From positions 744,001-808,000 of the forward strand of contig JACJID010000005.1 in NCBI GenBank assembly GCA_014138725.1: 64,000 nt of DNA. Direction: 5' to 3'. The translations under genes were made by a program, and so were the position numbers. Positions 1 through 64,000 of this stretch are shown piece by piece (the stretch's first letter is position 1; each line of letters begins with the position of its first letter). The notes beneath the pieces were generated by a model. It was given only the letters and a program-made list of their open reading frames with translations. It had not been told where the DNA came from and did not search any database. This DNA comes from Kutzneria viridogrisea. GTDB lineage: Bacteria; Actinomycetota; Actinomycetes; Mycobacteriales; Pseudonocardiaceae.

Positions 1-636
1 GCCCCTGCTCGCCTGAGCAGACCCTTCGCCTACATCGTCGACCTGCTCGCGGCGGTGCCCTCCATCGTGTTCGGCCTCTGGGGCGCCCAGGTGCTCGGCC
101 CGACACTGGAACCCTTCGAGACCTGGCTGAACAAGGTCTTCGGCTGGTTCCCGCTGTTCGCCAACGGCAACATCCCGCTCGCCGGTGCGGGCACGATCTT
201 CACCGTCGGCGTGGTGCTGGCCGTCATGCTGCTGCCGATCATCACCTCGGTCACCAGGGAGGTGTTCCGGCAGACCCCGGTCATGCAGATCGAGGGTGCG
301 CTGGCCCTGGGCGCCACCAAGTGGGAGATGCTCCGCACCACCGTGCTGCCCTTCGGCCGCAGCGGCTACATCGCGGCCTCGATGCTCGGCCTTGGCCGCG
401 CGCTCGGTGAGACCGTGGCCGTGCTGATCATCCTGCACGCCTCCCCCAAGCCGTCCGGGTTCAGCCTGTTCGACGGCGGCTACACGTTCGCCTCCAAGAT
501 CGCCTCGGCGGCCTCGGAGTTCAGCCAGCCGCTGCCGACCGGTGCCTACATCGCCGCCGGCCTCGTGCTGTTCGTGCTGACGTTCATCGTCAACGCGGCC
601 GCCCGCTCGGTGGCAGGCGGGAAGGTGCACAAGTGA
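1..636 (+). CDS. pstC: Phosphate ABC transporter permease PstC (5'-truncated)
   Basis: This is the C-terminal part of the PstC inner-membrane permease of the high-affinity phosphate importer PstSCAB. The reading frame is open from base 1, so the start lies outside the window. Visible are several hydrophobic transmembrane stretches and the permease EAA-type loop ([20 protein letters not shown]), which docks onto the PstB ATPase. It ends in a 4-bp overlap with pstA, indicating translational coupling. PstS is expected just upstream, outside the window. Family assignment is secure from the loop and from the two following genes. Confidence 0.95.
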
Positions 637-1544
637 CCACCACCGAGTCCACGCTGGACCGGCCGGCCAGCCCGCCGGCCTTCCAGCCCGTCAGCGGGGC
701 CCGCAAGACCAAGAACCTGGTGGCGACCGTCCTGGTCGGCCTGGCCTTCCTGGTCGCGGTCGTGCCGCTGGTGTGGCTGCTGATCACGGTTGTCGCCAAG
801 GGCTTCACGGCGCTGCTCAGCGCCGACTGGTGGACCCACTCGCTCAAGGGCGTGCTGCCCGAGGAGTTCACCGGCGGCGTCTACCACGCGATCATCGGCA
901 CCCTGTTGCAGACGCTGGTCTGCGCGCTCATCGCGGTGCCGGTGGGCGTGCTCGCCGCGATCTACCTGGTCGAGTACGGCCGCGGCAGGCTGGCCCGGAC
1001 GACCACGTTCATGGTGGACATCCTCTCCGGTGTGCCCTCGATCGTGGCCGCGCTGTTCGTGTTCGCGCTGTGGATCGGCACCTTCGGCCTCGGCCAGAGC
1101 GCGTTCGCCGTGTCACTGTCCCTGGTGCTGCTGATGCTGCCGGTCGTGGTCCGCTCCACCGAGGAGATGCTGCGCCTGGTGCCCCAGGAGCTGCGCGAGG
1201 CCAGCTACGCGCTGGGTGTGCCCAAGTGGAAGACCATCGTCAAGATCGTGCTGCCGACCGCGCTGTCCGGCGTGGTCACCGGCGTGATGCTGGCGATGGC
1301 CCGCGTGATGGGTGAGACGGCCCCGGTGCTGGTGCTGGTCGGCTACTCGAAGTCGATCAACTTCAACATCTTCGACGGCAACATGACCTCGCTGCCGCTG
1401 TTGATCTACACCGAGCTGACCAACCCGCTGCCCGCAGGTCAGCTGCGGGTCTGGGGCGCCGCGCTGACCCTGATCATCCTGATCATGCTGTTCAACCTCG
1501 TGGCCACCGTCGTTTCGCGGTTCTCGGCCATCAAGACGAAGTGA
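633..1544 (+). CDS. pstA: Phosphate ABC transporter permease PstA
   Basis: This is the second membrane permease of the Pst phosphate importer, 303 residues, usual for the family. The GTG start overlaps the pstC stop (GTGA). A cytoplasmic N-terminus of about 30 residues precedes a first membrane helix, and about six hydrophobic segments follow. The ATPase-contacting loop reads [21 protein letters not shown], close to its counterpart in PstC. The gene is followed 9 bp later by pstB, so the three form one operon. No anomaly was seen. Confidence 0.96.
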
Positions 1545-1553
1545 GCTAACGCC

Positions 1554-2330
1554 ATGGCCAAGCGCATCGACGTCAAGGACCTCAACATCTTCTACGGCAA
1601 GTTCCACGCCGTGGACGGGGTCACGCTGGCGGTGCCGCCGCGCAGCGTGACCGCCTTCATCGGACCGTCGGGTTGCGGCAAGTCCACCGTGCTGCGCTCG
1701 CTCAACCGCATGCACGAGGTGACCCCCGGCGCCCGCGTCGAGGGCAAGGTGCTGCTCGACGGCGAGGACATCTACGCCTCCTCCGTGGACCCGGTGGAGG
1801 TCCGCAGGACCATCGGCATGGTGTTCCAGCGGCCCAACCCGTTCCCCACGATGTCCATCCGGGACAACGTGGTCGCCGGGCTGAAGCTGGCCGGGGTGAG
1901 CAACCGCAAGCAGCTCAACGAGGTGGCCGAGCGCTCGCTGCGCGGGGCCAACCTGTGGGCCGAGGTCAAGGACCGCCTCGACAAGCCCGGCGGCAGCCTC
2001 TCCGGCGGTCAGCAACAGCGACTGTGCATCGCCCGTGCCATTGCCGTGCAGCCCGACGTGCTGCTGATGGACGAGCCCTGCTCGGCCCTGGACCCGATCT
2101 CCACGCTGGCCATCGAGGACCTGATCGGCGAGCTGAAGAAGGACTTCACGATCGTCATCGTCACCCACAACATGCAGCAGGCCGCGCGGGTGAGCGACCA
2201 GACGGCGTTCTTCAACCTCGCCGGGGTCGGCCAGCCGGGCAAGCTGGTCGAGATCGACGACACCGAGAAGATCTTCTCCAACCCCAACCAGCAGGCCACC
2301 GAGGACTACATCTCCGGCCGCTTCGGCTGA
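1554..2330 (+). CDS. pstB: Phosphate ABC transporter ATP-binding protein PstB
   Basis: This 258-residue ATPase powers phosphate import through PstCA. It has the Walker A motif GPSGCGKST near residue 38, the Q-loop region ([11 protein letters not shown]), the ABC signature LSGGQQQR, Walker [13 protein letters not shown] and the H-loop VTHN. It is the last gene of the pst operon. A hairpin just beyond its stop, inside the 3' end of the convergent gene, probably terminates the transcript. phoU, often the next gene in other phyla, is instead about 2.5 kb downstream on the other strand, as in many actinomycetes. Confidence 0.97.
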
Positions 2331-3173
2331 TCAGCAGGACAACGACGGAGGCTGCCCGCTCACCCGAGCAGGCAGCCTTTCTCGTGCGCCCAGCAGCACG
2401 ATCCGTTGCCGCACGGGCACTCCGGTGAGCGGGTGGTCCAGCCGCTCACGGACGAGCTCGTGGTTCGGCTCGCCAGCCCAGTCCAGGTAGCACGCCTCCG
2501 GAGTCGCGATCACCAGTGGCTGCACCGGGAACAGGCAGATCCGCCGCAGCAGCGCGCTGGCCGTCGCGGGTGAGGTGCGGCCACAATCCCGGTGCGCCAA
2601 CGCATCCAGTTCGGCCGGGGTCGGCGGGTCCGCGTCGTTGCCGGTCCACCTGCCCTCGCTGGCGAACTGCCAGGAGGTGTAGGAGACGTTCGCCAGGTGC
2701 ACGGAAGCCCCGGGCACGTGCAACTCGACGTGCCTGCGGTACATCCTGGCCCGCAGGCACGGGTAGCCGTCCAGGCCGTCCTCGGTCTCCAACGGCAGCA
2801 ACTCCTGGACCAGCGGGCGCAGCGCCTGCGGGGCCAGGTGCAGCACGAGCTGATCGGGCAGCGGCCTGGACATCCGGAAAACCTTGTCCGTCAAGGGATT
2901 CGCGGCCAGGTGCACCGCCCTGCTTGCCGCACGCAGCACTGCGGCCTCCAGCTCCTGCTGGTCCACAGTGGACGCATCGGGCAGGATCGCCCGCCGGATG
3001 TGCTCGGGCAGCGGCCCATCGCCGTCGAGGGCGTCGAGCACCTGGGCGCGGTCCTCCCTGGTGAGCAGCGTGGTGCCGTGGCAGATCGCGGGCAGCACGG
3101 CCGAATCGGTCTCCCCGGTGTACTGGCTGCGCAGGTCGGCGAGCCTGCGGATCAGCGAGGTGCTGTTCGGCAT
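2331..3173 (-). CDS. Conserved hypothetical protein, cytoplasmic, 280 aa
   Basis: I do not recognise this family. The ATG at 3173 is chosen over an upstream in-frame ATG because a clear ribosome-binding site (GAAAGGGGTGATC) precedes it; the protein then starts MPNSTSLIRRLADLR. There is no signal peptide or membrane helix. The sequence is rich in Leu, Arg and Pro and contains an HxxLR-type helical N-terminus, so a soluble alpha-helical or alpha/beta fold is likely. It is divergent from the NsdA-like regulator at 3349 and its stop abuts that of pstB, with convergent transcription. Divergent pairing with a regulator suggests, but does not prove, a regulatory link. Confidence 0.7.
   Translation of the reverse strand: MPNSTSLIRRLADLRSQYTGETDSAVLPAICHGTTLLTREDRAQVLDALDGDGPLPEHIRRAILPDASTVDQQELEAAVLRAASRAVHLAANPLTDKVFRMSRPLPDQLVLHLAPQALRPLVQELLPLETEDGLDGYPCLRARMYRRHVELHVPGASVHLANVSYTSWQFASEGRWTGNDADPPTPAELDALAHRDCGRTSPATASALLRRICLFPVQPLVIATPEACYLDWAGEPNHELVRERLDHPLTGVPVRQRIVLLGARERLPARVSGQPPSLSC
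2349..2378 (+). terminator. Hairpin terminator of the pst operon
   Basis: Two 13-nt arms (AGGCTGCCCGCTC and GAGCAGGCAGCCT, one mismatch) with a 4-nt loop are followed by TTTCT. It sits 19 bp after the pstB stop, within the 3' coding end of the convergent gene. Confidence 0.65.
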
Positions 3174-3348
3174 GATCACCCCTTTCGAGTGAACTTCGTT
3201 CGGTAGCACCAGCTAACCGCCACTCGTCTCGCGCGGGCAGTCCCGCTGCACGCGCTGTGCGGCCTGTTCCCGGTGCGGGGGTCCCACTTGCCTCCCACTT
3301 CGCGCGGCGGTCTTCCCCGACCCCGAGTTCCGGGAGCACCATCGGTCC

Positions 3349-4752
3349 ATGGCCAACGACGCACTGCGCGCACTGCGCGCACTGCGCGCACTGCGCGCCG
3401 ACGCCGAGCTGAGCAACGTCGCGCTGGCGCGTTCGGCGGTGGCGGCCGGTGCGCGCGAGGGCATCCACCTCGGCACCACCGCCACCACCGTGGCCCGGAT
3501 GCTGACCGGCGCGCAGCCGCGCTGGCCGGTGCCCAGGCTGGTGGCCGCCGTGCTGAGCAAACGGCTGGGCTACTCCATCGGAGTGAGCGACTGCGGCTTC
3601 ACGGACCGGTCGGAGCCGGACACGACCGATTACTTCGAGTGCTCCCGGACCGTTGGTGGCACGATCGGGCTCGTGGCTGAACTCTCGGGCAAGGACATGG
3701 CGCGGCGCAACTTCCTCATGGGCTCCGCGTTCACCGCTGCCGCGTTCGCTCAACCAGCACTGATGGCCCTGACCGTGCCACCCGTGGCCAGTGCCGCGTC
3801 CACTGGCGGAGGGCGGATCACCGCCTCCGAGGTGCAGGTGGCCCTGGAGACGGTGCGGCACTATGAGGGCCAGCACCGCCGCTACGGCGGGGCCGCCGTG
3901 CACCAGCAGGTCGTCCAGTTCCTGAACGCGCAGGCCGTGCGGGCTCAGGAGGCCAGCTACACCGAAGCTGTTGGTCGCCAATTGCTCTCAGCGTTGTCGC
4001 AGGGCACCGTCCTGGCTGCGCTGACCGCTGTCGAATGCGGCCGTCACGCCCTCGCACAGCGCTACTACACGCAGGCGCTCAACCTCGCCATGCACGCAGC
4101 CGATCGGCCGTTCGCGGCCAACGTGCTCTCGGAGATGAGCCGCGTCGCGATCGACATCGCCCACGCCTCGGGTAGTGAGGCCGACACGATCCACAACGGT
4201 CAGCATGCCGCAGCGCTGGCACGGTCCGCGCTGGAACTGGCCGGTCCCACGGCGACCCCAGCGCTGATCAGCTACCTGCACGCGATCGAGGCCCGTGGCT
4301 TTGCCGCGCTCGGGGATGCCCGTGCCACCTCCGAGGCCGTCGCCAACGCCCAGCGGGCCTTCGACAGGGTGCACGGCGAGGAACCGGAGTGGTTCAGTTT
4401 CTACGGCGAGGCGGACATCATGTCCGACATCGGCCAGTGCCTGCGCGACACCGGTCGTCCGAACCAGGGCGTTGCCCTGTTAGAGCGCTCACTGACCGCG
4501 CTGCCCGCAGGCAGGGTCACCGCCCGCGCGAAGACCAAGGTGCACATCGCCGCCGCCTACCTCGAACTGCGCGAGTTCGAGCAGGCCGCGAAGGTCGCCG
4601 ACGAGGCCGTGGCCGAGATCGGATCCCTTGCCTCCCAACGCAGCCGTGACCGCGTGCGCGCTCTCCAACACCGGGTTCGCCGTCACGGCAAGGAGAACCG
4701 GCTCACCGAGCTGGACCGCAAGCTCACCGAGTTCCTCGCCGACAAGCACTGA
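3349..4752 (+). CDS. NsdA-like TPR regulator
   Basis: A 467-residue protein resembling the actinomycete NsdA family, whose Streptomyces member represses sporulation and antibiotic production. The N-terminus looks like a small helix-turn-helix region (to about residue 80: LARSAVAAG, TTVARMLTG, WPVPRLVAAVL). An Ala-rich segment with RRNFLMGSAF follows at about 122-150, typical of the family and not a true export signal because it is internal. The rest is helical with TPR-like repeats. Four perfect ALR tripeptide repeats at residues 5-16 come from a 9-bp tandem repeat. A strong hairpin follows the stop. The function is by family resemblance only. Confidence 0.65.
   Translation: MANDALRALRALRALRADAELSNVALARSAVAAGAREGIHLGTTATTVARMLTGAQPRWPVPRLVAAVLSKRLGYSIGVSDCGFTDRSEPDTTDYFECSRTVGGTIGLVAELSGKDMARRNFLMGSAFTAAAFAQPALMALTVPPVASAASTGGGRITASEVQVALETVRHYEGQHRRYGGAAVHQQVVQFLNAQAVRAQEASYTEAVGRQLLSALSQGTVLAALTAVECGRHALAQRYYTQALNLAMHAADRPFAANVLSEMSRVAIDIAHASGSEADTIHNGQHAAALARSALELAGPTATPALISYLHAIEARGFAALGDARATSEAVANAQRAFDRVHGEEPEWFSFYGEADIMSDIGQCLRDTGRPNQGVALLERSLTALPAGRVTARAKTKVHIAAAYLELREFEQAAKVADEAVAEIGSLASQRSRDRVRALQHRVRRHGKENRLTELDRKLTEFLADKH
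3361..3396 (+). repeat. 9-bp tandem repeat, four copies, coding ALR-ALR-ALR-ALR
   Basis: Four exact head-to-tail copies of GCACTGCGC lie just after the start of the NsdA-like gene. The period is a whole number of codons, so copy-number change keeps the frame. Confidence 0.9.
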
Positions 4753-4778
4753 GCCCCCGGCCGGGTGGCCGGGGGCTC
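4751..4778. terminator. Bidirectional hairpin terminator between nsdA-like gene and phoU
   Basis: A perfect 12-nt inverted repeat (GAGCCCCCGGCC / GGCCGGGGGCTC) with a 4-nt loop begins at the NsdA-like stop codon and lies 16 bp before the phoU stop on the other strand. Confidence 0.85.
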
Positions 4779-4794
4779 AAGGCGTTGTGCCGCC

Positions 4795-5463
4795 TCAGAG
4801 GTCGGTCGCGTCCGAGCTGTAGCCGGGCATCTTGCCGGTGACCACGAAGACCGTGCGCTTGGCCACGGACACGGCGTGGTCGCCGAAGCGTTCGTAGAAC
4901 CGGCCCAGCAGGGTGATGTCCACCGCGGCGGGCACGCCGTGCTCCCAGTCCTTGGCCATGATCACCGAGAACAGGTGCCGGTGCAGGTCGTCCATGGCGT
5001 CGTCCTCGTCGTCGAGGACACGGGCCAGGTCGATGTCCTGGGTGCGGATCACCTGCTCGGCCTTGCGGGCCAGGTCGACGGCGATCCGGCCCATCTCGGC
5101 GAAGTAGCCGCGGACCGCCTCGGGCAGCACCGGCTGCGGGTGCCTGCGCCGCGCGGCCTTGGCCACGTGCAGGGCCAGGTCGCCCATCCGCTCGATGCTC
5201 TCCGCGGCGTGGATCACCGACAGCACGGTGCGCAGATCGGTGGCCACCGGCGCCTGAAGCGCCAGCAGGGAGTAGGCGTCCTCCTCGGTGCGAGCCCGCG
5301 CGTCGTCGATCTTCGCGTCATCGCTGATCACGCGTTCGGCCACCGCGAGATCGGTGTCCAGCAACGCCTTGGTGGCCAGCTCCATAGCGTCGCCGACCAT
5401 CCCGCACATGCTCGCCAGCTGCTCCGCGAGCTCGCCGAGCTGGTCATGGTATGCCTCGCGCAT
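4795..5463 (-). CDS. phoU: Phosphate signalling regulator PhoU
   Basis: A 222-residue all-helical protein of two PhoU repeats, the normal size. PhoU links Pst transporter activity to the PhoR/PhoP two-component system and prevents Pho regulon activation when phosphate is plentiful. The family metal-binding signatures are recognisable: [15 protein letters not shown] in repeat one and [13 protein letters not shown] in repeat two. It stands alone on the minus strand, convergent with the NsdA-like gene, and has a PHO-box direct repeat 40-72 bp upstream of its start, so PhoP control is likely. The phoR-phoP genes are not in the window. Confidence 0.93.
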
Positions 5464-5502
5464 GACGACACCCTACGGGTAGCTGGTCGCGGAACCTGCA
5501 TC

Positions 5503-5535
5503 GCAGGATGAACCGGGCATGAACCCGGGGTGACC
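5503..5535 (-). promoter_or_regulatory. PHO box: three 11-bp direct repeats upstream of phoU
   Basis: Read toward phoU, three contiguous 11-mers appear: GGTCACCCCGG, GTTCATGCCCG and GTTCATCCTGC. They fit the GTTCACC-like 11-bp unit known for PhoP binding sites in Streptomyces. The spacing of exactly 11 bp and the position upstream of phoU support the call. Confidence 0.7.
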
Positions 5536-5558
5536 AACCGGGGCCGGTAATCGCATGA

Positions 5559-8069
5559 TCACTGGCAGGAGGCGTCGGCACCGCTCACGGTGGACACGGC
5601 GGCGGCCTGCGGCTGCCCGAGGCTCTGCGGGGTGGTGCCCTCCTTGGGTGCCACCACGCTGCCGTTGAACTCGGGACCGATCACCAGCGCCAGCGCACCC
5701 GCCATGGACGGGTCCAGCTGAACCTTCGCACTGGGCACCGCGGCGGCCAGCGTGCGCGCCTGCGCCTCGCGGCCCGCCGAGTACCTGATCACAGTCTGGT
5801 CCACCTTGTCCGGGGAGGCGTCCACCCACACCGGCTGGAAGCCCTGCTGCTTGAGCGCGTCCGCCGTGTTGGAGGCGATCTTCGCCTTGGTGTTGCCCCC
5901 GTTGAGGACCTGGATCTTCATCGTCTTCGGGTCCACCAGCGGGCCACTGCCCAGCTGGGTGGCCGAGGTCGCGCCGTCGGGCAGCGGGTCCCCGTTGATC
6001 ACCGCGGTGAACAGGGCCTTGGTCGCGGCCGATGCGGCCGAGGCGGGCGCGCTGGTGAACAGCACCTGTTCCGGGGACACGCCCTGTAGGGACTGGCCCA
6101 GCGTCAGCAACTGGTCCACGCCCACGTTCTCCCCGCTGGCCGACCGGGTCACGCTGGAGATCACGTTGTTCAGCTTGGTTGGGTCCAGCAGCACCTGGTT
6201 GTGCAGTGCGGTGCGCAGCAGCGCGGCCATGAACCGCTGCTGGCGCTGGATCTGCCCGGCCTCGGGCGAGGCGTCCCCGGCGACGTTGCGGGCCTTCACG
6301 AACTTGACGGCCACGTCCCCGGTCACGCCCTGGGGCCCCGCCTTGGGCAGCAGTGGACCCAGCACCCCGTCGGTGACCGGCGCCTTGGCGCACAGCTCCA
6401 CCGAGCCGATGGCGTCCACCATGTTCTTGAAGCCCTCGGAGTCCAGGGTCATGAAGTGGTTGACCAGCAGCCCGGACTCCTGCTGCACCAGCTTGGTCAC
6501 GCACTGCGGACCGGCCGCGGCGTAGGCGGCGGCGAGCTTGCCCGAACCGCACGCGGGATCAGGGACTTCCGTGCTGCCCGGAATCGACACGAAGACAATC
6601 CGCTTGCGGTTCGCGGGCACGTGCGCGACCAGCACCGTGTCCGAACCGACCAACAGGAAGTTGTCGTCCCCGTGCTGCTTGTCCGCGGCGACGATCGCCG
6701 ACGAACCGGTGTCCAGCGCGTCGACCGGCTTGATCTGGCCGTCCCAGTGCTTGATCGCACCCCAGGCGATGCCGCAGGCGATCAGCACGATGGCCGCCGC
6801 CACGATCGCCGCGATCTTGATCGCCAGGCCGATCATGCGGCGCTTGTGCCGCCTGCGCTCGATCTCCTCGGGCTCGAGGTCGAACTCCGGGTCCTCCTCC
6901 TGGTCCACCGGCTCCGGTGGGGCCTCGGGCGGTCCCTGCTCGGTGTCGATCCACGGCATGTACTTCTTCTGCCGGGTCTTGCGCTGGCGCTCCTCGGCGG
7001 CCATCTCGTCGTGCACCGCCGAGAACCTGGCCAGGGTCTGGTCCACCTTGCGCCTGCGCTGGACCTCCTCGCCGATCGGCTCCATCTCGGTGGTCAGCGC
7101 GGCGGGCTCGATCTCGTGCCTGCGCTCGGGGCGCGGCGCGGCCTCCTGCTCCGGCGCGTCCTGCTCGAGGACCGGCTGCTCCACGTCCTCGCCCTGCGGG
7201 GTGGGCTGCTCGGTCTCGGCGGCCAGGCGCATCCGCACGCTGTCGGGCACCGGCCTTGGCGGCACCGGTGGGCGGCCGTTGGGCACCGGTCGTGAGCCGG
7301 TGGCTTCGCCTGGCCTGGGGGCGGGCCTGCGGATACTTGCCTCGCCGGGGCGTGGCGGCATGGCCCGGCGGCCAGTGCTCTCACCAGGCGGCACCTGGGG
7401 GCTGCCGCCCAGCATGGGACGTGAGCCGGTGGCCTCGCCGGGCGGCGGCACCGGCGGGCGGCCGTTCGGTACGGGTCGTGAGCCGGTGGCTTCGCCTGGC
7501 CTGGGGGCGGGCCTGCGGATACTTGCCTCGCCGGGGCGTGGCGGCATGGCCCGGCGGCCAGTGCTCTCACCAGGCGGCTGCGGGCGGCCGTTGGGCACGG
7601 GGCGCGAGCCGGTGGCCTCACCCGGGGGCGGCATGGGGGGACGGGCGTTGGGCGCAGCGGCGGCCTCGCGCCTGGCCCGGCGGCCGGTGGGCTGCGGGTT
7701 GACCGGGGGTAACGGCCGCTGGCCGGTGGGCGGCGCGGGACGCTGCGCCCTCGGCGAGGCCACGGGCTGCTGCGGTGCGGCCGGGGGTGGTTGCGGGGCC
7801 CGGCGCTGCGGTGCGGCCTCGGGCGGGGCCTGCGAGACCGGCGGCTGCGCCACGGGGGGCTGTGGCGCGGGAGGAACCGGTCGCGGCAGGTTCGGGCGCG
7901 AGCCCGTGTGCCGTTGGACCAGGTCGGAGACGCTCAGTCCCCCGGACGCCTCCATCGACCGGCGACGGCGGCCCGTGGGGCGGTCCCCACCCTGCCGCTC
8001 GCGGTCGTAGTCGGGGGCTTCTGCGGGACCCTCGGGGCCGCTACCGCCACGGCGGTGGTTGTCGGGCAC
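5559..8069 (-). CDS. LytR-CpsA-Psr (LCP) family protein with long proline-rich N-terminus and LytR_C domain
   Basis: An 836-residue membrane protein. LCP enzymes attach glycopolymers to peptidoglycan. The GTG at 8069 is preferred because AAGGGAG lies a few bases upstream; an upstream in-frame GTG exists at 8087. Residues 1 to about 300 form a cytoplasmic Pro/Arg-rich region with PRPGEATGSRPVPNGRP-type repeats, followed by an acidic region, one membrane helix at about 412-434, an extracytoplasmic LCP domain, and a C-terminal LytR_C domain from about residue 713. The usual SIPRDT motif reads SIPGST, so the conserved Arg-Asp pair is missing; the later RQQR motif is present. It may be a non-catalytic LCP member. 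Confidence 0.85.
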   Translation of the reverse strand: MPDNHRRGGSGPEGPAEAPDYDRERQGGDRPTGRRRRSMEASGGLSVSDLVQRHTGSRPNLPRPVPPAPQPPVAQPPVSQAPPEAAPQRRAPQPPPAAPQQPVASPRAQRPAPPTGQRPLPPVNPQPTGRRARREAAAAPNARPPMPPPGEATGSRPVPNGRPQPPGESTGRRAMPPRPGEASIRRPAPRPGEATGSRPVPNGRPPVPPPGEATGSRPMLGGSPQVPPGESTGRRAMPPRPGEASIRRPAPRPGEATGSRPVPNGRPPVPPRPVPDSVRMRLAAETEQPTPQGEDVEQPVLEQDAPEQEAAPRPERRHEIEPAALTTEMEPIGEEVQRRRKVDQTLARFSAVHDEMAAEERQRKTRQKKYMPWIDTEQGPPEAPPEPVDQEEDPEFDLEPEEIERRRHKRRMIGLAIKIAAIVAAAIVLIACGIAWGAIKHWDGQIKPVDALDTGSSAIVAADKQHGDDNFLLVGSDTVLVAHVPANRKRIVFVSIPGSTEVPDPACGSGKLAAAYAAAGPQCVTKLVQQESGLLVNHFMTLDSEGFKNMVDAIGSVELCAKAPVTDGVLGPLLPKAGPQGVTGDVAVKFVKARNVAGDASPEAGQIQRQQRFMAALLRTALHNQVLLDPTKLNNVISSVTRSASGENVGVDQLLTLGQSLQGVSPEQVLFTSAPASAASAATKALFTAVINGDPLPDGATSATQLGSGPLVDPKTMKIQVLNGGNTKAKIASNTADALKQQGFQPVWVDASPDKVDQTVIRYSAGREAQARTLAAAVPSAKVQLDPSMAGALALVIGPEFNGSVVAPKEGTTPQSLGQPQAAAVSTVSGADASCQ
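7288..7578 (-). repeat. Perfect 105-bp direct repeat within the LCP linker
   Basis: Copies at 7288-7392 and 7474-7578 are identical, offset by 186 bp (62 codons). The duplicated protein stretch includes GESTGRRAMPP and EASIRRPAPRPGEATGSRP. Identity at the DNA level, including silent positions, implies recent tandem duplication or gene conversion. Confidence 0.95.
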
Positions 8070-8290
8070 CCGTACTCCCTTCCTCACCCTCGGCTCCTAC
8101 GGCACGTTCATCACGACTTGACGTCGTTGTGGACACAGAGGTTGCACATCCGCTGTGTCACCCAGCGCACGCGATAGTACGGATGACCGCCGGTTCTAGC
8201 GACAGGCAGGCGGAATTCTGCCACCGTTAGTACGCGAATCCCTCGCCGCACCTAGGCCGAACGGGCTGACCAGCAGCCCAGTGGTGGGAT

Positions 8291-9175
8291 TCAGCAGTAA
8301 CCGTTGACGCGGCCGTCCACGATCGCCCTGCGCCGCCCGGCGGGACCGGCCAGGCGCACCTTGCCCCCGTCACGGTAGGCGACGGCGTTGCGGCCGGACT
8401 GCTTGGCCGAGTAGAGCAGGCTGTCCGCCCGCAGCAGCTGCTGCTCGGCGCCGCCGGTGCCACCACCGGAGGGCTCGTGCGCCACGCCCGCGCTGACCGT
8501 GACCCGCAGGCCCTCGGCGATCACCGACCAGTCGTGCCGCTCCACCCGCGACCGGGCCGCCTCGGTGACGGCCACCGCCTCGGCGAATTCGGAGTCGGGC
8601 AGCACCAGCACGAACTCCTCGCCGCCGTAGCGCGCGCAGAAGGCCTTCTCCGGCAGCCCGTCCTGCAGCAGTTCGACCACCTGTTGCAGCACCCGGTCCC
8701 CGACCAGGTGACCGTAGGTGTCGTTGACCTGCTTGAACCAGTCCAGGTCCACCAGGGACACCGCCAGCCCGTGCGGGGTACCGCCCTGCTCGCTGAGCAG
8801 CGCGACCAGCCGTTGGTCCAGGTAGCGGCGGTTGTAGCTGGTGGTGAGGCTGTCCCGGATGCTCTGCTCGTGCGCCTCGGCGTGCTCCCTGCGCAGCCGG
8901 TCGACCTCCCTGCGTAGCTGCTCGGGCACCGGCGGGGTGCGGCCGTTGTCCCGGTAGACCATGTCCAGTGCGGAGCGCAGGTGGTCGTACGCCTCACGCC
9001 ACTGGCCGCGCGAGGCCAGCAGCCCCGCCAGCTTCTCGTGCAGGTTGACCAGGCCGTTCTCGGCCGATGTGATCATCGGTGACGGTGCCGCATCCCGGTC
9101 AACGCCGTCGATGCTCGACTTCGCAAGCACGTCTTCGGCTCCGATGCCTGACCCCGCAAGCAGTTCTTCGGTCAC
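8291..9175 (-). CDS. GGDEF-domain diguanylate cyclase, soluble
   Basis: A 294-residue protein that probably makes cyclic di-GMP from two GTP. The GTG start is supported by GGAGGTG upstream. The N-terminal 100 residues are helical and look like the last TPR-type repeats (HEKLAGLLASRGQWREAYDHL) of a longer sensor arm. The GGDEF domain runs from about 115 to 275, with LVDLDWFKQVNDTYGH and the active-site motif YGGEEF intact. The RxxD inhibitory site expected five residues before GGEEF is absent (that position reads PEKA), so product inhibition may be lost. Many actinomycete homologues have a longer TPR arm, so this could be a shortened version. Confidence 0.9.
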   Translation of the reverse strand: MTEELLAGSGIGAEDVLAKSSIDGVDRDAAPSPMITSAENGLVNLHEKLAGLLASRGQWREAYDHLRSALDMVYRDNGRTPPVPEQLRREVDRLRREHAEAHEQSIRDSLTTSYNRRYLDQRLVALLSEQGGTPHGLAVSLVDLDWFKQVNDTYGHLVGDRVLQQVVELLQDGLPEKAFCARYGGEEFVLVLPDSEFAEAVAVTEAARSRVERHDWSVIAEGLRVTVSAGVAHEPSGGGTGGAEQQLLRADSLLYSAKQSGRNAVAYRDGGKVRLAGPAGRRRAIVDGRVNGYC

Positions 9176-9343
9176 TGCGCCGTCACCTCCTCACGTTGGT
9201 GGTGTCGTCTGCTCAGACGCGCGGCTTGAGTGAACGGGAGGTGTGGGTGCCGGTTTTCGCTCAACCGGCTGACCGTTACGTGGTCCGAACTAGTGACTCT
9301 GCGTGACCCGAATGGGCGTCAAGATCTCTTCGTGTGACAGGTT

Positions 9344-9817
9344 TCACTGGTTCTGGCAAGGGGTGAAACCGTAGGCGGTTCCCTGGCGCACCACGATGCG
9401 CTGTGACCCGATCTGGCTGCCCAGCGTGCTCGTGCCCCGTTTGATGCTCAGTGTGACGGCCACCACGTACACGGTGCCCTCCGGTGCGCTGCGCGAGCCC
9501 GCGGGGCGCCAGGCCGGGTCGGGGCGCAGGGTGGACAGCGTGGGCTGCTCCACGATCGTGACCCCGTTCAGCCCGCACAGCCGGTCGGCGAACTCCCGCA
9601 CCTGGGTCCGGCGCAGGTAGTCCTGCTCCGCGGCGACCCCGTCGGCCGCCGCCGCGTTGAGCTGGTCGAAGTAGCCGGTCACCAGCTGGCGGTCCGCGGG
9701 GCTCACCCCGATGGCCTGCGCCGTGCCCGCGATCCGCTCCGGCTGGCCCGCCAGCACGAAGCAGCCGGCCAGCACCAGCCCGGCCGCCACCACGGCACCC
9801 GCGCGCGCGTCTGGCAC
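9344..9817 (-). CDS. Membrane-anchored secreted hypothetical protein, 157 aa
   Basis: Unrecognised family. A hydrophobic N-terminal segment (residues 6-25, GAVVAAGLVLAGCFVLAG) acts as a signal anchor or possibly a lipoprotein signal (LAGC). The exported part has a central helical region and a C-terminal beta-rich region with two cysteines that could form a disulfide. It starts with GTG 4 bp after dusB ends on the same strand, so the two are co-transcribed. No function can be proposed. Confidence 0.75.
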   Translation of the reverse strand: MPDARAGAVVAAGLVLAGCFVLAGQPERIAGTAQAIGVSPADRQLVTGYFDQLNAAAADGVAAEQDYLRRTQVREFADRLCGLNGVTIVEQPTLSTLRPDPAWRPAGSRSAPEGTVYVVAVTLSIKRGTSTLGSQIGSQRIVVRQGTAYGFTPCQNQ

Positions 9818-9821
9818 CGGC

Positions 9822-10955
9822 TCAGCCGCCCGAGTGCATCATCTCGGCGCCCACCGGCACGCTGGCGTCCTCGGGGTCGTCCAGCCACCCGTCGGGCAGC
9901 ACCACCTTCGCCGCGGAACCCTGGCGGCCCCTGGGGCCCTCCGCCTCGGCGGGGAACGGCGCCGCGTGGTCCAGTTGCCCGATCAGCTCGTCCAGCTCCG
10001 CGAGGCTGGACACCATGGCGAACCCGCGCCGCAGGGTCGAGCCCACCGGGAAGCCGTGCAGGTACCAGGCCATGTGCTTGCGCAGGTCGCGCACGCCCTT
10101 GTCCTCGCCGTAGTGGGCGACCAGCAGCTCCGCGTGCCTGCGCAGCACCCCGGCCACCCCGCCCAGCGAGGGCCCCGCCGGCAGCGGCAGGCCCGCGAAG
10201 GCCGCCTGCAACTCGCCGAACAGCCACGGCCTGCCCAGGCAGCCCCTGCCGACCACCACCCCGTCGCAGCCGGTGGCCGCCACCATGTCCAGTGCGTCCT
10301 GCGCCTTGAAGATGTCGCCGTTGCCGAGCACCGGGATGGTCCGCACGGCCTCCTTCAGCCGGGCGATCGCCGACCAGTCCGCACGGCCCGAGTAGCGCTG
10401 CGCCGCGGTACGCGCGTGCAGGGCCACCGCAGAGGCGCCCTCGGCCTCCGCGATCCGGCCCGCGTCCAGGTAGGTCAGGTGCTCCTCGTCGATGCCGACC
10501 CGGAACTTCACCGTCACCGGGATGCCCGCCGGTTCCGCCGCCCGCACCGCAGCCCGCACGATCTCGCCGAACAGCCTGCGCTTGAACGGCAGGGCCGCGC
10601 CGCCGCCCTTGCGCGTCACCTTGGGCACCGGGCAGCCGAAGTTCATGTCCACGTGGTCGGCCAGGTCCTCGTCCACGATCATCTGGACGGCCTTGCCCAT
10701 GGTCAGCGGGTCCACCCCGTACAGCTGCATCGAGCGCGGCTGCTCCTCGGCGGCGAAGGTGATCATGTGCATGGTGGTCGCGTCCCGCTCCACCAGCGCC
10801 CGCGTGGTGATCATCTCGCAGACGTAGAGGCCCGCGCCGTACTCGCGGCAGAGCTGCCGGAACGCCGTGTTGGTGATGCCCGCCATCGGCGCGAGCACGA
10901 CCGGTGGATCGACCTGGTAGGGGCCGATCTTCAGGAACGGGGTTGCGGCAGCCAC
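9822..10955 (-). CDS. dusB: tRNA-dihydrouridine synthase
   Basis: A 377-residue FMN- and NADPH-dependent enzyme that reduces uridine in the D-loop of tRNA. The (beta/alpha)8 barrel begins with LAPMAGITNTAFRQLC. The catalytic cysteine lies in MNFGCPVPKV, and phosphate/FMN-binding residues appear in LGNGDI and VVVGRGCLGRPW. Length and motifs match the actinobacterial DusB group. The start is GTG at 10955. It is followed by the small secreted-protein gene, with a gap of only 4 bp. No unusual features. Confidence 0.93.
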   Translation of the reverse strand: MAAATPFLKIGPYQVDPPVVLAPMAGITNTAFRQLCREYGAGLYVCEMITTRALVERDATTMHMITFAAEEQPRSMQLYGVDPLTMGKAVQMIVDEDLADHVDMNFGCPVPKVTRKGGGAALPFKRRLFGEIVRAAVRAAEPAGIPVTVKFRVGIDEEHLTYLDAGRIAEAEGASAVALHARTAAQRYSGRADWSAIARLKEAVRTIPVLGNGDIFKAQDALDMVAATGCDGVVVGRGCLGRPWLFGELQAAFAGLPLPAGPSLGGVAGVLRRHAELLVAHYGEDKGVRDLRKHMAWYLHGFPVGSTLRRGFAMVSSLAELDELIGQLDHAAPFPAEAEGPRGRQGSAAKVVLPDGWLDDPEDASVPVGAEMMHSGG

Positions 10956-11011
10956 GCCCCTAGGCTAATCAGCGGTGACGGCACCACCAAGTGGATCGCC
11001 CGCCGGGAGGT

Positions 11012-11421
11012 TCACTTGTCCCAGACGGTGACCTCGTCCCCGGCGGCGGTGACGTCGATCCGGAACACGCGTCCCTGCGCGGTTCGACCGCGGACGTGAT
11101 TGCTCTTGAGCAGGCCGCTGATCTACGACTTGGCGTCTTCGCGAGGGTCGTGGCGCAAGCGTTCCTGTCCGGTGTCCCGCTGCTCTTCCAGACGCTCAGC
11201 TTCGCCGCGTCGTGGTAGCTCTCCAGCACCCCGCCGCTGCCGCCCGTGATGTACGTGTCGCCGGTCTGGATGGGTGGGCTCAGGTCGAGGTTGAACCGGC
11301 CGAACTCGAGGGAGCCCGTCCAGTAGACGGTCGCGGCCGGGCCAGGGCCTGACCTGTCCTCCGGCGCGGTCGACCGGCCGAGTTCGCCCCACCCCGATTT
11401 CTTCGCTGGCTCCTCGCTCAT
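11012..11421 (-). pseudogene. Frameshifted small hypothetical gene
   Basis: From the ATG at 11421 a sensible protein runs for about 95 residues (ATVYWTGSLEFGRFNLDL, then YHDAAKLSVWKSS). The frame then turns into Ser/Arg/Pro-rich shadow sequence. A second frame one base back continues sensibly as ISGLLKSNHVRGRTAQG and ends ITVWDK-like (VTVWDK, stop at 11012). The switch point is near 11110-11120. The joined product would be about 135 residues with the GRxxRI...VTVWD ending seen in some actinobacterial extracytoplasmic domains. Either a true frameshift or a one-base sequencing error; function unknown. Confidence 0.65.
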
Positions 11422-11511
11422 TGCGTCCCCCTCGGTGTCAAAGCTGGGGGAGCACTCTTGGGCTGGTCCGGTGCTACCCGCGCGCCGCGACTCGATCGCG
11501 GCCGCGTTGTC

Positions 11512-12054
11512 TCAGGCCCGGCTGAGTAGCCCTTGCGCGCTCAACCACACCGTGCGGCCCCACCGTGCGTCGGCCAGCGGGTTGTGCGGCTCGGTGTTCG
11601 GCGGCAGGTCGATGCCGGTGGCGTCGGCCAGCGCGTGCAGGTCGCGGCAGGCGGGCGGCCAGTCTGCGGGCACGGCGCCGAGCAGACCGCGCAACAACTG
11701 GTAGTCCCAGTCAGCGAAGCGCTCGTGCAGCCGCGCGGCGCCAGCCGAACCGGCCATCGCCGCGATGTTGGCCACCGAGGGGAACCACGCCCAGAACTTC
11801 GGCGCCGGCCCCACGAACTCGATCACCGCCTGGGCCAGCCGCGCACGCGACAACCGCAGCGGGGCGTTCGCCAGCTTGGGCAACACGTGCTCACACACGA
11901 AAGCGCTGGCCTGGTCCAGCGAGCAGTCCTTGTTCACCGCGGAGAACTCGCGCTGCCCCGTCTCGTCGACCAGGGCCACCCACAGCAGTTCGGAGCGCGG
12001 CGCCCACGGCAGGTCTGTGAACTCGGTGTCGAGGAAGTACCGCACGCCCGGCAT
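11512..12054 (-). CDS. Rv2179c-like 3'-5' exonuclease
   Basis: A 180-residue protein of the DEDD exonuclease fold, similar to the mycobacterial Rv2179c 3'-5' exoribonuclease. The first metal-binding motif is YFLDTEFTD at the N-terminus. FWAWFPSVANIAA supplies the central region, and PHNPLADARW near the C-terminus gives the H...D of motif III, so this is a DEDDh member. The start MPGVRYFLDTEF at 12054 matches the family N-terminus; an in-frame ATG lies 36 bp upstream. Role: probable RNA or DNA end trimming. It stands alone between two unrelated genes. Confidence 0.8.
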   Translation of the reverse strand: MPGVRYFLDTEFTDLPWAPRSELLWVALVDETGQREFSAVNKDCSLDQASAFVCEHVLPKLANAPLRLSRARLAQAVIEFVGPAPKFWAWFPSVANIAAMAGSAGAARLHERFADWDYQLLRGLLGAVPADWPPACRDLHALADATGIDLPPNTEPHNPLADARWGRTVWLSAQGLLSRA

Positions 12055-12146
12055 GTGGACCAAATGGCTCTGCGGCACATGGTTGATCAAACCACAGCGG
12101 GGAGGTGGCGCCGGGGGCGGCTGTTCGGCCGCACCCGGCGGATCGC

Positions 12147-12719
12147 TCAGAAGCCGACGGTGATGCAGGCCAGCCGGGCGCCCGCGGTGCCCGCGTGGCC
12201 GGGATCGGTGTGCGTGTGCTCGGCGTGGATGACCACGGCGCCCGCGTGCCGGTCGGTGAACTGCCAGTTCACCGTCGTGCTGGAGCGCGCGTTGCCGTGC
12301 TCGTCGGTGGTGAAGTCCAGCCAGATCTCGTTCTGCGCGTTGGCGTAGGCCGGGTCGACCGAGGGCTGCACCGGGTCCGGCTTGTTCTGGTAGTGCGGGC
12401 CGGCCACGTCGCCGGTGGCGCCGCAGCTCTTCTGGTGCGCGTGCGCCCCGTACATGTGGTTGGGCAGCAGGCCGTGCACGCGCAGGATCACCGTGGTCTT
12501 CCCGTCCCAGGTGGGCAGGGAGTAGACCGTGGCGTCCGAACCCACCTGGACGAGCTTGGGGTCGTAGGTCACCGCTTCGGCACCCGCGTGGTAGTTCTCG
12601 AACTCCGCGGAGGCGTACGCCGGGTGGGCAGGGGGCCCGGGACAGGCCAGCGCGGTGCCCGCGGTTGCCAGCAGGGTGGCGGTGGTGGCAAGGAGAACAG
12701 CAATGGTTTTGCGTGCCAT
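12147..12719 (-). CDS. sodC: Exported superoxide dismutase-like protein, copper-site only
   Basis: A 190-residue secreted Cu/Zn-superoxide-dismutase family protein. The signal peptide is residues 1-25 (cleavage near ALA). Copper ligands are recognisable: His93 and His95 in GAHAHQKSC, His109 in AGPHYQ, and His165 in VVIHAEH. The disulfide cysteines 99 and 185 and the guiding Arg182 (GARLAC) are present. The zinc loop is different: after His109 there are no further histidines and no HxGD aspartate before IWLDF, so all zinc-specific ligands are missing. It may be a copper-only dismutase, like the mycobacterial SodC, or a related copper-binding protein. Confidence 0.82.
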   Translation of the reverse strand: MARKTIAVLLATTATLLATAGTALACPGPPAHPAYASAEFENYHAGAEAVTYDPKLVQVGSDATVYSLPTWDGKTTVILRVHGLLPNHMYGAHAHQKSCGATGDVAGPHYQNKPDPVQPSVDPAYANAQNEIWLDFTTDEHGNARSSTTVNWQFTDRHAGAVVIHAEHTHTDPGHAGTAGARLACITVGF

Positions 12720-12824
12720 GGGTCTTCTATAGCGTGACTCGGAGGTCACGGCCAGGGCGAAGCCTTGTCCGTTTGCCCCCAGGTGATTGCGGGTGCACGC
12801 TTTCCGTCCGTGGAGGATGGTCCA

Positions 12825-13274
12825 GTGATCGAGGAATCCGAGCAGCAGCGCCTGGCCCGCAACCTGTCTGAGCTGCTCCAGGAACTGCGGGTGGCACAGA
12901 ACGGCGTGCAGGTGCTCTTCGGCTTCCTGCTCGCGTTGACTTTCACAGAGCTGTACGCACGTGCGGACAGTTTTGTACATCTCGTGCACATGACCACGGT
13001 CCTGCTGTCCGGTGGGGCGGTGGGCTTCCTGATCGCGCCCGCAGCCTGGCACCGGCTGCTGTTCCGGCACGGCAAGCGCGAGCTGATCATCCGGCTCGCC
13101 TCGCGGTTCGCCGTCACGGGGCTCGCGCTGCTTGCCGGATCGATGACCGGCACCGTGTTGATGATCGGCTACGTGGTGTTCGGCGGCCTGGTCGGTGGCC
13201 TGCTCAGCGGCGCGGTCGGCCTGTTCTTCCTGTTGCTGTGGTTCGTCATTCCCCTGCTGGTCCGGATATCGTGA
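12825..13274 (+). CDS. DUF6328 family integral membrane protein
   Basis: A 149-residue protein with an acidic soluble N-terminus (RLARNLSELLQELRVAQNG) and four hydrophobic helices, the layout of the DUF6328 family widespread in actinobacteria. The GTG at 12825 is chosen because GGAGGA lies 8 bases upstream and the family starts near EESEQQRLARNL. Function is unknown. Its 3' end overlaps the convergent EEP-family gene by 29 bp. Confidence 0.85.
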   Translation: MIEESEQQRLARNLSELLQELRVAQNGVQVLFGFLLALTFTELYARADSFVHLVHMTTVLLSGGAVGFLIAPAAWHRLLFRHGKRELIIRLASRFAVTGLALLAGSMTGTVLMIGYVVFGGLVGGLLSGAVGLFFLLLWFVIPLLVRIS

Positions 13275-15048
13275 CGGCCACCGGCAGGTGGTCGGAGGCC
13301 GTGGTCGCCGCCACGTGCACCGCCGAGGCGCTCAGCCCCGGGCTGAGGAACACCTGGTCCAGTTGCTGCTTCGGCTCCTCCGCGGGCCAGGTCGGCAGCG
13401 GCCGTGCCGCGGCCAGGCCGTCGCGCAGCAGCGCCTCGACGGGCGCCAGCGCGGGATCGCCCGGCTCCGCGTTGAAGTCCCCCGTCAGCACGAACGATCG
13501 TGCTTTTTGTTCGGCCAGTTCGGCGGCCAGTTGGCGCACCTGATCCGCGGAGATCACGCCGTCAGCGGTCTGTAGGTGGGTCACCACCAGTGTCAGTTCC
13601 GTGCCGCCGGGCAGGCGCAGCACCCCGGACAGCACGCCGGTCGGTGGCGACACGTCCCCGCTCAGCCTGCGGAAGCTGACCTGTTCCAGCGGTTGCCTGC
13701 TCAGGATCGCCTCGCCGAACAGCTGATCGCTGGACGGGCCGAAGTAGGCGTGCATGTGCAGCCTCGTCTGCAACGCGCGCAGGCTGTCCTGTGCGCCGGT
13801 GACCAGCATGCCGCGATCGACTTCCTGCAACTGCACGACATCCGGGCGCTCCGCCTCGATCACCTCGGCGATCCGGTCCACGTCGAACCGGCCGTACGCC
13901 GAGATCCCTGAACGGATGTTGTAGGTGACCAGTCGCAGCGGCAGGTGGATCGCCTGCGCGCCAGGAGGTTCCGGCGCTGTCGCGCCAGCGATCGTCGTGC
14001 AGGACAGCGCAACTGCCGTACCCGCGACGAGTCCTGGCTTCAGCAAAGTCCACTGTGGATCTATGCCGCGTGTGCACAACGCCAGTGCCGCGGCTGCCAG
14101 CAGGGTGATGGCGGGCAGCCACACGAACGAGAACGAGTCGAAGGCGGTGTTGTAGACCGCGCACAGCAGGAACAGGGTCGTCGTACCGAGGTAAGCCGAA
14201 ACAGCACGAACGTTCGTGCTCCGTTCCCGCGCCCCGGCCGCGAGCCGCACCGCAGCGGGCAGGGCGACTGCGAGCAGCGCGATCCACAGCGGACTGACCG
14301 CCTCGGCCAGCGCGGTGCTCGCCAGCAGCGTCACGACCACGAGGGCGCGAGGTGCGGCGTTGATCACCGCCGCGACCACCCCGGCGGCCGAGCCCACGCC
14401 GACGAGTGCCGCGCCCCACCACGGTGGCGGCCAGTCCGGTGTCGCCCAGGTGCGGCCGATCGAGGTCGTGACCTGCGCCGCCAGCAGCGTGGCCGGGCCG
14501 AGCCCGAACCAGAGCGCCGCTCCGCCACCAGTGGCCGGGGCGAGCACCGTGCCGATGAGCAGGGCCGCGGCGACCGCGAGCAGCACCAGCCACGGGATCG
14601 GCCCGGGTATCCACAGCAGGTCGACCGTGCCTGTGGACAACTGGAGCGCCGTGGTCGCCGCCAGCCCCGCCGCGAACCCGATCGCCACCGAGGCCTGGTG
14701 CCAGCCCCGTCCCGCCACGCTGACCAGCCAGCCGAACACCGCCAGCGCGGCCACGCAGGACGCGTAGAGCTGGCCGTCCCCGGTGACGCCCGCCTGGAGG
14801 ACCAGCCGCGCGAGCACGGCCACGGCCGCCGTCACCGTGGGCAGCCAGCGCCGCGCCGCCAGCGGGACGAGCAGGCCCGCGGGCAGCACCCAGGCCAGGG
14901 CGAACAGCACGAAGGCCCAGTCCGGAGTGGTGCCCGCGGAGCCGAAGATGGTGGTCAGCGAGGGCAGCCAGACCCGCAGCACGTCGATGAGCAGCACGGT
15001 GCCGCCGAAGGCCGCCAGCAGGACGGGGACCCGGACGCGGTCGACCAC
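13246..15048 (-). CDS. Polytopic membrane protein with C-terminal endonuclease/exonuclease/phosphatase domain
   Basis: A protein of about 600 residues. The first 370 or so form roughly ten membrane helices. From about residue 370 an extracytoplasmic endonuclease/exonuclease/phosphatase (EEP) domain follows, with LVTYNIRSG, VVQLQEVDR (metal-binding Glu), VVTHLQT, LTGDFNAEPGD and the terminal SDHLPV motif all intact. Such fusions are probably surface phosphodiesterases or nucleases. The GTG at 15048 is preferred for its GGAGGT site; a longer start at 15129 exists. Two copies of the iterated palindrome described in the findings lie in the coding region, at 13487 and 14203. Confidence 0.82.
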   Translation of the reverse strand: MVDRVRVPVLLAAFGGTVLLIDVLRVWLPSLTTIFGSAGTTPDWAFVLFALAWVLPAGLLVPLAARRWLPTVTAAVAVLARLVLQAGVTGDGQLYASCVAALAVFGWLVSVAGRGWHQASVAIGFAAGLAATTALQLSTGTVDLLWIPGPIPWLVLLAVAAALLIGTVLAPATGGGAALWFGLGPATLLAAQVTTSIGRTWATPDWPPPWWGAALVGVGSAAGVVAAVINAAPRALVVVTLLASTALAEAVSPLWIALLAVALPAAVRLAAGARERSTNVRAVSAYLGTTTLFLLCAVYNTAFDSFSFVWLPAITLLAAAALALCTRGIDPQWTLLKPGLVAGTAVALSCTTIAGATAPEPPGAQAIHLPLRLVTYNIRSGISAYGRFDVDRIAEVIEAERPDVVQLQEVDRGMLVTGAQDSLRALQTRLHMHAYFGPSSDQLFGEAILSRQPLEQVSFRRLSGDVSPPTGVLSGVLRLPGGTELTLVVTHLQTADGVISADQVRQLAAELAEQKARSFVLTGDFNAEPGDPALAPVEALLRDGLAAARPLPTWPAEEPKQQLDQVFLSPGLSASAVHVAATTASDHLPVAVTISGPAGE

Positions 15049-15131
15049 GGCCCACCTCCGATCACGTCGACACCGACGAACCGGAAGTGAAAGTAGTTCA
15101 TGTTTGGTGGCTGCGCCAGCACCACCCACTC

Positions 15132-15246
15132 ATGAACGTCCCCCGCCACTCCCTGGGGGGCGTCCCCAAGCCCAGTCTACCGCCCGCGCGCCCTGGTCGA
15201 TCTTGCTAGAGATCCACATGTGGACAACTCGCTGCCTGTGGACAAC
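15132..15246. repeat. 115-bp intergenic repeat element, copy 1
   Basis: Aligned without gaps to 50709-50823 at 99 of 115 positions. It holds a hairpin (CGTCCCCC / GGGGGGCG at 15137-15162, one G-T pair), a GATCT...AGATC element, a perfect 12-nt palindrome TCCACATGTGGA (15213-15224), and two TTGTCCACA DnaA-box-like motifs on the minus strand (15219-15227 and 15237-15245). It lies between lysA and the EEP gene. Confidence 0.88.
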
Positions 15247-15251
15247 TGGCA

Positions 15252-16589
15252 TCAGCCCAGGTCACGGGCTAGCAGGTCCTCCTCCGTCTCACGGCGGACC
15301 AGCAGCCGGGCAACTCCGTCGCAGACCGACACCACGGGCGGGCGGCCGACCATGTTGTAGTTCGAGGCGAGCGAGTGGTGGTACGCCCCGGTGCACGGCA
15401 CCGCGAGCAGGTCACCGGCGTGCACGTCCTCGGGTAGCGGCACATCCTGCGCCAGCACGTCCCCGGCCTCGCAGTGCCTGCCGACCACGGTCACCGCCCG
15501 CATGCCCTTGGCGGCCCGCCTGCCGACCAGCCGCACGGCGTACCTGGCGCTGTACAGGGAGGGCCGGGGGTTGTCGCTCATGCCGCCGTCCACGGCGACG
15601 AACGTGCGTGACGGCCCGCGCTTCACGGTGACCACCCGGTACAGCGTGACCCCGGCGGGCGCGACCACCGACCGGCCGGGCTCGATGGTCAGCCGCGGCA
15701 CCGGGATCCGGTGCGCCGCGCACTCGTAGTTGACCGCACACCGGATCCGCTGGGCGAACCCGGCGAGGTCGAAGTCCGGGTCACCGGGCAGGTAGGGCAC
15801 GGCATGACCGCCGCCGAGGTCGAGCTGCGGCAGCACCAGCCCGTGCTCGGCGTGCAGCCGCGCCATCAGGCCGACCATGCGCCGCGCGGCCTCCTCGAAG
15901 CTGGTCACCCGCGAGACCTGCGAGCCGATGTGGCAGTGCAGGCCGACCAGCTTCAGGCTCGGCTGCGCGAGCACCCGGCGTACTGCCTCCTCGGCGGCAC
16001 CACTGGCCAGCGAGAACCCGAACTTCTGGTCCTCCACACCGGTCGCGATCGCCTTGTGCGTGTGACCGTCCACACCGGGCGTCACGCGCACGAGCACCTG
16101 CTGCGGGTACCTCGCGAGCGCGCCGAGCTGCTCGATCTCGTCCAGCGAGTCCAGCACCACCCGGCCGACCCCGTACCCGATGGCGGCCTTCAGGTCCTCC
16201 GGGGTCTTCGCGTTGCCGTGCAACAGGATCCGCTCCGCGGGGAAGCCGATCGAACGCGCGACGGCGAGTTCGCCCGCCGAGCAGACGTCCAGCGACAGGC
16301 CCTCCTCGGCGATCCAGCGCAGCACGCCGCGGCAGGTCATCGACTTGCCCGCGTACGCGATCTCCACCTCGTGCAGCGCCCTGCGGTACTCCTGGCAGCG
16401 CCGCCGCACCTCGGCCTCGTCGAGCAGGTAGGCGGGCGTGCCGAACCGGGCCGCCAGCTGGGACAGCGGCAGTCCGCCGAACATCAGGTCACCGTCGTGG
16501 CCGTGCCGCACGCTGCGCGGCCAGATCCCCGCCTCCAGCTTGCCGCGCAACGAATCACCCAGGGTAGGTAGTAGTTCGGCCAGAGTCAC
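15252..16589 (-). CDS. lysA: Diaminopimelate decarboxylase
   Basis: A 445-residue PLP enzyme converting meso-diaminopimelate to lysine. The PLP lysine is in YAGKSM near residue 80; the glycine-rich phosphate loop is LDLGGGHAVPY, and the substrate and PLP region shows EPGRSVVAPAG. The active-site cysteine and tyrosine motifs are GRHCEAGDVL and GAYHHSLASNYN. The GTG start has GGGAGGAC upstream. The usual partners (argS, hom, thrC) are not adjacent, so it may be a second lysA; several actinomycetes have two. A related decarboxylase specificity cannot be excluded. Confidence 0.87.
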   Translation of the reverse strand: MTLAELLPTLGDSLRGKLEAGIWPRSVRHGHDGDLMFGGLPLSQLAARFGTPAYLLDEAEVRRRCQEYRRALHEVEIAYAGKSMTCRGVLRWIAEEGLSLDVCSAGELAVARSIGFPAERILLHGNAKTPEDLKAAIGYGVGRVVLDSLDEIEQLGALARYPQQVLVRVTPGVDGHTHKAIATGVEDQKFGFSLASGAAEEAVRRVLAQPSLKLVGLHCHIGSQVSRVTSFEEAARRMVGLMARLHAEHGLVLPQLDLGGGHAVPYLPGDPDFDLAGFAQRIRCAVNYECAAHRIPVPRLTIEPGRSVVAPAGVTLYRVVTVKRGPSRTFVAVDGGMSDNPRPSLYSARYAVRLVGRRAAKGMRAVTVVGRHCEAGDVLAQDVPLPEDVHAGDLLAVPCTGAYHHSLASNYNMVGRPPVVSVCDGVARLLVRRETEEDLLARDLG

Positions 16590-16745
16590 CGTGTCCTCCC
16601 GGTGTAGGGCGGCGCGCCTTGCGCCGTACCGGTCCAGGACACCCCCGGTGCGCCGGGCGTGCGTCCCCTGTGGACGTCTTCATGACGCCTGTGACATCCA
16701 TGTTTCCGCGATGCTGACGCCCGAGTGGCGGGCACCACACGCGGT

Positions 16746-18026
16746 TCAGTGCGGGAACTGCTCGTTGGCGTAGGCCAGCATGTACGGCAGGGCGGCCCGC
16801 GCCGTGCGCCAGGTGTGGTTCAGGTTCGGCTCGAAGCGCATGAACACCTGCTGGCCGCGTTGTTCCAGCGCGCGCTTGATCCGGCGCGCGGTTGTCATGT
16901 CCGTCTGCGCGTTCTCACCGGCACTGAGCATGACGGCCACCGGCGCGGTGAACCGCATCGTCGGGATGTAGTCGCGAGGGGTGTTCGCGCGCAGCAGGTC
17001 CGGGTGCCCGCTCAGCAGCGCGGTCGCGTCCCCCGGCGTGTCGTACGGCAGGCTCACCAGTAGGGTCCCGTACCGGTCCAGGTTGCGCAGCCCCGAGTTC
17101 AGCGCGCAGAACCCGCCGCCGGACATGCCGCCGAGCGCCCGGTGCGCGCGATCCGGGATGGTCCGGAACCGCGAGTCGATCGCCGCCGTCACGGTCCGGG
17201 TCAGGTACGTCTCCAACTGCGGACCGCGCGGCACGTTCAGGCACTCCCAGTCCGCTGTGGCCACCCCGGCCTGCATGTCGGGGGCGACGACGATCATCGG
17301 CTGCACCAGGCCGCCGCGGACCAGTTCCTGCATGGTCGCCAGCGCGTCCCCCGAGGTGAACCAGTCGTCGGAGCTCCCGGCCGGGTAGCCGTGCACCAGG
17401 TACACCACCGGGTACCGCTTGGTGCGGTTCTCCGGGGCGTCGTAGCCGCGCGGCAGCATCACGTTCGTCATGCCCGTGGGCACACCGTTGCCCGGATCCG
17501 GCAACGCGATCTTGCGCACCTGCACGTCCTGCACCGGACCGGGCGCGGGCGCCCCGTGCTGCGCGGCGGGGCCGGGCGCGGGCGCGGTGGCCTCCGGGCC
17601 GGTCATGGACGCCAGCGCCGCGCCGAACTGGGCGGCCCACCCCGAGCCGCGCTGCATCAGCACGGCCAGGTCGTACGGGGTGCGCACGTAGCCGACGTAG
17701 CTGTTGAGCCAGGTCATGCCGCTCAGGCCGAGCATGGTCGCGACGACCACCAGCTTGGTGGCCAGCGACTGCTCGCGCGCACGGGGGCGGAACAGCAGGT
17801 AGCCGACGACCAGCGTGATCAGCAGTAGCGAACGCCAGATCCACGGCGACTCCAGCGCCCCGCGCACCACGGCGTGCTGCACCACCTCGTCCGGCAGTGT
17901 CGGCCCGGAGTCCGCCAGCATCGTCGCCACCAGAACGACACTGCCCCAGCAGCGGCCAGCTCGCCATGAGGATGGCTCGATCCCCGAGGTACTGGTGATT
18001 GAACTCACCTCATAGCGGGGTGACAA
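16746..18026 (-). CDS. Membrane-anchored Ag85-type esterase
   Basis: A protein of about 400 residues with two or three N-terminal membrane helices, an Ala/Pro linker (about 140-165) and an extracytoplasmic alpha/beta-hydrolase domain of the esterase D / antigen 85 class. The nucleophile elbow is GGMSGGGF, with VYLVHGYPAG supplying the oxyanion region and NLNHTW the catalytic His. The start is uncertain: in this frame the first 25 residues look atypical, whereas an ATG at 17967 in another frame gives MASWPLLG directly before the natural-looking SVVLVATML, suggesting a one-base shift near 17940. Substrate unknown; cell-envelope esters are plausible. Confidence 0.75.
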   Translation of the reverse strand: MSPRYEVSSITSTSGIEPSSWRAGRCWGSVVLVATMLADSGPTLPDEVVQHAVVRGALESPWIWRSLLLITLVVGYLLFRPRAREQSLATKLVVVATMLGLSGMTWLNSYVGYVRTPYDLAVLMQRGSGWAAQFGAALASMTGPEATAPAPGPAAQHGAPAPGPVQDVQVRKIALPDPGNGVPTGMTNVMLPRGYDAPENRTKRYPVVYLVHGYPAGSSDDWFTSGDALATMQELVRGGLVQPMIVVAPDMQAGVATADWECLNVPRGPQLETYLTRTVTAAIDSRFRTIPDRAHRALGGMSGGGFCALNSGLRNLDRYGTLLVSLPYDTPGDATALLSGHPDLLRANTPRDYIPTMRFTAPVAVMLSAGENAQTDMTTARRIKRALEQRGQQVFMRFEPNLNHTWRTARAALPYMLAYANEQFPH

Positions 18027-18136
18027 ACGCCGCTGGAGAAAACTGTGCGGTTCGCTGACAAAACCGGTCGCAGGCGCGCTGAGCTTGCCACGGCCGAGTG
18101 GGCACCGATGAACTCCGGCGGCGGGGACCGAGCCCG

Positions 18137-19582
18137 ATGAGAGTCTTGAATGCGGATCTGGGCCAAGCGCGGACTGCGGGCAGCCCTGTTCACCGGGGCA
18201 TGATGACCTTGGGGGCGGGCATCGGGTGCGCCTCGCCGCAGGGCAATGCGGTCACCGTGCCGGTGCGGTTGTGCGACAACACCATCGGAACGCCGATCGG
18301 CCAGTTCACCCTGCCGTGCTTCGACCAGACCTTCGGCGTGGACGACGGGCTGATCCCGGCCCCGCTGCGCGGACCCAACGCGGGGCTGGACGTGGTCGCA
18401 CCCATTGACCTGTCCGGCAACGCCTTCGCCGCAGGCGGGCAGGCCGTCTCACACAGCACCTCCAACCGCCAGTACGAGGCGTCGCGTTCGGGTAGCGCCG
18501 GTTCGATGAACGTGCTGACCCCGTTGCAGTTCAACGGAAACGCCTTCGGGGTCGCCGGGCACGCGATCGCCAACAACGACTCCACCACGACCGTCAAGGC
18601 CAACCGCCCGGTCGACGCGGGCAACGGCAACGCCGTCGTCGGCGACCTCGTGGTGCCCATGCAGCTCACCGGCAACGGGGTCGGCTTCGGCGGCGGTGCG
18701 GGAGAAACCCACAACACCTCGGTGCTCAGCGCCGAGTCCACCGGCGAGGTGCACGCCGACGGGCAGCACAAGAGCCTGAGCGGCAACGTGTTCGATCTGC
18801 CGCTGGCCCTGCCGGTGGAGGTCAACGGCAACGCGGGCGGGCTGTTCTCCGGTTCTGCCTAGACACACGGCGACTCGGGCGGCAGGACGCGGCGAGGGCA
18901 ACGTCCGCAGCACGGTCACCGCGGGCGGCTACAACGGCACGCGCGGCTTCGACTTCACAGGTGCGGGCAACATGGTCAACACTCCGATCGTGCTGCCCAC
19001 CCAGGTGGTCGGCAACGCGTTCACCATGCTCGGCCAGGCGCCGGGCGCGGTCACAGCACCACCAGGTCCACCGCTGGCGGTGACATCACCTCCAACGGGG
19101 ACAACGGGACCTTCGCGGGCAACGTCGGCCAGATCCCGATCGCCCCGATCACCCAGGTGTTCGGCAACGCCGCCGTGGCGGGCGGGACCGCCAACTCCGA
19201 CACGTCCAACAAGGTGGACGACCGTGCCGGTGGTGAGGTGCGGACCAGTGGTCGGCACGCCATCGGCTCCGGCAACCTCGGCGGCATCCCCGTGGCCACG
19301 CTGATCGGCTTCTTCGGCAACTCCTTCGCCGGGGCCGGGCAGGCCGGTGCCTTCGCGCCCAGCGAGGTCACCCAGCGCGTGGGCGGCGATCAGCGCACCC
19401 ACGGCGGCGCCGTGCTCGCCGATCCGATCGGTATCACCGACCTCGTCAGCGGCAACTCCATCGTCGGCGCCGGAACCTCCAGCGCCATGGCCGATTCCGT
19501 CAACCACCAGACCGTCGGCGGCGACAACAAGATGGTCGTGTCCGGGGTCGACATCCCCGACGTGCCGCTCTCCCCGCTGTAG
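18137..19582 (+). pseudogene. Broken gene for a GN-repeat, chaplin-like surface protein
   Basis: The translation is built from repeats of about 40 residues carrying GNAF or GNA motifs (SGNAFAAGGQAVSHSTS, NGNAFGVAGHAIANN, VFGNAAVAGGTANSDTS), reminiscent of chaplin or secreted beta-repeat proteins; no exact family is claimed. A UAG interrupts it at 18860. The repeat then continues in a second frame (about 18890-19050: GTRGFDFTGAGNMVNTPIV) and returns to the first frame until 19582. So there is one nonsense codon and two compensating shifts. The N-terminus lacks a credible signal peptide, though such proteins should be exported. It is most likely a decaying gene; sequence error is the alternative. 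Confidence 0.65.
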
Positions 19583-19823
19583 GCCGTGGACTGTCAGCGC
19601 CCGTCGACCAGCGGGAGCACAGCCGAGTCGCCACTGGTGACGCCGTTCGAGTTGAACCGGGTGAACGCGCTTCCCGAGGGAGGAGGATCGCCCGGATAGT
19701 CGCCTGTCAGGCAAAGTGCAATTGCTTGTTGAATGACTTCCAACAGTTTCGTGCATGGCCTGGTCGGCCCAGCAATACTGCCGAGCCGACCAGACTGATT
19801 CCGGACTAGCGGCCAAACAGGAC

Positions 19824-20477
19824 CTAGCCGCGCAGCGGTCCCTCGATGACGGTTCCGTCCGTCAGGGTTGCCCGGACGTGGTTGGTGGTAGCTTGGTTGC
19901 TGTCCTCGGCGTACTTGGTCTTCGCGATGAACGTGCCTTCCTTCACGACGGCGGCAGTTTCCGAACCGTCCGGTGCCACCAGCTTCACCGCGGTCACGCC
20001 GTCGCTGGCGATCCCGAACTGGATGCTCTCGGTGCTGTTGTTCAAGGCGTCGAAGTAGTCGAACGGCCGCGAGGCGGTGAGCTTCCGATACGTGTGGCGC
20101 TGACCGGTTGAACCGTCGAAGTGGCTGTCAGCAGCCATGATTCCGGTGGCCTTGCCGTTGTCGATGAGGCAGACCACTGCGGCCTTTGCGTTGCGGATGA
20201 TCAGAACGCCGTGTGGCGTGTCCACATCCATCTTGGCGGCCGGCCGCCAACTGCCCGGCTCAGGCACGTCCACACCACGGGCGATGGTCGCCTGCACGCA
20301 GTCCCGCGCCAGCTTTGCGTCGATCGGATCAGATTGCCCCTGGGACGCGGCCCGTGCCTCGTTGGCGACGGTGTCGTCCTTCGATGGCGTCACCCCGAAC
20401 GCCACCGCGCCGCCGACAGCGAACACGCTGGCCACGGCCGCGATGGTCACCGGCAAGGTGATCTTCTTCGTCATCAT
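19824..20477 (-). CDS. Secreted or membrane-anchored hypothetical protein, 217 aa
   Basis: Unrecognised family. A signal peptide or anchor occupies residues 5-30 (ITLPVTIAAVASVFAVGGAVAFG). The exported part has two cysteines, a probable disulfide, and a beta-rich C-terminal half (GVTAVKLVAPDGSETAAV, then HVRATLTDGTVIEGPL) that looks like a ligand- or wall-interacting domain. Two adjacent ATGs start the frame. It stands alone. Codon use is less GC-biased than in the neighbouring housekeeping genes, which fits accessory status. Confidence 0.7.
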   Translation of the reverse strand: MMTKKITLPVTIAAVASVFAVGGAVAFGVTPSKDDTVANEARAASQGQSDPIDAKLARDCVQATIARGVDVPEPGSWRPAAKMDVDTPHGVLIIRNAKAAVVCLIDNGKATGIMAADSHFDGSTGQRHTYRKLTASRPFDYFDALNNSTESIQFGIASDGVTAVKLVAPDGSETAAVVKEGTFIAKTKYAEDSNQATTNHVRATLTDGTVIEGPLRG

Positions 20478-20677
20478 GCGCCCATCTCACGACATCAGCC
20501 GTTCATCGGCGTTAAGCGTGCCGCTTATCCAGCGCTTATCCCGACACCGCGCACTGCCCGTTCTCCCAGCCAGCCACCGTCCCTACCTCGGACCCCCTGG
20601 GGCACGCATGGCGGGAGTGACCAGTTTGAGTAGTTAAACTCAGGACGCCGGGGCAGGGGGCCAGCCATGCTGCTCGG

Positions 20678-21007
20678 GTGCAGGAGACGAAGACGGGGCG
20701 CGCCGTGCTGGTGGTGCTCGGCTGGCACGTCGCGATCGCAGCGGGACTGCTGATCTGGATCAGCAGCCAGCACTCGATGACCGGCAGTCACGGGTTCGCG
20801 ATCTCGACGCAGGCGCTGCTCTGGCTGGCAGCGATCGTGTACGGAATCCCGGCGTGGCTGATGTCGCTGGTGCTCGGCAGCGTCGGCGTGCTGCTGCTGA
20901 ACCGCCGATTGGGGTATCGCCCCATCCCGGTGGGAACGCTCGCGGCCCTGATCGGTGTGCTGACCGTGATCGCGGGCACGTATGCGCTGATTGTGCTCAG
21001 AAACTAG
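20678..21007 (+). CDS. Small integral membrane protein, 109 aa
   Basis: Unrecognised. Three hydrophobic helices (about 10-28, 42-70 and 84-106) with a short basic loop RRLGYRP between the second and third. The GTG start at 20678 opens MQETKTGRAVLVVLG. It borders the decayed integrated element and may belong either to it or to the flanking chromosome. Confidence 0.6.
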   Translation: MQETKTGRAVLVVLGWHVAIAAGLLIWISSQHSMTGSHGFAISTQALLWLAAIVYGIPAWLMSLVLGSVGVLLLNRRLGYRPIPVGTLAALIGVLTVIAGTYALIVLRN

Positions 21008-21393
21008 CGAACGTCCGACGCTCTACAAGAAGATGGTGAAGACCCTGCGGGTTGCCTGGTCCAGCGCCCGGCGCACGGGCTGACGAGCTCAAACTGTAGT
21101 TGTTCGTCACAGTCGTTTTTCGTCGTTTGCCGACCCTCCACGGCCCATAGACGGCCTGGGTGGCGGCGCCTCACGCCAATACTGGCGGGGGTCTGACGGG
21201 CGAGTCGACCGGGCCTGAGTGATTGTGGTCCTGCTGCTCCGGTCCGGTCGAGTGCTGCGGTCGTTGCGGTCACAACTGCGGTCAATCCTTGCAACTCGGC
21301 GGGATCGATGACCTCTTCGTCCGAATTTCAGGCAGACGGGTTCTGTGATCAAGTAATGGTTCATCGACGCCCAACGGCCCTAGTGAGACCAGC
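21008..21393. other. Gene-poor stretch of lower GC
   Basis: No credible reading frame with codon bias is seen. The base composition is visibly lower in GC than the flanks, with T-rich tracts such as GTCGTTTTTCG, consistent with the non-coding part of an integrated element. No recognised RNA or repeat was found. Confidence 0.5.
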
Positions 21394-21579
21394 ATGGGTG
21401 AGATTCGCATCAGTTCGGTCTGCCGGGTTTGTGGTGGCTCCAGATCCGCTGGGCAGGCTTCCGGCAAGAGGCCGACAACCCTTGTGCGGCGTGTCCGCTG
21501 CTTCCACTGTGCTCGCGGCTGGCGCCGTTCCCACGTGAGCGGGGCTGAATCAGCCGAGAAAATGTCCAAACTGGACTGA
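21394..21579 (+). CDS. Putative CxxC...CxxC mini-protein, 61 aa
   Basis: An ATG-initiated frame whose product has two cysteine pairs, CRVCGG near residue 10 and CFHCARGW near residue 36, spaced as in a small zinc ribbon. It is basic overall. There is no strong ribosome-binding site (GTGAGAC only). It lies just ahead of the decayed integrase, so it may be a remnant accessory gene of that element. It could also be a chance frame; the paired CxxC motifs are the only support. Confidence 0.4.
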   Translation: MGEIRISSVCRVCGGSRSAGQASGKRPTTLVRRVRCFHCARGWRRSHVSGAESAEKMSKLD

Positions 21580-21689
21580 ACACGGACCTTCGGTCGCGTG
21601 GCGGGGAAACGCGTACCCGATTCGAACTCTCTTGCCAGGCGCAGAAGCGGAGCCTTGGCTACCAACCATTCCGCTCCTGCGCTGGGAGC

Positions 21690-22154
21690 GCACTGGCCGG
21701 ACTTCGATCCGGACGGAAAGCTCATCACCATGTCCGGCAACGTGATCCGAGCGCAAGGGTAAGGGGAAGATCCTCAACCGGGGCAAGACGGAGAACGCGG
21801 CCCGGCCGATCCCGTTGGCCGGTTGGTGCGTGTCCATGCTGTCCGAGCGGTACTCGTTGGTGGAGAGCCGGGCAGGGCCCATCTTCCCCAGCTCGACCGG
21901 CACGATCCGGGAGGTGTCGAATGTGCGCAATCGTGCGTGGAAGCCTTTGCTGAGCGTGCGGGCTACGGCTCGGTGACCTTCCGGACTCTCCGCAAGACGG
22001 TGGCGACCCTGCTGGACGCGGCGGCCTGACCGCCCGGCAGATCGCGGACACCGTCGGGCATGCCCGACCGTCGATGACGCAGCACGTCTCCGCGGGGCGC
22101 GGGGCTGTCCCCCGTGCACGGGCGGACGCGCTCGACGCAGCGCTGTCCGGCTGA
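21690..22154 (+). pseudogene. Decayed tyrosine recombinase (integrase)
   Basis: Fragments of the catalytic domain of an actinomycete integrase occur in order but in several frames: DFDPDGKLITMSGNVIRA, then GKGKILNRGKTENAARPIPL and VSNVRNRAWKP, then GSVTFRTLRKTVATLLD, then LTARQIADTVGHARPSMTQ ending at 22154. At least three frameshifts separate them. The box-II His of the usual HTLRKT reads Arg, and the nucleophilic Tyr of the usual QDVYMGR reads Ser (QHVSAGR). The gene is dead. It points at the 3' end of tRNA-Lys, about 90 bp away, the typical position of an integrase next to its attachment site. Confidence 0.8.
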
Positions 22155-22245
22155 TGGCTTGCTAAGTCGTTGCTAAGGATTGTGTGGGGCAAGTGCGTGG
22201 CGCGCCCCTGACGGACGCACCCCGCAGAGCGCTGACCAGCATGTT

Positions 22246-22321
22246 TGGTGGGCCGCCTGGGGCTCGAACCCAGAACCTACGGATTAAAAGTCCGCAGCTC
22301 TACCAATTGAGCTAACGGCCC
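22246..22321 (-). tRNA. tRNA-Lys (anticodon TTT)
   Basis: A 76-nt cloverleaf with encoded CCA. The acceptor stem is GGGCCGT against GCGGCCC, the anticodon stem GCGGA/TCCGT encloses the loop CTTTTAA, and the T-arm carries GGTTCGAGCC. The anticodon reads TTT, specifying lysine. The 3' end faces the decayed integrase gene. Confidence 0.96.
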
Positions 22322-22383
22322 GTGCGACACACGATAGCGGTAGCCCGAGAGGGCCCGTCGCCGAACCACCGAACCGGGCCCGG

Positions 22384-23862
22384 TCACGACCGCCAGCCAC
22401 GGCTGCTCAACAGGGAGTAGCAGGCCAGGTGCAGAGCGAGGCGCTGGTCGGGGGAGTCGAGGTCGACGCCGCGGGCACGGATGCGCTCGATGCGGCCGAG
22501 CACGGTGTTGCGGTGCACGCCGAGGCGGGCGGCGGCCTGGCCGGTGGACCCGGCGCAGTCCAGCAGGGCGGCGAGGGCGGTGATCAGCACCTCGGCGTCG
22601 GGCGCGCCGAGCAGGTTCTCCAGCGCGACCTGGGCGGCGGCGGCGATCTCGGTCACGGGCAGGCACGCGAGCACGGCGCGGGGGCCGAGCTCGCCGAACA
22701 GTTCGACCGCGCCGCCGCCGATCCGGCTGGCGACGGCGGAGGCGAGCTGGGCCTCGGCGACGGACCGTCGCAGGCCGTTGACACCCTCGCCGGCGACGCC
22801 GACGCCCGCGGTGAGTTCGAGGGGCACCCGGACGGGGTTGAGGAAGTCGCGCACCTGCGCGGCGACCTCCTCGGGCTCGGCCTCGGGGTCGGTCCACCAG
22901 GCGGCCCAGCCGTCCTCCACCGGCACGAGCGGCAGGTGGGCGAAGGTCTCCCGCCAGGCGACGATCACGGCGGGGGTGGTGGAGTCCTCGGCCTGGACAC
23001 TGCGCTCGGCGACGCGCAGCACGACGGCGACGTGCCGTCCGTCGAGCCGCCAACCGGCGTCGCGGGCGGGGTCGGTGACGTCCTCGCCGCGCAGCAGGGT
23101 CTGCAACAGCAGGCGTTCCGAGGCGGCCTGGTGCGCGATGGCCAGCCAGGACCGCCCGACGGAGGCGGCCAGCGGGGCGCGGGCCAGCCGCAGGATCAGC
23201 TCCACGGTCTCGACCCAGGACGGCGACCAGGCGGCGAGCTGCGCGACGAGTTCGGCCCACGGCCTGCCGTCCGGTCCGGGCACGGGGACCCGCACCCGGT
23301 GCCCACCGTCGGGTCGGCCTGCCGCCGAGCGCCCGGCGATCACGTACCCGTCGTCGGCGACCAGTGCGGCCGTCACGCCGGGCACCTCTGAGTTGATCAC
23401 GCCCAGGATGTCGCGCACGGTGCTGCGCTCGCCGAACAGCACGGCGCACCGGGCGGTGAGCCGGGCGCGGGCGGCTTCGGTGTCGGCCACGGCAGCGGAC
23501 AGTTCGAGCGCGTGCGTGGCCGGGTCCTCGACGACGAACAGCGGCACGCGCAACCGCTCGGCGAGCTGCGCGGTGGAACTGGTCACGGCGATCTCGGCGG
23601 GCGCGATGACGCAGGAGGCGTTGCGCTCCCAAGCCAGTCGCAGCGCGGACTCCACGGCCCAGGCCCCCAGCGCGGCGGAACCGTGCAGTACCAAGGCCGC
23701 GTGCGGCTCGCACTGCCGTATCTGGTCCAATTCGGACACCAGGGCCACACGGGACACCTGCCGGTCGAGGTGGTCCGCGGCGAACGCCCTCGCCGAGCTC
23801 AACGGTCCGAAGTGGACCAACTCGGCGACGCTGAGCGGTTCGGGCGTTCGGTTGCGGCTCAA
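22384..23862 (-). CDS. PucR-family transcriptional regulator
   Basis: A 492-residue regulator of the PucR / CdaR type, typical controllers of purine, hydantoin and amide catabolism. The N-terminal part (about 1-150) is a PucR-like sensory region, the centre a GGDEF-like degenerate domain, and the C-terminus a helix-turn-helix with GQAAARLGVHRNTVLGRIERI near residue 450. The TTG start overlaps the stop of the DUF917 gene (TTGA), so it is the last gene of the hyu operon and probably its own regulator, responding to the substrate. Confidence 0.88.
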   Translation of the reverse strand: MSRNRTPEPLSVAELVHFGPLSSARAFAADHLDRQVSRVALVSELDQIRQCEPHAALVLHGSAALGAWAVESALRLAWERNASCVIAPAEIAVTSSTAQLAERLRVPLFVVEDPATHALELSAAVADTEAARARLTARCAVLFGERSTVRDILGVINSEVPGVTAALVADDGYVIAGRSAAGRPDGGHRVRVPVPGPDGRPWAELVAQLAAWSPSWVETVELILRLARAPLAASVGRSWLAIAHQAASERLLLQTLLRGEDVTDPARDAGWRLDGRHVAVVLRVAERSVQAEDSTTPAVIVAWRETFAHLPLVPVEDGWAAWWTDPEAEPEEVAAQVRDFLNPVRVPLELTAGVGVAGEGVNGLRRSVAEAQLASAVASRIGGGAVELFGELGPRAVLACLPVTEIAAAAQVALENLLGAPDAEVLITALAALLDCAGSTGQAAARLGVHRNTVLGRIERIRARGVDLDSPDQRLALHLACYSLLSSRGWRS

Positions 23863-24947
23863 CGCTGTGCCTCCTCACGCGGGTGCCGTACCGGGAAGCC
23901 GAAGGCCCTCGGCCCGGCCAGGGTCAGCCCGGCTTTGCTGTGCCAGCGCGCGTCCGCGGGCACCACGAGCACGTCGACGTGGTCCCCGACGGCCACGGTC
24001 TCCACGCCGACCACCCGCAGGTCGTGCCGGTCGATCAGGCACAGCACGTCGGGCACGGCCGCGGCCACCACCCCGTCGATCACGGCGACCAGCAGCTCGC
24101 TCTGACCCTCCAGGCGGATCATCCTGCCGGTGTCGGCGTACTCCTGCACCACGACGCTGGTCGGCACGGCGGGGTAGTGGCGTGGTCCGATGGTGCGCGT
24201 GGCGTGGCCGAGCTCGACGATCCGCCCGCTGCCGACCACGCGGGCCCCCACGGCGCGGGCCAGCCCGTCCAGCAGCGCCCCGCGTTCGGTGGCGGAGGTG
24301 AGGTGCCTGCCCACCTCCAGTACCCGGCTGGTCGCGTGCGGGATCGCGGCGGTGCGCAACCGGCTCACGGTCGCGGGGTACATGGCGCACAGCATCCAGC
24401 CGCCCGCGGCCTGCATCGTCGCGCGCAGCAACAGGTCGGAGCGGTGCAGTCCGCTGTCCAGCACGAGCACGTCCCCGGCCAGGCTCACGGCGGACAGCGG
24501 TCCGATCGGCATGCCGTCCAGCGCGTAGGTGGTCTGTGAGATCAGGGGCAGCACGCGGCCCATGCCGTCGCAGTTGACCAGCGGCAGGTCCAGCACGGCA
24601 GCCGCGGCCACGGCGAACACGGCGTTGGGGCCCGCCGCGTTGAGCGCGACCAGTGCGTCGAGCTTGCGACCGAGCCTGTCCTCCAGCGCTCGCACCGCCA
24701 GCACCGCCTCGTCCCCGGACGGCGGCAGCTCCACCATGGGCGCGAACCCGCCCATCACCCCGATCGCGGCGCACAGCGCGTCGTCGGGCATTGAGTCCAG
24801 TTCGACCAGGCGGACGGATCCCCTGTTCCGCAACAGCTCGGCCACGATCTCGCAGTAGCCGTCGAAGCTGGCGTCGCCCGCGGCCGAGCACAGCAACGAG
24901 CTGCCCGCCACCAGGGCGGGCAGGTCCTCGACGGTGATCTCGTTCAC
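23859..24947 (-). CDS. DUF917 protein (S-methyl thiohydantoin desulfurase family)
   Basis: A 362-residue protein of the DUF917 / S-Me-THD family, named after an enzyme acting on S-methyl thiohydantoins and often found beside hydantoinase-type genes. The N-terminus NEITVEDLPALVAGSSLLCSAAGD and the central LDGMPIGPLSAVSLAGDVLVLD are typical. The GTG at 24947 is chosen because it overlaps the upstream stop (GTGA). Its stop overlaps the pucR start. Some relatives are not enzymes on sulfur compounds, so the actual substrate is open. Confidence 0.82.
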   Translation of the reverse strand: MNEITVEDLPALVAGSSLLCSAAGDASFDGYCEIVAELLRNRGSVRLVELDSMPDDALCAAIGVMGGFAPMVELPPSGDEAVLAVRALEDRLGRKLDALVALNAAGPNAVFAVAAAAVLDLPLVNCDGMGRVLPLISQTTYALDGMPIGPLSAVSLAGDVLVLDSGLHRSDLLLRATMQAAGGWMLCAMYPATVSRLRTAAIPHATSRVLEVGRHLTSATERGALLDGLARAVGARVVGSGRIVELGHATRTIGPRHYPAVPTSVVVQEYADTGRMIRLEGQSELLVAVIDGVVAAAVPDVLCLIDRHDLRVVGVETVAVGDHVDVLVVPADARWHSKAGLTLAGPRAFGFPVRHPREEAQR

Positions 24948-26293
24948 CCGGGTGTGCCCGACGTCGCCCACACGTGCAGACGGTAGACGTCACTCCACAG
25001 GAATCCCAGTGGCGTGGCCACTGATCGGATGATCCGGCCACTGTCCGGCGGTGCGCCGTTGGCGGCCACCATGGTCAGTGCTCGTTGCTCCACAAGGGAC
25101 TGCTGGCGGTGCAGGTCCTCGGTGCTGCCCACCGTGACGACCAGGTCCAGCCAGGCACTCGGTTCGGTCCACGCGCTGCCCGCCGCGGACACGTCGCAGT
25201 CACTGTCCACAGTGGTCAATCCGAGCCTGGTGCGGGTGGCGAGCCGTTCGGCCAGTTCCCTGCCGCCAGGGGAGATCGCCGCGATCACGCCGGCGTTGCC
25301 GGGGCTCTGCTCGGCCAGCAGCGCGGCTGTGCGCTCGGCGGTGTCGGTGGTGCGCACTGTCAGTGCGGCCTGAGGTGCGGCCAACCGCACGCCGAGTTCC
25401 CCGCGCAGGTCCGATTCCACGTGTGGCAGGCCGTCGCGGACCTGTCCGATCGACACCGTGTCCGTGTCGATGAGCAGCACTGCGGTGTCGTGCATGCCGG
25501 AAATCCTTGCCGCACCGAGCAGAGCGGTCGAGGCGAAGGCGTTGAGCCCGAGCACGGGCAGGGTGCGCATCCGCCGGGGTGAGATCCGGCCGCCGTCGCC
25601 GGTGGCGAACCAGCAGGACACCGAATTACCCAGTGAACCTGTGACACGCTCACATTTGGTCACCAGTTCCTCGGCCACGTCCAGCAGCGAGGCGTTGACC
25701 ACGGTCGTGGCCTCTCGTTGCAGCACGCCCATGCCGCCGACCTCGTGCGACAGGCACAGCCTCAGGTCGGGGAACTCCTCGGTGAGCCGTGCGGCCACCG
25801 TGTCCTCGTGGGTGAGGCGGCTGGGTGCCCCGGTGGCGGTGACCGCGAGCGTGGTGGCGCCCGCGGCCCTGGCCTCGGCGGCCTGCTTGATCGCCGCGTC
25901 CAGGTCCACCGGAGCGAGCTCGGTGCCGAACAGGTCGTGACCGCCGGTGGCGATGCCGAAGTGCGCCACCAGCGACTTGATCAGCGGTGAGGGGTGACCG
26001 ACCGTGTACGGGCTGCGGGGCAACAGCCGCAGCGCGCCGACGCGGCGGGCGGGCGGTGCGTCCGTGCGCTGTGCGCCCGCCGCCCTGCGCAGGGAGGACT
26101 CGAAGGCGCCGGACAGGTCCCAGGTGACGGAGTCCACAGTGGAGTCCGCGTGGTCGGCGAGCTCGCGCAGCAGGAAGACCAGGTGCTTGCCAGTGGACGG
26201 GCTCCTGGGCACGCTGGCGGTGGCGAGCAGTCGCCCGTCGTGCACGAGCGCGCCGTGGGCCCGAGAGACATCGAGCCGGACCCCGATGCGCAT
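24944..26293 (-). CDS. Degenerate hydantoinase/oxoprolinase (HyuA-like) paralogue
   Basis: A 449-residue protein with remote HyuA character: MRIGVRLDVSRAHGALVHDGRLL parallels the HyuA N-terminus, followed by HFGIATGGHDLFGTEL and HEVGGMGVLQREATTVVNASLL (the place of the HyuA SHE...REYERTSSAV region). The nucleotide-binding motifs are not kept: GGTFTD reads VSRAHG, and the second DMGGTSFDV reads DTDTVSIGQV. It is shorter than true HyuA (about 680). It probably serves as a non-catalytic partner or sensor. The start at 26293 follows GGGAGAC. It lies 47 bp after hyuB and overlaps the DUF917 gene. Confidence 0.75.
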   Translation of the reverse strand: MRIGVRLDVSRAHGALVHDGRLLATASVPRSPSTGKHLVFLLRELADHADSTVDSVTWDLSGAFESSLRRAAGAQRTDAPPARRVGALRLLPRSPYTVGHPSPLIKSLVAHFGIATGGHDLFGTELAPVDLDAAIKQAAEARAAGATTLAVTATGAPSRLTHEDTVAARLTEEFPDLRLCLSHEVGGMGVLQREATTVVNASLLDVAEELVTKCERVTGSLGNSVSCWFATGDGGRISPRRMRTLPVLGLNAFASTALLGAARISGMHDTAVLLIDTDTVSIGQVRDGLPHVESDLRGELGVRLAAPQAALTVRTTDTAERTAALLAEQSPGNAGVIAAISPGGRELAERLATRTRLGLTTVDSDCDVSAAGSAWTEPSAWLDLVVTVGSTEDLHRQQSLVEQRALTMVAANGAPPDSGRIIRSVATPLGFLWSDVYRLHVWATSGTPG

Positions 26294-26340
26294 CCCGTCT
26301 CCCAGTGCCTGGTCAGCGGCCTGCACCGCCAACCCAATGA

Positions 26341-28056
26341 TCAATACACGGGATCGGGCACGGTGTCGACTTGCCATTCGGGTTGTTCTGCCCGATCGGC
26401 GTGAGGGTAGACCGTCGCGGCGTGTTCGGGGGTGACCACGCCGTCCCGGATGTCCGCGAGTACGGCCAGCCCCTCCCGCTCGGCCGGGTCCCCGTAGCCG
26501 CCGCCACCTCCGGTCATGCAGCGCACCACGTCGCCCGCGTGCAGCCGCAACCCGTTGACCTTGAGCACGCGTCGCTCGTCCGGCCGCCCCGGGTTGACCA
26601 CCACCTCGGGCGGCTGCGCCCCGCCGCCGCCGAACAGGCCCCAGGCCGGGGTGACCGACCGTTCGAACCACAGCGAGAGCGTGCAGTCGTGCAGCGCCAC
26701 GTACTCGCGGATCACCCCGTTGCCCCCGCGCCACCTACCTGGGCCGCCGGAGTCGGGGCGCATCCCGTAGTGCGTGATCCGCAGCGGGAACCGGGTCTCC
26801 AGCACCTCGATGGGCATGTCCTTGAGCGAGCCATTCACGTTGTTGATCAGTGCGCTCTCCCCGTCGCTGCCCTGCCACGCGCCCCAGCCGCCGAGCGTGG
26901 CCTCCAGGCTCACGTACTCGCGGCCGGTCCTCGGATCGGTGCCCGAGCACTGCACGATCATCGAGTCCCCGTGGCTGGCGGCGGCCACCCGCTCGGGCAG
27001 CACCGGGGCCAGCGCCATGGCGACCAGGTCGATCAGCAGGCCCAGGTGGGAGAAGTACCACTGGCACGCCGCGGGTGGGCGGGCGCCGAACACCGAGCCC
27101 TCCCGCACCCGCACCGACATGGGCCGGAACGAGCCGCCGTTGCCCGGCACGTCCGGGCTGACCAGCAGCTTGTAGCCGACCCGGCAGGCCGAGACGGCCT
27201 GTGCCGCACCGCAGTTGATCGGCCCCTCGGTCTGGTCGGCGGACTCGGTGAGGTCGAACTCCATGTGGTCCCCGGACACGGTGATGGTCAGCCGCACCGG
27301 GATGGGCGTGGCGAGGTCGATGCCATCGTTGTCCAGGCAGCCCTCGGCCCGGTACACCCCGTCCGGGATGGCCGCGACCACCGCGCGCTCCAGCCGCTCG
27401 GTCTGCGCGAAGATCTCCTCCCGCGCGGCCCGCACCGCGGCGAGCCCGAACCGGTCCACGATCTCGGCGAGCCGCTGCTGCCCCGTGTTGATGGTGGCGA
27501 TCATCGCGTGCAGGTCGCCGCTGGTGGGGTAGGGAAAACGAACGTTCGTGCTAATTGTGTCCAGCACGCCGGGCACCGGCTGACCGGCCGCGACCAGCTT
27601 CTGCGGTCCCAGGCGCAGGCCCTCCTGGAAGATCGTCACCGAGTCCATGGACCCACCGGGATCCTTGGAGCCCACGTCGATCCAGTGCGCCCTGGTGGCG
27701 GTGAACCCGGCCAGCTCCTGCTCCGCGAACACCGGCCCGAAGATCGTGACGTCGTTGAGGTGCGTGCCGCCGAGGTAGGAGTCGTTGAGGATCCACACGT
27801 CTCCCGGCTGCCAGACCTCCCGGCCGAAGCGCTGCTCGGTGGCCAGGGTGCAGGCCTCCAGGTTGCCCAGGAAGATCGGCAGCCCGGCGGACTGGCCGAG
27901 CACCCGGTGCCGCTCGTCGAGCAGGGCGACCACGCAGTCGCCGCACTCGTAGATGACGGGGGTGTACGCCGAGCGGATCAGCGTGGCGTTCATGTCCTCG
28001 GCCGCCGCGGCCAGCGCGTTGCGGATGATCTCGACCGTGACCGGGTCGACCGTCAT
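26341..28056 (-). CDS. hyuB: Hydantoinase B / 5-oxoprolinase beta-type subunit
   Basis: A 571-residue subunit of the ATP-dependent cyclic amide hydrolases (N-methylhydantoinase, acetone carboxylase and 5-oxoprolinase class). Family motifs: DPVTVEIIRNAL at the start, GDVWILNDSYLGGTHLNDV, HWIDVGSKDPGG, and the Gly-rich GRWRGGNGV and TGGGGGYGDP near the end. The ATG overlaps the hyuA stop (ATGA), so the subunits are translationally coupled. A palindrome of the recurring kind lies at 27538, encoded with unusually AT-rich codons (ISTNVRF). Confidence 0.92.
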   Translation of the reverse strand: MTVDPVTVEIIRNALAAAAEDMNATLIRSAYTPVIYECGDCVVALLDERHRVLGQSAGLPIFLGNLEACTLATEQRFGREVWQPGDVWILNDSYLGGTHLNDVTIFGPVFAEQELAGFTATRAHWIDVGSKDPGGSMDSVTIFQEGLRLGPQKLVAAGQPVPGVLDTISTNVRFPYPTSGDLHAMIATINTGQQRLAEIVDRFGLAAVRAAREEIFAQTERLERAVVAAIPDGVYRAEGCLDNDGIDLATPIPVRLTITVSGDHMEFDLTESADQTEGPINCGAAQAVSACRVGYKLLVSPDVPGNGGSFRPMSVRVREGSVFGARPPAACQWYFSHLGLLIDLVAMALAPVLPERVAAASHGDSMIVQCSGTDPRTGREYVSLEATLGGWGAWQGSDGESALINNVNGSLKDMPIEVLETRFPLRITHYGMRPDSGGPGRWRGGNGVIREYVALHDCTLSLWFERSVTPAWGLFGGGGAQPPEVVVNPGRPDERRVLKVNGLRLHAGDVVRCMTGGGGGYGDPAEREGLAVLADIRDGVVTPEHAATVYPHADRAEQPEWQVDTVPDPVY

Positions 28057-30095
28057 GCCAGCACTCCCTGGATCAGCAGTGAACCGAACTCGTCGACGGT
28101 CACGCGGTGACCGGGCGGCACCACGGTGGTCGCGGTGTCCTCGACCACCAGCGCGGGCCCGTCGAACTCGTGCCCGGCGGCCAGGTCCTCGCGGTGGAGC
28201 ACGGCGGTGTCCCACGCGCGGCCGTCGAAGGTGACCGAACGTTCGTGCTGCACGGCGACCGGGCCGTGCGACTCGGGGATGCGTTCGGGCTCGGCGTGGC
28301 CGAGGTCGCCCCAGGCCGTCGTGCGCAGCGTGACGAACTCGATGGGGGCGCCCGGGTTCGAGTGCCCGTACCGGCTCTCGTGCACCTGCCCGAACCGCTT
28401 GGACACCAGGTCCAGGAACCCGGGCTCGGCGGGTTCACCGGCGTGGCTGAGCGGCACGGCGAGCGTGTACTCCTGCGCCGCGTAGCGGATGTCCACCGCG
28501 TGCTCGGCCCTGCGCGCGTGCGGCGGAACACCTTCGCTGTCCAGGGAACCCAGGCCGACCTCGGCCAGTTCGGACAGCCGCCCGGCCATGTGGGCGCCGT
28601 CCAGGTCGGCGCCGTGCCGGAAGTAGGGCTCGCTCAGGTCGCGGCGGATCTGGGTCTGCAACATGCCCCAGGCCGAGAAGGCCCCGGGGAAGCGCGGCAC
28701 GACCACCTCGCCGATGCCCAGCTCGTCGGCGAGGAACACCGCGTGCATCGGACCGGCACCGCCGAAGGCCACCAGCGTGAAGTCCCTTGGCTCGATGCCA
28801 CGCGCCACGGTGATCGTGCGGATCGCCTGCGCCATGCGGGCGTTGGCCACCGCGCAGATGCCCTCCGCCATCGCGCTGGTGCCCAGCCCGAGTCGCGCGC
28901 CCAGTGCGCACACCGCCCGCTCGGCCAGGTCCGTGCGCAGCGGAAGGCGCCCGCCCGCGAACCGGTCCCCGTCGATGCGGCCCAGCACCAGGTTGGCGTC
29001 GGTCACGGTGGGCGACTCGCCGCCCTGGGCGTAGCAGGCCGGGCCCGGGGTGGCGCCCGCCGACCGCGGCCCCACCCGCAGCCCACCCGCCTCGACCCAG
29101 GCCACCGACCCGCCGCCCGCGCCGATCGTGTGCAGGTTGACCGCGCTCATCAGCATCGGCAGGCCGTCCAGCCGCACCTCCGGCACCACGTCCGGCTTGC
29201 CGTCCACCACCAGGGACACGTCGAAGGAGGTGCCGCCCATGTCCACGCAGATCACCTCGGGACGGCCCAGTTGTCCGGCCAGTGCGACCCCGCCCATCGT
29301 GCCGCCGACCGGCCCGGACAGCAGCGTCTGAAGTGGACGGTCGCGGGCGCTGTCCGCCGTGAGGATCCCGCCGGAGGACTGCATCACGTGCAGCGGCGCG
29401 GTCACGCCGCGCTCGTCCAGCGCGGCGCCGAGCCTGCCGAGGTAGCCCCGGATCGTGGGCCCGATGTACGACTCGGCCACCGCGGAGGAGGTCCGCTCGT
29501 ACTCGCGCCACTCGTTGGCGGTCTCGTGCGACAGCGAGATCGCCACCTCCGGTCCGAGCTCCTCGCGCAGCACCTCCCGGGTGCGCAGTTCGTGCGCGGG
29601 GTTGGCGCAGCTGAACAGGTAGCCCACGGCGAGCGCGGTGAAGCCCCCGCGCCGGAACAGCGCGGCCGCACGCCGGACCGCGTCCTCGTCCAGTCGGGTG
29701 ATTTCCTCGCCCTCAGCCGAGATTCGGCCGTTCACGTGAACGATGTCCCGCAATGGGAGCAACGGTTCGGGCTTGCGGTAGTGCAGCTGGTACATCCTGG
29801 TCCGCGGTCCGCGCGCGATGTGGTACGTCTGCGCGGCGCCCGTGCTCGCCAGCAGCAGCACCCGAGCGCCGCGCCGCTGAAGCAGGCTGTTGAGCCCCTG
29901 GGTGGTGCCGTGCACCAGGAACGAGACGTCCTCGGCGCGGGGTGCGATGGGGCTCAGCGCTGCCAGCGCGCCGCGGGTGAGGTCGTCCGGCGTGGTCGGG
30001 CTCTTGCCGACCCGGTAGCGGCCGTCGCGCTCGTCGTAGGCGACCACGTCGGTGAAGGTGCCGCCGATGTCCATGGATATCCGCAACCCGCTCAT
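28053..30095 (-). CDS. hyuA: Hydantoinase A / 5-oxoprolinase alpha-type subunit
   Basis: A 680-residue ATP-binding subunit. The N-terminal phosphate-binding motif MDIGGTFTDVVAYD, HGTTQGLNSLLQRRG, the REYERTSSAV region, MQSSGGIL, LSGPVGGTMGG and the second ATP motif VDMGGTSFDVSLV are all intact, as is GGAGPMHA. With HyuB it should hydrolyse a cyclic imide or lactam at the expense of ATP. It is the first gene of the operon hyuA-hyuB-paralogue-DUF917-pucR. The start is either the ATG at 30095 or a GTG at 30104; neither has a strong ribosome-binding site. Confidence 0.92.
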   Translation of the reverse strand: MSGLRISMDIGGTFTDVVAYDERDGRYRVGKSPTTPDDLTRGALAALSPIAPRAEDVSFLVHGTTQGLNSLLQRRGARVLLLASTGAAQTYHIARGPRTRMYQLHYRKPEPLLPLRDIVHVNGRISAEGEEITRLDEDAVRRAAALFRRGGFTALAVGYLFSCANPAHELRTREVLREELGPEVAISLSHETANEWREYERTSSAVAESYIGPTIRGYLGRLGAALDERGVTAPLHVMQSSGGILTADSARDRPLQTLLSGPVGGTMGGVALAGQLGRPEVICVDMGGTSFDVSLVVDGKPDVVPEVRLDGLPMLMSAVNLHTIGAGGGSVAWVEAGGLRVGPRSAGATPGPACYAQGGESPTVTDANLVLGRIDGDRFAGGRLPLRTDLAERAVCALGARLGLGTSAMAEGICAVANARMAQAIRTITVARGIEPRDFTLVAFGGAGPMHAVFLADELGIGEVVVPRFPGAFSAWGMLQTQIRRDLSEPYFRHGADLDGAHMAGRLSELAEVGLGSLDSEGVPPHARRAEHAVDIRYAAQEYTLAVPLSHAGEPAEPGFLDLVSKRFGQVHESRYGHSNPGAPIEFVTLRTTAWGDLGHAEPERIPESHGPVAVQHERSVTFDGRAWDTAVLHREDLAAGHEFDGPALVVEDTATTVVPPGHRVTVDEFGSLLIQGVLA

Positions 30096-30387
30096 GCCGG
30101 TCACGGTAGAGACGGGATCTCGCGCGGTGCTGTGCGCCGGTCACAGTGAGCAGGCGGGCCACAGGGCGTGATCGCCTCGCGCGCAGCCGGTCCTACGGCC
30201 GAACGGGTGAGCCGCGCTCGGGTGCCGTGCCAGCGGTAATTCACCCGAACATCCCAAGAGTGGCCCGCTGCACAATCCGGGGTGCCCTGGTTGTGCCCGG
30301 CGCCCAGGGGCCCAGGCTCTCCCTTTCCTACAGTCAGTGACCAACACCGTGTGATGTGAACAGCGAACGCGGGAGGAGCGGCAGGCC

Positions 30388-30735
30388 ATGACCATCGTCG
30401 GCGACGTGAGCTGGCAGGACAGCGACTTCCAGTCCTGCCGGATCCTCTGCCTCGACCTCCCCGAGGACGTGCCGACGACAGCCGTGGCCCACGAGCTGGA
30501 CGGGGTGGCCGGCCCGGTCGCACCCGCCCGCCCGCTCGCCGTCGGGCGCGCCCCGTGGACGGCGTGGCCCGGTGATCCCTCCCGACGCAGGCCCGAGGTC
30601 CTCCTCGGAGTCGACGCCAGCGGGATCACCCCTGCCATCGCGCTGTCGTTGGCCTCGGGCCTGCCGCGCCACCTGGCGTGGCGGCAGGACGTGATCGCCG
30701 GGGACGGGCCGCTGATGTCGCTGGCCACCCACTAG
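30388..30735 (+). CDS. Hypothetical protein, 115 aa
   Basis: Unrecognised. A clear GGAGGAG ribosome-binding site precedes the ATG. The product (MTIVGDVSWQDSDFQSC...) is soluble with two cysteines near residue 17-21 and no membrane segment. It is divergent from hyuA and followed by a strong hairpin, so it is a monocistronic unit. Codon bias is normal for the genome, which supports its being real. Confidence 0.6.
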   Translation: MTIVGDVSWQDSDFQSCRILCLDLPEDVPTTAVAHELDGVAGPVAPARPLAVGRAPWTAWPGDPSRRRPEVLLGVDASGITPAIALSLASGLPRHLAWRQDVIAGDGPLMSLATH

Positions 30736-30758
30736 ACCAACTGTCCGCACTGGGGGTC

Positions 30759-30796
30759 GTTCCCTCTCCCGCGCGCTCGCGTGCGGGAGAGGGAAC
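30759..30796 (+). terminator. Hairpin terminator
   Basis: A perfect 14-nt inverted repeat (GTTCCCTCTCCCGC / GCGGGAGAGGGAAC) with a 10-nt loop lies 24 bp after the hypothetical gene and before the LuxR regulator. Confidence 0.85.
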
Positions 30797-30866
30797 GCCA
30801 CAACACCGTTCCAGGCTCCGTCCAGGTATCCACCCGTGCCCTGCCGCCTCTTGAGGAGGACGGCTT

Positions 30867-33755
30867 GTGCCACGGGAGGTGTGCATGGAGGGCCCCGGAC
30901 CATGGCTGGGCGACCCGGCGCCACCGGCTGCTGTGGGCAGGTGGCGGCCCCTGGTGGGCAGGGCCGCCGAGCTCGGCAAGCTGGAACAGGCGGCGGCGCG
31001 GGCATTCCGCTTGGTCGAACTCGTCGGTGAACCGGGTATCGGCAAGACCCGGTTGCTGGCGGAGTTCGTCGCGCGGGTGCGCCGCACCGGTCGGCTGGTG
31101 CTGTGGGGCAGGGCGGCGGCGGTCGAGCGGGACGTGCCGTTCGGGCCGGTGGTCGACGCCTTGGACGACTACATCGACGAGCGCGCCGCTGGTGGGTTGA
31201 GCCAGGCCGAGCTGCGGCTGCTGACCGGGGTGTTCCCCGCGCTGGCCGATGGCTCACGCGGCGAGCGGGCGGCTAGCGGTGCGGTGCGGTTCCGGCAGTA
31301 CCGGGCGGTGCGCGCCCTGCTGCGGTCCCTGGCCAGGCCGCCGGGGCTGACCATCGTGCTCGACGACCTGCACTGGGCCGACGAGCCCACCATCGAGCTG
31401 ATCGACTACCTGGTGCGGCACCCGCTGCCCGACCCGGTGCTGATCGTGCTGGCCTACCGGCCCGCCCAGGTGTCCTCCCGGCTGACCACCGCGCTGGCCG
31501 ACGCCCCGCAGGGCCAGGTCTGCCGGGTCGACCTCGCGCCGTTCACCGAGGCCGAGGCCGACCAGCTGCTCGCCGCCGAGCCGAGCCGGACCACCCGCCG
31601 TCGGCTGCACCGTCGCAGCGGCGGCAACCCGTTCTACCTGGACGCACTGGCCCAGATGGTCGGCGCGGGCGAGGACCCGCTGCCGGAACTGCCCAAGTCG
31701 GTGCACGCGGCGCTGGCCGCCGAGCTGTTCGGGCTCGCCGCACCGGCGTCGCTGGTCGCGCAGTCCGCTGCGGTCGCGGGCACCGAGTTCGAGCCCGCGC
31801 TGGTCGCCTGCGTGGCCGAGATCGGCGAGGACCAGGTCCTCGCGGCCCTCGACGAGCTGGTCGCCAGGGACCTCGTGCGCTCGGTGGGCTGGTCGGGCCG
31901 GTTCCGGTTCCGCCACGAACTGGTCCGGCACGTGGCGTACGGCTCGGCCGCGGCGGGGTGGCGGCACGGCGCGCACACCCGGCTGGCCGAGTACCTCGCC
32001 TCGGTCGGCGCCTCCCAGGTCCAGCGCGCCGACCACGTGCTGCGTTCGGCGAAGTTCGGCGACACCGAGGCCGTGCAGACCCTGGTCGGCGCCGCGCGCA
32101 CGGCCATGAGCCACGCGCCCGCGTCCTCGGTCACCTGGTACGAGGCCGCTTTGTCCCTGCTGTCCGACGGGGACGAGGAACTGCCGCCACGCGTGCAGTT
32201 GCAGCAGGAACTCGCGCTGAGCCAGGGCATCAGCGGGCGGCTCGACCAGAGCCGCGAGACCCTGCGGGAGGTGCTGCGCGTCCTGCCGCCCGACCAGGTG
32301 TCCGACCGCGCGCGGGCCGCGTCGTTCTGCGCGTTCCTGGACTACCTGCAGGGTGAGCACGAACTGGCACGGCACCTGCTCAACGCCGAGCTGGGCAGGC
32401 AGCAGGACCCGCACTCCGCCGAGGCCACACCGCTGCGCATGCAGCTGGCGATGGACCTGCTGCTCACCGGTGGCGGCGAGGACGTCCGCGGGTTGCTGGC
32501 CGATCTGCCCGAGGGCGGTGACGAGGGCTGGACCATCCCGCACTCCACCCTGCTCGCCTTCCAGGAGGCGATCGACGGCAACCGGTTCGCCGCCGCGCAG
32601 CACGTCAAGCACGCGGCCGACCTGCTCGACGTGATCGGTGACGAGGAGTTCCTGTCCTGGTTGCCCGCGATCTACTCGCTGTGCTGGACCGAGATCGCCA
32701 CCGGGCGCATCGCCAGCGGCCTGCGGCACTTCACCCGCGCCGTGGACCTGGCCAGGGCCACCGGCCGGGTCTACCTGCTGGCGGCGCTGCTGTGCGGGCA
32801 GGCCTGCGCGTACGGGCTGCGTGGTCGCATCGCCGAGGGCCAAGACGCGCTGGACGAGGCGCTCGACGTGGCCAGGAGCTTCGGCTACCGCAGCCACGGC
32901 CTGCTGGCCGGGATCGCCTGCGCGCTGAGCAGTTGGCGCGGCGAACACGGTGCCGCGCTGCGCTGGGGCAACCAGGCCGTCGCCGAGACCGACCCGAGCC
33001 GCCCGTGGGCCAGGGCGCTGGCCCACCACCACCTGCTGCTGGCCCACGTGCACGCCAGCAACCCCGCTGCCTGCGCCGCGCTGGTCGCGGCCTGCGGTGG
33101 ACCTGACCTGCCCGAGGCCGACCCGTTCACCAGGCTCAACTGTTACTACCTGCTCGCTGCCTGCGCGGCGGGCCAGGGCGACGCCGAGCTCGCGCGCGAC
33201 TGGGCGCGGCGGGCCGAGGAGATCGCCGACCCCAGGCTCGAACTGGACGTGCTGTTCGTGGAACTGGCCGGGGCGCACGCCGCCAGCGTCGAGGACCCGG
33301 GCCGGGCCGCCGCGCTGGCCCTGCGCGCCGCCGAGTCCGCCGAGGCCTGCGGGCTCGCGCTCCACCAGGGGGCGGCGTTGCTGCTGGCAGGCACGTGCCT
33401 GGCCAAGGCCGCGCGGCGGGACCAGGCGATCTGCCAGCTCCGTGCCGCGGCCGACCTGTTCAGCGGCTGTGGTGCGTCCGACCTGCACAGCGCCGCCGTC
33501 CGCGAGCAGCGCAGGCTCGGCATCCGCGTGCCGACCACCGGCTCCCGGTCCAAGCAGCGGCCGCACGCCTTGTCCCCGCGTGAGCAAGACGTGGCCGAAC
33601 TTGTGTGCTCGGGGCTGACCAACCAGCAGATCGCGGAAAAACTCGTGCTGAGCGTGCGGACTGTCGAGACCCATCTGACTCACATCTTCGCCAAGCTGGG
33701 GGTGACCAACCGGGCTGGGGTGGCGGGAGTACTGGCCAACCAGTCCACTGATTGA
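30867..33755 (+). CDS. Large ATP-binding LuxR-family (LAL) regulator
   Basis: A 962-residue regulator of the MalT/LAL type. An AAA-like NTPase domain opens the protein: Walker A VGEPGIGKTRLL at about residue 54 and Walker B LTIVLDDLHWADEP at about 165. A long helical TPR-like sensor region follows (about 400-860), and a LuxR helix-turn-helix closes it (LSPREQDVAELVCSG, then NQQIAEKLVLSVRTVETHL). The GTG at 30867 has GAGGAGGA 6 bases upstream; an ATG at 30885 is an alternative. These proteins usually activate a nearby operon. The next gene, a modified hydrolase 37 bp downstream, is the obvious candidate partner. Confidence 0.9.
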   Translation: MPREVCMEGPGPWLGDPAPPAAVGRWRPLVGRAAELGKLEQAAARAFRLVELVGEPGIGKTRLLAEFVARVRRTGRLVLWGRAAAVERDVPFGPVVDALDDYIDERAAGGLSQAELRLLTGVFPALADGSRGERAASGAVRFRQYRAVRALLRSLARPPGLTIVLDDLHWADEPTIELIDYLVRHPLPDPVLIVLAYRPAQVSSRLTTALADAPQGQVCRVDLAPFTEAEADQLLAAEPSRTTRRRLHRRSGGNPFYLDALAQMVGAGEDPLPELPKSVHAALAAELFGLAAPASLVAQSAAVAGTEFEPALVACVAEIGEDQVLAALDELVARDLVRSVGWSGRFRFRHELVRHVAYGSAAAGWRHGAHTRLAEYLASVGASQVQRADHVLRSAKFGDTEAVQTLVGAARTAMSHAPASSVTWYEAALSLLSDGDEELPPRVQLQQELALSQGISGRLDQSRETLREVLRVLPPDQVSDRARAASFCAFLDYLQGEHELARHLLNAELGRQQDPHSAEATPLRMQLAMDLLLTGGGEDVRGLLADLPEGGDEGWTIPHSTLLAFQEAIDGNRFAAAQHVKHAADLLDVIGDEEFLSWLPAIYSLCWTEIATGRIASGLRHFTRAVDLARATGRVYLLAALLCGQACAYGLRGRIAEGQDALDEALDVARSFGYRSHGLLAGIACALSSWRGEHGAALRWGNQAVAETDPSRPWARALAHHHLLLAHVHASNPAACAALVAACGGPDLPEADPFTRLNCYYLLAACAAGQGDAELARDWARRAEEIADPRLELDVLFVELAGAHAASVEDPGRAAALALRAAESAEACGLALHQGAALLLAGTCLAKAARRDQAICQLRAAADLFSGCGASDLHSAAVREQRRLGIRVPTTGSRSKQRPHALSPREQDVAELVCSGLTNQQIAEKLVLSVRTVETHLTHIFAKLGVTNRAGVAGVLANQSTD

Positions 33756-33792
33756 ACTGCCGACGGCCCGCGGCGGTAACTACCGAGGTCAG

Positions 33793-34647
33793 ATGGAGGT
33801 GGGGACCGTGCGCGACGGACTTGCCGACGAACCGGGCGCCGTGCTGTGGCTGGGACCGACCGGCCGTGACCGGGTGTTGCTCCTGCACGACTTGGCGGCC
33901 AGTGGGTCGACGAGCTGGCTGGGGCAACTCAGCCTGGCCGACGAGGTGAACCTGGGCGTGGTGGACCGGCCGGGCTACGCGATGACCGATCCGGTGTCGG
34001 CCGCGGGCTGGACCGCCGACACCACGATGCTGGTCGGCCTGCTCGACCGGGACGGGCCGTGTCACCTCGTGGCGCACGGCAACGCCACCGCCGGGGCGCT
34101 GATGGCCGCCCAGTTGGCGCCGTCCCTGGTGCGGTCCCTCGTGCTGGTCGAGCCGCCGCTGTTCCAGCTCGCCCAGGGCAGTTCACTGGTCGAGGACCTG
34201 TCAGGTGCCCTGGTCGAGTTGCACCGCCACGCGGAGGACCTCACCGGTGCCGAGTACCTGAAGGAGTACTTGCTCACCGTGGGCTACCTCGAACCGCCGC
34301 GGCTGAGTGTTCCGCAGCGCTGCGCTGAGGCCGCGAGGGCCGAGCGCCCCGCGTGCCAGGCACCGATCGACCTGGACACGCTGGCGCGCACCTCGGTGTC
34401 GGTCACCGTGGTCGTCGGCGGCCGACAGGGCGGCTGGCACGACCCGGGCGAGCGCACGGTGTTCGGTGGGGCGGTGTGGCGTACGGCGGAGGTGCTGGCC
34501 GGGGCCATGGACGGGTGGCTGGTGCCGATCGATTCCGCCGGTCATGAGGTGCAGCGCAGGACGGGCGCGTTCAACCAGGTGCTGTGCCAGCACCTGGAGG
34601 CATGGTGGGGGAGCCACCAGCACGGACATGTGGCTGCGGGGACCTGA
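33793..34647 (+). CDS. Alpha/beta-hydrolase-fold protein lacking the nucleophile
   Basis: A 284-residue alpha/beta-hydrolase-like protein: RVLLLHDLAASGS at the oxyanion strand, VVDRPGYAMTD, and a terminal catalytic-type His in DSAGHEVQRR. The nucleophile elbow, normally GHSxGG, reads AHGNAT, placing Gly96 where Ser should be. It is therefore unlikely to be a hydrolase and may be a ligand-binding protein or sensor, perhaps working with the LuxR regulator immediately upstream. A 19-bp repeat array begins right after its stop. Confidence 0.8.
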   Translation: MEVGTVRDGLADEPGAVLWLGPTGRDRVLLLHDLAASGSTSWLGQLSLADEVNLGVVDRPGYAMTDPVSAAGWTADTTMLVGLLDRDGPCHLVAHGNATAGALMAAQLAPSLVRSLVLVEPPLFQLAQGSSLVEDLSGALVELHRHAEDLTGAEYLKEYLLTVGYLEPPRLSVPQRCAEAARAERPACQAPIDLDTLARTSVSVTVVVGGRQGGWHDPGERTVFGGAVWRTAEVLAGAMDGWLVPIDSAGHEVQRRTGAFNQVLCQHLEAWWGSHQHGHVAAGT

Positions 34648-34695
34648 GCCGGGCGTTGTCGCGGCGTACGTTCTCCGCATTCGCGGATCTGATCC

Positions 34696-34885
34696 GCTGG
34701 CGTGGTGGAGCAGCGCTGCTGCGTATCTGGACTGCTGAGACCTAGCTGCACGGCTGCGGCGTTGCTCGTGGGCTGCGGCGCTGCTGCATTGCTGCGGCGC
34801 TGCTCGTGTGCTGCCGCGTTGCTCCAACGCCGCTGCGTTGCTGCATTGCTGCGGCGTTGCTGCACCGCGTCGGCGGTGCTGCACC
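34696..34885 (+). repeat. 19-bp tandem repeat array A
   Basis: Ten consecutive 19-mers, the best seven at 34753-34885 (GCTGCGGCGTTGCTCGTGG, GCTGCGGCGCTGCTGCATT, GCTGCGGCGTTGCTGCACC and so on). The consensus is close to GCYGCNGCGYTGCTGCACC. Units at the left edge are decayed. The period is not a multiple of three, so the array is not coding. The remainder of the intergenic stretch 34886-35297 shows no gene; a TTGACA near 35186 is only a possible promoter element for the next gene. Confidence 0.85.
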
Positions 34886-35297
34886 GTCGCAGTGGTTGTG
34901 ATGGTGTGAACCGACCGCAGGTGTTCGTCTGTGGTGACCGCACTCGTCGACGACCGCCGTCACCTGCTGACTACCGGTCTCGCGCGCTACACCGAATCCG
35001 GCGTGGTCGGCCGCCCCTCCCTCGCGTCGGCCAGGAAGGGACGGGTTGTGCTCGCGAGTCTCGTAAGCTCCTTCGGCGGCTGCCTTTCCGCCCTCAAGTG
35101 AGTGTAAAAACGGGCAATCGATCCGGCATGCAAAGCTGCGACCTGCGGGAAACATTCTTCGGCGGTACCTGGCAACAGCGTTGCTTGACAGTGATCCAGA
35201 TCATGTCTGGGAACCCCTTCGTGGCCTCGGACATCTCTGTTTATGAGTACGCAAACTCACCGGCAAATACGCGGGCACCATTTCGAGGGGGCTGATT

Positions 35298-35990
35298 ATG
35301 AACATCAACGCGATGGCGATCCGGCGGGCCGCGATGGCGATTGCCGCGGTGGCGGCGGTGGGTGCGCTGGGGGCGTGCTCGATCGGCCAGTCGGGCAACG
35401 CCACGCCGGCGCCGCAGGGTTCCGGCGGCGCCGGGGGCGGGGTCAGCGCGGCGTCGAACGACGGGGCCCGCCAGGGCACGGACGCGAACGGCGGGACTCG
35501 CCAGGGCACGGACGCCAAGGGTGCCCCGGGCGCCAACGGCAGGGGCATCGCCAACGCCGGCGGTCACCCGAGCTGCACGAACCTGAAGGTGACGCAGTCG
35601 ACGCCGGACCTGATCAACGGCAGCACCACGCAGTGGAAGCTCCCGATCATGCTGACCAACCACAGCGGCGTGCCCTGCACCGTGCAGGGCTTCCCCGGCG
35701 TCCGCCTCCAGGGCGCGGACGGCACCACCTGGGACCTGGTTCGCACCAACGCGACCGGCACCCCGGTGCTGCTCGGCCCCGGCGAGCACGCCACGGCCGA
35801 CCTCACCTACTCCACCATCGGTGACGGTGGCGGTCCCGCCTGGCACGTCTCCAGCATGGCCGTGACGCCGCCCAACAGCACCAATACCCAGACCCTGCCC
35901 TGGGCCGACAGCGTCGACCTGGTCAAGCAGCACGCCGCCACCCACCCTGGGACTTACATCGGCCCGGCCCGCGCCAGCACCGCCGGATGA
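35298..35990 (+). CDS. DUF4232 lipoprotein
   Basis: A 230-residue lipoprotein: a basic start, a hydrophobic segment and the lipobox LGAC with Cys27. An Ala/Gly/Asn linker contains a short repeat (ARQGTDANGGTRQGTDAK), followed by a DUF4232 domain from about residue 90 (CTNLKVTQSTP, TNHSGVPCTVQGFPGVRLQ), with a probable disulfide. GAGGGGG precedes the ATG. Function unknown; these are abundant actinomycete surface proteins. It sits between the two 19-bp repeat arrays and is followed by a 22-bp perfect hairpin. Confidence 0.88.
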   Translation: MNINAMAIRRAAMAIAAVAAVGALGACSIGQSGNATPAPQGSGGAGGGVSAASNDGARQGTDANGGTRQGTDAKGAPGANGRGIANAGGHPSCTNLKVTQSTPDLINGSTTQWKLPIMLTNHSGVPCTVQGFPGVRLQGADGTTWDLVRTNATGTPVLLGPGEHATADLTYSTIGDGGGPAWHVSSMAVTPPNSTNTQTLPWADSVDLVKQHAATHPGTYIGPARASTAG

Positions 35991-36012
35991 CGACCGGGCC
36001 GCAGCGAAACGA

Positions 36013-36061
36013 ATAGCGAAAATGTCGTGGGAATCAGAAATTCCCACGACATTTTCGCTAT
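36013..36061. terminator. Strong bidirectional hairpin
   Basis: Perfect 22-nt arms (left arm begins ATAGCGAAAATGTCG) separated by a 5-nt loop, CAGAA. The stem is AT-rich compared with its surroundings. It lies between the DUF4232 gene and a small minus-strand frame. Confidence 0.88.
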
Positions 36062-36074
36062 CCGGGGTTCAGTC

Positions 36075-36182
36075 CTATGTGCCGACCTCGTCGAGATGCG
36101 GCAGGTAGTGGTCGAGCCGTTCTCGTTTCGTGCGTAGACAGCGGAGGTTCTCGGTCAGGCCGCGGTGGCGTTGAGCGCTCAT
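36075..36182 (-). CDS. Possible small basic protein, 35 aa
   Basis: A 35-codon frame preceded by AAGGAG at 8 bases from its ATG and ended 14 bp before the strong hairpin at 36013. The product (MSAQRHRGLTENLRCLRTK..., ending HLDEVGT) is highly charged and probably one amphipathic helix. No family is recognised. The ribosome-binding site and the convergent terminator are the support; coding bias cannot be judged at this length. Confidence 0.4.
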   Translation of the reverse strand: MSAQRHRGLTENLRCLRTKRERLDHYLPHLDEVGT

Positions 36183-36240
36183 GAGCGTGCTCCTTCTCTG
36201 GGTTCGGCGGCTGGGCAGCAAACATCACGCGGACGAAACC

Positions 36241-36392
36241 GCCGCAGCGCTCCTGCACCGCTGCAGCGTTGCTGCTCTGCCGTCGCACTTCTGCACCGCA
36301 GCGGCGCTGCTGGTCCGCCGCCGCCGAGCTCGTCCGCCGCCGCCATGCTGCACCGCTGTCGCACAGCTCGACGGGTGCTGCGAAACTCGGTG
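36241..36392 (+). repeat. 19-bp tandem repeat array B
   Basis: Eight consecutive 19-mers in the same orientation as array A (GCCGCAGCGCTCCTGCACC, GCTGCAGCGTTGCTGCTCT, GCCGCCGCCATGCTGCACC and others). The unit consensus matches array A; units 7 and 8 are decayed. The array ends 72 bp before the sigma-factor start, inside its promoter region. Confidence 0.82.
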
Positions 36393-36464
36393 CAACCAGC
36401 TCACGAGATCAGCGCATGTACATCTCGTAGGCGCGAGCAGTGGAGCACGGAGGCAACTCAGCAG

Positions 36465-36995
36465 GTGACCGGTCGCGGCTCTCCGTGGGATGGGGAGTTC
36501 ACCCAGTACTTCGCCGCGCGTGCGCACTCGCTGCGTGCCACGGCTTATCTGCTGTGCGGTGACTGGCACCGCGCGGAGGACATCACGCAGACCGCCCTGA
36601 CCAAGATGTATCTGATCTGGCCCAGGTTGGCGCGGCACGACTCGCTGGACGCCTACGTGCGCAAGGTCGTCGTCCGGACGTTCCTCGCCGAGAACCGGCG
36701 GATGCGCTGGCGGCGCGAGCAGCTCACCGGGGAGCTGCCGGACTTCGCGGTCACTGACGGCGAGCCGGAGCACAGCATGGTGGTCCGCTCGGCGCTGGCC
36801 GCGGTGCCGCCGAGGCAGCGCGCGGTGTTGGTGCTGCGCTACTGGAACGACCTCGGCGTGGAGGAGACCGCGGCGGCGCTGGGCTGCTCGGCGGGCACGG
36901 TCAAGAGCCAGGCCGCCCGTGGACTGGACGCGTTGCGCAAGCGACTCGGACCCCACTTCGCCGACCTGGGCGTGTTCGGACCGGAAGGGAGGTGA
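36465..36995 (+). CDS. ECF sigma factor (SigE family)
   Basis: A 176-residue RNA polymerase sigma-70 factor of the extracytoplasmic type. Region 2 contains LRATAYLLCGDWHRAEDITQTALTK and region 4 contains VPPRQRAVLVLRYWNDLGVEETAAALG with TVKSQAARGLDALRK. GTG at 36465 (GGAGG 11 bases upstream) fits the family N-terminus; the frame is open further upstream only because it crosses array B. The stop overlaps the next gene (GTGA), which encodes a membrane protein that may act as its anti-sigma partner. Confidence 0.9.
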   Translation: MTGRGSPWDGEFTQYFAARAHSLRATAYLLCGDWHRAEDITQTALTKMYLIWPRLARHDSLDAYVRKVVVRTFLAENRRMRWRREQLTGELPDFAVTDGEPEHSMVVRSALAAVPPRQRAVLVLRYWNDLGVEETAAALGCSAGTVKSQAARGLDALRKRLGPHFADLGVFGPEGR

Positions 36996-37393
36996 CGCAG
37001 GTGCAGGACGACGAGGCGCGAGCACTGCTCGCGAGCACCGATCCCGGTCAGGGACCGCCCTTGCTGATCACAGCGGAGGGCATCGCCCAGCGCGGAGCCC
37101 GCATCCGCCGCCGACGCAGGCAGACCGCGGCGGCGGGCACCGCCCTCGGTGTCTGCGCCCTGCTCATCGGCCTGCTGCTCGCGCTCGGCACCCACCCCGC
37201 GCAGCAACTGCCGCCGGCGAACCCGGGACCGAGCAGCCCGCAGCCGGTCAGCACCACAGCAACCTCGCGCCCCTCCACGACCCGCGCACCCTCGAGCACG
37301 GCGACATCAGCGCAGTCCACGGCACCCACGTCCACGCCCTCGACAACACAGAGTGGCGCGGCTGGCACTTCGACGACAACAGTCACCCGATAG
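36992..37393 (+). CDS. Small single-span membrane protein, possible anti-sigma partner
   Basis: A 133-residue protein with a cytoplasmic N-terminus (1-45) ending in RGARIRRRRRQ, one membrane helix (about 47-67) and a Ser/Thr/Pro-rich exported tail. It overlaps the sigma gene by 4 bp. The arrangement is typical of sigma/anti-sigma pairs, but no zinc-binding HxxxCxxC anti-sigma motif is present, so the role is inferred from position alone. Confidence 0.75.
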   Translation: MTQVQDDEARALLASTDPGQGPPLLITAEGIAQRGARIRRRRRQTAAAGTALGVCALLIGLLLALGTHPAQQLPPANPGPSSPQPVSTTATSRPSTTRAPSSTATSAQSTAPTSTPSTTQSGAAGTSTTTVTR

Positions 37394-37411
37394 GACGACG
37401 GCGGCGGACTA

Positions 37412-37441
37412 GACGATCGGCCGTAGCACCGTCCGATCGTC
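37412..37441 (+). terminator. Inverted repeat after the sigma operon
   Basis: Perfect 9-nt arms GACGATCGG / CCGATCGTC with a 12-nt loop, 19 bp after the membrane-protein stop. Possibly a weak terminator. Confidence 0.45.
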
Positions 37442-37520
37442 GGTCCGGTGCAGCCGGTAGCCTCACCGCCCGTCCGGGTTTTCACCCGACTGAAGGACCT
37501 TTCCCAGAGGCTGGAGTTCG

Positions 37521-39266
37521 GTGAGACGGGTCGCGATCGTGTCCGCGAGTGTCGGTGCCGGCCATGACGGAGCGGCCGGTGAACTGGCCCGCCGCCTGCG
37601 TGGCCAGGGCTACCAGGTGGACGTGCACGACTTCCTCGACCTGCTGCCTGGACGCGTCGGCCGCAGGATGAGCGCGGCCTACCTGCGCCAACTGCAGGTC
37701 GCCCCGCGCAGTTGGGAGATCCTGCTCAAGCTGCTGGAGTGGTGCCGTCCCCTGGCGGTGTTCGTCTCCCTGCTGTCCGGTCTGGCCTGCCGCAAGATGT
37801 TGCGTGCGCTCGGCCCCGACCTGGACCTGGTCGTATCCACCTACCCGCTGGCGAGCCAGTCGCTGGCCCGGCTCAAGCGCACGGGCCGGTTGGCGGCTCC
37901 GGTGGTCACCTACCTCTGCGACATGTCGGTGCACCGCATGTGGGTCGCCAAGGACGTGGACCTGCACCTGGCACTGCACGAGGTCTCCGAACGCCAGGCC
38001 CGCAGGCTGGGCGCGCGCCGGATCACGGTCACCGGCCCCGCGGTCGCCCCGAACTTCCGGCCCTCACTGGGTGAGGTCGAGCGCAAGGTCGCCCGCAAGC
38101 AGCTCGGCTTGCCCGCGGAGGGGCGGCTCGCCCTGGTGTTCGGCGGTTCCTGGGGTGTCGGCGACATCGAGCAGACCGCGCGCGACATCGCCGACACCGG
38201 TGTCGCCACACCGGTGGTGCTGTGCGGCACCAACAAGGCGCTGCGCGACAAGCTGGCCGCCACGGGGGTGGGCTGCGCACTGGGCTGGGTCGAGGACATG
38301 GCCGTGGCGATGCGGGCCTGCGACGTGGTGGTGCAGAACGCGGGCGGGCTCAGCTCGATGGAGGCGCTGGCCACTGGCCTGCCGGTGATCACCTACCGCT
38401 GCCTGGTCGGTCACGGCAGGACCAACGCGGCGGCGCTGGAGCAGGCCGGGCTGGTGCCGTGGGTGCGGCGCACCGAGGACCTGGGCCGGACGCTGCGGGC
38501 GGTGCTCGACGACGGGGTGGCGGCCAGGCACGCGGCCACCGAGGCCTTCACCGCGGGCACGGACCCGAGCCTGGTGCTCGCGGGCTTGGTGCCCGAGCAG
38601 ACCCCGGTGCCGACCGGCCGCGGGCACCGCAGGCGCCGCCGGGTCGGGGTGGCGGCGGCCTGCCTGGTCGGCGTGGCGTGGCTGGGCACCGTCGGGGTCA
38701 GCATGGCGGTGGCCAGCGGGTTCCAGTCGATCGGCCCGGCGAGCAGGCACAGCGGCGAGGTGTTCTTCCTGGTGGCGGTGGACCAGGACAGGCCGATGCC
38801 GGCCACCGAGATCGACCAGCTGGCGAGGCTGCACGCGGGGGCCGTGGTGAGCGCGCATGTGGTCGACCGGCAGCCGGAGACGGTGCGGGCGCTGGCCAGG
38901 GCCGGGGTGGTGATCGTCAACGCGGCGGGCGGCGCGCCCTACACCACGGGCCTGTTCACCGGCCGCACGGCGATCGGCCAGACGGCGGGCGCGATCACCG
39001 CGACCACCGGGCGCGCGCCCCGGCTGCTGCTCAGCAGCGGTGACGTGGACGCCATCGACGTAGGCATCGTCGCCGCGCACCGGGAACGGATCGTGGTGCC
39101 GACCAACACGATCCCGTGCACGAACTCCCCGCGGCGGCCGGTGCGCGGGGTGGTGCTCATCGAGCAGACCGCGGGCTGCGACCTGGCGAGCGCACTGGAC
39201 GAGCTGTCGCGGCTGGCCGACTACCGGGCGGTGCGCCCGGCCTGGATCGAGGAGCTGACCACGTGA
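37521..39266 (+). CDS. MGDG-synthase-type glycosyltransferase fused to a membrane helix and a deacetylase-like domain
   Basis: A 581-residue fusion. Residues 1-350 are a GT28-type glycosyltransferase of the processive diacylglycerol class (MGDG synthase/UgtP): SASVGAGHDGAAGELARRL at the N-terminus, VVTYLCDMSVHRMWV, and the donor-binding region VQNAGGLSSMEALATGLPVITY. A membrane helix follows (about 375-397, after a RGHRRRRR stop-transfer). The C-terminal 180 residues look like a degenerate polysaccharide-deacetylase barrel (AGAVVSAHVVDRQPETVRALARAGVVI) without metal ligands. It overlaps the true deacetylase gene by 4 bp. Envelope glycolipid or polysaccharide synthesis is likely. Confidence 0.82.
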   Translation: MRRVAIVSASVGAGHDGAAGELARRLRGQGYQVDVHDFLDLLPGRVGRRMSAAYLRQLQVAPRSWEILLKLLEWCRPLAVFVSLLSGLACRKMLRALGPDLDLVVSTYPLASQSLARLKRTGRLAAPVVTYLCDMSVHRMWVAKDVDLHLALHEVSERQARRLGARRITVTGPAVAPNFRPSLGEVERKVARKQLGLPAEGRLALVFGGSWGVGDIEQTARDIADTGVATPVVLCGTNKALRDKLAATGVGCALGWVEDMAVAMRACDVVVQNAGGLSSMEALATGLPVITYRCLVGHGRTNAAALEQAGLVPWVRRTEDLGRTLRAVLDDGVAARHAATEAFTAGTDPSLVLAGLVPEQTPVPTGRGHRRRRRVGVAAACLVGVAWLGTVGVSMAVASGFQSIGPASRHSGEVFFLVAVDQDRPMPATEIDQLARLHAGAVVSAHVVDRQPETVRALARAGVVIVNAAGGAPYTTGLFTGRTAIGQTAGAITATTGRAPRLLLSSGDVDAIDVGIVAAHRERIVVPTNTIPCTNSPRRPVRGVVLIEQTAGCDLASALDELSRLADYRAVRPAWIEELTT

Positions 39267-39964
39267 TCGGCAGGATCGCGGCACTGACCGGAGCGGCGCT
39301 GGCCGCGCACGCACTGCCCGCGGTCACGGCGGTCCGCCCGCTGCGCGAGCGGTTCCTGCCCGCGCTGTCCGGGGTCGGCGAGCCCTCCCACGTGGCGCTG
39401 ACCATCGACGACGGCCCGCACCCCGTGGCCACGCCGAGGTTCCTGCACGTGTTGGACACCTACGGCGTGCACGCGACCTTCTTCCTGCTGGGCAGCCAGT
39501 TGGCGCTGGCGCCCGAGCTCGGCAAGGAGCTCGTGGCGGCTGGGCACGAGATCGCCGTGCACGGCTGGGACCACCGCTGCTTGCTGCTGCGGGGACCGCG
39601 GGCGACCCACGAGGACATCATCCGCTCCTACGAGTACGTCGGCGAGGTGACCGGGCAGGCGCCGCGCTGGTACCGCCCGCCCTACGGGGTGCTCAACACG
39701 GCGGCGGTCGTCACCACGCGCACCCTGGGGCTGACCCCGGTGCTGTGGACGAGCTGGGGCCGCGACTGGGAGCTCTCGGCCAATCCCGAATCGGTGTTCC
39801 GAACCGTGACCAGCGGTCTTTCCGGCGGCGGCACGATACTGCTGCACGATTCCGACTGCACCTCGGCGCCCGGCTCATGGGCAGCAACTCTCGGTGCATT
39901 GCCCCGGATCATCGAAGAGTGTGAACGACGCGGATTGAAGATCGGAACACTGGGGTCGCACTGA
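39263..39964 (+). CDS. Polysaccharide deacetylase (NodB homology domain)
   Basis: A 233-residue exported carbohydrate esterase of family 4. GTG at 39263 overlaps the preceding stop. An N-terminal signal or anchor is followed by the NodB motifs: TIDDGPHPVATP (catalytic Asp and metal Asp), HGWDHR (metal His pair) and WYRPPYGVLN. It is expected to remove acetyl groups from a surface glycan or peptidoglycan. Coupling with the upstream glycosyltransferase suggests that the two act on one envelope polymer or glycolipid. Confidence 0.92.
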   Translation: MIGRIAALTGAALAAHALPAVTAVRPLRERFLPALSGVGEPSHVALTIDDGPHPVATPRFLHVLDTYGVHATFFLLGSQLALAPELGKELVAAGHEIAVHGWDHRCLLLRGPRATHEDIIRSYEYVGEVTGQAPRWYRPPYGVLNTAAVVTTRTLGLTPVLWTSWGRDWELSANPESVFRTVTSGLSGGGTILLHDSDCTSAPGSWAATLGALPRIIEECERRGLKIGTLGSH

Positions 39965-40145
39965 TCCGTCCGGCGTAAACCGCTCGCATATTCATCGTGT
40001 GCACGAGCGGTGGCGTTACACGCCTTTGGAGTGGCTTTACTCACGTCAAAAACGGTCACTTCGGTCGGCACTTTCGGGCATTGTGTGTCGTGCCCGCGGG
40101 CGACGCGGGCAATCCTCATCTTCCAGATCCCAGGGGGGATCCCAC

Positions 40146-40781
40146 TTGCGCAAGAACCTGGGCCTCGCGGCCACCGCCGCGCTGGCCGGCACCGTCCTGT
40201 CCGCGCTCGTCGTCCCGGCGGCCAACGCCACCGAGGCGCCGGTGACCACCAGCGCCGCTCCGGTGACCACCAGTTCGCCGGTCGTGACCTCCAGCACCCA
40301 GCCGGTGCCGAGCACGACGACCACCGCGCCGCCGGTCAGCACCACGACCACTGTGGTGCCGCCGACCACGACCACCAAGCCGCTGCCGCCCAAGGGGCAG
40401 GACGAGGCGTTCGTGGTGGCCAGCCCCGACTACCCGGGCCTGTACGGCGTGGCCGTGCTGTGCTGGGACGCCGAGCCGAACAGCCTGGGCTCGTCCGTGC
40501 TGGACCTGGACTACAACTACCTCAAGAAGTCCACCGCGCAAGGCGCCACCGTTTGGTCCCTGGCCGCGCTGCTCAAGCCGGATGTGGCCAACGGCAGCTA
40601 CGCCTTCACCGCCAAGTGCGGTGACCGCCCGGTGTCCTACACCTTCGAGGTGACCAACGGGGTGGCCAAGGTCCCGACCACCGCTCCGGTCAAGATCAAC
40701 ACTGGTAAGCCCGGCCAGCAGGTCGCCGTCAAGCCCAAGGGCGGCGTGCAGACCGGCGGCGGCTTCACCGCTCAGGGCTGA
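40146..40781 (+). CDS. Secreted Thr/Pro-rich protein next to a sortase
   Basis: A 211-residue exported protein. TTG at 40146 follows AGGGGGGAT and yields a clear signal peptide (MRKNLGLAATAALAGTVLS, cleavage after NA near residue 26). A stalk of Thr, Ser, Val and Pro spans about 27-80, followed by a globular domain with two cysteines (AVLCWDAEP, FTAKCGDRPVSY). There is no LPXTG-like C-terminal signal, so it is not an obvious sortase substrate. The sortase gene starts 3 bp after its stop; the pairing is common in actinomycetes. Confidence 0.82.
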   Translation: MRKNLGLAATAALAGTVLSALVVPAANATEAPVTTSAAPVTTSSPVVTSSTQPVPSTTTTAPPVSTTTTVVPPTTTTKPLPPKGQDEAFVVASPDYPGLYGVAVLCWDAEPNSLGSSVLDLDYNYLKKSTAQGATVWSLAALLKPDVANGSYAFTAKCGDRPVSYTFEVTNGVAKVPTTAPVKINTGKPGQQVAVKPKGGVQTGGGFTAQG

Positions 40782-40784
40782 CCC

Positions 40785-41375
40785 GTGCGGCGAACGGCTC
40801 ATCGGCTGCTCGCGGCGGCCGTGGTGCTCGGCGCCGCGGCCGGGCTGGCCGCCTGCGGTTCGCCGCAGGAACCCCCGGCCACCGGCGGGGCCACCACGAC
40901 CACCGCGCAGGCGGCGCCCGCACCGAAGGTGCGGCCCACCGAGGTGCGGGTGCCGAAGATCGGCGCGCAGTCCTCGCTGATCACCACCGGCCTGAACACC
41001 GACGGCACCCTGGAGGTGCCCCCGGTGGACAAGCCGATGCAGGCGTCCTGGTTCCGGCTCAGCCCGACCCCGGGCGACACGGGGCCCGCGGTGATCCTCG
41101 GCCACGTGGACGGCAACAAGGAGCCTGGCGTCTTCTTCAAGCTGCGCGAGTTGAAGGCGGGCGACGAGGTATTCGTCAGGCGGGCCGACGCCAAAGAGGT
41201 CAAGTTCCTGGTCGACCACGTCGAACAGGTGCCGAAGGACCAGTTCCCGCAGGACAGGGTGTACTCCAACACCGAGAAGCCGGAACTGCGGCTGATCACC
41301 TGTGGTGGCGCGTTCGACCACGCGGAGCACAACTACAAGGACAACATCGTGGTGTTCGCGAAGTTGGCCGCGTAG
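40785..41375 (+). CDS. Class F-type sortase, lipobox-bearing
   Basis: A 196-residue sortase-fold protein. The N-terminus has a hydrophobic segment ending LAAC, a possible lipobox. The catalytic His107 lies in VILGHVDGN and Cys173 in LITCGGAFD. No arginine follows Cys173: the usual FDR...R region reads FDHAEHNYKDN, so the third catalytic residue is not identifiable. It may still transpeptidate with another residue or be a modified member. Two genes, this and the preceding secreted protein, form one transcript ended by a 21-bp hairpin. Confidence 0.85.
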   Translation: MRRTAHRLLAAAVVLGAAAGLAACGSPQEPPATGGATTTTAQAAPAPKVRPTEVRVPKIGAQSSLITTGLNTDGTLEVPPVDKPMQASWFRLSPTPGDTGPAVILGHVDGNKEPGVFFKLRELKAGDEVFVRRADAKEVKFLVDHVEQVPKDQFPQDRVYSNTEKPELRLITCGGAFDHAEHNYKDNIVVFAKLAA

Positions 41376-41386
41376 CGACATTGGAG

Positions 41387-41431
41387 ATGAGGAGGGTGGC
41401 CAGCCGGGCTCCGGCTGGCCACCCTCCTCAT
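41387..41431 (+). terminator. Strong hairpin terminator after the sortase gene
   Basis: Perfect 21-nt arms (left arm begins ATGAGGAGGGTGG) with a 3-nt loop, starting 11 bp after the stop. Confidence 0.88.
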
Positions 41432-41510
41432 TCGCATTCCGGTGAATCGCCTTGAATGAGTACCGCGAAGTCCGATCCCATGGCGGTGCGAACCAGGAAG
41501 GGATTCGAAG

Positions 41511-42410
41511 GTGCTCACCGTCAACGCTAGGCGGATCGCCGAGTTGCTGTCGTTCGAGGTACTGGTCCCTGCCCTGCGCGTGGCCTTCGCGCACGGGGAG
41601 CGGGCCGCGGTCACCCCGCAGCGGCACCGGCACCGCATCGACCACGAGCTGGACGCCTCGCTGCTGCTGGGCACCGCGTGGACCCGGAACTACCTGGGCG
41701 TCAAGGTGGTCACGGTGTTCCCGCGCAACCTCACCGGGCCGCTGTCGGCGACCTACCTGCTGTCCTGCGGGCGAACCGGCAGACCGCTGGCGGTGTTCGA
41801 CGGGGCGGCACTGAGCAGGCGGGCGGACTTCGCCGTCGGTGCGCTGGCGGCGTCCTACCTGGCCCGCCCCGACTCGCGCACACTGCTGGTGATCGGCCCC
41901 GACGAGGTGGCGTGTGCGGCCACCAAGGCGTACCGGACCGTGCTGGGCATCGAGCGGGTGCTGGTGCACGGCGGGGCCGGTGGACGCGTGTGCGGGCACC
42001 CCGACGGGATCGTGGCGGAGCGCTGCGCCGATCTGCGGGAGGCGGTGCGGGAGTCCGACGTGGTGGTGTGCGTGACGGTGGACGCGGCCGAGTCGCTGCG
42101 CGGTGCCTGGCTGCGCTCGGGTACGCACGTGCACCTCGCCGGTGTTCCGGGGCAGCGCACGAGGGAGGCTGACGCGGAGGTGGTCGGGCGTTCGGCTGTG
42201 TACGTGGACAGCCCGACGGCGCTGGCCGAGTCCGGTGAGCTGACCCGGCTGCGTGCCGACCAGCTCAGGGGCAGCCTGTTCGACCTGTGCTCGGGCCTCG
42301 CGCGGGGCCGCCGCGCCGAGGGCGAGCTGACCCTGTTCAAGTCCGCCGGTACGGCCATCGCCGACCTGGCCGCGGCGGCACTCGCGCACGACGTGGCCGC
42401 CGCCGGGTGA
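41511..42410 (+). CDS. Ornithine cyclodeaminase / mu-crystallin family protein
   Basis: A 299-residue NAD(P)-dependent Rossmann-fold protein. Family traits are the N-terminal LLSFEVLVPALRVAFAHGE, LGVKVVTVFPRN with the substrate-region lysine, LAVFDGAALSRRADFAVGALAASYLARP, and VVVCVTVDAAESL. The reaction could be ornithine cyclodeamination, an imine reductase or an amino-acid dehydrogenase; the family does not settle it. The dinucleotide motif is irregular (LLVIGPDEVACAATKAY instead of GxGxxA), so cofactor binding may be altered. GTG at 41511. It stands alone in the plus direction. Confidence 0.82.
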   Translation: MLTVNARRIAELLSFEVLVPALRVAFAHGERAAVTPQRHRHRIDHELDASLLLGTAWTRNYLGVKVVTVFPRNLTGPLSATYLLSCGRTGRPLAVFDGAALSRRADFAVGALAASYLARPDSRTLLVIGPDEVACAATKAYRTVLGIERVLVHGGAGGRVCGHPDGIVAERCADLREAVRESDVVVCVTVDAAESLRGAWLRSGTHVHLAGVPGQRTREADAEVVGRSAVYVDSPTALAESGELTRLRADQLRGSLFDLCSGLARGRRAEGELTLFKSAGTAIADLAAAALAHDVAAAG

Positions 42411-42560
42411 GCGAGCTCACACGAACTTGTTGTGCTCAGATGCGTTTCCTGCGGCGATGTACCCTTCGACGCGGCAACCTGGCTGGTCCGGACGGCGTCT
42501 ACAGCTATCGAGGCCGGTTCTCTCCCGGCCCTGGGACTGCCGTGGGAGGTGGGGACAGTC

Positions 42561-44081
42561 ATGGCGGGTGCGCGCGGTGCCGCGCTGGTCGGCGGCAAGG
42601 GCATGGTGGCGCTCGTCTCGGTGCTGGTGCTGGCCGCCACCGGGTACGGCTGGTCCACGCTGAACATGGCCGAGGCCGGGGTGGCCAAGGTCGACGTGAT
42701 CGACAAGCCCGCCGGGCCCAAGGGGCCCGGGCAGGACATGAACGTGCTGCTGGTCGGCATGGACAGCCGCACCGACGCGCACGGCAACAAGCTCGATGAC
42801 GCCCAGCTCGCCCCGCTGCACGCGGGCGCGGACGAGGGCGAGATCAACACGGACACGATGATCGTGGTGCACGTGCCCGGCAACGGCACGGCCGCCTCCG
42901 CCTTCTCCATCCCGCGCGACTCCTTCGTGACGATCGCGGGGGCCCAGGGCAAGGACAAGATCAACTCGGCTTTCCAGTACGGCATGAACGCGGAGACGGA
43001 CAAGCTGCGCGCGCGGGGGATCACCGACCAGGCCCAGTTGCAGCGCGAGGGCATGGTCGCCGGCCGCAAGAACCTGGTGCAGACCGTGGAGAACCTCACC
43101 GGGGTCTCGATCGACCACTACGCCGAGGTCAACCTGTTCGGCTTCGCCAAGATCAGCGACGCGGTCGGCGGCGTGCCGGTCTGCCTGTTGCAGGACACCT
43201 CCGACGAGCTGTCCGGGGCCAACTTCAAGAAGGGCCCGCAGACCGTGCAGGGCGTCAGCGCGCTGGAGTTCGTGCGCCAGCGGCACGGCCCCGGTCTGAT
43301 CAACGAGCTGGACCGCGAACGCCGCCAGCAGGCCTTCCTCGCCTCGCTGGCGCACCAGATGCTGTCCACCGGGCTGCTGACCAACCCCGGCAGGCTGACC
43401 AGCGTGATCAGTGCCGTGCAGGACGCCGTGGTGCTGGACACGAACTGGAACCTGCTGGAGTTCGCCACCCAGATGCAGGGCCTGACCGGCGGCAGCATCA
43501 AGTTCAACATCATGCCGGTGACCAACGTGGACGGGAAGGTCGGCGGGGCGGACGTGGTGCTGGTCAACCCGGCCGACGTGCAGGCCTGGGCCAAGGCCCT
43601 GTTCGCGGGCACCGACCAGGCCAGCAAGGGCGCCAGCCCCTCGTCCGAGCCCAGCACGACCACGACCAGCCCCCCGGCGGGCCGTCCCGGCGTGCTGGTG
43701 GACGTGGCCAACGGCAGCGGCGTGTCCGGGCTGGCCGCCCGCGTGCTGGAGTTCGTCGGCGGCAAGGGTTTCACCAAGGGCGCGCCCAGCACGGGTACCG
43801 CCCGGTCCACCTCGCTGGTGCAGTACGCGGCCGACAGCAAGGACGTGGCCCAGCAGGTGGCCGCGCTGCTCGGTGACCTGCCGCTGGCCGCCAGCCCCAC
43901 GCTGCGCTCCGGCCGGGTCGAGGTGGACCTGGGCAAGGCGTACCACGGTCCCGGTTCCGCCGGTCAGACCGTGACCGGCGGCGGCGCGGTGCGGCTCGCC
44001 CCGACCGCGACGACCCCGACCACCACGGTCACCCCGGACCGCCCCGAGATCGACGCCAGCGGGGTGCCCTGCATCGCCTGA
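42561..44081 (+). CDS. LytR-CpsA-Psr (LCP) family ligase with LytR_C domain
   Basis: A 506-residue LCP protein: short cytoplasmic N-terminus, one membrane helix (about 13-33), an LCP catalytic domain (about 60-340) and a LytR_C domain (about 380-475). Unlike the LCP protein at 5559, the catalytic motif is intact (FSIPRDSFV), as are GKDKINSAF, DAVGGV and the FVRQRHG...RERRQQ segment. It should transfer a lipid-linked glycopolymer to peptidoglycan. The ATG at 42561 is chosen for GGGAGGTGGGG just upstream. Confidence 0.92.
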   Translation: MAGARGAALVGGKGMVALVSVLVLAATGYGWSTLNMAEAGVAKVDVIDKPAGPKGPGQDMNVLLVGMDSRTDAHGNKLDDAQLAPLHAGADEGEINTDTMIVVHVPGNGTAASAFSIPRDSFVTIAGAQGKDKINSAFQYGMNAETDKLRARGITDQAQLQREGMVAGRKNLVQTVENLTGVSIDHYAEVNLFGFAKISDAVGGVPVCLLQDTSDELSGANFKKGPQTVQGVSALEFVRQRHGPGLINELDRERRQQAFLASLAHQMLSTGLLTNPGRLTSVISAVQDAVVLDTNWNLLEFATQMQGLTGGSIKFNIMPVTNVDGKVGGADVVLVNPADVQAWAKALFAGTDQASKGASPSSEPSTTTTSPPAGRPGVLVDVANGSGVSGLAARVLEFVGGKGFTKGAPSTGTARSTSLVQYAADSKDVAQQVAALLGDLPLAASPTLRSGRVEVDLGKAYHGPGSAGQTVTGGGAVRLAPTATTPTTTVTPDRPEIDASGVPCIA

Positions 44082-44130
44082 GGCGGAATTCGCTTGGCCA
44101 CACGGGTGACCGGTTCCATCATGGGACCCC

Positions 44131-45438
44131 ATGCACCTGCTGCGCCGCTTCCGGGTCGACCTCACCCCGCTGCGGACCTCCCGCGACTTCCGGCTGTTGT
44201 GGTCTTCCGGCGCGATCTCGATGTTCGGCACCTTCCTGACCTACGTGGCGGTTCCGCTACAGGTCAAGGAGATCAGCGGCTCCTACCTGGCGGTCGGCGC
44301 GCTCGGTGCGGTCGAACTGGTGCCACTGGTCGTCTGCGGGCTGTACGGCGGGGCGCTCGCCGACGCGGTGGACCGCCGCAAGATGGTGCTGGGCGCGGAG
44401 ATCGCGCTCGGCGTGCTGTCCCTGCTGTTGCTGCTCAACTCCTTGCTGCCCGCCCCGCAGCTGTGGCCGCTCTACGTGATCGTCGGCCTGACCGCGGCCG
44501 TGGACGGCCTGCAACGCCCCTCACTGGACGCCCTGCTGCCCAGGACCGTGCCGCGCGATCAGCTCACCGCGGCCATCTCCCTCGGCTCGCTGCGCTACAA
44601 CTTCGGTGCCATCGCGGGACCCGCGCTGGGTGGGCTGATCGCCGCCACGGTCGGCGTGCGTGTGTCGTACGCGATCGACGTGCTCACCTTCCTCGCGGCG
44701 ATCTTCTTGCTGTACAAGCTCAAGGCCGTTCCACCACCGTCCAATGCGGACAAACCCTCGCTGCGCGGCATCGTCGAGGGCGTGCGGTACGCGGGCAGCC
44801 GACCCGATCTGCTCGGTACGTACCTGGTGGACATGGCGGCGATGTTCTTCGCCATGCCCAACGCCGTTTTCCCTTTCCTGGCCGACGAACTCGGCGCGCC
44901 GTGGGCACTGGGGCTGATGTACGCGGTGAGCTCGGTCGGTGCCCTCGCGGTGACGTTGACCAGTGGGTGGACCGCGCAGGTGCACCGGCACGGGCTGATG
45001 GTGGCCCTGTCCGCTGGCGTCTGGGGACTGGCCATGGCCGCGGCTGGTGTGACCGGGAACGTGTGGCTGGTACTGGTCGCGCTGGCCGTCGCGGGTGGCG
45101 CCGACTGCGTGAGCGGCCTGTTCCGCGCCACCATGTGGAACCAGACCATTCCCGACCGGTTGCGCGGCCGCATGGCGGGCATCGAACTGCTCAGCTACTC
45201 GGTGGGGCCGCAGCTGGGCCAGGTGCGCGCCGGTGGCATGGCCACCCTGATCGGCGTGCGCCCCTCGATCTGGTCCGGTGGACTGGCCTGCGTCGGCGCG
45301 GTCGGGCTGCTCTGCGCCGCGCTGCCCGCCTTCGTCCGGTACGACTCACGGCGCGGGAACCCCGCTGTTGGTAGGGATTATCCGGACCAAAGCGGCGAGC
45401 CGGTACTCGACGAACTCGGCGCCGCCGATCGGAGCTAG
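44131..45438 (+). CDS. MFS transporter (EntS-like)
   Basis: A 435-residue major-facilitator permease with twelve hydrophobic helices and the MFS_3 type seen in enterobactin exporter EntS and macrolide efflux proteins: RDFRLLWSSGAISMFGTFL at the start, DAVDRRKMVLGAEI after helix 2 and LRYNFGAIAGPALGGLIAA at the centre. Substrate unknown; export of a drug or metabolite is likely. Neighbours give no clue. The start at 44131 has a weak ribosome-binding site. Confidence 0.9.
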   Translation: MHLLRRFRVDLTPLRTSRDFRLLWSSGAISMFGTFLTYVAVPLQVKEISGSYLAVGALGAVELVPLVVCGLYGGALADAVDRRKMVLGAEIALGVLSLLLLLNSLLPAPQLWPLYVIVGLTAAVDGLQRPSLDALLPRTVPRDQLTAAISLGSLRYNFGAIAGPALGGLIAATVGVRVSYAIDVLTFLAAIFLLYKLKAVPPPSNADKPSLRGIVEGVRYAGSRPDLLGTYLVDMAAMFFAMPNAVFPFLADELGAPWALGLMYAVSSVGALAVTLTSGWTAQVHRHGLMVALSAGVWGLAMAAAGVTGNVWLVLVALAVAGGADCVSGLFRATMWNQTIPDRLRGRMAGIELLSYSVGPQLGQVRAGGMATLIGVRPSIWSGGLACVGAVGLLCAALPAFVRYDSRRGNPAVGRDYPDQSGEPVLDELGAADRS

Positions 45439-45511
45439 ACGCCCGCGACACCCTGCCGTGAGGATCGGCCGGTCGATTCACGGCAGTTGTTCTTGGGTTG
45501 GGGAGGAATGC

Positions 45512-48500
45512 GTGAGACCCAGTACTACCAGTATGGGGTTGGTCGCCGCGACCGCGTCAGCGGTGCTCGTCGCGATGATCGCCCCGGCGCAGGTGGCGGT
45601 GGCCGCCTCGGACGAGGCCAGCCCGCAGAGCGTGATCGTGCTGATGCGAGACCAGCACCCCGACCTCAAGCCGAAGGCGCAGGCCGAGCAGCGTGCCGCC
45701 ACCGTGGCCGGTGACCAGTCCTCGGTCGTGCGGGACCTGACCGACCACGGGGCCACGGACCTGGTGCAGCTCAACACGGTCAGTGCGGTGGCGGCCAAGG
45801 TGAAGCCCGCCGAGGTGGACCGGCTCAAGGCCGATCCGAAGGTGGCCGCGGTCGTGCCGGACCTGACGATTTACGCCAACCGCCGCCCGGCGCAGGGCGG
45901 GTCCAAGGCCAAGCTGGACCGGTCGATCTGCCCGGCCGATCCGGCCAAGCCCCTGCTGGAGCCGGAAGCCCTCGACCTCACCAGGACCACCCAGGCGCAG
46001 TCCCTGGCCACCGGCAAGGGCGTCAAGGTCGCCTTCATCGCCGACGGCATCGACGTGAACAACCCGGACTTCATCCGCCCCGACGGCAGCCACGTGATCA
46101 CCGACTACCAGGACTTCTCCGGTGACGGCGTGCATGACTCCAGCGGCGGGGACGAGGCGTTCGGTGACGCCAGTTCCATTGCCGCGCAAGGGAACCGCGT
46201 CTACGACCTGGCCACCGAGCTGCCCTACTCCGGGCTGCCGCGCGGCTGCACCATGCGCATCAGGGGCTTCGCCCCGGACGCGGAACTGGTCGGCATCAAG
46301 GTGTTCGGCCAGAACGGCACCTCCACCTCCGCCTTCGTGCGCGGCATCGACTACGCCGTCAACCACGACAAGGTGGACATCCTCAGCGAGTCCTTCGGCG
46401 GCAACCCGTACCCGGACCCGGACACCGACCCGGTGACCCTGGCCGACCGCGCCGCGATCGACGCGGGCGTCACGGTCGTGGCCTCCAGCGGGGACTCCGG
46501 GGTGTCCGGCACGATCGGCTCCCCGGCCAGCGACCCGAGGGTGATCGCGGTCGGCGGCACCACCGCGAACCGCGTGCAGGCACAGGCCTTCGGTTACCAG
46601 GACTGGACCAGCAACAACATCACGGGCCTGTCCTCGGGCGGCCCCACCCTGAACGGCAAGCTCGTCGACCTGGTCGCCCCGGGCTTCGGCGGCATGGCCG
46701 ACTGCACCGTGGACCCGCGCTGGGACGGCTGCACCAGCATCACCGAGCCCTTCGGTGGCACCAGTCAGTCGGCGCCGTTCGTGGCTGGCTCTGCCGCGCT
46801 GGTGATGCAGGCCTACGAGCGCACCCACCACGGCGCGCGACCCTCGCCCGACCTGGTCAAGCGGCTGCTCACCGGCACCGCGCAGGACCTGAACACCCCG
46901 GCCGACCAGCAGGGCGCCGGCCTGGTGGACAGCGAGGCCGCGGTGCGCGCCGCGCTGTCGATCGACACCGGTGACCGGCAGGGCTCCGGGCTGGTGCCTT
47001 CGCTGGGCCAGCTCGACCTGATCGGCAAGGCGGGCAGCAGCCAGCACGCCTCGATCACGCTGACCAACACCGGCAGCAAGCCGCAGACGGTCAGCCAGGG
47101 CTCGCGAACCCTTGGCGCGCAGACCTTCGAGGTGGACCGGACCGCCGCGATCACGGCGCCCGCCGACCCGGGCAACCTGCCTGCCGAGGGCGGTGCCGCC
47201 GCCGCACCGATCAGCTTCGAGGTGCCCGCGGGTACCCCGCTGCTGGACGCCACGATGACCTGGCCCGGTACCAAGACCTCGGGCCAGCTCTCCGTGGTGC
47301 TGCTGGACCCGCGGGGCCGCCTGGTGCAGCAGTCCTACGACTACGGCTTCGCCAACTACCAGTACATCTCCGTGCACGACCCGGTTCCGGGCAAGTGGAC
47401 CGCGAAGATCCTCTGGAGCAACGGCCGCGGCCACCTCACCGAGAAGCCGATCCCGCCGGGTTCCTTCCGCGGCAACGCACTGGTCCGCTTCACCGGGCAC
47501 GACTACGCCTCCGCCGGGATCACCGGCACCGCACGGCGCACCATCCCGGCGGGCGGCTCGGCCAGCTTCGACCTGTCCGTGCCGCTGCCCGCCTCCGCCG
47601 GTGACGTGCCCGCCTCGGTCCAGTTCGACTCCGACAGCGGGACGCACCTGTCCGTGCCGGTGGAGCGCAGGGCGCTGATCCCCACCGAAGCCAAGCAGGA
47701 CAACGACTTCGGCATCACGATCACCGGTGGTGTCGGTCGCGGTCTCGGTCAGGAGAAGGGCTACTACCTGGACGTGCCGCCGGGCCGCCGCAGCATGACG
47801 GTGGACCTGAGCACCCCGGACCCGGCGACCCCGCTGGAGTTCTACCTGGTGAGCCCGGACAAGCAGATCCTGTCCTCGGACGTCAACGCCAGCGAGAACA
47901 CCTGGAACGACAACAAGTCCCGGGTGGGCGCCACCTCGGCCAGCCTCACCGTGAACCAGCCAGCCGCGGGCCGCTGGCAGCTCATGGCGGTGCTGACCAA
48001 TCCCGTCAGCGGCAAGGAGTTCAGCGAGCGGGTCAGCGGCAAGGTGCGCTTCGACCGCACCACGGCCCGTGCCAACAACCTGCCCAACGGCGCGAAGATC
48101 AAGGCGGGCAGCACGGTCACCGCCTCGGTCGAGGTGACCAACACCGGTGCGGCCGGGCAGTACTTCTTCCTCGACCCCAGGCTCGGCGGCCAGCAGCAGG
48201 TGACCCTCAAGCCGTACAACGGGCAGGAGAAGCTGACCCTGCCGGTGCACACCAGCGGGACCACGGTGCCCAGCTACCTCGTGCCCCCACACACCACGCG
48301 GCTGGACGCGAACACCAGCGCCTCGCTGCCGGTGGACATCGATCTGTTGTACGACAAGGGAAACCCGGAGTTCTTCGCCAAGTCGCGCAACAACTCCGCA
48401 CACGTGACCGGCTCGTCCAGGCAGCAGCTGGCGCCCGGTTCGTGGACCGTGGACGTGCAGCAGCCCGGCCCGTTCCCGAACGGTTCCGCCGCGGGTACGG

Positions 48501-48754
48501 CCACGGTGTCGCTGGCGGCCACCACGCAGCAGTTCGACCCGTGGCTGACCTCCGCGACCGGTGACTACTGGCAGGGCAACGCCAAGCCGGTCTACGTGGT
48601 GCCCGGGGTCACCAGCACGATCAAGGTGTCGATCACGCCGAACGCCCCGGTGGGCACGGTCGTGCACGGAACCGTGTACGTGGATTCGGTGAACCCGTTG
48701 GCGGGCGGTGGTTCCGAGCTGATCGGGCTGCCGTACAGCTACACCGTCAGCTGA
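45512..48754 (+). CDS. Large secreted serine peptidase with subtilisin layout and sedolisin-type residues
   Basis: A 1,080-residue exported protease. GTG at 45512 follows GGGGAGGA; signal peptide to about residue 33 (QVAVAA). An inhibitor-like prodomain (about 35-125) is followed by the peptidase domain (about 155-480) and a long beta-sandwich C-terminus (about 490-1080). Asp178 sits in FIADGID, where subtilisins have their Asp. No catalytic HGTH is present; its place reads GDEAFGDAS, giving Glu215 and Asp219 spaced by four. The oxyanion position is Asp328 in SSGDSG, and the nucleophile is Ser418 in GGTSQSAP. These match the Glu/Asp/Asp/Ser set of sedolisins (S53). The activity optimum may be acidic; that is inference. 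Confidence 0.88.
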   Translation: MRPSTTSMGLVAATASAVLVAMIAPAQVAVAASDEASPQSVIVLMRDQHPDLKPKAQAEQRAATVAGDQSSVVRDLTDHGATDLVQLNTVSAVAAKVKPAEVDRLKADPKVAAVVPDLTIYANRRPAQGGSKAKLDRSICPADPAKPLLEPEALDLTRTTQAQSLATGKGVKVAFIADGIDVNNPDFIRPDGSHVITDYQDFSGDGVHDSSGGDEAFGDASSIAAQGNRVYDLATELPYSGLPRGCTMRIRGFAPDAELVGIKVFGQNGTSTSAFVRGIDYAVNHDKVDILSESFGGNPYPDPDTDPVTLADRAAIDAGVTVVASSGDSGVSGTIGSPASDPRVIAVGGTTANRVQAQAFGYQDWTSNNITGLSSGGPTLNGKLVDLVAPGFGGMADCTVDPRWDGCTSITEPFGGTSQSAPFVAGSAALVMQAYERTHHGARPSPDLVKRLLTGTAQDLNTPADQQGAGLVDSEAAVRAALSIDTGDRQGSGLVPSLGQLDLIGKAGSSQHASITLTNTGSKPQTVSQGSRTLGAQTFEVDRTAAITAPADPGNLPAEGGAAAAPISFEVPAGTPLLDATMTWPGTKTSGQLSVVLLDPRGRLVQQSYDYGFANYQYISVHDPVPGKWTAKILWSNGRGHLTEKPIPPGSFRGNALVRFTGHDYASAGITGTARRTIPAGGSASFDLSVPLPASAGDVPASVQFDSDSGTHLSVPVERRALIPTEAKQDNDFGITITGGVGRGLGQEKGYYLDVPPGRRSMTVDLSTPDPATPLEFYLVSPDKQILSSDVNASENTWNDNKSRVGATSASLTVNQPAAGRWQLMAVLTNPVSGKEFSERVSGKVRFDRTTARANNLPNGAKIKAGSTVTASVEVTNTGAAGQYFFLDPRLGGQQQVTLKPYNGQEKLTLPVHTSGTTVPSYLVPPHTTRLDANTSASLPVDIDLLYDKGNPEFFAKSRNNSAHVTGSSRQQLAPGSWTVDVQQPGPFPNGSAAGTATVSLAATTQQFDPWLTSATGDYWQGNAKPVYVVPGVTSTIKVSITPNAPVGTVVHGTVYVDSVNPLAGGGSELIGLPYSYTVS

Positions 48755-48759
48755 TCTGG

Positions 48760-48796
48760 TCCCGCCGTCCCGCTCAGTGCGGGCGGGGCGGCGGGA
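48760..48796. terminator. Bidirectional hairpin between protease and DinB-like gene
   Basis: Arms TCCCGCCGTCCCGC and GCGGGGCGGCGGGA (one mismatch), beginning 6 bp after the protease stop and overlapping the end of the convergent gene. Confidence 0.6.
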
Positions 48797-49331
48797 TGAT
48801 CGTCCTGCGGTCGCGGTAGAGCTCACGCAACTGGGCGATGCCCGCCGCGTGGTGCACCACCTCGCGATTGACGTGCAGCACGAGTGTGGCCAGCGGTTGG
48901 TCGCTGAACGGCCCCTCGTAGTAGCCCGACCGCCGCGCCAGCCCTGCCTCGTCCAGCGCGGCGACCCCCGAGGTCCAGTCCCGGTACGCCTGCTCTACGA
49001 AGTCGACCGCGTCCTTCGCCCTGCCAGGCCAGCGGATGCCCTCGATGGTCAGCGCCCCGTCGCCGAAGTGCTGGTTGGCGCGGATGCCCATCACGTTGGC
49101 GCCCAGGTGGCACAGCCGCCACGCGATCGTGGTGAACGGCGGTGGGGTGGGCGTCGGCCAGCTCCAGTCGCAGCGGAACGCACCGTTGCCCGCCGGTCGC
49201 ACCGTCCAGCAGTTGCCGACCGGCTCCCAGAGGTACTCCTCGTCGGTGAGCCCCTCCAGGCTCGGCCGGAACACGTGATCCCAGTACCAGGTGAGCTGTG
49301 CCGAGACCTCGGCATGCCAGTTCACCTGCAT
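48774..49331 (-). CDS. DinB superfamily protein
   Basis: A 185-residue four-helix-bundle protein of the DinB / DUF664 group. Metal-binding histidines characteristic of the fold appear in LCHLGANVMGI and in the C-terminal HVNREVVHHAAGI; the N-terminus is VNWHAEVSAQLTWYWDHVF. Members include metal-dependent thiol transferases and damage-related proteins of unknown function. The ATG at 49331 has GGAGGAGG 7 bases upstream. It is divergent from the hydrolase gene and shares with it a 160-bp control region containing an inverted repeat. Confidence 0.85.
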   Translation of the reverse strand: MQVNWHAEVSAQLTWYWDHVFRPSLEGLTDEEYLWEPVGNCWTVRPAGNGAFRCDWSWPTPTPPPFTTIAWRLCHLGANVMGIRANQHFGDGALTIEGIRWPGRAKDAVDFVEQAYRDWTSGVAALDEAGLARRSGYYEGPFSDQPLATLVLHVNREVVHHAAGIAQLRELYRDRRTIIPPPRPH

Positions 49332-49421
49332 GGACGTGCCTCCTCCGCCTTGTAGGGCGAGCCTACGGCGCCACCGGGCCGGTACCGAACCATGATCACC
49401 CGAAGGTGGTTGTTGCGACAC

Positions 49422-49470
49422 ATGTTGCTTTTGTGTCCCGCCGCGCGCTACGGTGACGTTAAAGCAACAT
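49422..49470. promoter_or_regulatory. Long-spaced inverted repeat in a divergent promoter region
   Basis: Perfect 10-nt arms ATGTTGCTTT (49422-49431) and AAAGCAACAT (49461-49470) separated by 29 bp; the second arm ends 10 bp before the AGGAGGAG site of the hydrolase gene. A second related pair, GACACA/TGTGTC, overlaps the left arm. The position fits an operator for a dimeric regulator controlling the DinB-like gene, the hydrolase gene or both. Confidence 0.5.
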
Positions 49471-49490
49471 CTGCCGCATTAGGAGGAGTT

Positions 49491-50699
49491 GTGCGCAAGC
49501 TGTTCTTCGAGCAGGACGAGACGTTCTGGTACGAGACCCTGCGGTCGATCGGGCACATCACCTACGGCGGGGCCGACTTCGGCGAGGTCGTGGTGACCGC
49601 CGACCGGATCGTGGCCGGGGACTACGACAGCTGGCACCGCGAGTGGCTGGCCACCGCGGACAAGGTCGCCGGGGAGGCCGCCGCGAGTCTGGCGGGCGGG
49701 CACCGCGTCAGCGCCCGGCGCGGCTTCATGCGGGCCGCCAACTACTACCGCTCCGCCGAGTTCTTCCTGCACGGCAACCCGGAGGACCCGCGCATCGAGG
49801 CCGCCTACGACCGGTCCGTGCAGTGCTGGCGTGCCGCGCTGGAGCTGTTCGACACCCCCGCCCGCCCGGTGCGCATCCCGTTCGAGGGCACCACCCTGTC
49901 CGGCTACCTGTACCTGGTCGACGACAGCGGACTGCCCCGGCCGACCGTGATCGTGAACAACGGCTTCGACGGCACCGCCGAGGAGACGTACTTCCTCGGC
50001 GCGGGCGCGGCCCTGGAGCGCGGCTACAACGTGCTGACCTTCGACGGCCCCGGTCAGGGCGAGGCGATCCACAAGCAGGGCCTGCACTTCCGCACCAACT
50101 GGGAGTCCGTGCTCGGCCCGGTGATCGACTTCGCGCAGTCGCTGTCCGAGGTGGACGGTGAGCGGATCGCGCTGTACGGCATCAGCATGAGCGGGCTGCT
50201 CGCGCCGAGGGCCGCCGCGTACGAGCCGCGGATCAAGGCCGTGATCGCCTTCGACGGGGTCTACGACATGGCCGAGATGTTCACCGCGCGGATCGGCATG
50301 GACCGCGAACAGGTTCTCGCCATGCTGCGCGCCGAGTCCGCGCCCGAAGTCGACACCGCCCTGGAGGAGCTGATCAAGAACAGTTCCACCATGCGCTGGG
50401 CCATCAGCCACGGCCAGTGGGTCACCGGCACCGCCTCACCACGCCAGTTCCTCGCCGCCTTCTGCGAGTACACCCTCGCCGACGGGGTCGCCGAACTCGT
50501 CAGCTGCCCGACCCTGGTGTGCTCCGCCGCGAGCGACGGCTTCTTCAGCGGCCAGCCCGAGCAGCTCTACCAGCACCTGACCTGCGAGAAGCGGTTGGTG
50601 GAGTTCACCGTGGAGGAGGGCGCCGACGAGCACTGCCAGTCCGGGGCCGCCGCACTCGCCGGACAGCGCATCTACGACTGGCTGGACGAGGTGCTGTAG
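49491..50699 (+). CDS. Alpha/beta hydrolase (DUF1100 / dipeptidyl-peptidase-like)
   Basis: A 402-residue soluble alpha/beta hydrolase with a large helical N-terminal cap (about 1-120), like the 2,6-dihydropseudooxynicotine hydrolase group. VIVNNGFDGTAEE is the oxyanion region, FDGPGQGEA a hallmark loop, YGISMSGLL the Ser nucleophile elbow, CSAASDGFF supplies the acid, and DEHCQSG the His. GTG at 49491 follows AGGAGGAGTT. C-C bond or ester hydrolysis is expected. It is divergent from the DinB-like gene. Confidence 0.88.
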   Translation: MRKLFFEQDETFWYETLRSIGHITYGGADFGEVVVTADRIVAGDYDSWHREWLATADKVAGEAAASLAGGHRVSARRGFMRAANYYRSAEFFLHGNPEDPRIEAAYDRSVQCWRAALELFDTPARPVRIPFEGTTLSGYLYLVDDSGLPRPTVIVNNGFDGTAEETYFLGAGAALERGYNVLTFDGPGQGEAIHKQGLHFRTNWESVLGPVIDFAQSLSEVDGERIALYGISMSGLLAPRAAAYEPRIKAVIAFDGVYDMAEMFTARIGMDREQVLAMLRAESAPEVDTALEELIKNSSTMRWAISHGQWVTGTASPRQFLAAFCEYTLADGVAELVSCPTLVCSAASDGFFSGQPEQLYQHLTCEKRLVEFTVEEGADEHCQSGAAALAGQRIYDWLDEVL

Positions 50700-50708
50700 C
50701 CCCCACCA

Positions 50709-50823
50709 ATGAACGTCCCCCGCCACTCCCTGGGGGGCGACCCCGATCCCAGCCTACCGCCCGCCCCGCCCCGTTGATCTTGCTGGAGATCCACATGTGG
50801 ATAACTCGCCCGCTGTGGACAAG
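50709..50823. repeat. 115-bp intergenic repeat element, copy 2
   Basis: Same orientation as copy 1 at 15132-15246, 99 of 115 positions identical. Contains the CGTCCCCC/GGGGGGCG hairpin (50714-50739), here possibly a terminator for the hydrolase gene. It also carries TCCACATGTGGA and two DnaA-box-like motifs read on the minus strand, TTATCCACA (50796-50804) and TTGTCCACA (50814-50822). Confidence 0.88.
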
Positions 50824-50877
50824 GCGGCCCCGAAGGAGTCGTTGACCAGGTGCAATGACACCTTCGGGGGACGGGCC

Positions 50878-53055
50878 TCAGTCGGCGAGTTCGTCCAGTT
50901 CGCGATCCGGGCCGAAGTACCCACCGGAGGCGAAGTCGCAGCCGGCGGCACGCCACCAGTCGGCCTGCTCGGCGGTCTCGATCTCGCCGACGACCACCCG
51001 CGAACCGGCCATGTGCACGGTGGACACCAGGTCGCGCAGCGAGCGGTCCACCAGCGAGTCGGTGATCGACCGGCTGGCCTGCCGCTGCACCAGCCACGGC
51101 GAGATCCGCACCGCGCCGACCCGGACGTCCTCCAGGCAGGCCAGGTCGCGGATGCCGGTGCCGAAGTCCTCGACCATCACCTCGATGCCGGTGTCCACCA
51201 GCGTGGTGAGGTTCTCCACCGCCTCGCAGCCCTCGACGGTCAGCACCCCGACCGGGATGCCCAGCCGCAGCCGCGAGGGCCGGATGCCGGTCTCGTCCAG
51301 CACGCCGAGCACCTCGCTGATCAGGTCCGGATCACCGGCCTGGCTCGGGGTCAGCGACACGGTCACCTGCAGCTGGTCGTCGAACTGGTCGGTCCGCTCG
51401 CACGCGGTGCGCAGCAGCCAGTTGCCCAGCGGCAGGATCAGGCCGGTGGTCTCGGCCAGCTCCACACAGCGGCGGTGCCCGATGAGGCCCAGCTCGGGGT
51501 GGTCCCAGCGCAGCACGGCCTCGACCCCGTGCGGGCTGCCCTCGCCCAACTCGACCTGCGGCCGGTAGACGACCTCGACCTCACCGGACTCCCAGGCACC
51601 GGGCATCGCCGCGGCCAGGCTGAACGACTCGCGGTCGTTGGCGTCGCGGTCCAGGTCGAACAGCTCCCACTGACGGCGGCCGTTGCGCTTGGCGCGGTGC
51701 AGCGTCAGGTTCGCGGTGCGCAGCACCTCGGCGAGGTCCACGCCCGGCGTCGGCATGCGCACCACACCAATGCACGCGGAGGCCGCGACACCGCGGTTTT
51801 CCACGTACAGCGGCTCGGCCAGCTCCTCGTTGATCGCCTTCACGGTGGACACCACGTCCGGCGTGCTGGGCGAGTTCTGCACCAGCACGGCGAACTCGTC
51901 CCCGTCGAAGCGGGCGATCATCGCGTTCTCCCCGGCGAAGACCCGCTTGAGCCGCTCGGCGACGGCGCACAGCAGCTGGTCGCCGACGTGCCTGCCCAGG
52001 CCGTCGGTGATCACCGAGAACGCGTCGAGGTCCAGCTGGTACAGGGTGGCCCCGGTGGCCGGGTCGACCTTGTGCAGCACCGACTCCAGCCGAGTCGTGA
52101 AGAACTGGCGGTTCGGCAGTCCCGTCAGCACGTCGTGCAGCGACTGGTGCTTGAGCTGGCTCTGCAACAGCTTCAGCTCGGAGTCGTCCTCCACGATGAG
52201 CGCGTAGTGCGCGGGCTTGCCGTCGCCGCCGCGCAGCAGGGACAGCGTTGTCATCGGCTGCACGTGGTCGTCCTCGCCGAGCAGCAGCGACCGGCGCTGC
52301 CGGGAACGCTCGATCTCACCGGCGAGCAGGTCGTCCATGACCCGCCTCAGCCGCTCCGGATCCTCGACGAGGTCGAACACGCTCAGCTCGGCGAGCTGGT
52401 TCTGCGAGCGGTCCAGGATCTCGCGCAGCGCCCGGTTGGTGCGCGTGAACCGGCCGTCCAGGTCCATGATCGCGACACCGCTGGTGGTGCAGGAGACGAT
52501 CTCGTTGAACCGCGCCTCACTGGCCACGAGGCTGCTCTGGGTGTCCCGTGCCGCCTTGAACAGGGCGCGGTTCAGGTTCTCCTGCTGCTGGAAGATCGAC
52601 TGGCGCAGTGCCTCGACGTAGCCGGAGGACAGCGCACCCAGCGTGATCACCACGCGCTCGGCGAGCCGCTCCACGGTGCGCAGCTCGGTCAGCGTGGGCA
52701 GGCCCTTGGTCAGCACCTCCAGCGTGCGCCGCAGGCTCGACTCGCCGACGCAGTTCATGTCCACCAGCTCGGCGCCGACGGCCAGCGCCAGCTCCTCCGG
52801 CTCCTCGGCGCGCACGGCCTCGACGACCCGGCCGAGCATGCTCAGCATCTGCTGCTCGATCTCGTTGTGCGACAACGGGATGAACGTGGTCGTCCCGATC
52901 AGGTAGGCCCACTTGCGGACCAGCTTGACGTGCTCGCGCGAGGGCTCCGCCGCACCACTCGGTGCGTGCGCCGACAGCGGATCATGTGGGAGTGGCGAGC
53001 TCATGCCTGCCGGTCCTGAGCTCTGGCTCGCCCGGCGTGTGCTCGCGCTGTCCAT
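50878..53055 (-). CDS. PAS-GGDEF-EAL protein with degenerate catalytic motifs
   Basis: A 725-residue cyclic-di-GMP-family protein. A helical N-terminal domain (about 35-180), a PAS domain (about 180-310), GGDEF (about 325-485) and EAL (about 490-715) occur in that order. The cyclase motif reads FDGDEF. In the EAL domain the signature is VEAVLRW, the NxS motif reads SLTPS, DDFG reads EDFG, the catalytic-lysine region reads RISPWL and the final EGVET reads GEIET, so phosphodiesterase activity is doubtful. It may act as a c-di-GMP sensor or a cyclase only. The start is uncertain between 53055 and an internal ATG at 53004. Confidence 0.88.
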   Translation of the reverse strand: MDSASTRRASQSSGPAGMSSPLPHDPLSAHAPSGAAEPSREHVKLVRKWAYLIGTTTFIPLSHNEIEQQMLSMLGRVVEAVRAEEPEELALAVGAELVDMNCVGESSLRRTLEVLTKGLPTLTELRTVERLAERVVITLGALSSGYVEALRQSIFQQQENLNRALFKAARDTQSSLVASEARFNEIVSCTTSGVAIMDLDGRFTRTNRALREILDRSQNQLAELSVFDLVEDPERLRRVMDDLLAGEIERSRQRRSLLLGEDDHVQPMTTLSLLRGGDGKPAHYALIVEDDSELKLLQSQLKHQSLHDVLTGLPNRQFFTTRLESVLHKVDPATGATLYQLDLDAFSVITDGLGRHVGDQLLCAVAERLKRVFAGENAMIARFDGDEFAVLVQNSPSTPDVVSTVKAINEELAEPLYVENRGVAASACIGVVRMPTPGVDLAEVLRTANLTLHRAKRNGRRQWELFDLDRDANDRESFSLAAAMPGAWESGEVEVVYRPQVELGEGSPHGVEAVLRWDHPELGLIGHRRCVELAETTGLILPLGNWLLRTACERTDQFDDQLQVTVSLTPSQAGDPDLISEVLGVLDETGIRPSRLRLGIPVGVLTVEGCEAVENLTTLVDTGIEVMVEDFGTGIRDLACLEDVRVGAVRISPWLVQRQASRSITDSLVDRSLRDLVSTVHMAGSRVVVGEIETAEQADWWRAAGCDFASGGYFGPDRELDELAD

Positions 53056-53275
53056 GTCTCAGCTGACAGCAGTCGGGAACGCGGTTCCACGGGTTCACCT
53101 CGCCGTTGCTGTTCACGCGGTGGCGGAAGCGTACCGGCTGTTGTGGCCAGGCCACCACTCCTCGCCCCCGTTCACTCGATAGAGCGAACGGGGGCGACAC
53201 TCCGCCCACTGTGATCATCCTTCCGGCGCCGAGTTCACCCTTTTGATGCAAGGGTTTCCCGGTAACGCGAACGGG

Positions 53276-53719
53276 TCAGCCGTCGATCTCCGCGGCCAGC
53301 TTGTCCAGGGTGGCGGAGTGGATGCGGCGCAGGCCCAGCGGTGCGAAGGTGCCCTCGAAGAACCCGCCGATGCCGCTGGCTCCCTGCCAGGTCGTCTCCA
53401 CCACGACCCGGCTCGCGCCCTCGCCCTGCGGGTGCACCGTCCACTTGGTGACCAGGGTCGAGTTGGCGTCGGATTCCACCAGGGTGCCCGGCGCGGGCTC
53501 GCTGACCTCCAGCAGGCAGTCGCGCACCCGCTTCTTGGTGGCCTGCAACTTCCAGTGCACCTTCGTGCCCGCACCGGTGCCGCCCTCGCGCACCTCGTAC
53601 TCGCTGTAGTTCTCGGTCAGGATCCTGCCCCGGGTACCGGTGTAGTCGGCCAGCGCCGCGTACACCCGCTCCGAGGGCTTGTCGATGACACGCTCGGCGG
53701 TCGCCTTCACCTCAGCCAT
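53276..53719 (-). CDS. SRPBCC (START/Bet v1-like) family protein
   Basis: A 147-residue single-domain protein of the polyketide-cyclase/SRPBCC fold: VKATAERVIDKPSERVYAALADY at the start, VVVETTWQGASGIGGFFEGTFAPLG near the end. Such proteins bind hydrophobic ligands; specificity is not visible. It lies 16 bp after the M81 peptidase gene on the same strand, so it may be the third gene of the ROK-M81-SRPBCC transcript. Confidence 0.85.
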   Translation of the reverse strand: MAEVKATAERVIDKPSERVYAALADYTGTRGRILTENYSEYEVREGGTGAGTKVHWKLQATKKRVRDCLLEVSEPAPGTLVESDANSTLVTKWTVHPQGEGASRVVVETTWQGASGIGGFFEGTFAPLGLRRIHSATLDKLAAEIDG

Positions 53720-53735
53720 GCCCCGATTCTCCCAG

Positions 53736-55175
53736 TCAGAGCAGCCGCGGGGTCAGGTCGGGGCCCTCGAACTCGTCGAACGGGTACAGCGGGCGGGTCA
53801 CCCGGTGGTGGCCGAGCCGCCCCAGGTCCTGGTCAACCCCGCCGGGGGTGAGCGCGAGCAGCCAGCCCTTGGCCAGTTCGTGCAGCTCAGGCTCCAGGTA
53901 GCCGATCTTGACCACGAGCAGGTCCTGGTCGTGCGGGTCGATGCCGATCGCGGTGAAGTCGGCCAGCCGGTGGTACGGCTTGCGGCGGCTGGTGAGAATC
54001 ACCGTCACCCCACCGGTGGTGACCGCCGCCACGTCCCCGCCGACCGGGTCACCCGTTTGCAGGCCCGTGACCGCGCCGGTGATCTCCAGCGGGCCGCCGT
54101 GCCCGGCGTCCACCTTGCCGCCCACGCTCAGCCGCACCGTGCTGCCCATGCCCGCGGCGAAGCACCGCGCCACCGCCGCGGGGTCAGTGATGCTCGCGTG
54201 CACCGCGGTCACCGCTGCGCTCGCGAGCTCCTCGTTGGCGAGCAGCCGCCCGAGCATGAACGGCAGGTCACCCGCTCCGCCCGCAGTGGGATTGTCCCCG
54301 GAATCGCTCAGTACGAACGGTCGTACACCTTCTTGTACCGCCCGTGCGATGCACTCGTCCGCGGAGCCGGTCGGGCCGACGAACACGAAGTCCGCCCGGG
54401 CATCCCAGTACCGCTGGGCCAGCTCACCGGCCTCGCGCAGCACCAGCTCCTCGTCGTCACCGGTCACGACCACGGCCGCCTGGCAGCGCGGCTCGTCCGC
54501 CCAGGCGTAGCCCACCCAGATCGCGGCGTCCACGATCCCCGGCTGGTCGGCGACCTCGGCCAGGCTGCCGTACAGGCTGCGCGCGGGTTCCAGGCGGGTG
54601 CTGGTCTTCTCCCCGGGCAGCAGCACCGGGACCTGCACCCACGCGCGGTGCGGACGGCCGCCGGAACGCAGGCGGTCCACCAGGTTGCGGGCCGCCCGCT
54701 CGCGGGTCAGCCACGCGTCCTCGTGCGGGGCGAGCCGGTGCGCGGTGATCAGGTCCAGCAGCTCGGCGAAGCGCCGCGACACGTTGCCGTGCAGGTCCAT
54801 CGCCGCCGAGATGAGCGGCTTGGGCCCCAGCGCGCCGCGCACCGCGTAGGTGAGGTCCAGCTCGGCGTCGACCAGGCCGACCACGCTCATCGCGCCGTGG
54901 ATGTCGTACAGCAGGCCGTCCAGCGGACCGGCCTGCGCGACCCGGTTCACCAGTTCGTCCTTGAGCTCCTGGTAGGCCGCCCTGGTCACGGCTCCGCCGG
55001 GCAGTGCCACGGCGTGCACCAGCGGCACCCACTCCACGCCCCAGTCCTCGCCGGTGAATCCGTAGCGGTCCAGCAGGTCCTGACCCCGGGTGACGGTGAA
55101 GTCCGCCAACTCGGCGCGGTGCGGTGAGAAGGTGCTCGACTCGATGTGGATGCCACCGATGCCGATGCGCAGCAT
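53736..55175 (-). CDS. M81 family peptidase (MlrC, microcystinase C-like)
   Basis: A 479-residue metallopeptidase of family M81, whose type member degrades linearised microcystin. Metal ligands are probably in LLYDIHGAMS and AAMDLHGNVS, followed by APHEDAWLTRERAA; the C-terminal MlrC domain shows LSDSGDNPTAGGAGD and VGGKVDAGHGGPLEITG. ATG at 55175 follows AGGAGCGAC. It is the second gene after the ROK regulator and divergent from a peptide ABC transporter, so peptides or amino-acid amides imported there are plausible substrates. Confidence 0.88.
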   Translation of the reverse strand: MLRIGIGGIHIESSTFSPHRAELADFTVTRGQDLLDRYGFTGEDWGVEWVPLVHAVALPGGAVTRAAYQELKDELVNRVAQAGPLDGLLYDIHGAMSVVGLVDAELDLTYAVRGALGPKPLISAAMDLHGNVSRRFAELLDLITAHRLAPHEDAWLTRERAARNLVDRLRSGGRPHRAWVQVPVLLPGEKTSTRLEPARSLYGSLAEVADQPGIVDAAIWVGYAWADEPRCQAAVVVTGDDEELVLREAGELAQRYWDARADFVFVGPTGSADECIARAVQEGVRPFVLSDSGDNPTAGGAGDLPFMLGRLLANEELASAAVTAVHASITDPAAVARCFAAGMGSTVRLSVGGKVDAGHGGPLEITGAVTGLQTGDPVGGDVAAVTTGGVTVILTSRRKPYHRLADFTAIGIDPHDQDLLVVKIGYLEPELHELAKGWLLALTPGGVDQDLGRLGHHRVTRPLYPFDEFEGPDLTPRLL

Positions 55176-55186
55176 GTCGCTCCTAA

Positions 55187-56296
55187 CTAGCGGTAGACGT
55201 GGGCGTCGAGCGCGGCCAGCCCGGCGCCGAGCACCCCGGCGTCGGCTCCGGTCACCGCGCTGGTGATCAGCAGGTTGCGGGAGGCCACGGGCAGGCACCG
55301 CTCGTACAGCACCGAGCGGACCGCGGCCACCAGCGGCTCGGCCCTGGCCAGCGCACCGGCCAGCACCACCGCCTGGGGGTTGGTGAAGTTCACGACCACC
55401 GCGAGCACACCGCCGATGTGCCTGCCGGCCGTGCGCACCAGCGTGGTGGCGTGCGGGTCACCGTCGGCGACCAGGCGGACCACCTGGTCGAGGTCCTCGG
55501 CGCCCAGTTGGCCGAGCAGGGCCGCACCGCTGGCCACGGTCTCTAGGCATCCGGTGTTCCCGCAACTGCACGGTCGTTCACCTGCCTCCGGCACCCGGGT
55601 GTGCGTGATGTCCCCGGCGCACCCGGCGGCGCCCCGGTGCAGACCGCCGTTGACCACCACCCCGCAGCCGATTCCCCGGCCCAGCTTCACCAGTACGAGG
55701 TGGTCCAGGTCCCGGTGCGCGCGGGCGTGCTCGCCGAGTGCCATCAGGTTGGCGTCGTTGTCCGCGAACACCGGCACGTCCAGTTCGGCGGCGAGCAACT
55801 CGCGCACCCGTGCCCCGTGCCAGCCGGGCATCCGGGCCGGCGCCACCACGCGGCCCAGCGGCACGTCCACCGGCCCGGGAACGCCGATGCCCACCGCGCG
55901 CACCGGGCGGTCTCCCGCCACCTCGCGGATCGCCTCGGCAAGCCGACCGATCGTTCGTGCCGGTCCGAGGGCCAGGTCCAACGGGTCCTCCCGCACTTCC
56001 AGCAGCGCGCCGCCGAGGTCGAGCACGCCCAGGCGTGCGTGGTGGCTGCCCAGGTCGACGCCGACCACCACCGCGCCGTTCGAGCACAGCCGCAGCAGTC
56101 GAGGTCGGCGGCCGCCGCTGGACTCGCCCTCCCCGGACTCGGCGACCAGCCCGGCGTCGAGCAGCTCCTGCACCCGCAGCGACACCGTGGACGCGGCCAC
56201 GCCCAGCTCCCTGGCCAGGTCGGCGCGGGACCGCGCGGTGCCCTCAGCCACCAGCCGGAGCACCTGGCCAGCCGAGGTCAGCTCCTCGCTCGCCAT
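55187..56296 (-). CDS. ROK-family transcriptional regulator
   Basis: A 369-residue regulator: an N-terminal winged helix (SRADLARELGVAASTVSLRVQELLDAGL) and a ROK sugar-kinase-like domain with VVGVDLGSHHARLGVLDL, ADNDANLMALGE and the zinc-binding CSCGNTGCLE. The ATP phosphate motif DxGGT reads DLGSH, so it is a sensor without kinase activity. GGAGGTAGTC precedes the ATG. It is divergent from the transporter operon and probably binds the TTCGTTCGA repeats in between. Confidence 0.9.
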   Translation of the reverse strand: MASEELTSAGQVLRLVAEGTARSRADLARELGVAASTVSLRVQELLDAGLVAESGEGESSGGRRPRLLRLCSNGAVVVGVDLGSHHARLGVLDLGGALLEVREDPLDLALGPARTIGRLAEAIREVAGDRPVRAVGIGVPGPVDVPLGRVVAPARMPGWHGARVRELLAAELDVPVFADNDANLMALGEHARAHRDLDHLVLVKLGRGIGCGVVVNGGLHRGAAGCAGDITHTRVPEAGERPCSCGNTGCLETVASGAALLGQLGAEDLDQVVRLVADGDPHATTLVRTAGRHIGGVLAVVVNFTNPQAVVLAGALARAEPLVAAVRSVLYERCLPVASRNLLITSAVTGADAGVLGAGLAALDAHVYR

Positions 56297-56321
56297 GACT
56301 ACCTCCGATCGATGACATCAG

Positions 56322-56408
56322 TTCGTTCGATCATAGAAGCAAGATTGGGTACTTGGCATGACCCGAACCGGACAGGAATCTTGACTTCGTTCGAACCCTG
56401 ACTAGCGT
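56322..56408 (+). promoter_or_regulatory. Promoter with duplicated TTCGTTCGA operator
   Basis: TTCGTTCGA occurs at 56322-56330 and 56386-56394. The second copy overlaps the promoter TTGACT (56381-56386), 16-nt spacer, TAGCGT (56403-56408), which stands 38 bp before the transporter start. The layout fits repression by the divergent ROK regulator. Confidence 0.6.
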
Positions 56409-56445
56409 CCGAGGACACGGCGTCACCTGGAGCGGGGGAGATGCG

Positions 56446-58191
56446 ATGCGGCGTTGGAGATCTGCTGCGGCGTTGTTCTTCTGCTCGCTGCTCGCGGCCT
56501 GCTCCGGCATTGCTCCGGTGACGCGGCTGGGCAGCACCGGCGGCACACCCGTGCGGGGTGGCACGGTGGTGATGGCCCTGCCGCCCGCCGCGACGCCGAA
56601 CTGGATCCTGCCGATCGGCATCCCGGGCTACCTGGCCTCCTACAACTCCGCGATCAGCCGCCTGCTGTTCCAGCCGCTGTACCGCTACCACGAGGTGAAC
56701 GGCTCGCTGGTGCTGGACGAGGCCGCCGACCTGGCCGATCCACCGCGGTACGCCGAGGACGGCCGCACGGTCACGATCCCGCTGCGCCCCGGCCGGAAGT
56801 GGACGAACGGTCGTGCGGTTTCCGCGCGCGACGTTCAGTTCTGGTTCGACCTGATCAAGGCGAACAAGACCCGGTGGGGCGGCTACTCGCCCGGCGCGCT
56901 GCCGGACAACGTGACGGCGCTGGAGGTGGTGGACGAGCACACGGTCCGGTTGCGGCTCGACCGTTCGTACAACCCGGACTGGTTCACCGGCAACCAGCTC
57001 ACCGCGATCGTGCCGATGCCGCAGGCCGAGTGGGACCCGCAGGGCCAGGCACGCACCGAGGACGGGGCCAAGGCCGTGTTCGCCAGGCTCGTCGACCAGG
57101 CGCGCAAGCTCGCCGAGTACGCCACGAATCCACTGTGGAAGGTCGTGGACGGGCCGTGGCTGGTCGAGGAGTTCAGCACGGGCGGCCGGGTGAGCATCGT
57201 GCCCAACCCGAACTACACCGGCGCTGACAAGCCGCACCTGGACAGAGTGGTGTTCGCCCCGTTCACCACCGCCAACTCGGAGTTCACCGTGCTGCGCTCC
57301 GGCGGGGTGGACTACGGCTACGTGCCGCCGTCCACGACCGCACGATCGGACAGTTTCACCGACCTCGGCTACCGGGTCGAGCCCTGGCGGGGCTGGGCGA
57401 TCACCTACGTGGTCTACAACTTCAACAGCCCCACCGCGGGACCGCTGCTGCGCCAGCTCTACCTGCGGCAGGCGATCCAGCACCTGATCAACCAGGACGC
57501 GATCAGCAAGGTGGTCTGGCACGAGGCGGCGACGCCCACGCACGGGCCGGTGCCCGGCGGCAGGACCCCCGACCCCTACCCGTACGACGTGGACCGCGCC
57601 CGCGCCCTGCTCGCCGAGCACGGCTGGCGGGTCGAGGACGGCACCGCCGTGTGCCGCACGCCGCGACTGTGCGGGCCGGGCATCGCGGAGGGCACGCCGT
57701 TGCGGCTGACCCTGTTGTCGCAGAGCGGATCCGTGGAGACGAGCAACATGATGCAGGAGATCAAGTCCTCGCTGGGCCTGGCCGGGATCGACCTGCTCGT
57801 GCGCGAGCAGCCGCTGAACACCGTGCTCAGCAGCACCGCACCGTGCCAGTCGGGCGATCCCGGCTGCGACTGGCAGCTGTCCTTCTTCGGCACCGCGGCG
57901 AGCTGGTACTTCGACGCCGATCCCAGCGGGGAACAGATCTTCGCCACCGGGGCCTCGTCCAACCTGGGCAGCTACTCCGACACCACCACCGACGAGCTGG
58001 TCGGCCAGACCGAGCACTCCGCCGACCCCGCGGCGATCCAGCGCTACAACGACCACGTGGCAAGGGATCTGCCGGTGGCCTGGGTGCCCAACCCGGCCTA
58101 CCAGGTGTCGGTGATCCGCAACGACCTGCGCGGGGTGCGGCAGAACCCGCTGGTGACCCTGGACCCGCAGAACTGGTACTACGTGCGATGA
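56446..58191 (+). CDS. Peptide/nickel ABC transporter substrate-binding lipoprotein (family 5)
   Basis: A 581-residue extracellular solute-binding protein of family 5 (DppA/OppA type). A lipoprotein signal ends in LLAAC (Cys19). Typical segments are ISRLLFQPLYRY, TVTIPLRPGRKWTNGRAVSARDVQFWFDL and LRQLYLRQAIQHLINQDAI. Several additional cysteines (CRTPRLCGPG, CQSGDPGCDW) suggest two disulfides. It is the first gene of a four-gene operon with 4-bp overlaps. One copy of the recurring palindrome lies at 56802 (TNGRA). Confidence 0.93.
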   Translation: MRRWRSAAALFFCSLLAACSGIAPVTRLGSTGGTPVRGGTVVMALPPAATPNWILPIGIPGYLASYNSAISRLLFQPLYRYHEVNGSLVLDEAADLADPPRYAEDGRTVTIPLRPGRKWTNGRAVSARDVQFWFDLIKANKTRWGGYSPGALPDNVTALEVVDEHTVRLRLDRSYNPDWFTGNQLTAIVPMPQAEWDPQGQARTEDGAKAVFARLVDQARKLAEYATNPLWKVVDGPWLVEEFSTGGRVSIVPNPNYTGADKPHLDRVVFAPFTTANSEFTVLRSGGVDYGYVPPSTTARSDSFTDLGYRVEPWRGWAITYVVYNFNSPTAGPLLRQLYLRQAIQHLINQDAISKVVWHEAATPTHGPVPGGRTPDPYPYDVDRARALLAEHGWRVEDGTAVCRTPRLCGPGIAEGTPLRLTLLSQSGSVETSNMMQEIKSSLGLAGIDLLVREQPLNTVLSSTAPCQSGDPGCDWQLSFFGTAASWYFDADPSGEQIFATGASSNLGSYSDTTTDELVGQTEHSADPAAIQRYNDHVARDLPVAWVPNPAYQVSVIRNDLRGVRQNPLVTLDPQNWYYVR

Positions 58192-59138
58192 CCCGGTTCC
58201 TGATCAGGCGGACCCTGCAGGCGCTGGTCGTCCTGCTGCTGGTGACCGTCATCGTGTTCGCCCTGCTGCACGCCCTGCCCGGCGGACCGGCGCGGGCGAT
58301 CCTCGGCCCGCGCGCGAGCCTGCCGCAGATCGAGCAGTTCAACCACGACCAGGGCTTCGACCAGCCGTTGCCGGTGCAGTACCTGAGCTACCTGTGGCAC
58401 CTGCTCGGCGGGGACCTCGGCCAGTCCTACCGGCTCAACCAGCCGGTGCTGGACCTGCTCGCGCAGCGCATCCCCAAGACCCTGGTGCTGACCTGTTCGG
58501 CCACCCTGCTCGCGGTGGCCGTGGCAGTGCCGCTGGGCGTGCTCCAGGCCGTGCGCCGCGGGCGGTTCACCGACCACCTGCTCACCGGGCTGAGCTTCCT
58601 CGCCTACGCCACGCCGGCGTTCTTCCTGGGCCTGGTGCTGATCATCCTGTTCGCGCAGACCTGGCCGCTGCTGCCCGCCGAGGCCCCGCAGTCGGCCGGG
58701 CTGGGCGGGGTGTTCGCGGGGTTCGGCGGGCTGCTGCTGCCGATCTGCACGCTGGCCGCGGGCATGATCGCCGCGTTCAGCCGGTACCTGCGCTCCTCGG
58801 TGCTGGACAACCTGACCGAGGACTACGTCCGCACGGCGCGGTCCAAGGGCCAGTCCGAGCGCCGGGTCCTGGTGCGGCACGTGCTGCGCAACGCGCTGAT
58901 CCCGGTGGTCACGCTGCTGGGCATGTACCTGCCCGCGCTGTTCGGCGGCACGGTGGTGGTCGAGTCCCTGTTCAACTACCCGGGCACCGGCCTGCTGTTC
59001 TGGAGCGCCGCGCAGAGTTCGGACTTCCCGGTGCTGCTCGGCGTCACGCTGGTGGTCGCGGCGGCCACCGTGCTCGGCTCGTTGCTGGCCGACCTCGTCT
59101 ACGCCCTGCTCGACCCGAGGATCAGGACGGTCCGATGA
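58188..59138 (+). CDS. Peptide ABC transporter permease (DppB-like)
   Basis: A 316-residue inner-membrane permease, BPD_transp_1 type. The N-terminus MTRFLIRRTLQALVVLLL and GGDLGQSY are typical of DppB/OppB; the ATPase-docking EAA loop is YVRTARSKGQSERRVLVRHVLRN shortened here to its core RTARSKGQSERRVLVRH. About six membrane helices. The ATG overlaps the binding-protein stop (ATGA). Confidence 0.94.
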   Translation: MTRFLIRRTLQALVVLLLVTVIVFALLHALPGGPARAILGPRASLPQIEQFNHDQGFDQPLPVQYLSYLWHLLGGDLGQSYRLNQPVLDLLAQRIPKTLVLTCSATLLAVAVAVPLGVLQAVRRGRFTDHLLTGLSFLAYATPAFFLGLVLIILFAQTWPLLPAEAPQSAGLGGVFAGFGGLLLPICTLAAGMIAAFSRYLRSSVLDNLTEDYVRTARSKGQSERRVLVRHVLRNALIPVVTLLGMYLPALFGGTVVVESLFNYPGTGLLFWSAAQSSDFPVLLGVTLVVAAATVLGSLLADLVYALLDPRIRTVR

Positions 59139-59985
59139 TCGCTCGCGAACAAATAGCACGATCGTTCGTGCGCAACCGGCTGGCGGTGGCCGGGCTGGTG
59201 GTACTGCTCCTGCTCGCGGCCTTCAGCTGGCTGGGACCGCTGCTGTGGCCGACCGACCAGGTGCACACCGACCTCGCCGCGGCCACCCTGCCGCCGGGCA
59301 GCCCAGGCCACCCGCTGGGCACCACCGACCTGGGCTACGACCTGCTCGGCAGGCTGATGGTCGGCGGCCGGTCCTCGCTGGAGGTGGGCGTGGCGGCCGG
59401 TCTGCTGGCCACGCTGGTCGGCACCGCCTACGGCGCGGTGTCCGGCTACTTCGGCGGCTGGGTGGACGCGGTCATGATGCGGGTCACCGACGCCGTGCTG
59501 GCCATTCCCGCCCTGTTCCTGCTGATCGTGGTCGCGGCCATGGTGACCCCCAGCAAGCCGCTGCTGGTGCTGGTGATCGGCGCGGTGGCCTGGCTGTCCC
59601 CGGCCCGGCTCGTCCGCGGCGAGGCGCTGAGCCTGCGCTCCCGCGAGTACGTGCAGGCGATGCGCGTGATGGGCGGCGGCAGCGTGCGCGCCGTGCTGCG
59701 GCACATCGTGCCCAACACGATCGGCACGGTGGCCGTGAACGCCACGTTCCAGATCGCGGACGCCATCCTCTACGTGGCGTACCTGAGCTTCCTCGGGCTC
59801 AGCGTGCCGCCACCGGCCACCGACTGGGGCACCATGCTCAGCGGCGGCCTCACCTACGCCCAGGACGGCTACTGGTGGCTGATCGTGCCGCCGGGGGTGG
59901 CGATCGTGCTGGTGGTCGGCGCCTTCAACTTCATCGGCGACGGCCTGCGCGACGCGTTCGAGGTCCGGTTGCAGCGGAGGCCAGC

Positions 59986-59989
<4 letters not shown>
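59135..59989 (+). CDS. Peptide ABC transporter permease (DppC-like)
   Basis: A 284-residue permease, DppC/OppC type, with HPLGTTDLGYDLLGRLMVGG after helix 1 and the EAA loop YVQAMRVMGGGSVRAVLRH. ATGA overlaps at both ends of the gene couple it to DppB and to the ATPase. Codons 5-12 (including rare CAA, ATA, GCA and CGA) build the palindromic motif AGCACGATCGTTCGTGC at 59155. Confidence 0.94.
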
Positions 59990-61929
<1,940 letters not shown>

Positions 61930-62154
61930 GTGAGACCGGCAACACAGTTGGCGGGTTGTAATCAAAACGCCGAAGTATCGGAAAAATATCACGCTGGGTG
62001 ACAATTACGTGGCTGAACAGGCAAGGAGACGGCACGGAACGTGACTGTGTGGTCACAGCCGCTGGACTCTGGGGCTGCAACGCGATAGGAACTGCCCACC
62101 CGGATCACCGATTCAGCCGAATCGGCGCACGACCTCTGGCGGGAGGTGATGATC

Positions 62155-64000
62155 ATGCAGGTGCGGGTGCTCGGCCAGTTCGAGGTGGCCTGTGGTGGGC
62201 AGCTGCTCACCCCCTCGCAGCCCAAGCTGCGGCAGCTGTTCGCGCTGCTCGCGGTGAACGCGAACTCCGTGGTGCGCGCGGAACAGCTCACCGAGGAGCT
62301 GTGGGGCCCGCAGCCGCCGGTCAAGGCGACTGCCACGCTCCAGACCTACATGTCACACCTGCGCAGACTCCTCGCGAACGGGTCCACTTCGGACGATCGC
62401 GGCGTGGTGCTGCAGCACACCAGGCACGTGGGCTACTCCCTGGCGCTGCCCGAGCGCGCCGTGGACGCCAGCAGGTTCAGCGAGCTCGTCGGCCAGGGCC
62501 GTGCCGAACTGGACAGCGGCCAGTTCGAGACGGGCACCGAGACCCTGCGCACCGCGTTGGGCGTGTGGCGCGGTTCCGCCCTCAGCGACGTGGACCCCGG
62601 CCCCGTGCTGGAGCAGCACATCCGCCGGCTGGAGGAGACCAGGGTCTCCGTCACCGACCAGCGCATGGACGTCGAGCTGATGCTCGGCCGCCACCACGAG
62701 GTGATCTCCGAGCTGAGCGCACTGGTCCGCAGCCACCCGGCGCACGAGGGCCTGCACGTGAAGCTGATGATGGCCCTGCACCGGGCGGGCCGCCGCTCCG
62801 AGGCGCTGCACGTGTTCCAGCGCATCCGCACCACCCTGGTGGACGACCTCGGCCTCGAACCGGGACCCCAGTTGCAGCGCGTGCACCGCGCCCTGCTGGT
62901 CGGCAATCCCGAACTGGACTCGACCACCCCCGGCTCGCCCTCGGTGCGCACCGGCGGCTGGGTCGAACCGCCCGCCCAACTGCCCGCCGACGTGCCCGCC
63001 TTCGTTGGGCGCGCGCCGGAGTTGGCCGCCGTCGAGCACCTGCTCCAGCACCCCGCGAGCACGGCCCCGCCGGTGATCACCGTGGTCGGGCCGCCGGGTT
63101 CGGGCAAGTCCGCGTTCTGCACGCACGCCGCACACGTGGCGCGCGCCCGCTTCCCGCACGGGCAGTTCCACGCCGACCTCGCCGAGACCACACCGGGTGA
63201 GGCGCTGGCCGGGTTCCTGCGGGCGATCCGCGGCCCGGCCGCCCCGCTGCCCGCCACGGTGGAGGAGCGGGTCCAGCTGTTCCGCAGCTGGACCGCGCAG
63301 CGCCGCGTGCTCGTGGTGCTGGACAACGCTGTCAGCGCGGTCGAACTGGCCCAGCTGATGCCCAGCGGCAGCGGCTGCGCCACGATCATCGGCTCCCGCA
63401 CGCGACTGCCGCTGCGCAGTGTCAGCCTGCCGCTGGAGCTGCCCCCGCTGAGCGAGGAGGAGGCCGTCGAGCTGCTCGGCTCGGTGATCGGCTGGCACCG
63501 CCTGCGCCGCGAACTGCCGCAGGCACGTCGGCTGATCCGGCTGTTCGACGCGCTGCCGCTGGCCTTGGTCGCCGCCGCGAGCAGGCTGGCGATCCGCCCG
63601 CACTGGTCGCTGTCCATGCTGGTCGACCGCCTGCGCTACGAGGAGGACTGGCTCGACGAGCTGGTCAACGCGCACGTGGACGTGCTCGGCAGTGTCGAGC
63701 TGACCTGCCGGTCGCTGGCACCCGCCCACCGCGCGGCGTTCCTCGCCCTGGCCCCGGCCGCCAGCGAACCGGTCAGCGTGCGGGACGCCGCGGGCATCCT
63801 CGGCGCCGACCACCGGATGGCCGAGGCGGTGCTGGAGTCCCTCGTGGAGTTCCAGCTGTCCGATGTGGACACCGTGTCCCCGGAGTCCTTCACCGGCTGC
63901 TTCCACTACCGGTTCAACCCGTTGATCAGGGTCGCCGCCGAGCGGTTGGCCAAGTCGACCAGGCACCTGGCCGCCGCCCCAGCCCCGCCCGCCGTGGCGA
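62155..64000 (+). CDS. AfsR/SARP-family regulator (3'-truncated by the window)
   Basis: An open frame of at least 615 codons running off the window. ATG at 62155 follows GGGAGGTGATGATC. Residues 1-95 are a winged-helix DNA-binding domain (QVRVLGQFEVACGGQLL, LRQLFALLAVNAN), about 95-250 the bacterial transcriptional-activation domain (ALHVFQRIRTTLVDDLGLEPGP), and about 270-560 an NB-ARC-type NTPase with Walker A GPPGSGKS and VLVVLDNAVSA. TPR repeats are expected beyond. SARPs activate secondary-metabolite clusters or act globally; no biosynthetic gene is visible here. The 225 bp upstream are AT-richer than the surroundings and carry GTGAC...GTCAC. Confidence 0.92.
   Translation, partial: MQVRVLGQFEVACGGQLLTPSQPKLRQLFALLAVNANSVVRAEQLTEELWGPQPPVKATATLQTYMSHLRRLLANGSTSDDRGVVLQHTRHVGYSLALPERAVDASRFSELVGQGRAELDSGQFETGTETLRTALGVWRGSALSDVDPGPVLEQHIRRLEETRVSVTDQRMDVELMLGRHHEVISELSALVRSHPAHEGLHVKLMMALHRAGRRSEALHVFQRIRTTLVDDLGLEPGPQLQRVHRALLVGNPELDSTTPGSPSVRTGGWVEPPAQLPADVPAFVGRAPELAAVEHLLQHPASTAPPVITVVGPPGSGKSAFCTHAAHVARARFPHGQFHADLAETTPGEALAGFLRAIRGPAAPLPATVEERVQLFRSWTAQRRVLVVLDNAVSAVELAQLMPSGSGCATIIGSRTRLPLRSVSLPLELPPLSEEEAVELLGSVIGWHRLRRELPQARRLIRLFDALPLALVAAASRLAIRPHWSLSMLVDRLRYEEDWLDELVNAHVDVLGSVELTCRSLAPAHRAAFLALAPAASEPVSVRDAAGILGADHRMAEAVLESLVEFQLSDVDTVSPESFTGCFHYRFNPLIRVAAERLAKSTRHLAAAPAPPAVA

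What the first reader, a model, noticed from the sequence alone, without database searches (positions are those of the whole stretch)
34696..36392. Two arrays of a 19-bp repeat bracketing the DUF4232 lipoprotein gene
Array A (34696-34885, about ten units) and array B (36241-36392, eight units) share one 19-bp unit, consensus near GCYGCNGCGYTGCTGCACC, in the same orientation, 1.36 kb apart. Units abut with no spacers and decay toward the edges. Array B lies in the promoter region of an ECF sigma gene, array A behind the serine-less hydrolase. The cassette between them could be excised by recombination. Alternatively the units are binding sites for a repeat-reading regulator. The periodicity is not a multiple of three, so coding constraint does not explain it.
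Basis: seen in the sequence. Interest (0 to 1): 0.7.

Follow-up and report, generated by a model that had tools for sequence, protein, structure and literature searches.

The report
Chromosome stretch patterned with 19-base repeats
The two repeat patches are real and are only the edge of a 155,000-base stretch of this soil bacterium's chromosome in which gaps, and even genes, have been shaped into a mirror-symmetric 19-base pattern, most likely a landing track for a still unknown DNA-binding protein.

Summary
Arrays A and B are diverged tandem arrays of one 19-bp unit. They lie at one end of a ~155-kb domain of this Kutzneria-genus chromosome (0.50-0.65 Mb from dnaA) that holds 14 such lattice runs; 176 kb of flanks hold none. 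Kutzneria sp. CA-103260 (G005) has 14 runs in the syntenic ~133 kb. The syntenic 200 kb of four other Kutzneria species have none.

The lattice is dyad-symmetric (idealised GCWGC-NWN-GCNNNNGC-NWN) in both species, although arrays within a genome resemble each other no more than arrays across species. It also lies inside genes (5 and 4 runs; control 0), including conserved ones whose orthologues lack it. So the repeats arose in place and were not pasted in.

Best explanation: a binding track for a dimeric DNA-binding protein that coats or bridges one chromosomal domain, working like MatP/matS or RacA/ram. The protein is not identified. An EspR-like gene beside the longest array is a candidate, but G005 lacks it there. 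Excision of the A-B cassette is not supported; RNA structure and mobile origin found no support.

The parts
34657..34903 (.). Array A: 19-bp dyad-symmetric lattice, about 13 units, best preserved at 34734-34885; starts about 10 bp after the stop of the hydrolase ORF
   Evidence: lattice score 176.5; maximum in 800 kb of G1-G4 control 27.2
36238..36382 (.). Array B: the same lattice, 7-8 units, about 80 bp upstream of the ECF sigma ORF
   Evidence: score 110.5
56427..56485 (.). Third, weaker lattice run in the window, mostly in the gap between a ROK-family regulator gene and a solute-binding protein gene
   Evidence: score 34.7; one search also reports period 19 at 56437-56475; Pfam. Against: the overlapping contig C9 carries the same place (442582-442618) with score only 26.3, so small assembly differences matter here
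56063..56115 (.). Possible fourth run, inside the ROK-family gene; at the noise ceiling
   Evidence: (score 26.7; control maximum 27.2), so uncertain
33793..34647 (+). Hydrolase-like ORF left of array A (no Pfam match at 0.001); orthologues in G1-G4
35298..35990 (+). DUF4232 lipoprotein gene between A and B; no orthologue in the fetched syntenic regions of G1-G5
   Evidence: PF14016, 1.9e-21
36465..36995 (+). ECF sigma factor gene downstream of array B; no orthologue in the fetched regions of the relatives
   Evidence: Sigma70_r2, Sigma70_r4
37521..39266 (+). Glycosyltransferase-like gene, right flank of the 2.8-kb block absent from G1-G4
   Evidence: NCBIfam matches below the curated cut-offs

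Best explanation
The arrays are sequence-specific DNA tracks. Each 19-bp step is a quasi-palindromic site for a dimeric DNA-binding protein (idealised TGCWGCA flanked by GC pairs). Head-to-tail sites let the protein load cooperatively, as a filament or as bridged clusters. The tracks are confined, with one exception in G005, to one 130-155-kb domain on one side of oriC. They evolved in place in gaps and inside genes under selection for binding, with local tandem duplication lengthening them in gaps. The likely purpose is to give that domain a structure or an anchor (macrodomain-like or centromere-like), not to regulate one gene. Shown: lattice, symmetry, confinement, in-situ origin, cross-species sharing of consensus and of some sites. 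Not found: the protein.
For: Domain: at score 30 or more, G000 has 14 runs in 155 kb and 0 in 176 kb of flanks; G005 has 14 in 134 kb and 0 in 86 kb of flanks; G1-G4 have 0 in 800 kb. Whole-genome scans agree. Symmetry: axis 4.5/14 is the best of 19 axes in 9 of 11 arrays and second in the other 2. In-situ origin: 5 (G000) and 4 (G005) of those runs lie inside called genes, controls 0. In the two best-conserved cases (C9:329895, G005 9182139) the orthologues lack the lattice; in all 8 coding segments studied the array-bearing sequence beat 200 of 200 synonymous recodings when that run set the segment (segments were chosen for high score, so one search is the unbiased control). Not pasted copies: units of different arrays are 0.548 (G000) and 0.496 (G005) identical, across species 0.513. 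Shared sites: 5 of 12 G000 sites lie within 300 bp of a G005 site, 1.1 expected, p=0.003; with wider windows p=0.015-0.039. Ten proteins beside arrays share no theme.
Against: No trans-acting protein was identified; the only gene pair of the domain shared by the two array genomes and missing from the syntenic G1-G4 regions looks metabolic. Four of six other Kutzneria genomes lack arrays in the syntenic block although gene order is the same, and the scan found none in the sixth, G006, so the function is dispensable in the genus. The tree needs at least two gains or two losses. G005 has one outlier locus with two runs (114.1 and 44.9) 594 kb on the other side of dnaA. Single coding segments outside can also score high: 25.5 in G3 at the site of a G005 run, 27.9 and 29.3 elsewhere in G000 and G005. 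No binding, expression or contact data exist.
Confidence: 0.55

Rival explanations
1. One reading: the lattice is the binding track of an EspR-like nucleoid-associated protein. A 146-aa EspR homologue is encoded 7 bp (periodic array) to 31 bp (lattice run) before the longest array (C9:323252-323630).
For: PDB search matches M. tuberculosis EspR structures at 5e-10. The reported EspR motif TTTGC[TC][GA], the almost equal inter- and intragenic distribution, and dimer-of-dimers bridging (PMC3315491, passages) resemble the lattice half-site [CT]TGC[TA][CG] and its placement.
Against: No such gene was found in the G005 domain; G006 has a 78% homologue whose 3.4-kb locus shows no lattice. All 7 genomes hold 2-6 homologues at 1e-5; the listing shows none obviously special to the two array genomes, though no tree was built. 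Motif match is partial.
Confidence: 0.13
2. Ordinary minisatellites made by replication slippage and decaying neutrally.
For: Tandem arrangement; units within an array are more alike (0.50-0.70) than between arrays, so local duplication does occur.
Against: Same dyad-symmetric consensus in many arrays and in two species; confinement to one domain; lattice inside conserved genes. Most unrelated 19-bp repeats found by pattern in other genomes look different: short and near-identical.
Confidence: 0.1
3. A copying process (gene conversion, retro-writing or a mobile repeat) spreads the unit through the domain.
For: Local clustering. One G005 coding patch (in 9182139-9182248) holds a 21-bp stretch identical to part of the array near 9280270, 98 kb away.
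Against: No excess similarity between arrays of one genome over arrays of two genomes; with array A as query, no related DNA in plasmids and one weak 51-bp match in one phage.
Confidence: 0.12
4. Promoter or operator arrays of a local regulon (for B, control of the ECF sigma operon).
For: Array B lies in the gap upstream of the sigma gene.
Against: Arrays fill convergent gaps and gene 3' ends and lie within coding sequence; the flanking genes examined have no shared theme.
Confidence: 0.06
5. Structured RNA encoded by the arrays.
For: Units are quasi-palindromic and GC-rich.
Against: Ten strand folds give z between -1.79 and +0.47 against shuffles; in window 33700-37500 no Rfam family reaches its gathering score.
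Confidence: 0.03
6. Direct repeats A and B allow excision of the cassette between them.
For: Same orientation, 1.36 kb apart.
Against: Relatives lack the whole 2.8-kb block rather than the A-B segment; A and B align at 73% over 106 bp.
Confidence: 0.01

Closest known systems
MatP/matS (E. coli Ter macrodomain)
   Same: A site confined to one chromosomal domain; the abstract shown in the search listing gives a 13-bp target repeated 23 times in 800 kb (PMC3330122).
   Different: matS are, as recalled, single sites; here sites are packed head to tail every 19 bp, up to about 18 in a row, nearer the origin than the terminus, and the protein is unknown.
RacA/ram (B. subtilis chromosome anchor)
   Same: Recalled, not read here (searches gave listings only): a GC-rich inverted repeat clustered in an origin-proximal region of several hundred kb.
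   Different: Recalled ram sites are dispersed; no RacA-like or polar anchor was searched for.
EspR binding loci (Mycobacterium)
   Same: Sites inside and between genes, TTTGC-type half-site, oligomeric bridging (PMC3315491, passages); an EspR-like gene beside the longest array.
   Different: EspR sites are genome-wide in that paper and not described in the passages seen as a fixed-period lattice; no such gene was found in the G005 domain.
ParB/parS and plasmid centromere iterons
   Same: Tandem or clustered palindromic sites that a dimer coats (recalled).
   Different: This genome has ordinary parS-like sites near dnaA (C5:272,965-284,844); the lattice is about 0.5 Mb away and unlike parS.
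Tandem repeats of Borg elements
   Same: Tandem repeats that also affect proteins (PMC9879509, seen only in the search listing).
   Different: Listed as rapidly evolving, independently arising repeats of extrachromosomal elements; here one degenerate consensus is kept across species in a chromosome.

Membership tests
Macrodomain-organiser sites (MatP/matS type) | Sequence motif confined to one chromosomal domain | tested here: met
   G000: all 14 runs of score 30 or more in the sampled DNA lie in the 155-kb domain, and all 50 genome matches below E 0.001. G005: one outlier locus elsewhere
Macrodomain-organiser sites (MatP/matS type) | Palindromic site for a dimer | tested here: met
   Dyad axis best of 19 in 9 of 11 arrays; binding itself not tested
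Macrodomain-organiser sites (MatP/matS type) | Cognate protein binds and changes domain contacts or mobility | not testable with these tools
   Needs ChIP and Hi-C; protein not identified
RacA/ram-type anchor | Origin-proximal location | tested here: met
   Domain 0.50-0.65 Mb (G000) and 0.38-0.52 Mb (G005) from dnaA
RacA/ram-type anchor | RacA-like protein present | not tested
   No search was made for RacA homologues
EspR binding loci | EspR-family protein present | tested here: met
   (5e-10); 2-6 homologues in each of 7 genomes
EspR binding loci | Motif TTTGC[TC][GA] | tested here: inconclusive
   Half-site [CT]TGC[TA][CG] agrees mainly at the TGC core; compared by eye
EspR binding loci | Protein gene and arrays occur together across species | tested here: not met
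   G005 has arrays without the domain gene; G006 has the gene without an array at its locus
ParB/parS | parS consensus (GTTTCACGTGAAAC, recalled) | tested here: not met
   The 5 sites found with up to 1 mismatch lie at C5:272,965-284,844, not in the arrays
Neutral minisatellite | Units related by slippage, no constraint across loci | tested here: not met
   One consensus across loci and species, also inside genes
Mobile or copied repeat | Higher similarity between copies in one genome than between species | tested here: not met
   0.548 and 0.496 within genomes versus 0.513 across; one 21-bp identity points the other way

The most novel reading that the evidence does not exclude
A new chromosome-domain marking system in actinobacteria. 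A 19-bp, mirror-symmetric lattice is written by selection over gaps and genes alike across one 130-155-kb origin-proximal domain, and is read by a dimeric protein that coats or bridges the domain. It is an independently evolved centromere-like or macrodomain-like region with tandem rather than dispersed sites.
Probability: 0.42. Interest if true: 0.85.

Novelty: new variant of a known kind. Interest (0 to 1): 0.72.

Why it matters
Few bacterial systems are known (my recollection) in which a DNA motif marks out one large chromosomal domain. This one can be recognised from sequence alone, leaves its mark in codon choice inside genes, and is present in some species and absent from others with the same gene order. 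That makes a natural comparison for asking what domain-specific DNA coating does for chromosome folding or segregation. It also warns that degenerate tandem repeats which look like junk can be parts of a domain-wide pattern visible only with a periodic model.

Tried and rejected
Excision cassette: rejected by empty sites in G1-G4. Coding repeat: period 19 is not a multiple of 3, and strong arrays fill gaps outside called genes. Structured RNA: folds no better than shuffles, no Rfam family over gathering score in window 33700-37500. Plasmid or phage origin, array A as query: no plasmid match, one weak 51-bp phage match listed under two accessions. Gene pair of the domain shared by G000 and G005 but absent from syntenic G1-G4 regions: a Cys/Met PLP enzyme (Pfam) and a second ORF that I read as CoA-binding from its sequence alone; dropped as reader. 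Gene at the G005 outlier locus: an ORF I read as ureD from its urease neighbours; NCBIfam gave no match. Other genomes: genus scan 2 of 7 at 1e-6; family 3 of 390 at 1e-7 (G000, G005, G269); order 2 of 397 at 1e-7 (G000, G456). The two larger scans used stricter filters that lose weak matches. G269 proved a two-array locus, not a domain, in 380 kb, and G456 a clean slippage array. Pattern scan of genome contigs: 56 stretches, 3 of them Kutzneria sp. CA-103260; the other 53 and the 3 viral ones were judged only from the lag table: mostly near-identical units, a few (for example L147, L181, L200) weaker and not followed up.

Limits: gene calls come from a home-made caller and orthologues from reciprocal BLAST. 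The G4 region holds 3,173 N, and its three period-19 entries behave like N runs. Of the nine coding runs of score 30 or more, two lie in a gene without orthologue in the relatives' regions (C9:365301-367556) and one (G005 9233739) was not compared. The G000 run 410798 lies in a poorly alignable linker where the G005 orthologue also carries the lattice; at G005 9209010 G3 scores 25.5. The run at C5:800427 scores 34.7 in one contig and 26.3 in the overlapping one.

Full report
OBSERVATION. Array A and array B are present as described. Lag-19 identity is 0.66 and 0.63, while the best of 1,233 and 1,234 other placements in the window is 0.41 and 0.44. Tandem Repeats Finder gives period 19 in both, and 38 and 57 in A. 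A first alignment of 83 units gave a consensus with G1C2, G7C8, W11, S13-W14-S15 and W17 as its most fixed features.

ONE DOMAIN, NOT TWO ARRAYS. A DNA search of the own genome found relatives on contig C9. A four-unit, sequence-only model then placed all 50 matches with E below 0.001 in C9:309-421k and C5:778-780k (150 of 30,471 first-look candidates were scored). The ends of C5 and C9 overlap by 19.1 kb at 99.7% identity, so this is one stretch of about 155 kb, from C5:778,657 to C9:309,331. dnaA is at C5:278k, 0.50 Mb from the near edge. Kutzneria sp. CA-103260 (G005; named through contig length and title) has arrays in the collinear stretch 9,164,603-9,297,305, with none in the 100 kb to the left (best score 19.8). 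It lies 0.38-0.52 Mb from its dnaA. G005 also has one outlier locus at 8.186 Mb with runs of 114.1 and 44.9. The right-hand edge is at the same place in both species.

CONTROLS. A symmetric position-weight lattice was trained on G000 noncoding arrays only (54 units; the array at C9:351k left out) and scanned without gaps. At score 30 or more: G000 domain 14 runs, G005 domain 14, syntenic 4 x 200 kb of G1-G4 0, G000 flanks (176 kb) 0, G005 flanks (86 kb) 0. At 25 or more: 21, 16, 3, 0, 0. At 20 or more: 31, 31, 20, 1, 3. The left-out array scores 203. One of the 14 G000 runs (C5:800427) scores only 26.3 in the overlapping contig. Samples taken at weak genome-scan hits outside the domain reach at most 27.9 (G000) and 29.3 (G005). 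Noncoding arrays of periods 10-60 were also listed: period 19 stands out only in G000 and G005.

IT AROSE IN PLACE. Several strong arrays fill a gap from stop codon to the next gene. At four shared sites G005 has gaps of 75-438 bp with lattice; the relatives have 2-44 bp in 10 of the 15 comparisons that could be made, and 113, 113, 251, 1,188 and 7,326 bp in the others, all with best lattice score 14.7 or less. Five G000 and four G005 runs of score 30 or more lie inside called genes, against 0 in the controls. For C9:329,895-329,975, in an oxidoreductase gene (Pfam DAO) with 61-64% local protein identity to five orthologues, the lattice scores 47.6. The orthologues score 7.7-15.4, and 200 synonymous recodings of its own protein reach at most 31.1. 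A gene of G005 that I read as PKS-like from its sequence (9,182,139-9,182,248; 79% local identity to G3) gives 32.5 against 10.1-16.8 in the others, recodings at most 23.1. Two further G000 cases (343869, 410798) lie in poorly conserved protein segments, and at 410798 the G005 orthologue carries the lattice too; at G005 9209010 the G3 orthologue scores 25.5. Choosing top runs biases these recoding tests; the regional counts do not have that bias.

SYMMETRY AND ORIGIN. Reading the unit as bases 1-19, base j mirrors base 9-j (mod 19). This axis is the best of 19 possible in 9 of 11 arrays tested and second in 2. CTC-type and GAG-type units are therefore one site in two orientations. In idealised form the lattice is GCWGC-NWN-GCNNNNGC-NWN. 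Units of different arrays in one genome (0.548, 0.496) are no more alike than units across the two species (0.513), while units within an array are more alike (0.50-0.70). So arrays lengthen by local duplication, and what arrays share is a consensus, not a common copy. Against this stands one 21-bp identity between a G005 coding patch and an array 98 kb away. Five of 12 G000 sites lie within 300 bp of a G005 site (expected 1.1, p=0.003; against random gaps 0.94, none of 2,000); windows of 500-1,000 bp give p=0.015-0.039.

PHYLOGENY. In 23,676 alignment columns G000 is 77% identical to each of five relatives, which are 88-92% identical to each other. The unrooted tree is (G5,(G3,(G2,G4)),(G000,G1)). 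Two gains or two losses are needed. The shared sites favour inheritance with loss (inference). The syntenic block of G006 was not examined.

In the domain, the genes with a counterpart in G005 but none in the syntenic G1-G4 regions are a Cys/Met PLP enzyme and its neighbour. An EspR homologue (146 aa; EspR structures at 5e-10; no Pfam or NCBIfam match at 0.001) stands directly before the longest array. The published EspR motif and bridging behaviour (PMC3315491, passages only) would suit. But it was not found in the G005 domain, and G006 keeps it without an array at that locus.

EXTENT IN NATURE. Genus scan: 2 of 7 genomes (1e-6). Family: 3 of 390 (1e-7), the third (G269) an isolated two-array locus. 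Order: 2 of 397 (1e-7), the second (G456) a clean slippage array. A pattern scan of genome contigs gave 56 stretches, 3 of them Kutzneria; the rest are mostly near-identical repeats. Viral contigs gave 3 of that sort. With array A as query, plasmids gave none and phages one weak match under two accessions.

LITERATURE. A search for Kutzneria with tandem repeat returned one paper, not about such arrays by its title and abstract (listing only). A search with the term 19-bp repeat and four others showed 12 papers, none holding that phrase. I did not search further for a description of such a lattice, so I claim only that these searches did not show one.

READING. The most economical account is a binding track for a dimeric, cooperative DNA-binding protein over one chromosomal domain. 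Domain organisation as its purpose is an inference from confinement, mixed gene context and placement inside genes. It works like a macrodomain or centromere-like site set; it is not shown to belong to any of those families.

Noticed in passing
G000 C5:796531-815621 and C9:446537-427416: The two contig ends overlap by 19.1 kb at 99.7% identity, so the assembly is redundant there and the contigs adjoin.
   Followed up: yes
L043:2960-3850 (C9:309497-310390): A DDE transposase gene sits between two lattice pieces at the right edge of the domain, with apparently truncated ORFs next to it.
   Followed up: partly
L043:16268-16705 (C9:322805-323242): EspR-like gene directly before the longest array; a 78% homologue is in G006 with similar upstream DNA but no array.
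   Followed up: partly
L048:7539-9307 (C9:414076-415844): A Cys/Met PLP enzyme gene and its neighbour are 90.5% and 81% identical to G005 (regional mean 77%) and were not found in the syntenic G1-G4 regions: possible horizontal gain.
   Followed up: partly
L073:1440-1700 and 2700-2880 (G269, another genus): Isolated 19-bp arrays, one drifting into GATCCGC-type units; not a domain.
   Followed up: partly
L090:9713-10487 (G005 8.186 Mb): Strong lattice at the end of and inside an ORF in a urease gene cluster, 594 kb on the other side of dnaA.
   Followed up: partly
window 36010-36064: Inverted repeat just downstream of the lipoprotein gene, probably a terminator (seen; the Rfam match is below gathering score).
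   Followed up: no
window 7258-7633: Two copies of a 186-bp tandem repeat, 90% matches.
   Followed up: no
window 35455-35515: Two copies of a 30-bp repeat inside the lipoprotein gene.
   Followed up: no
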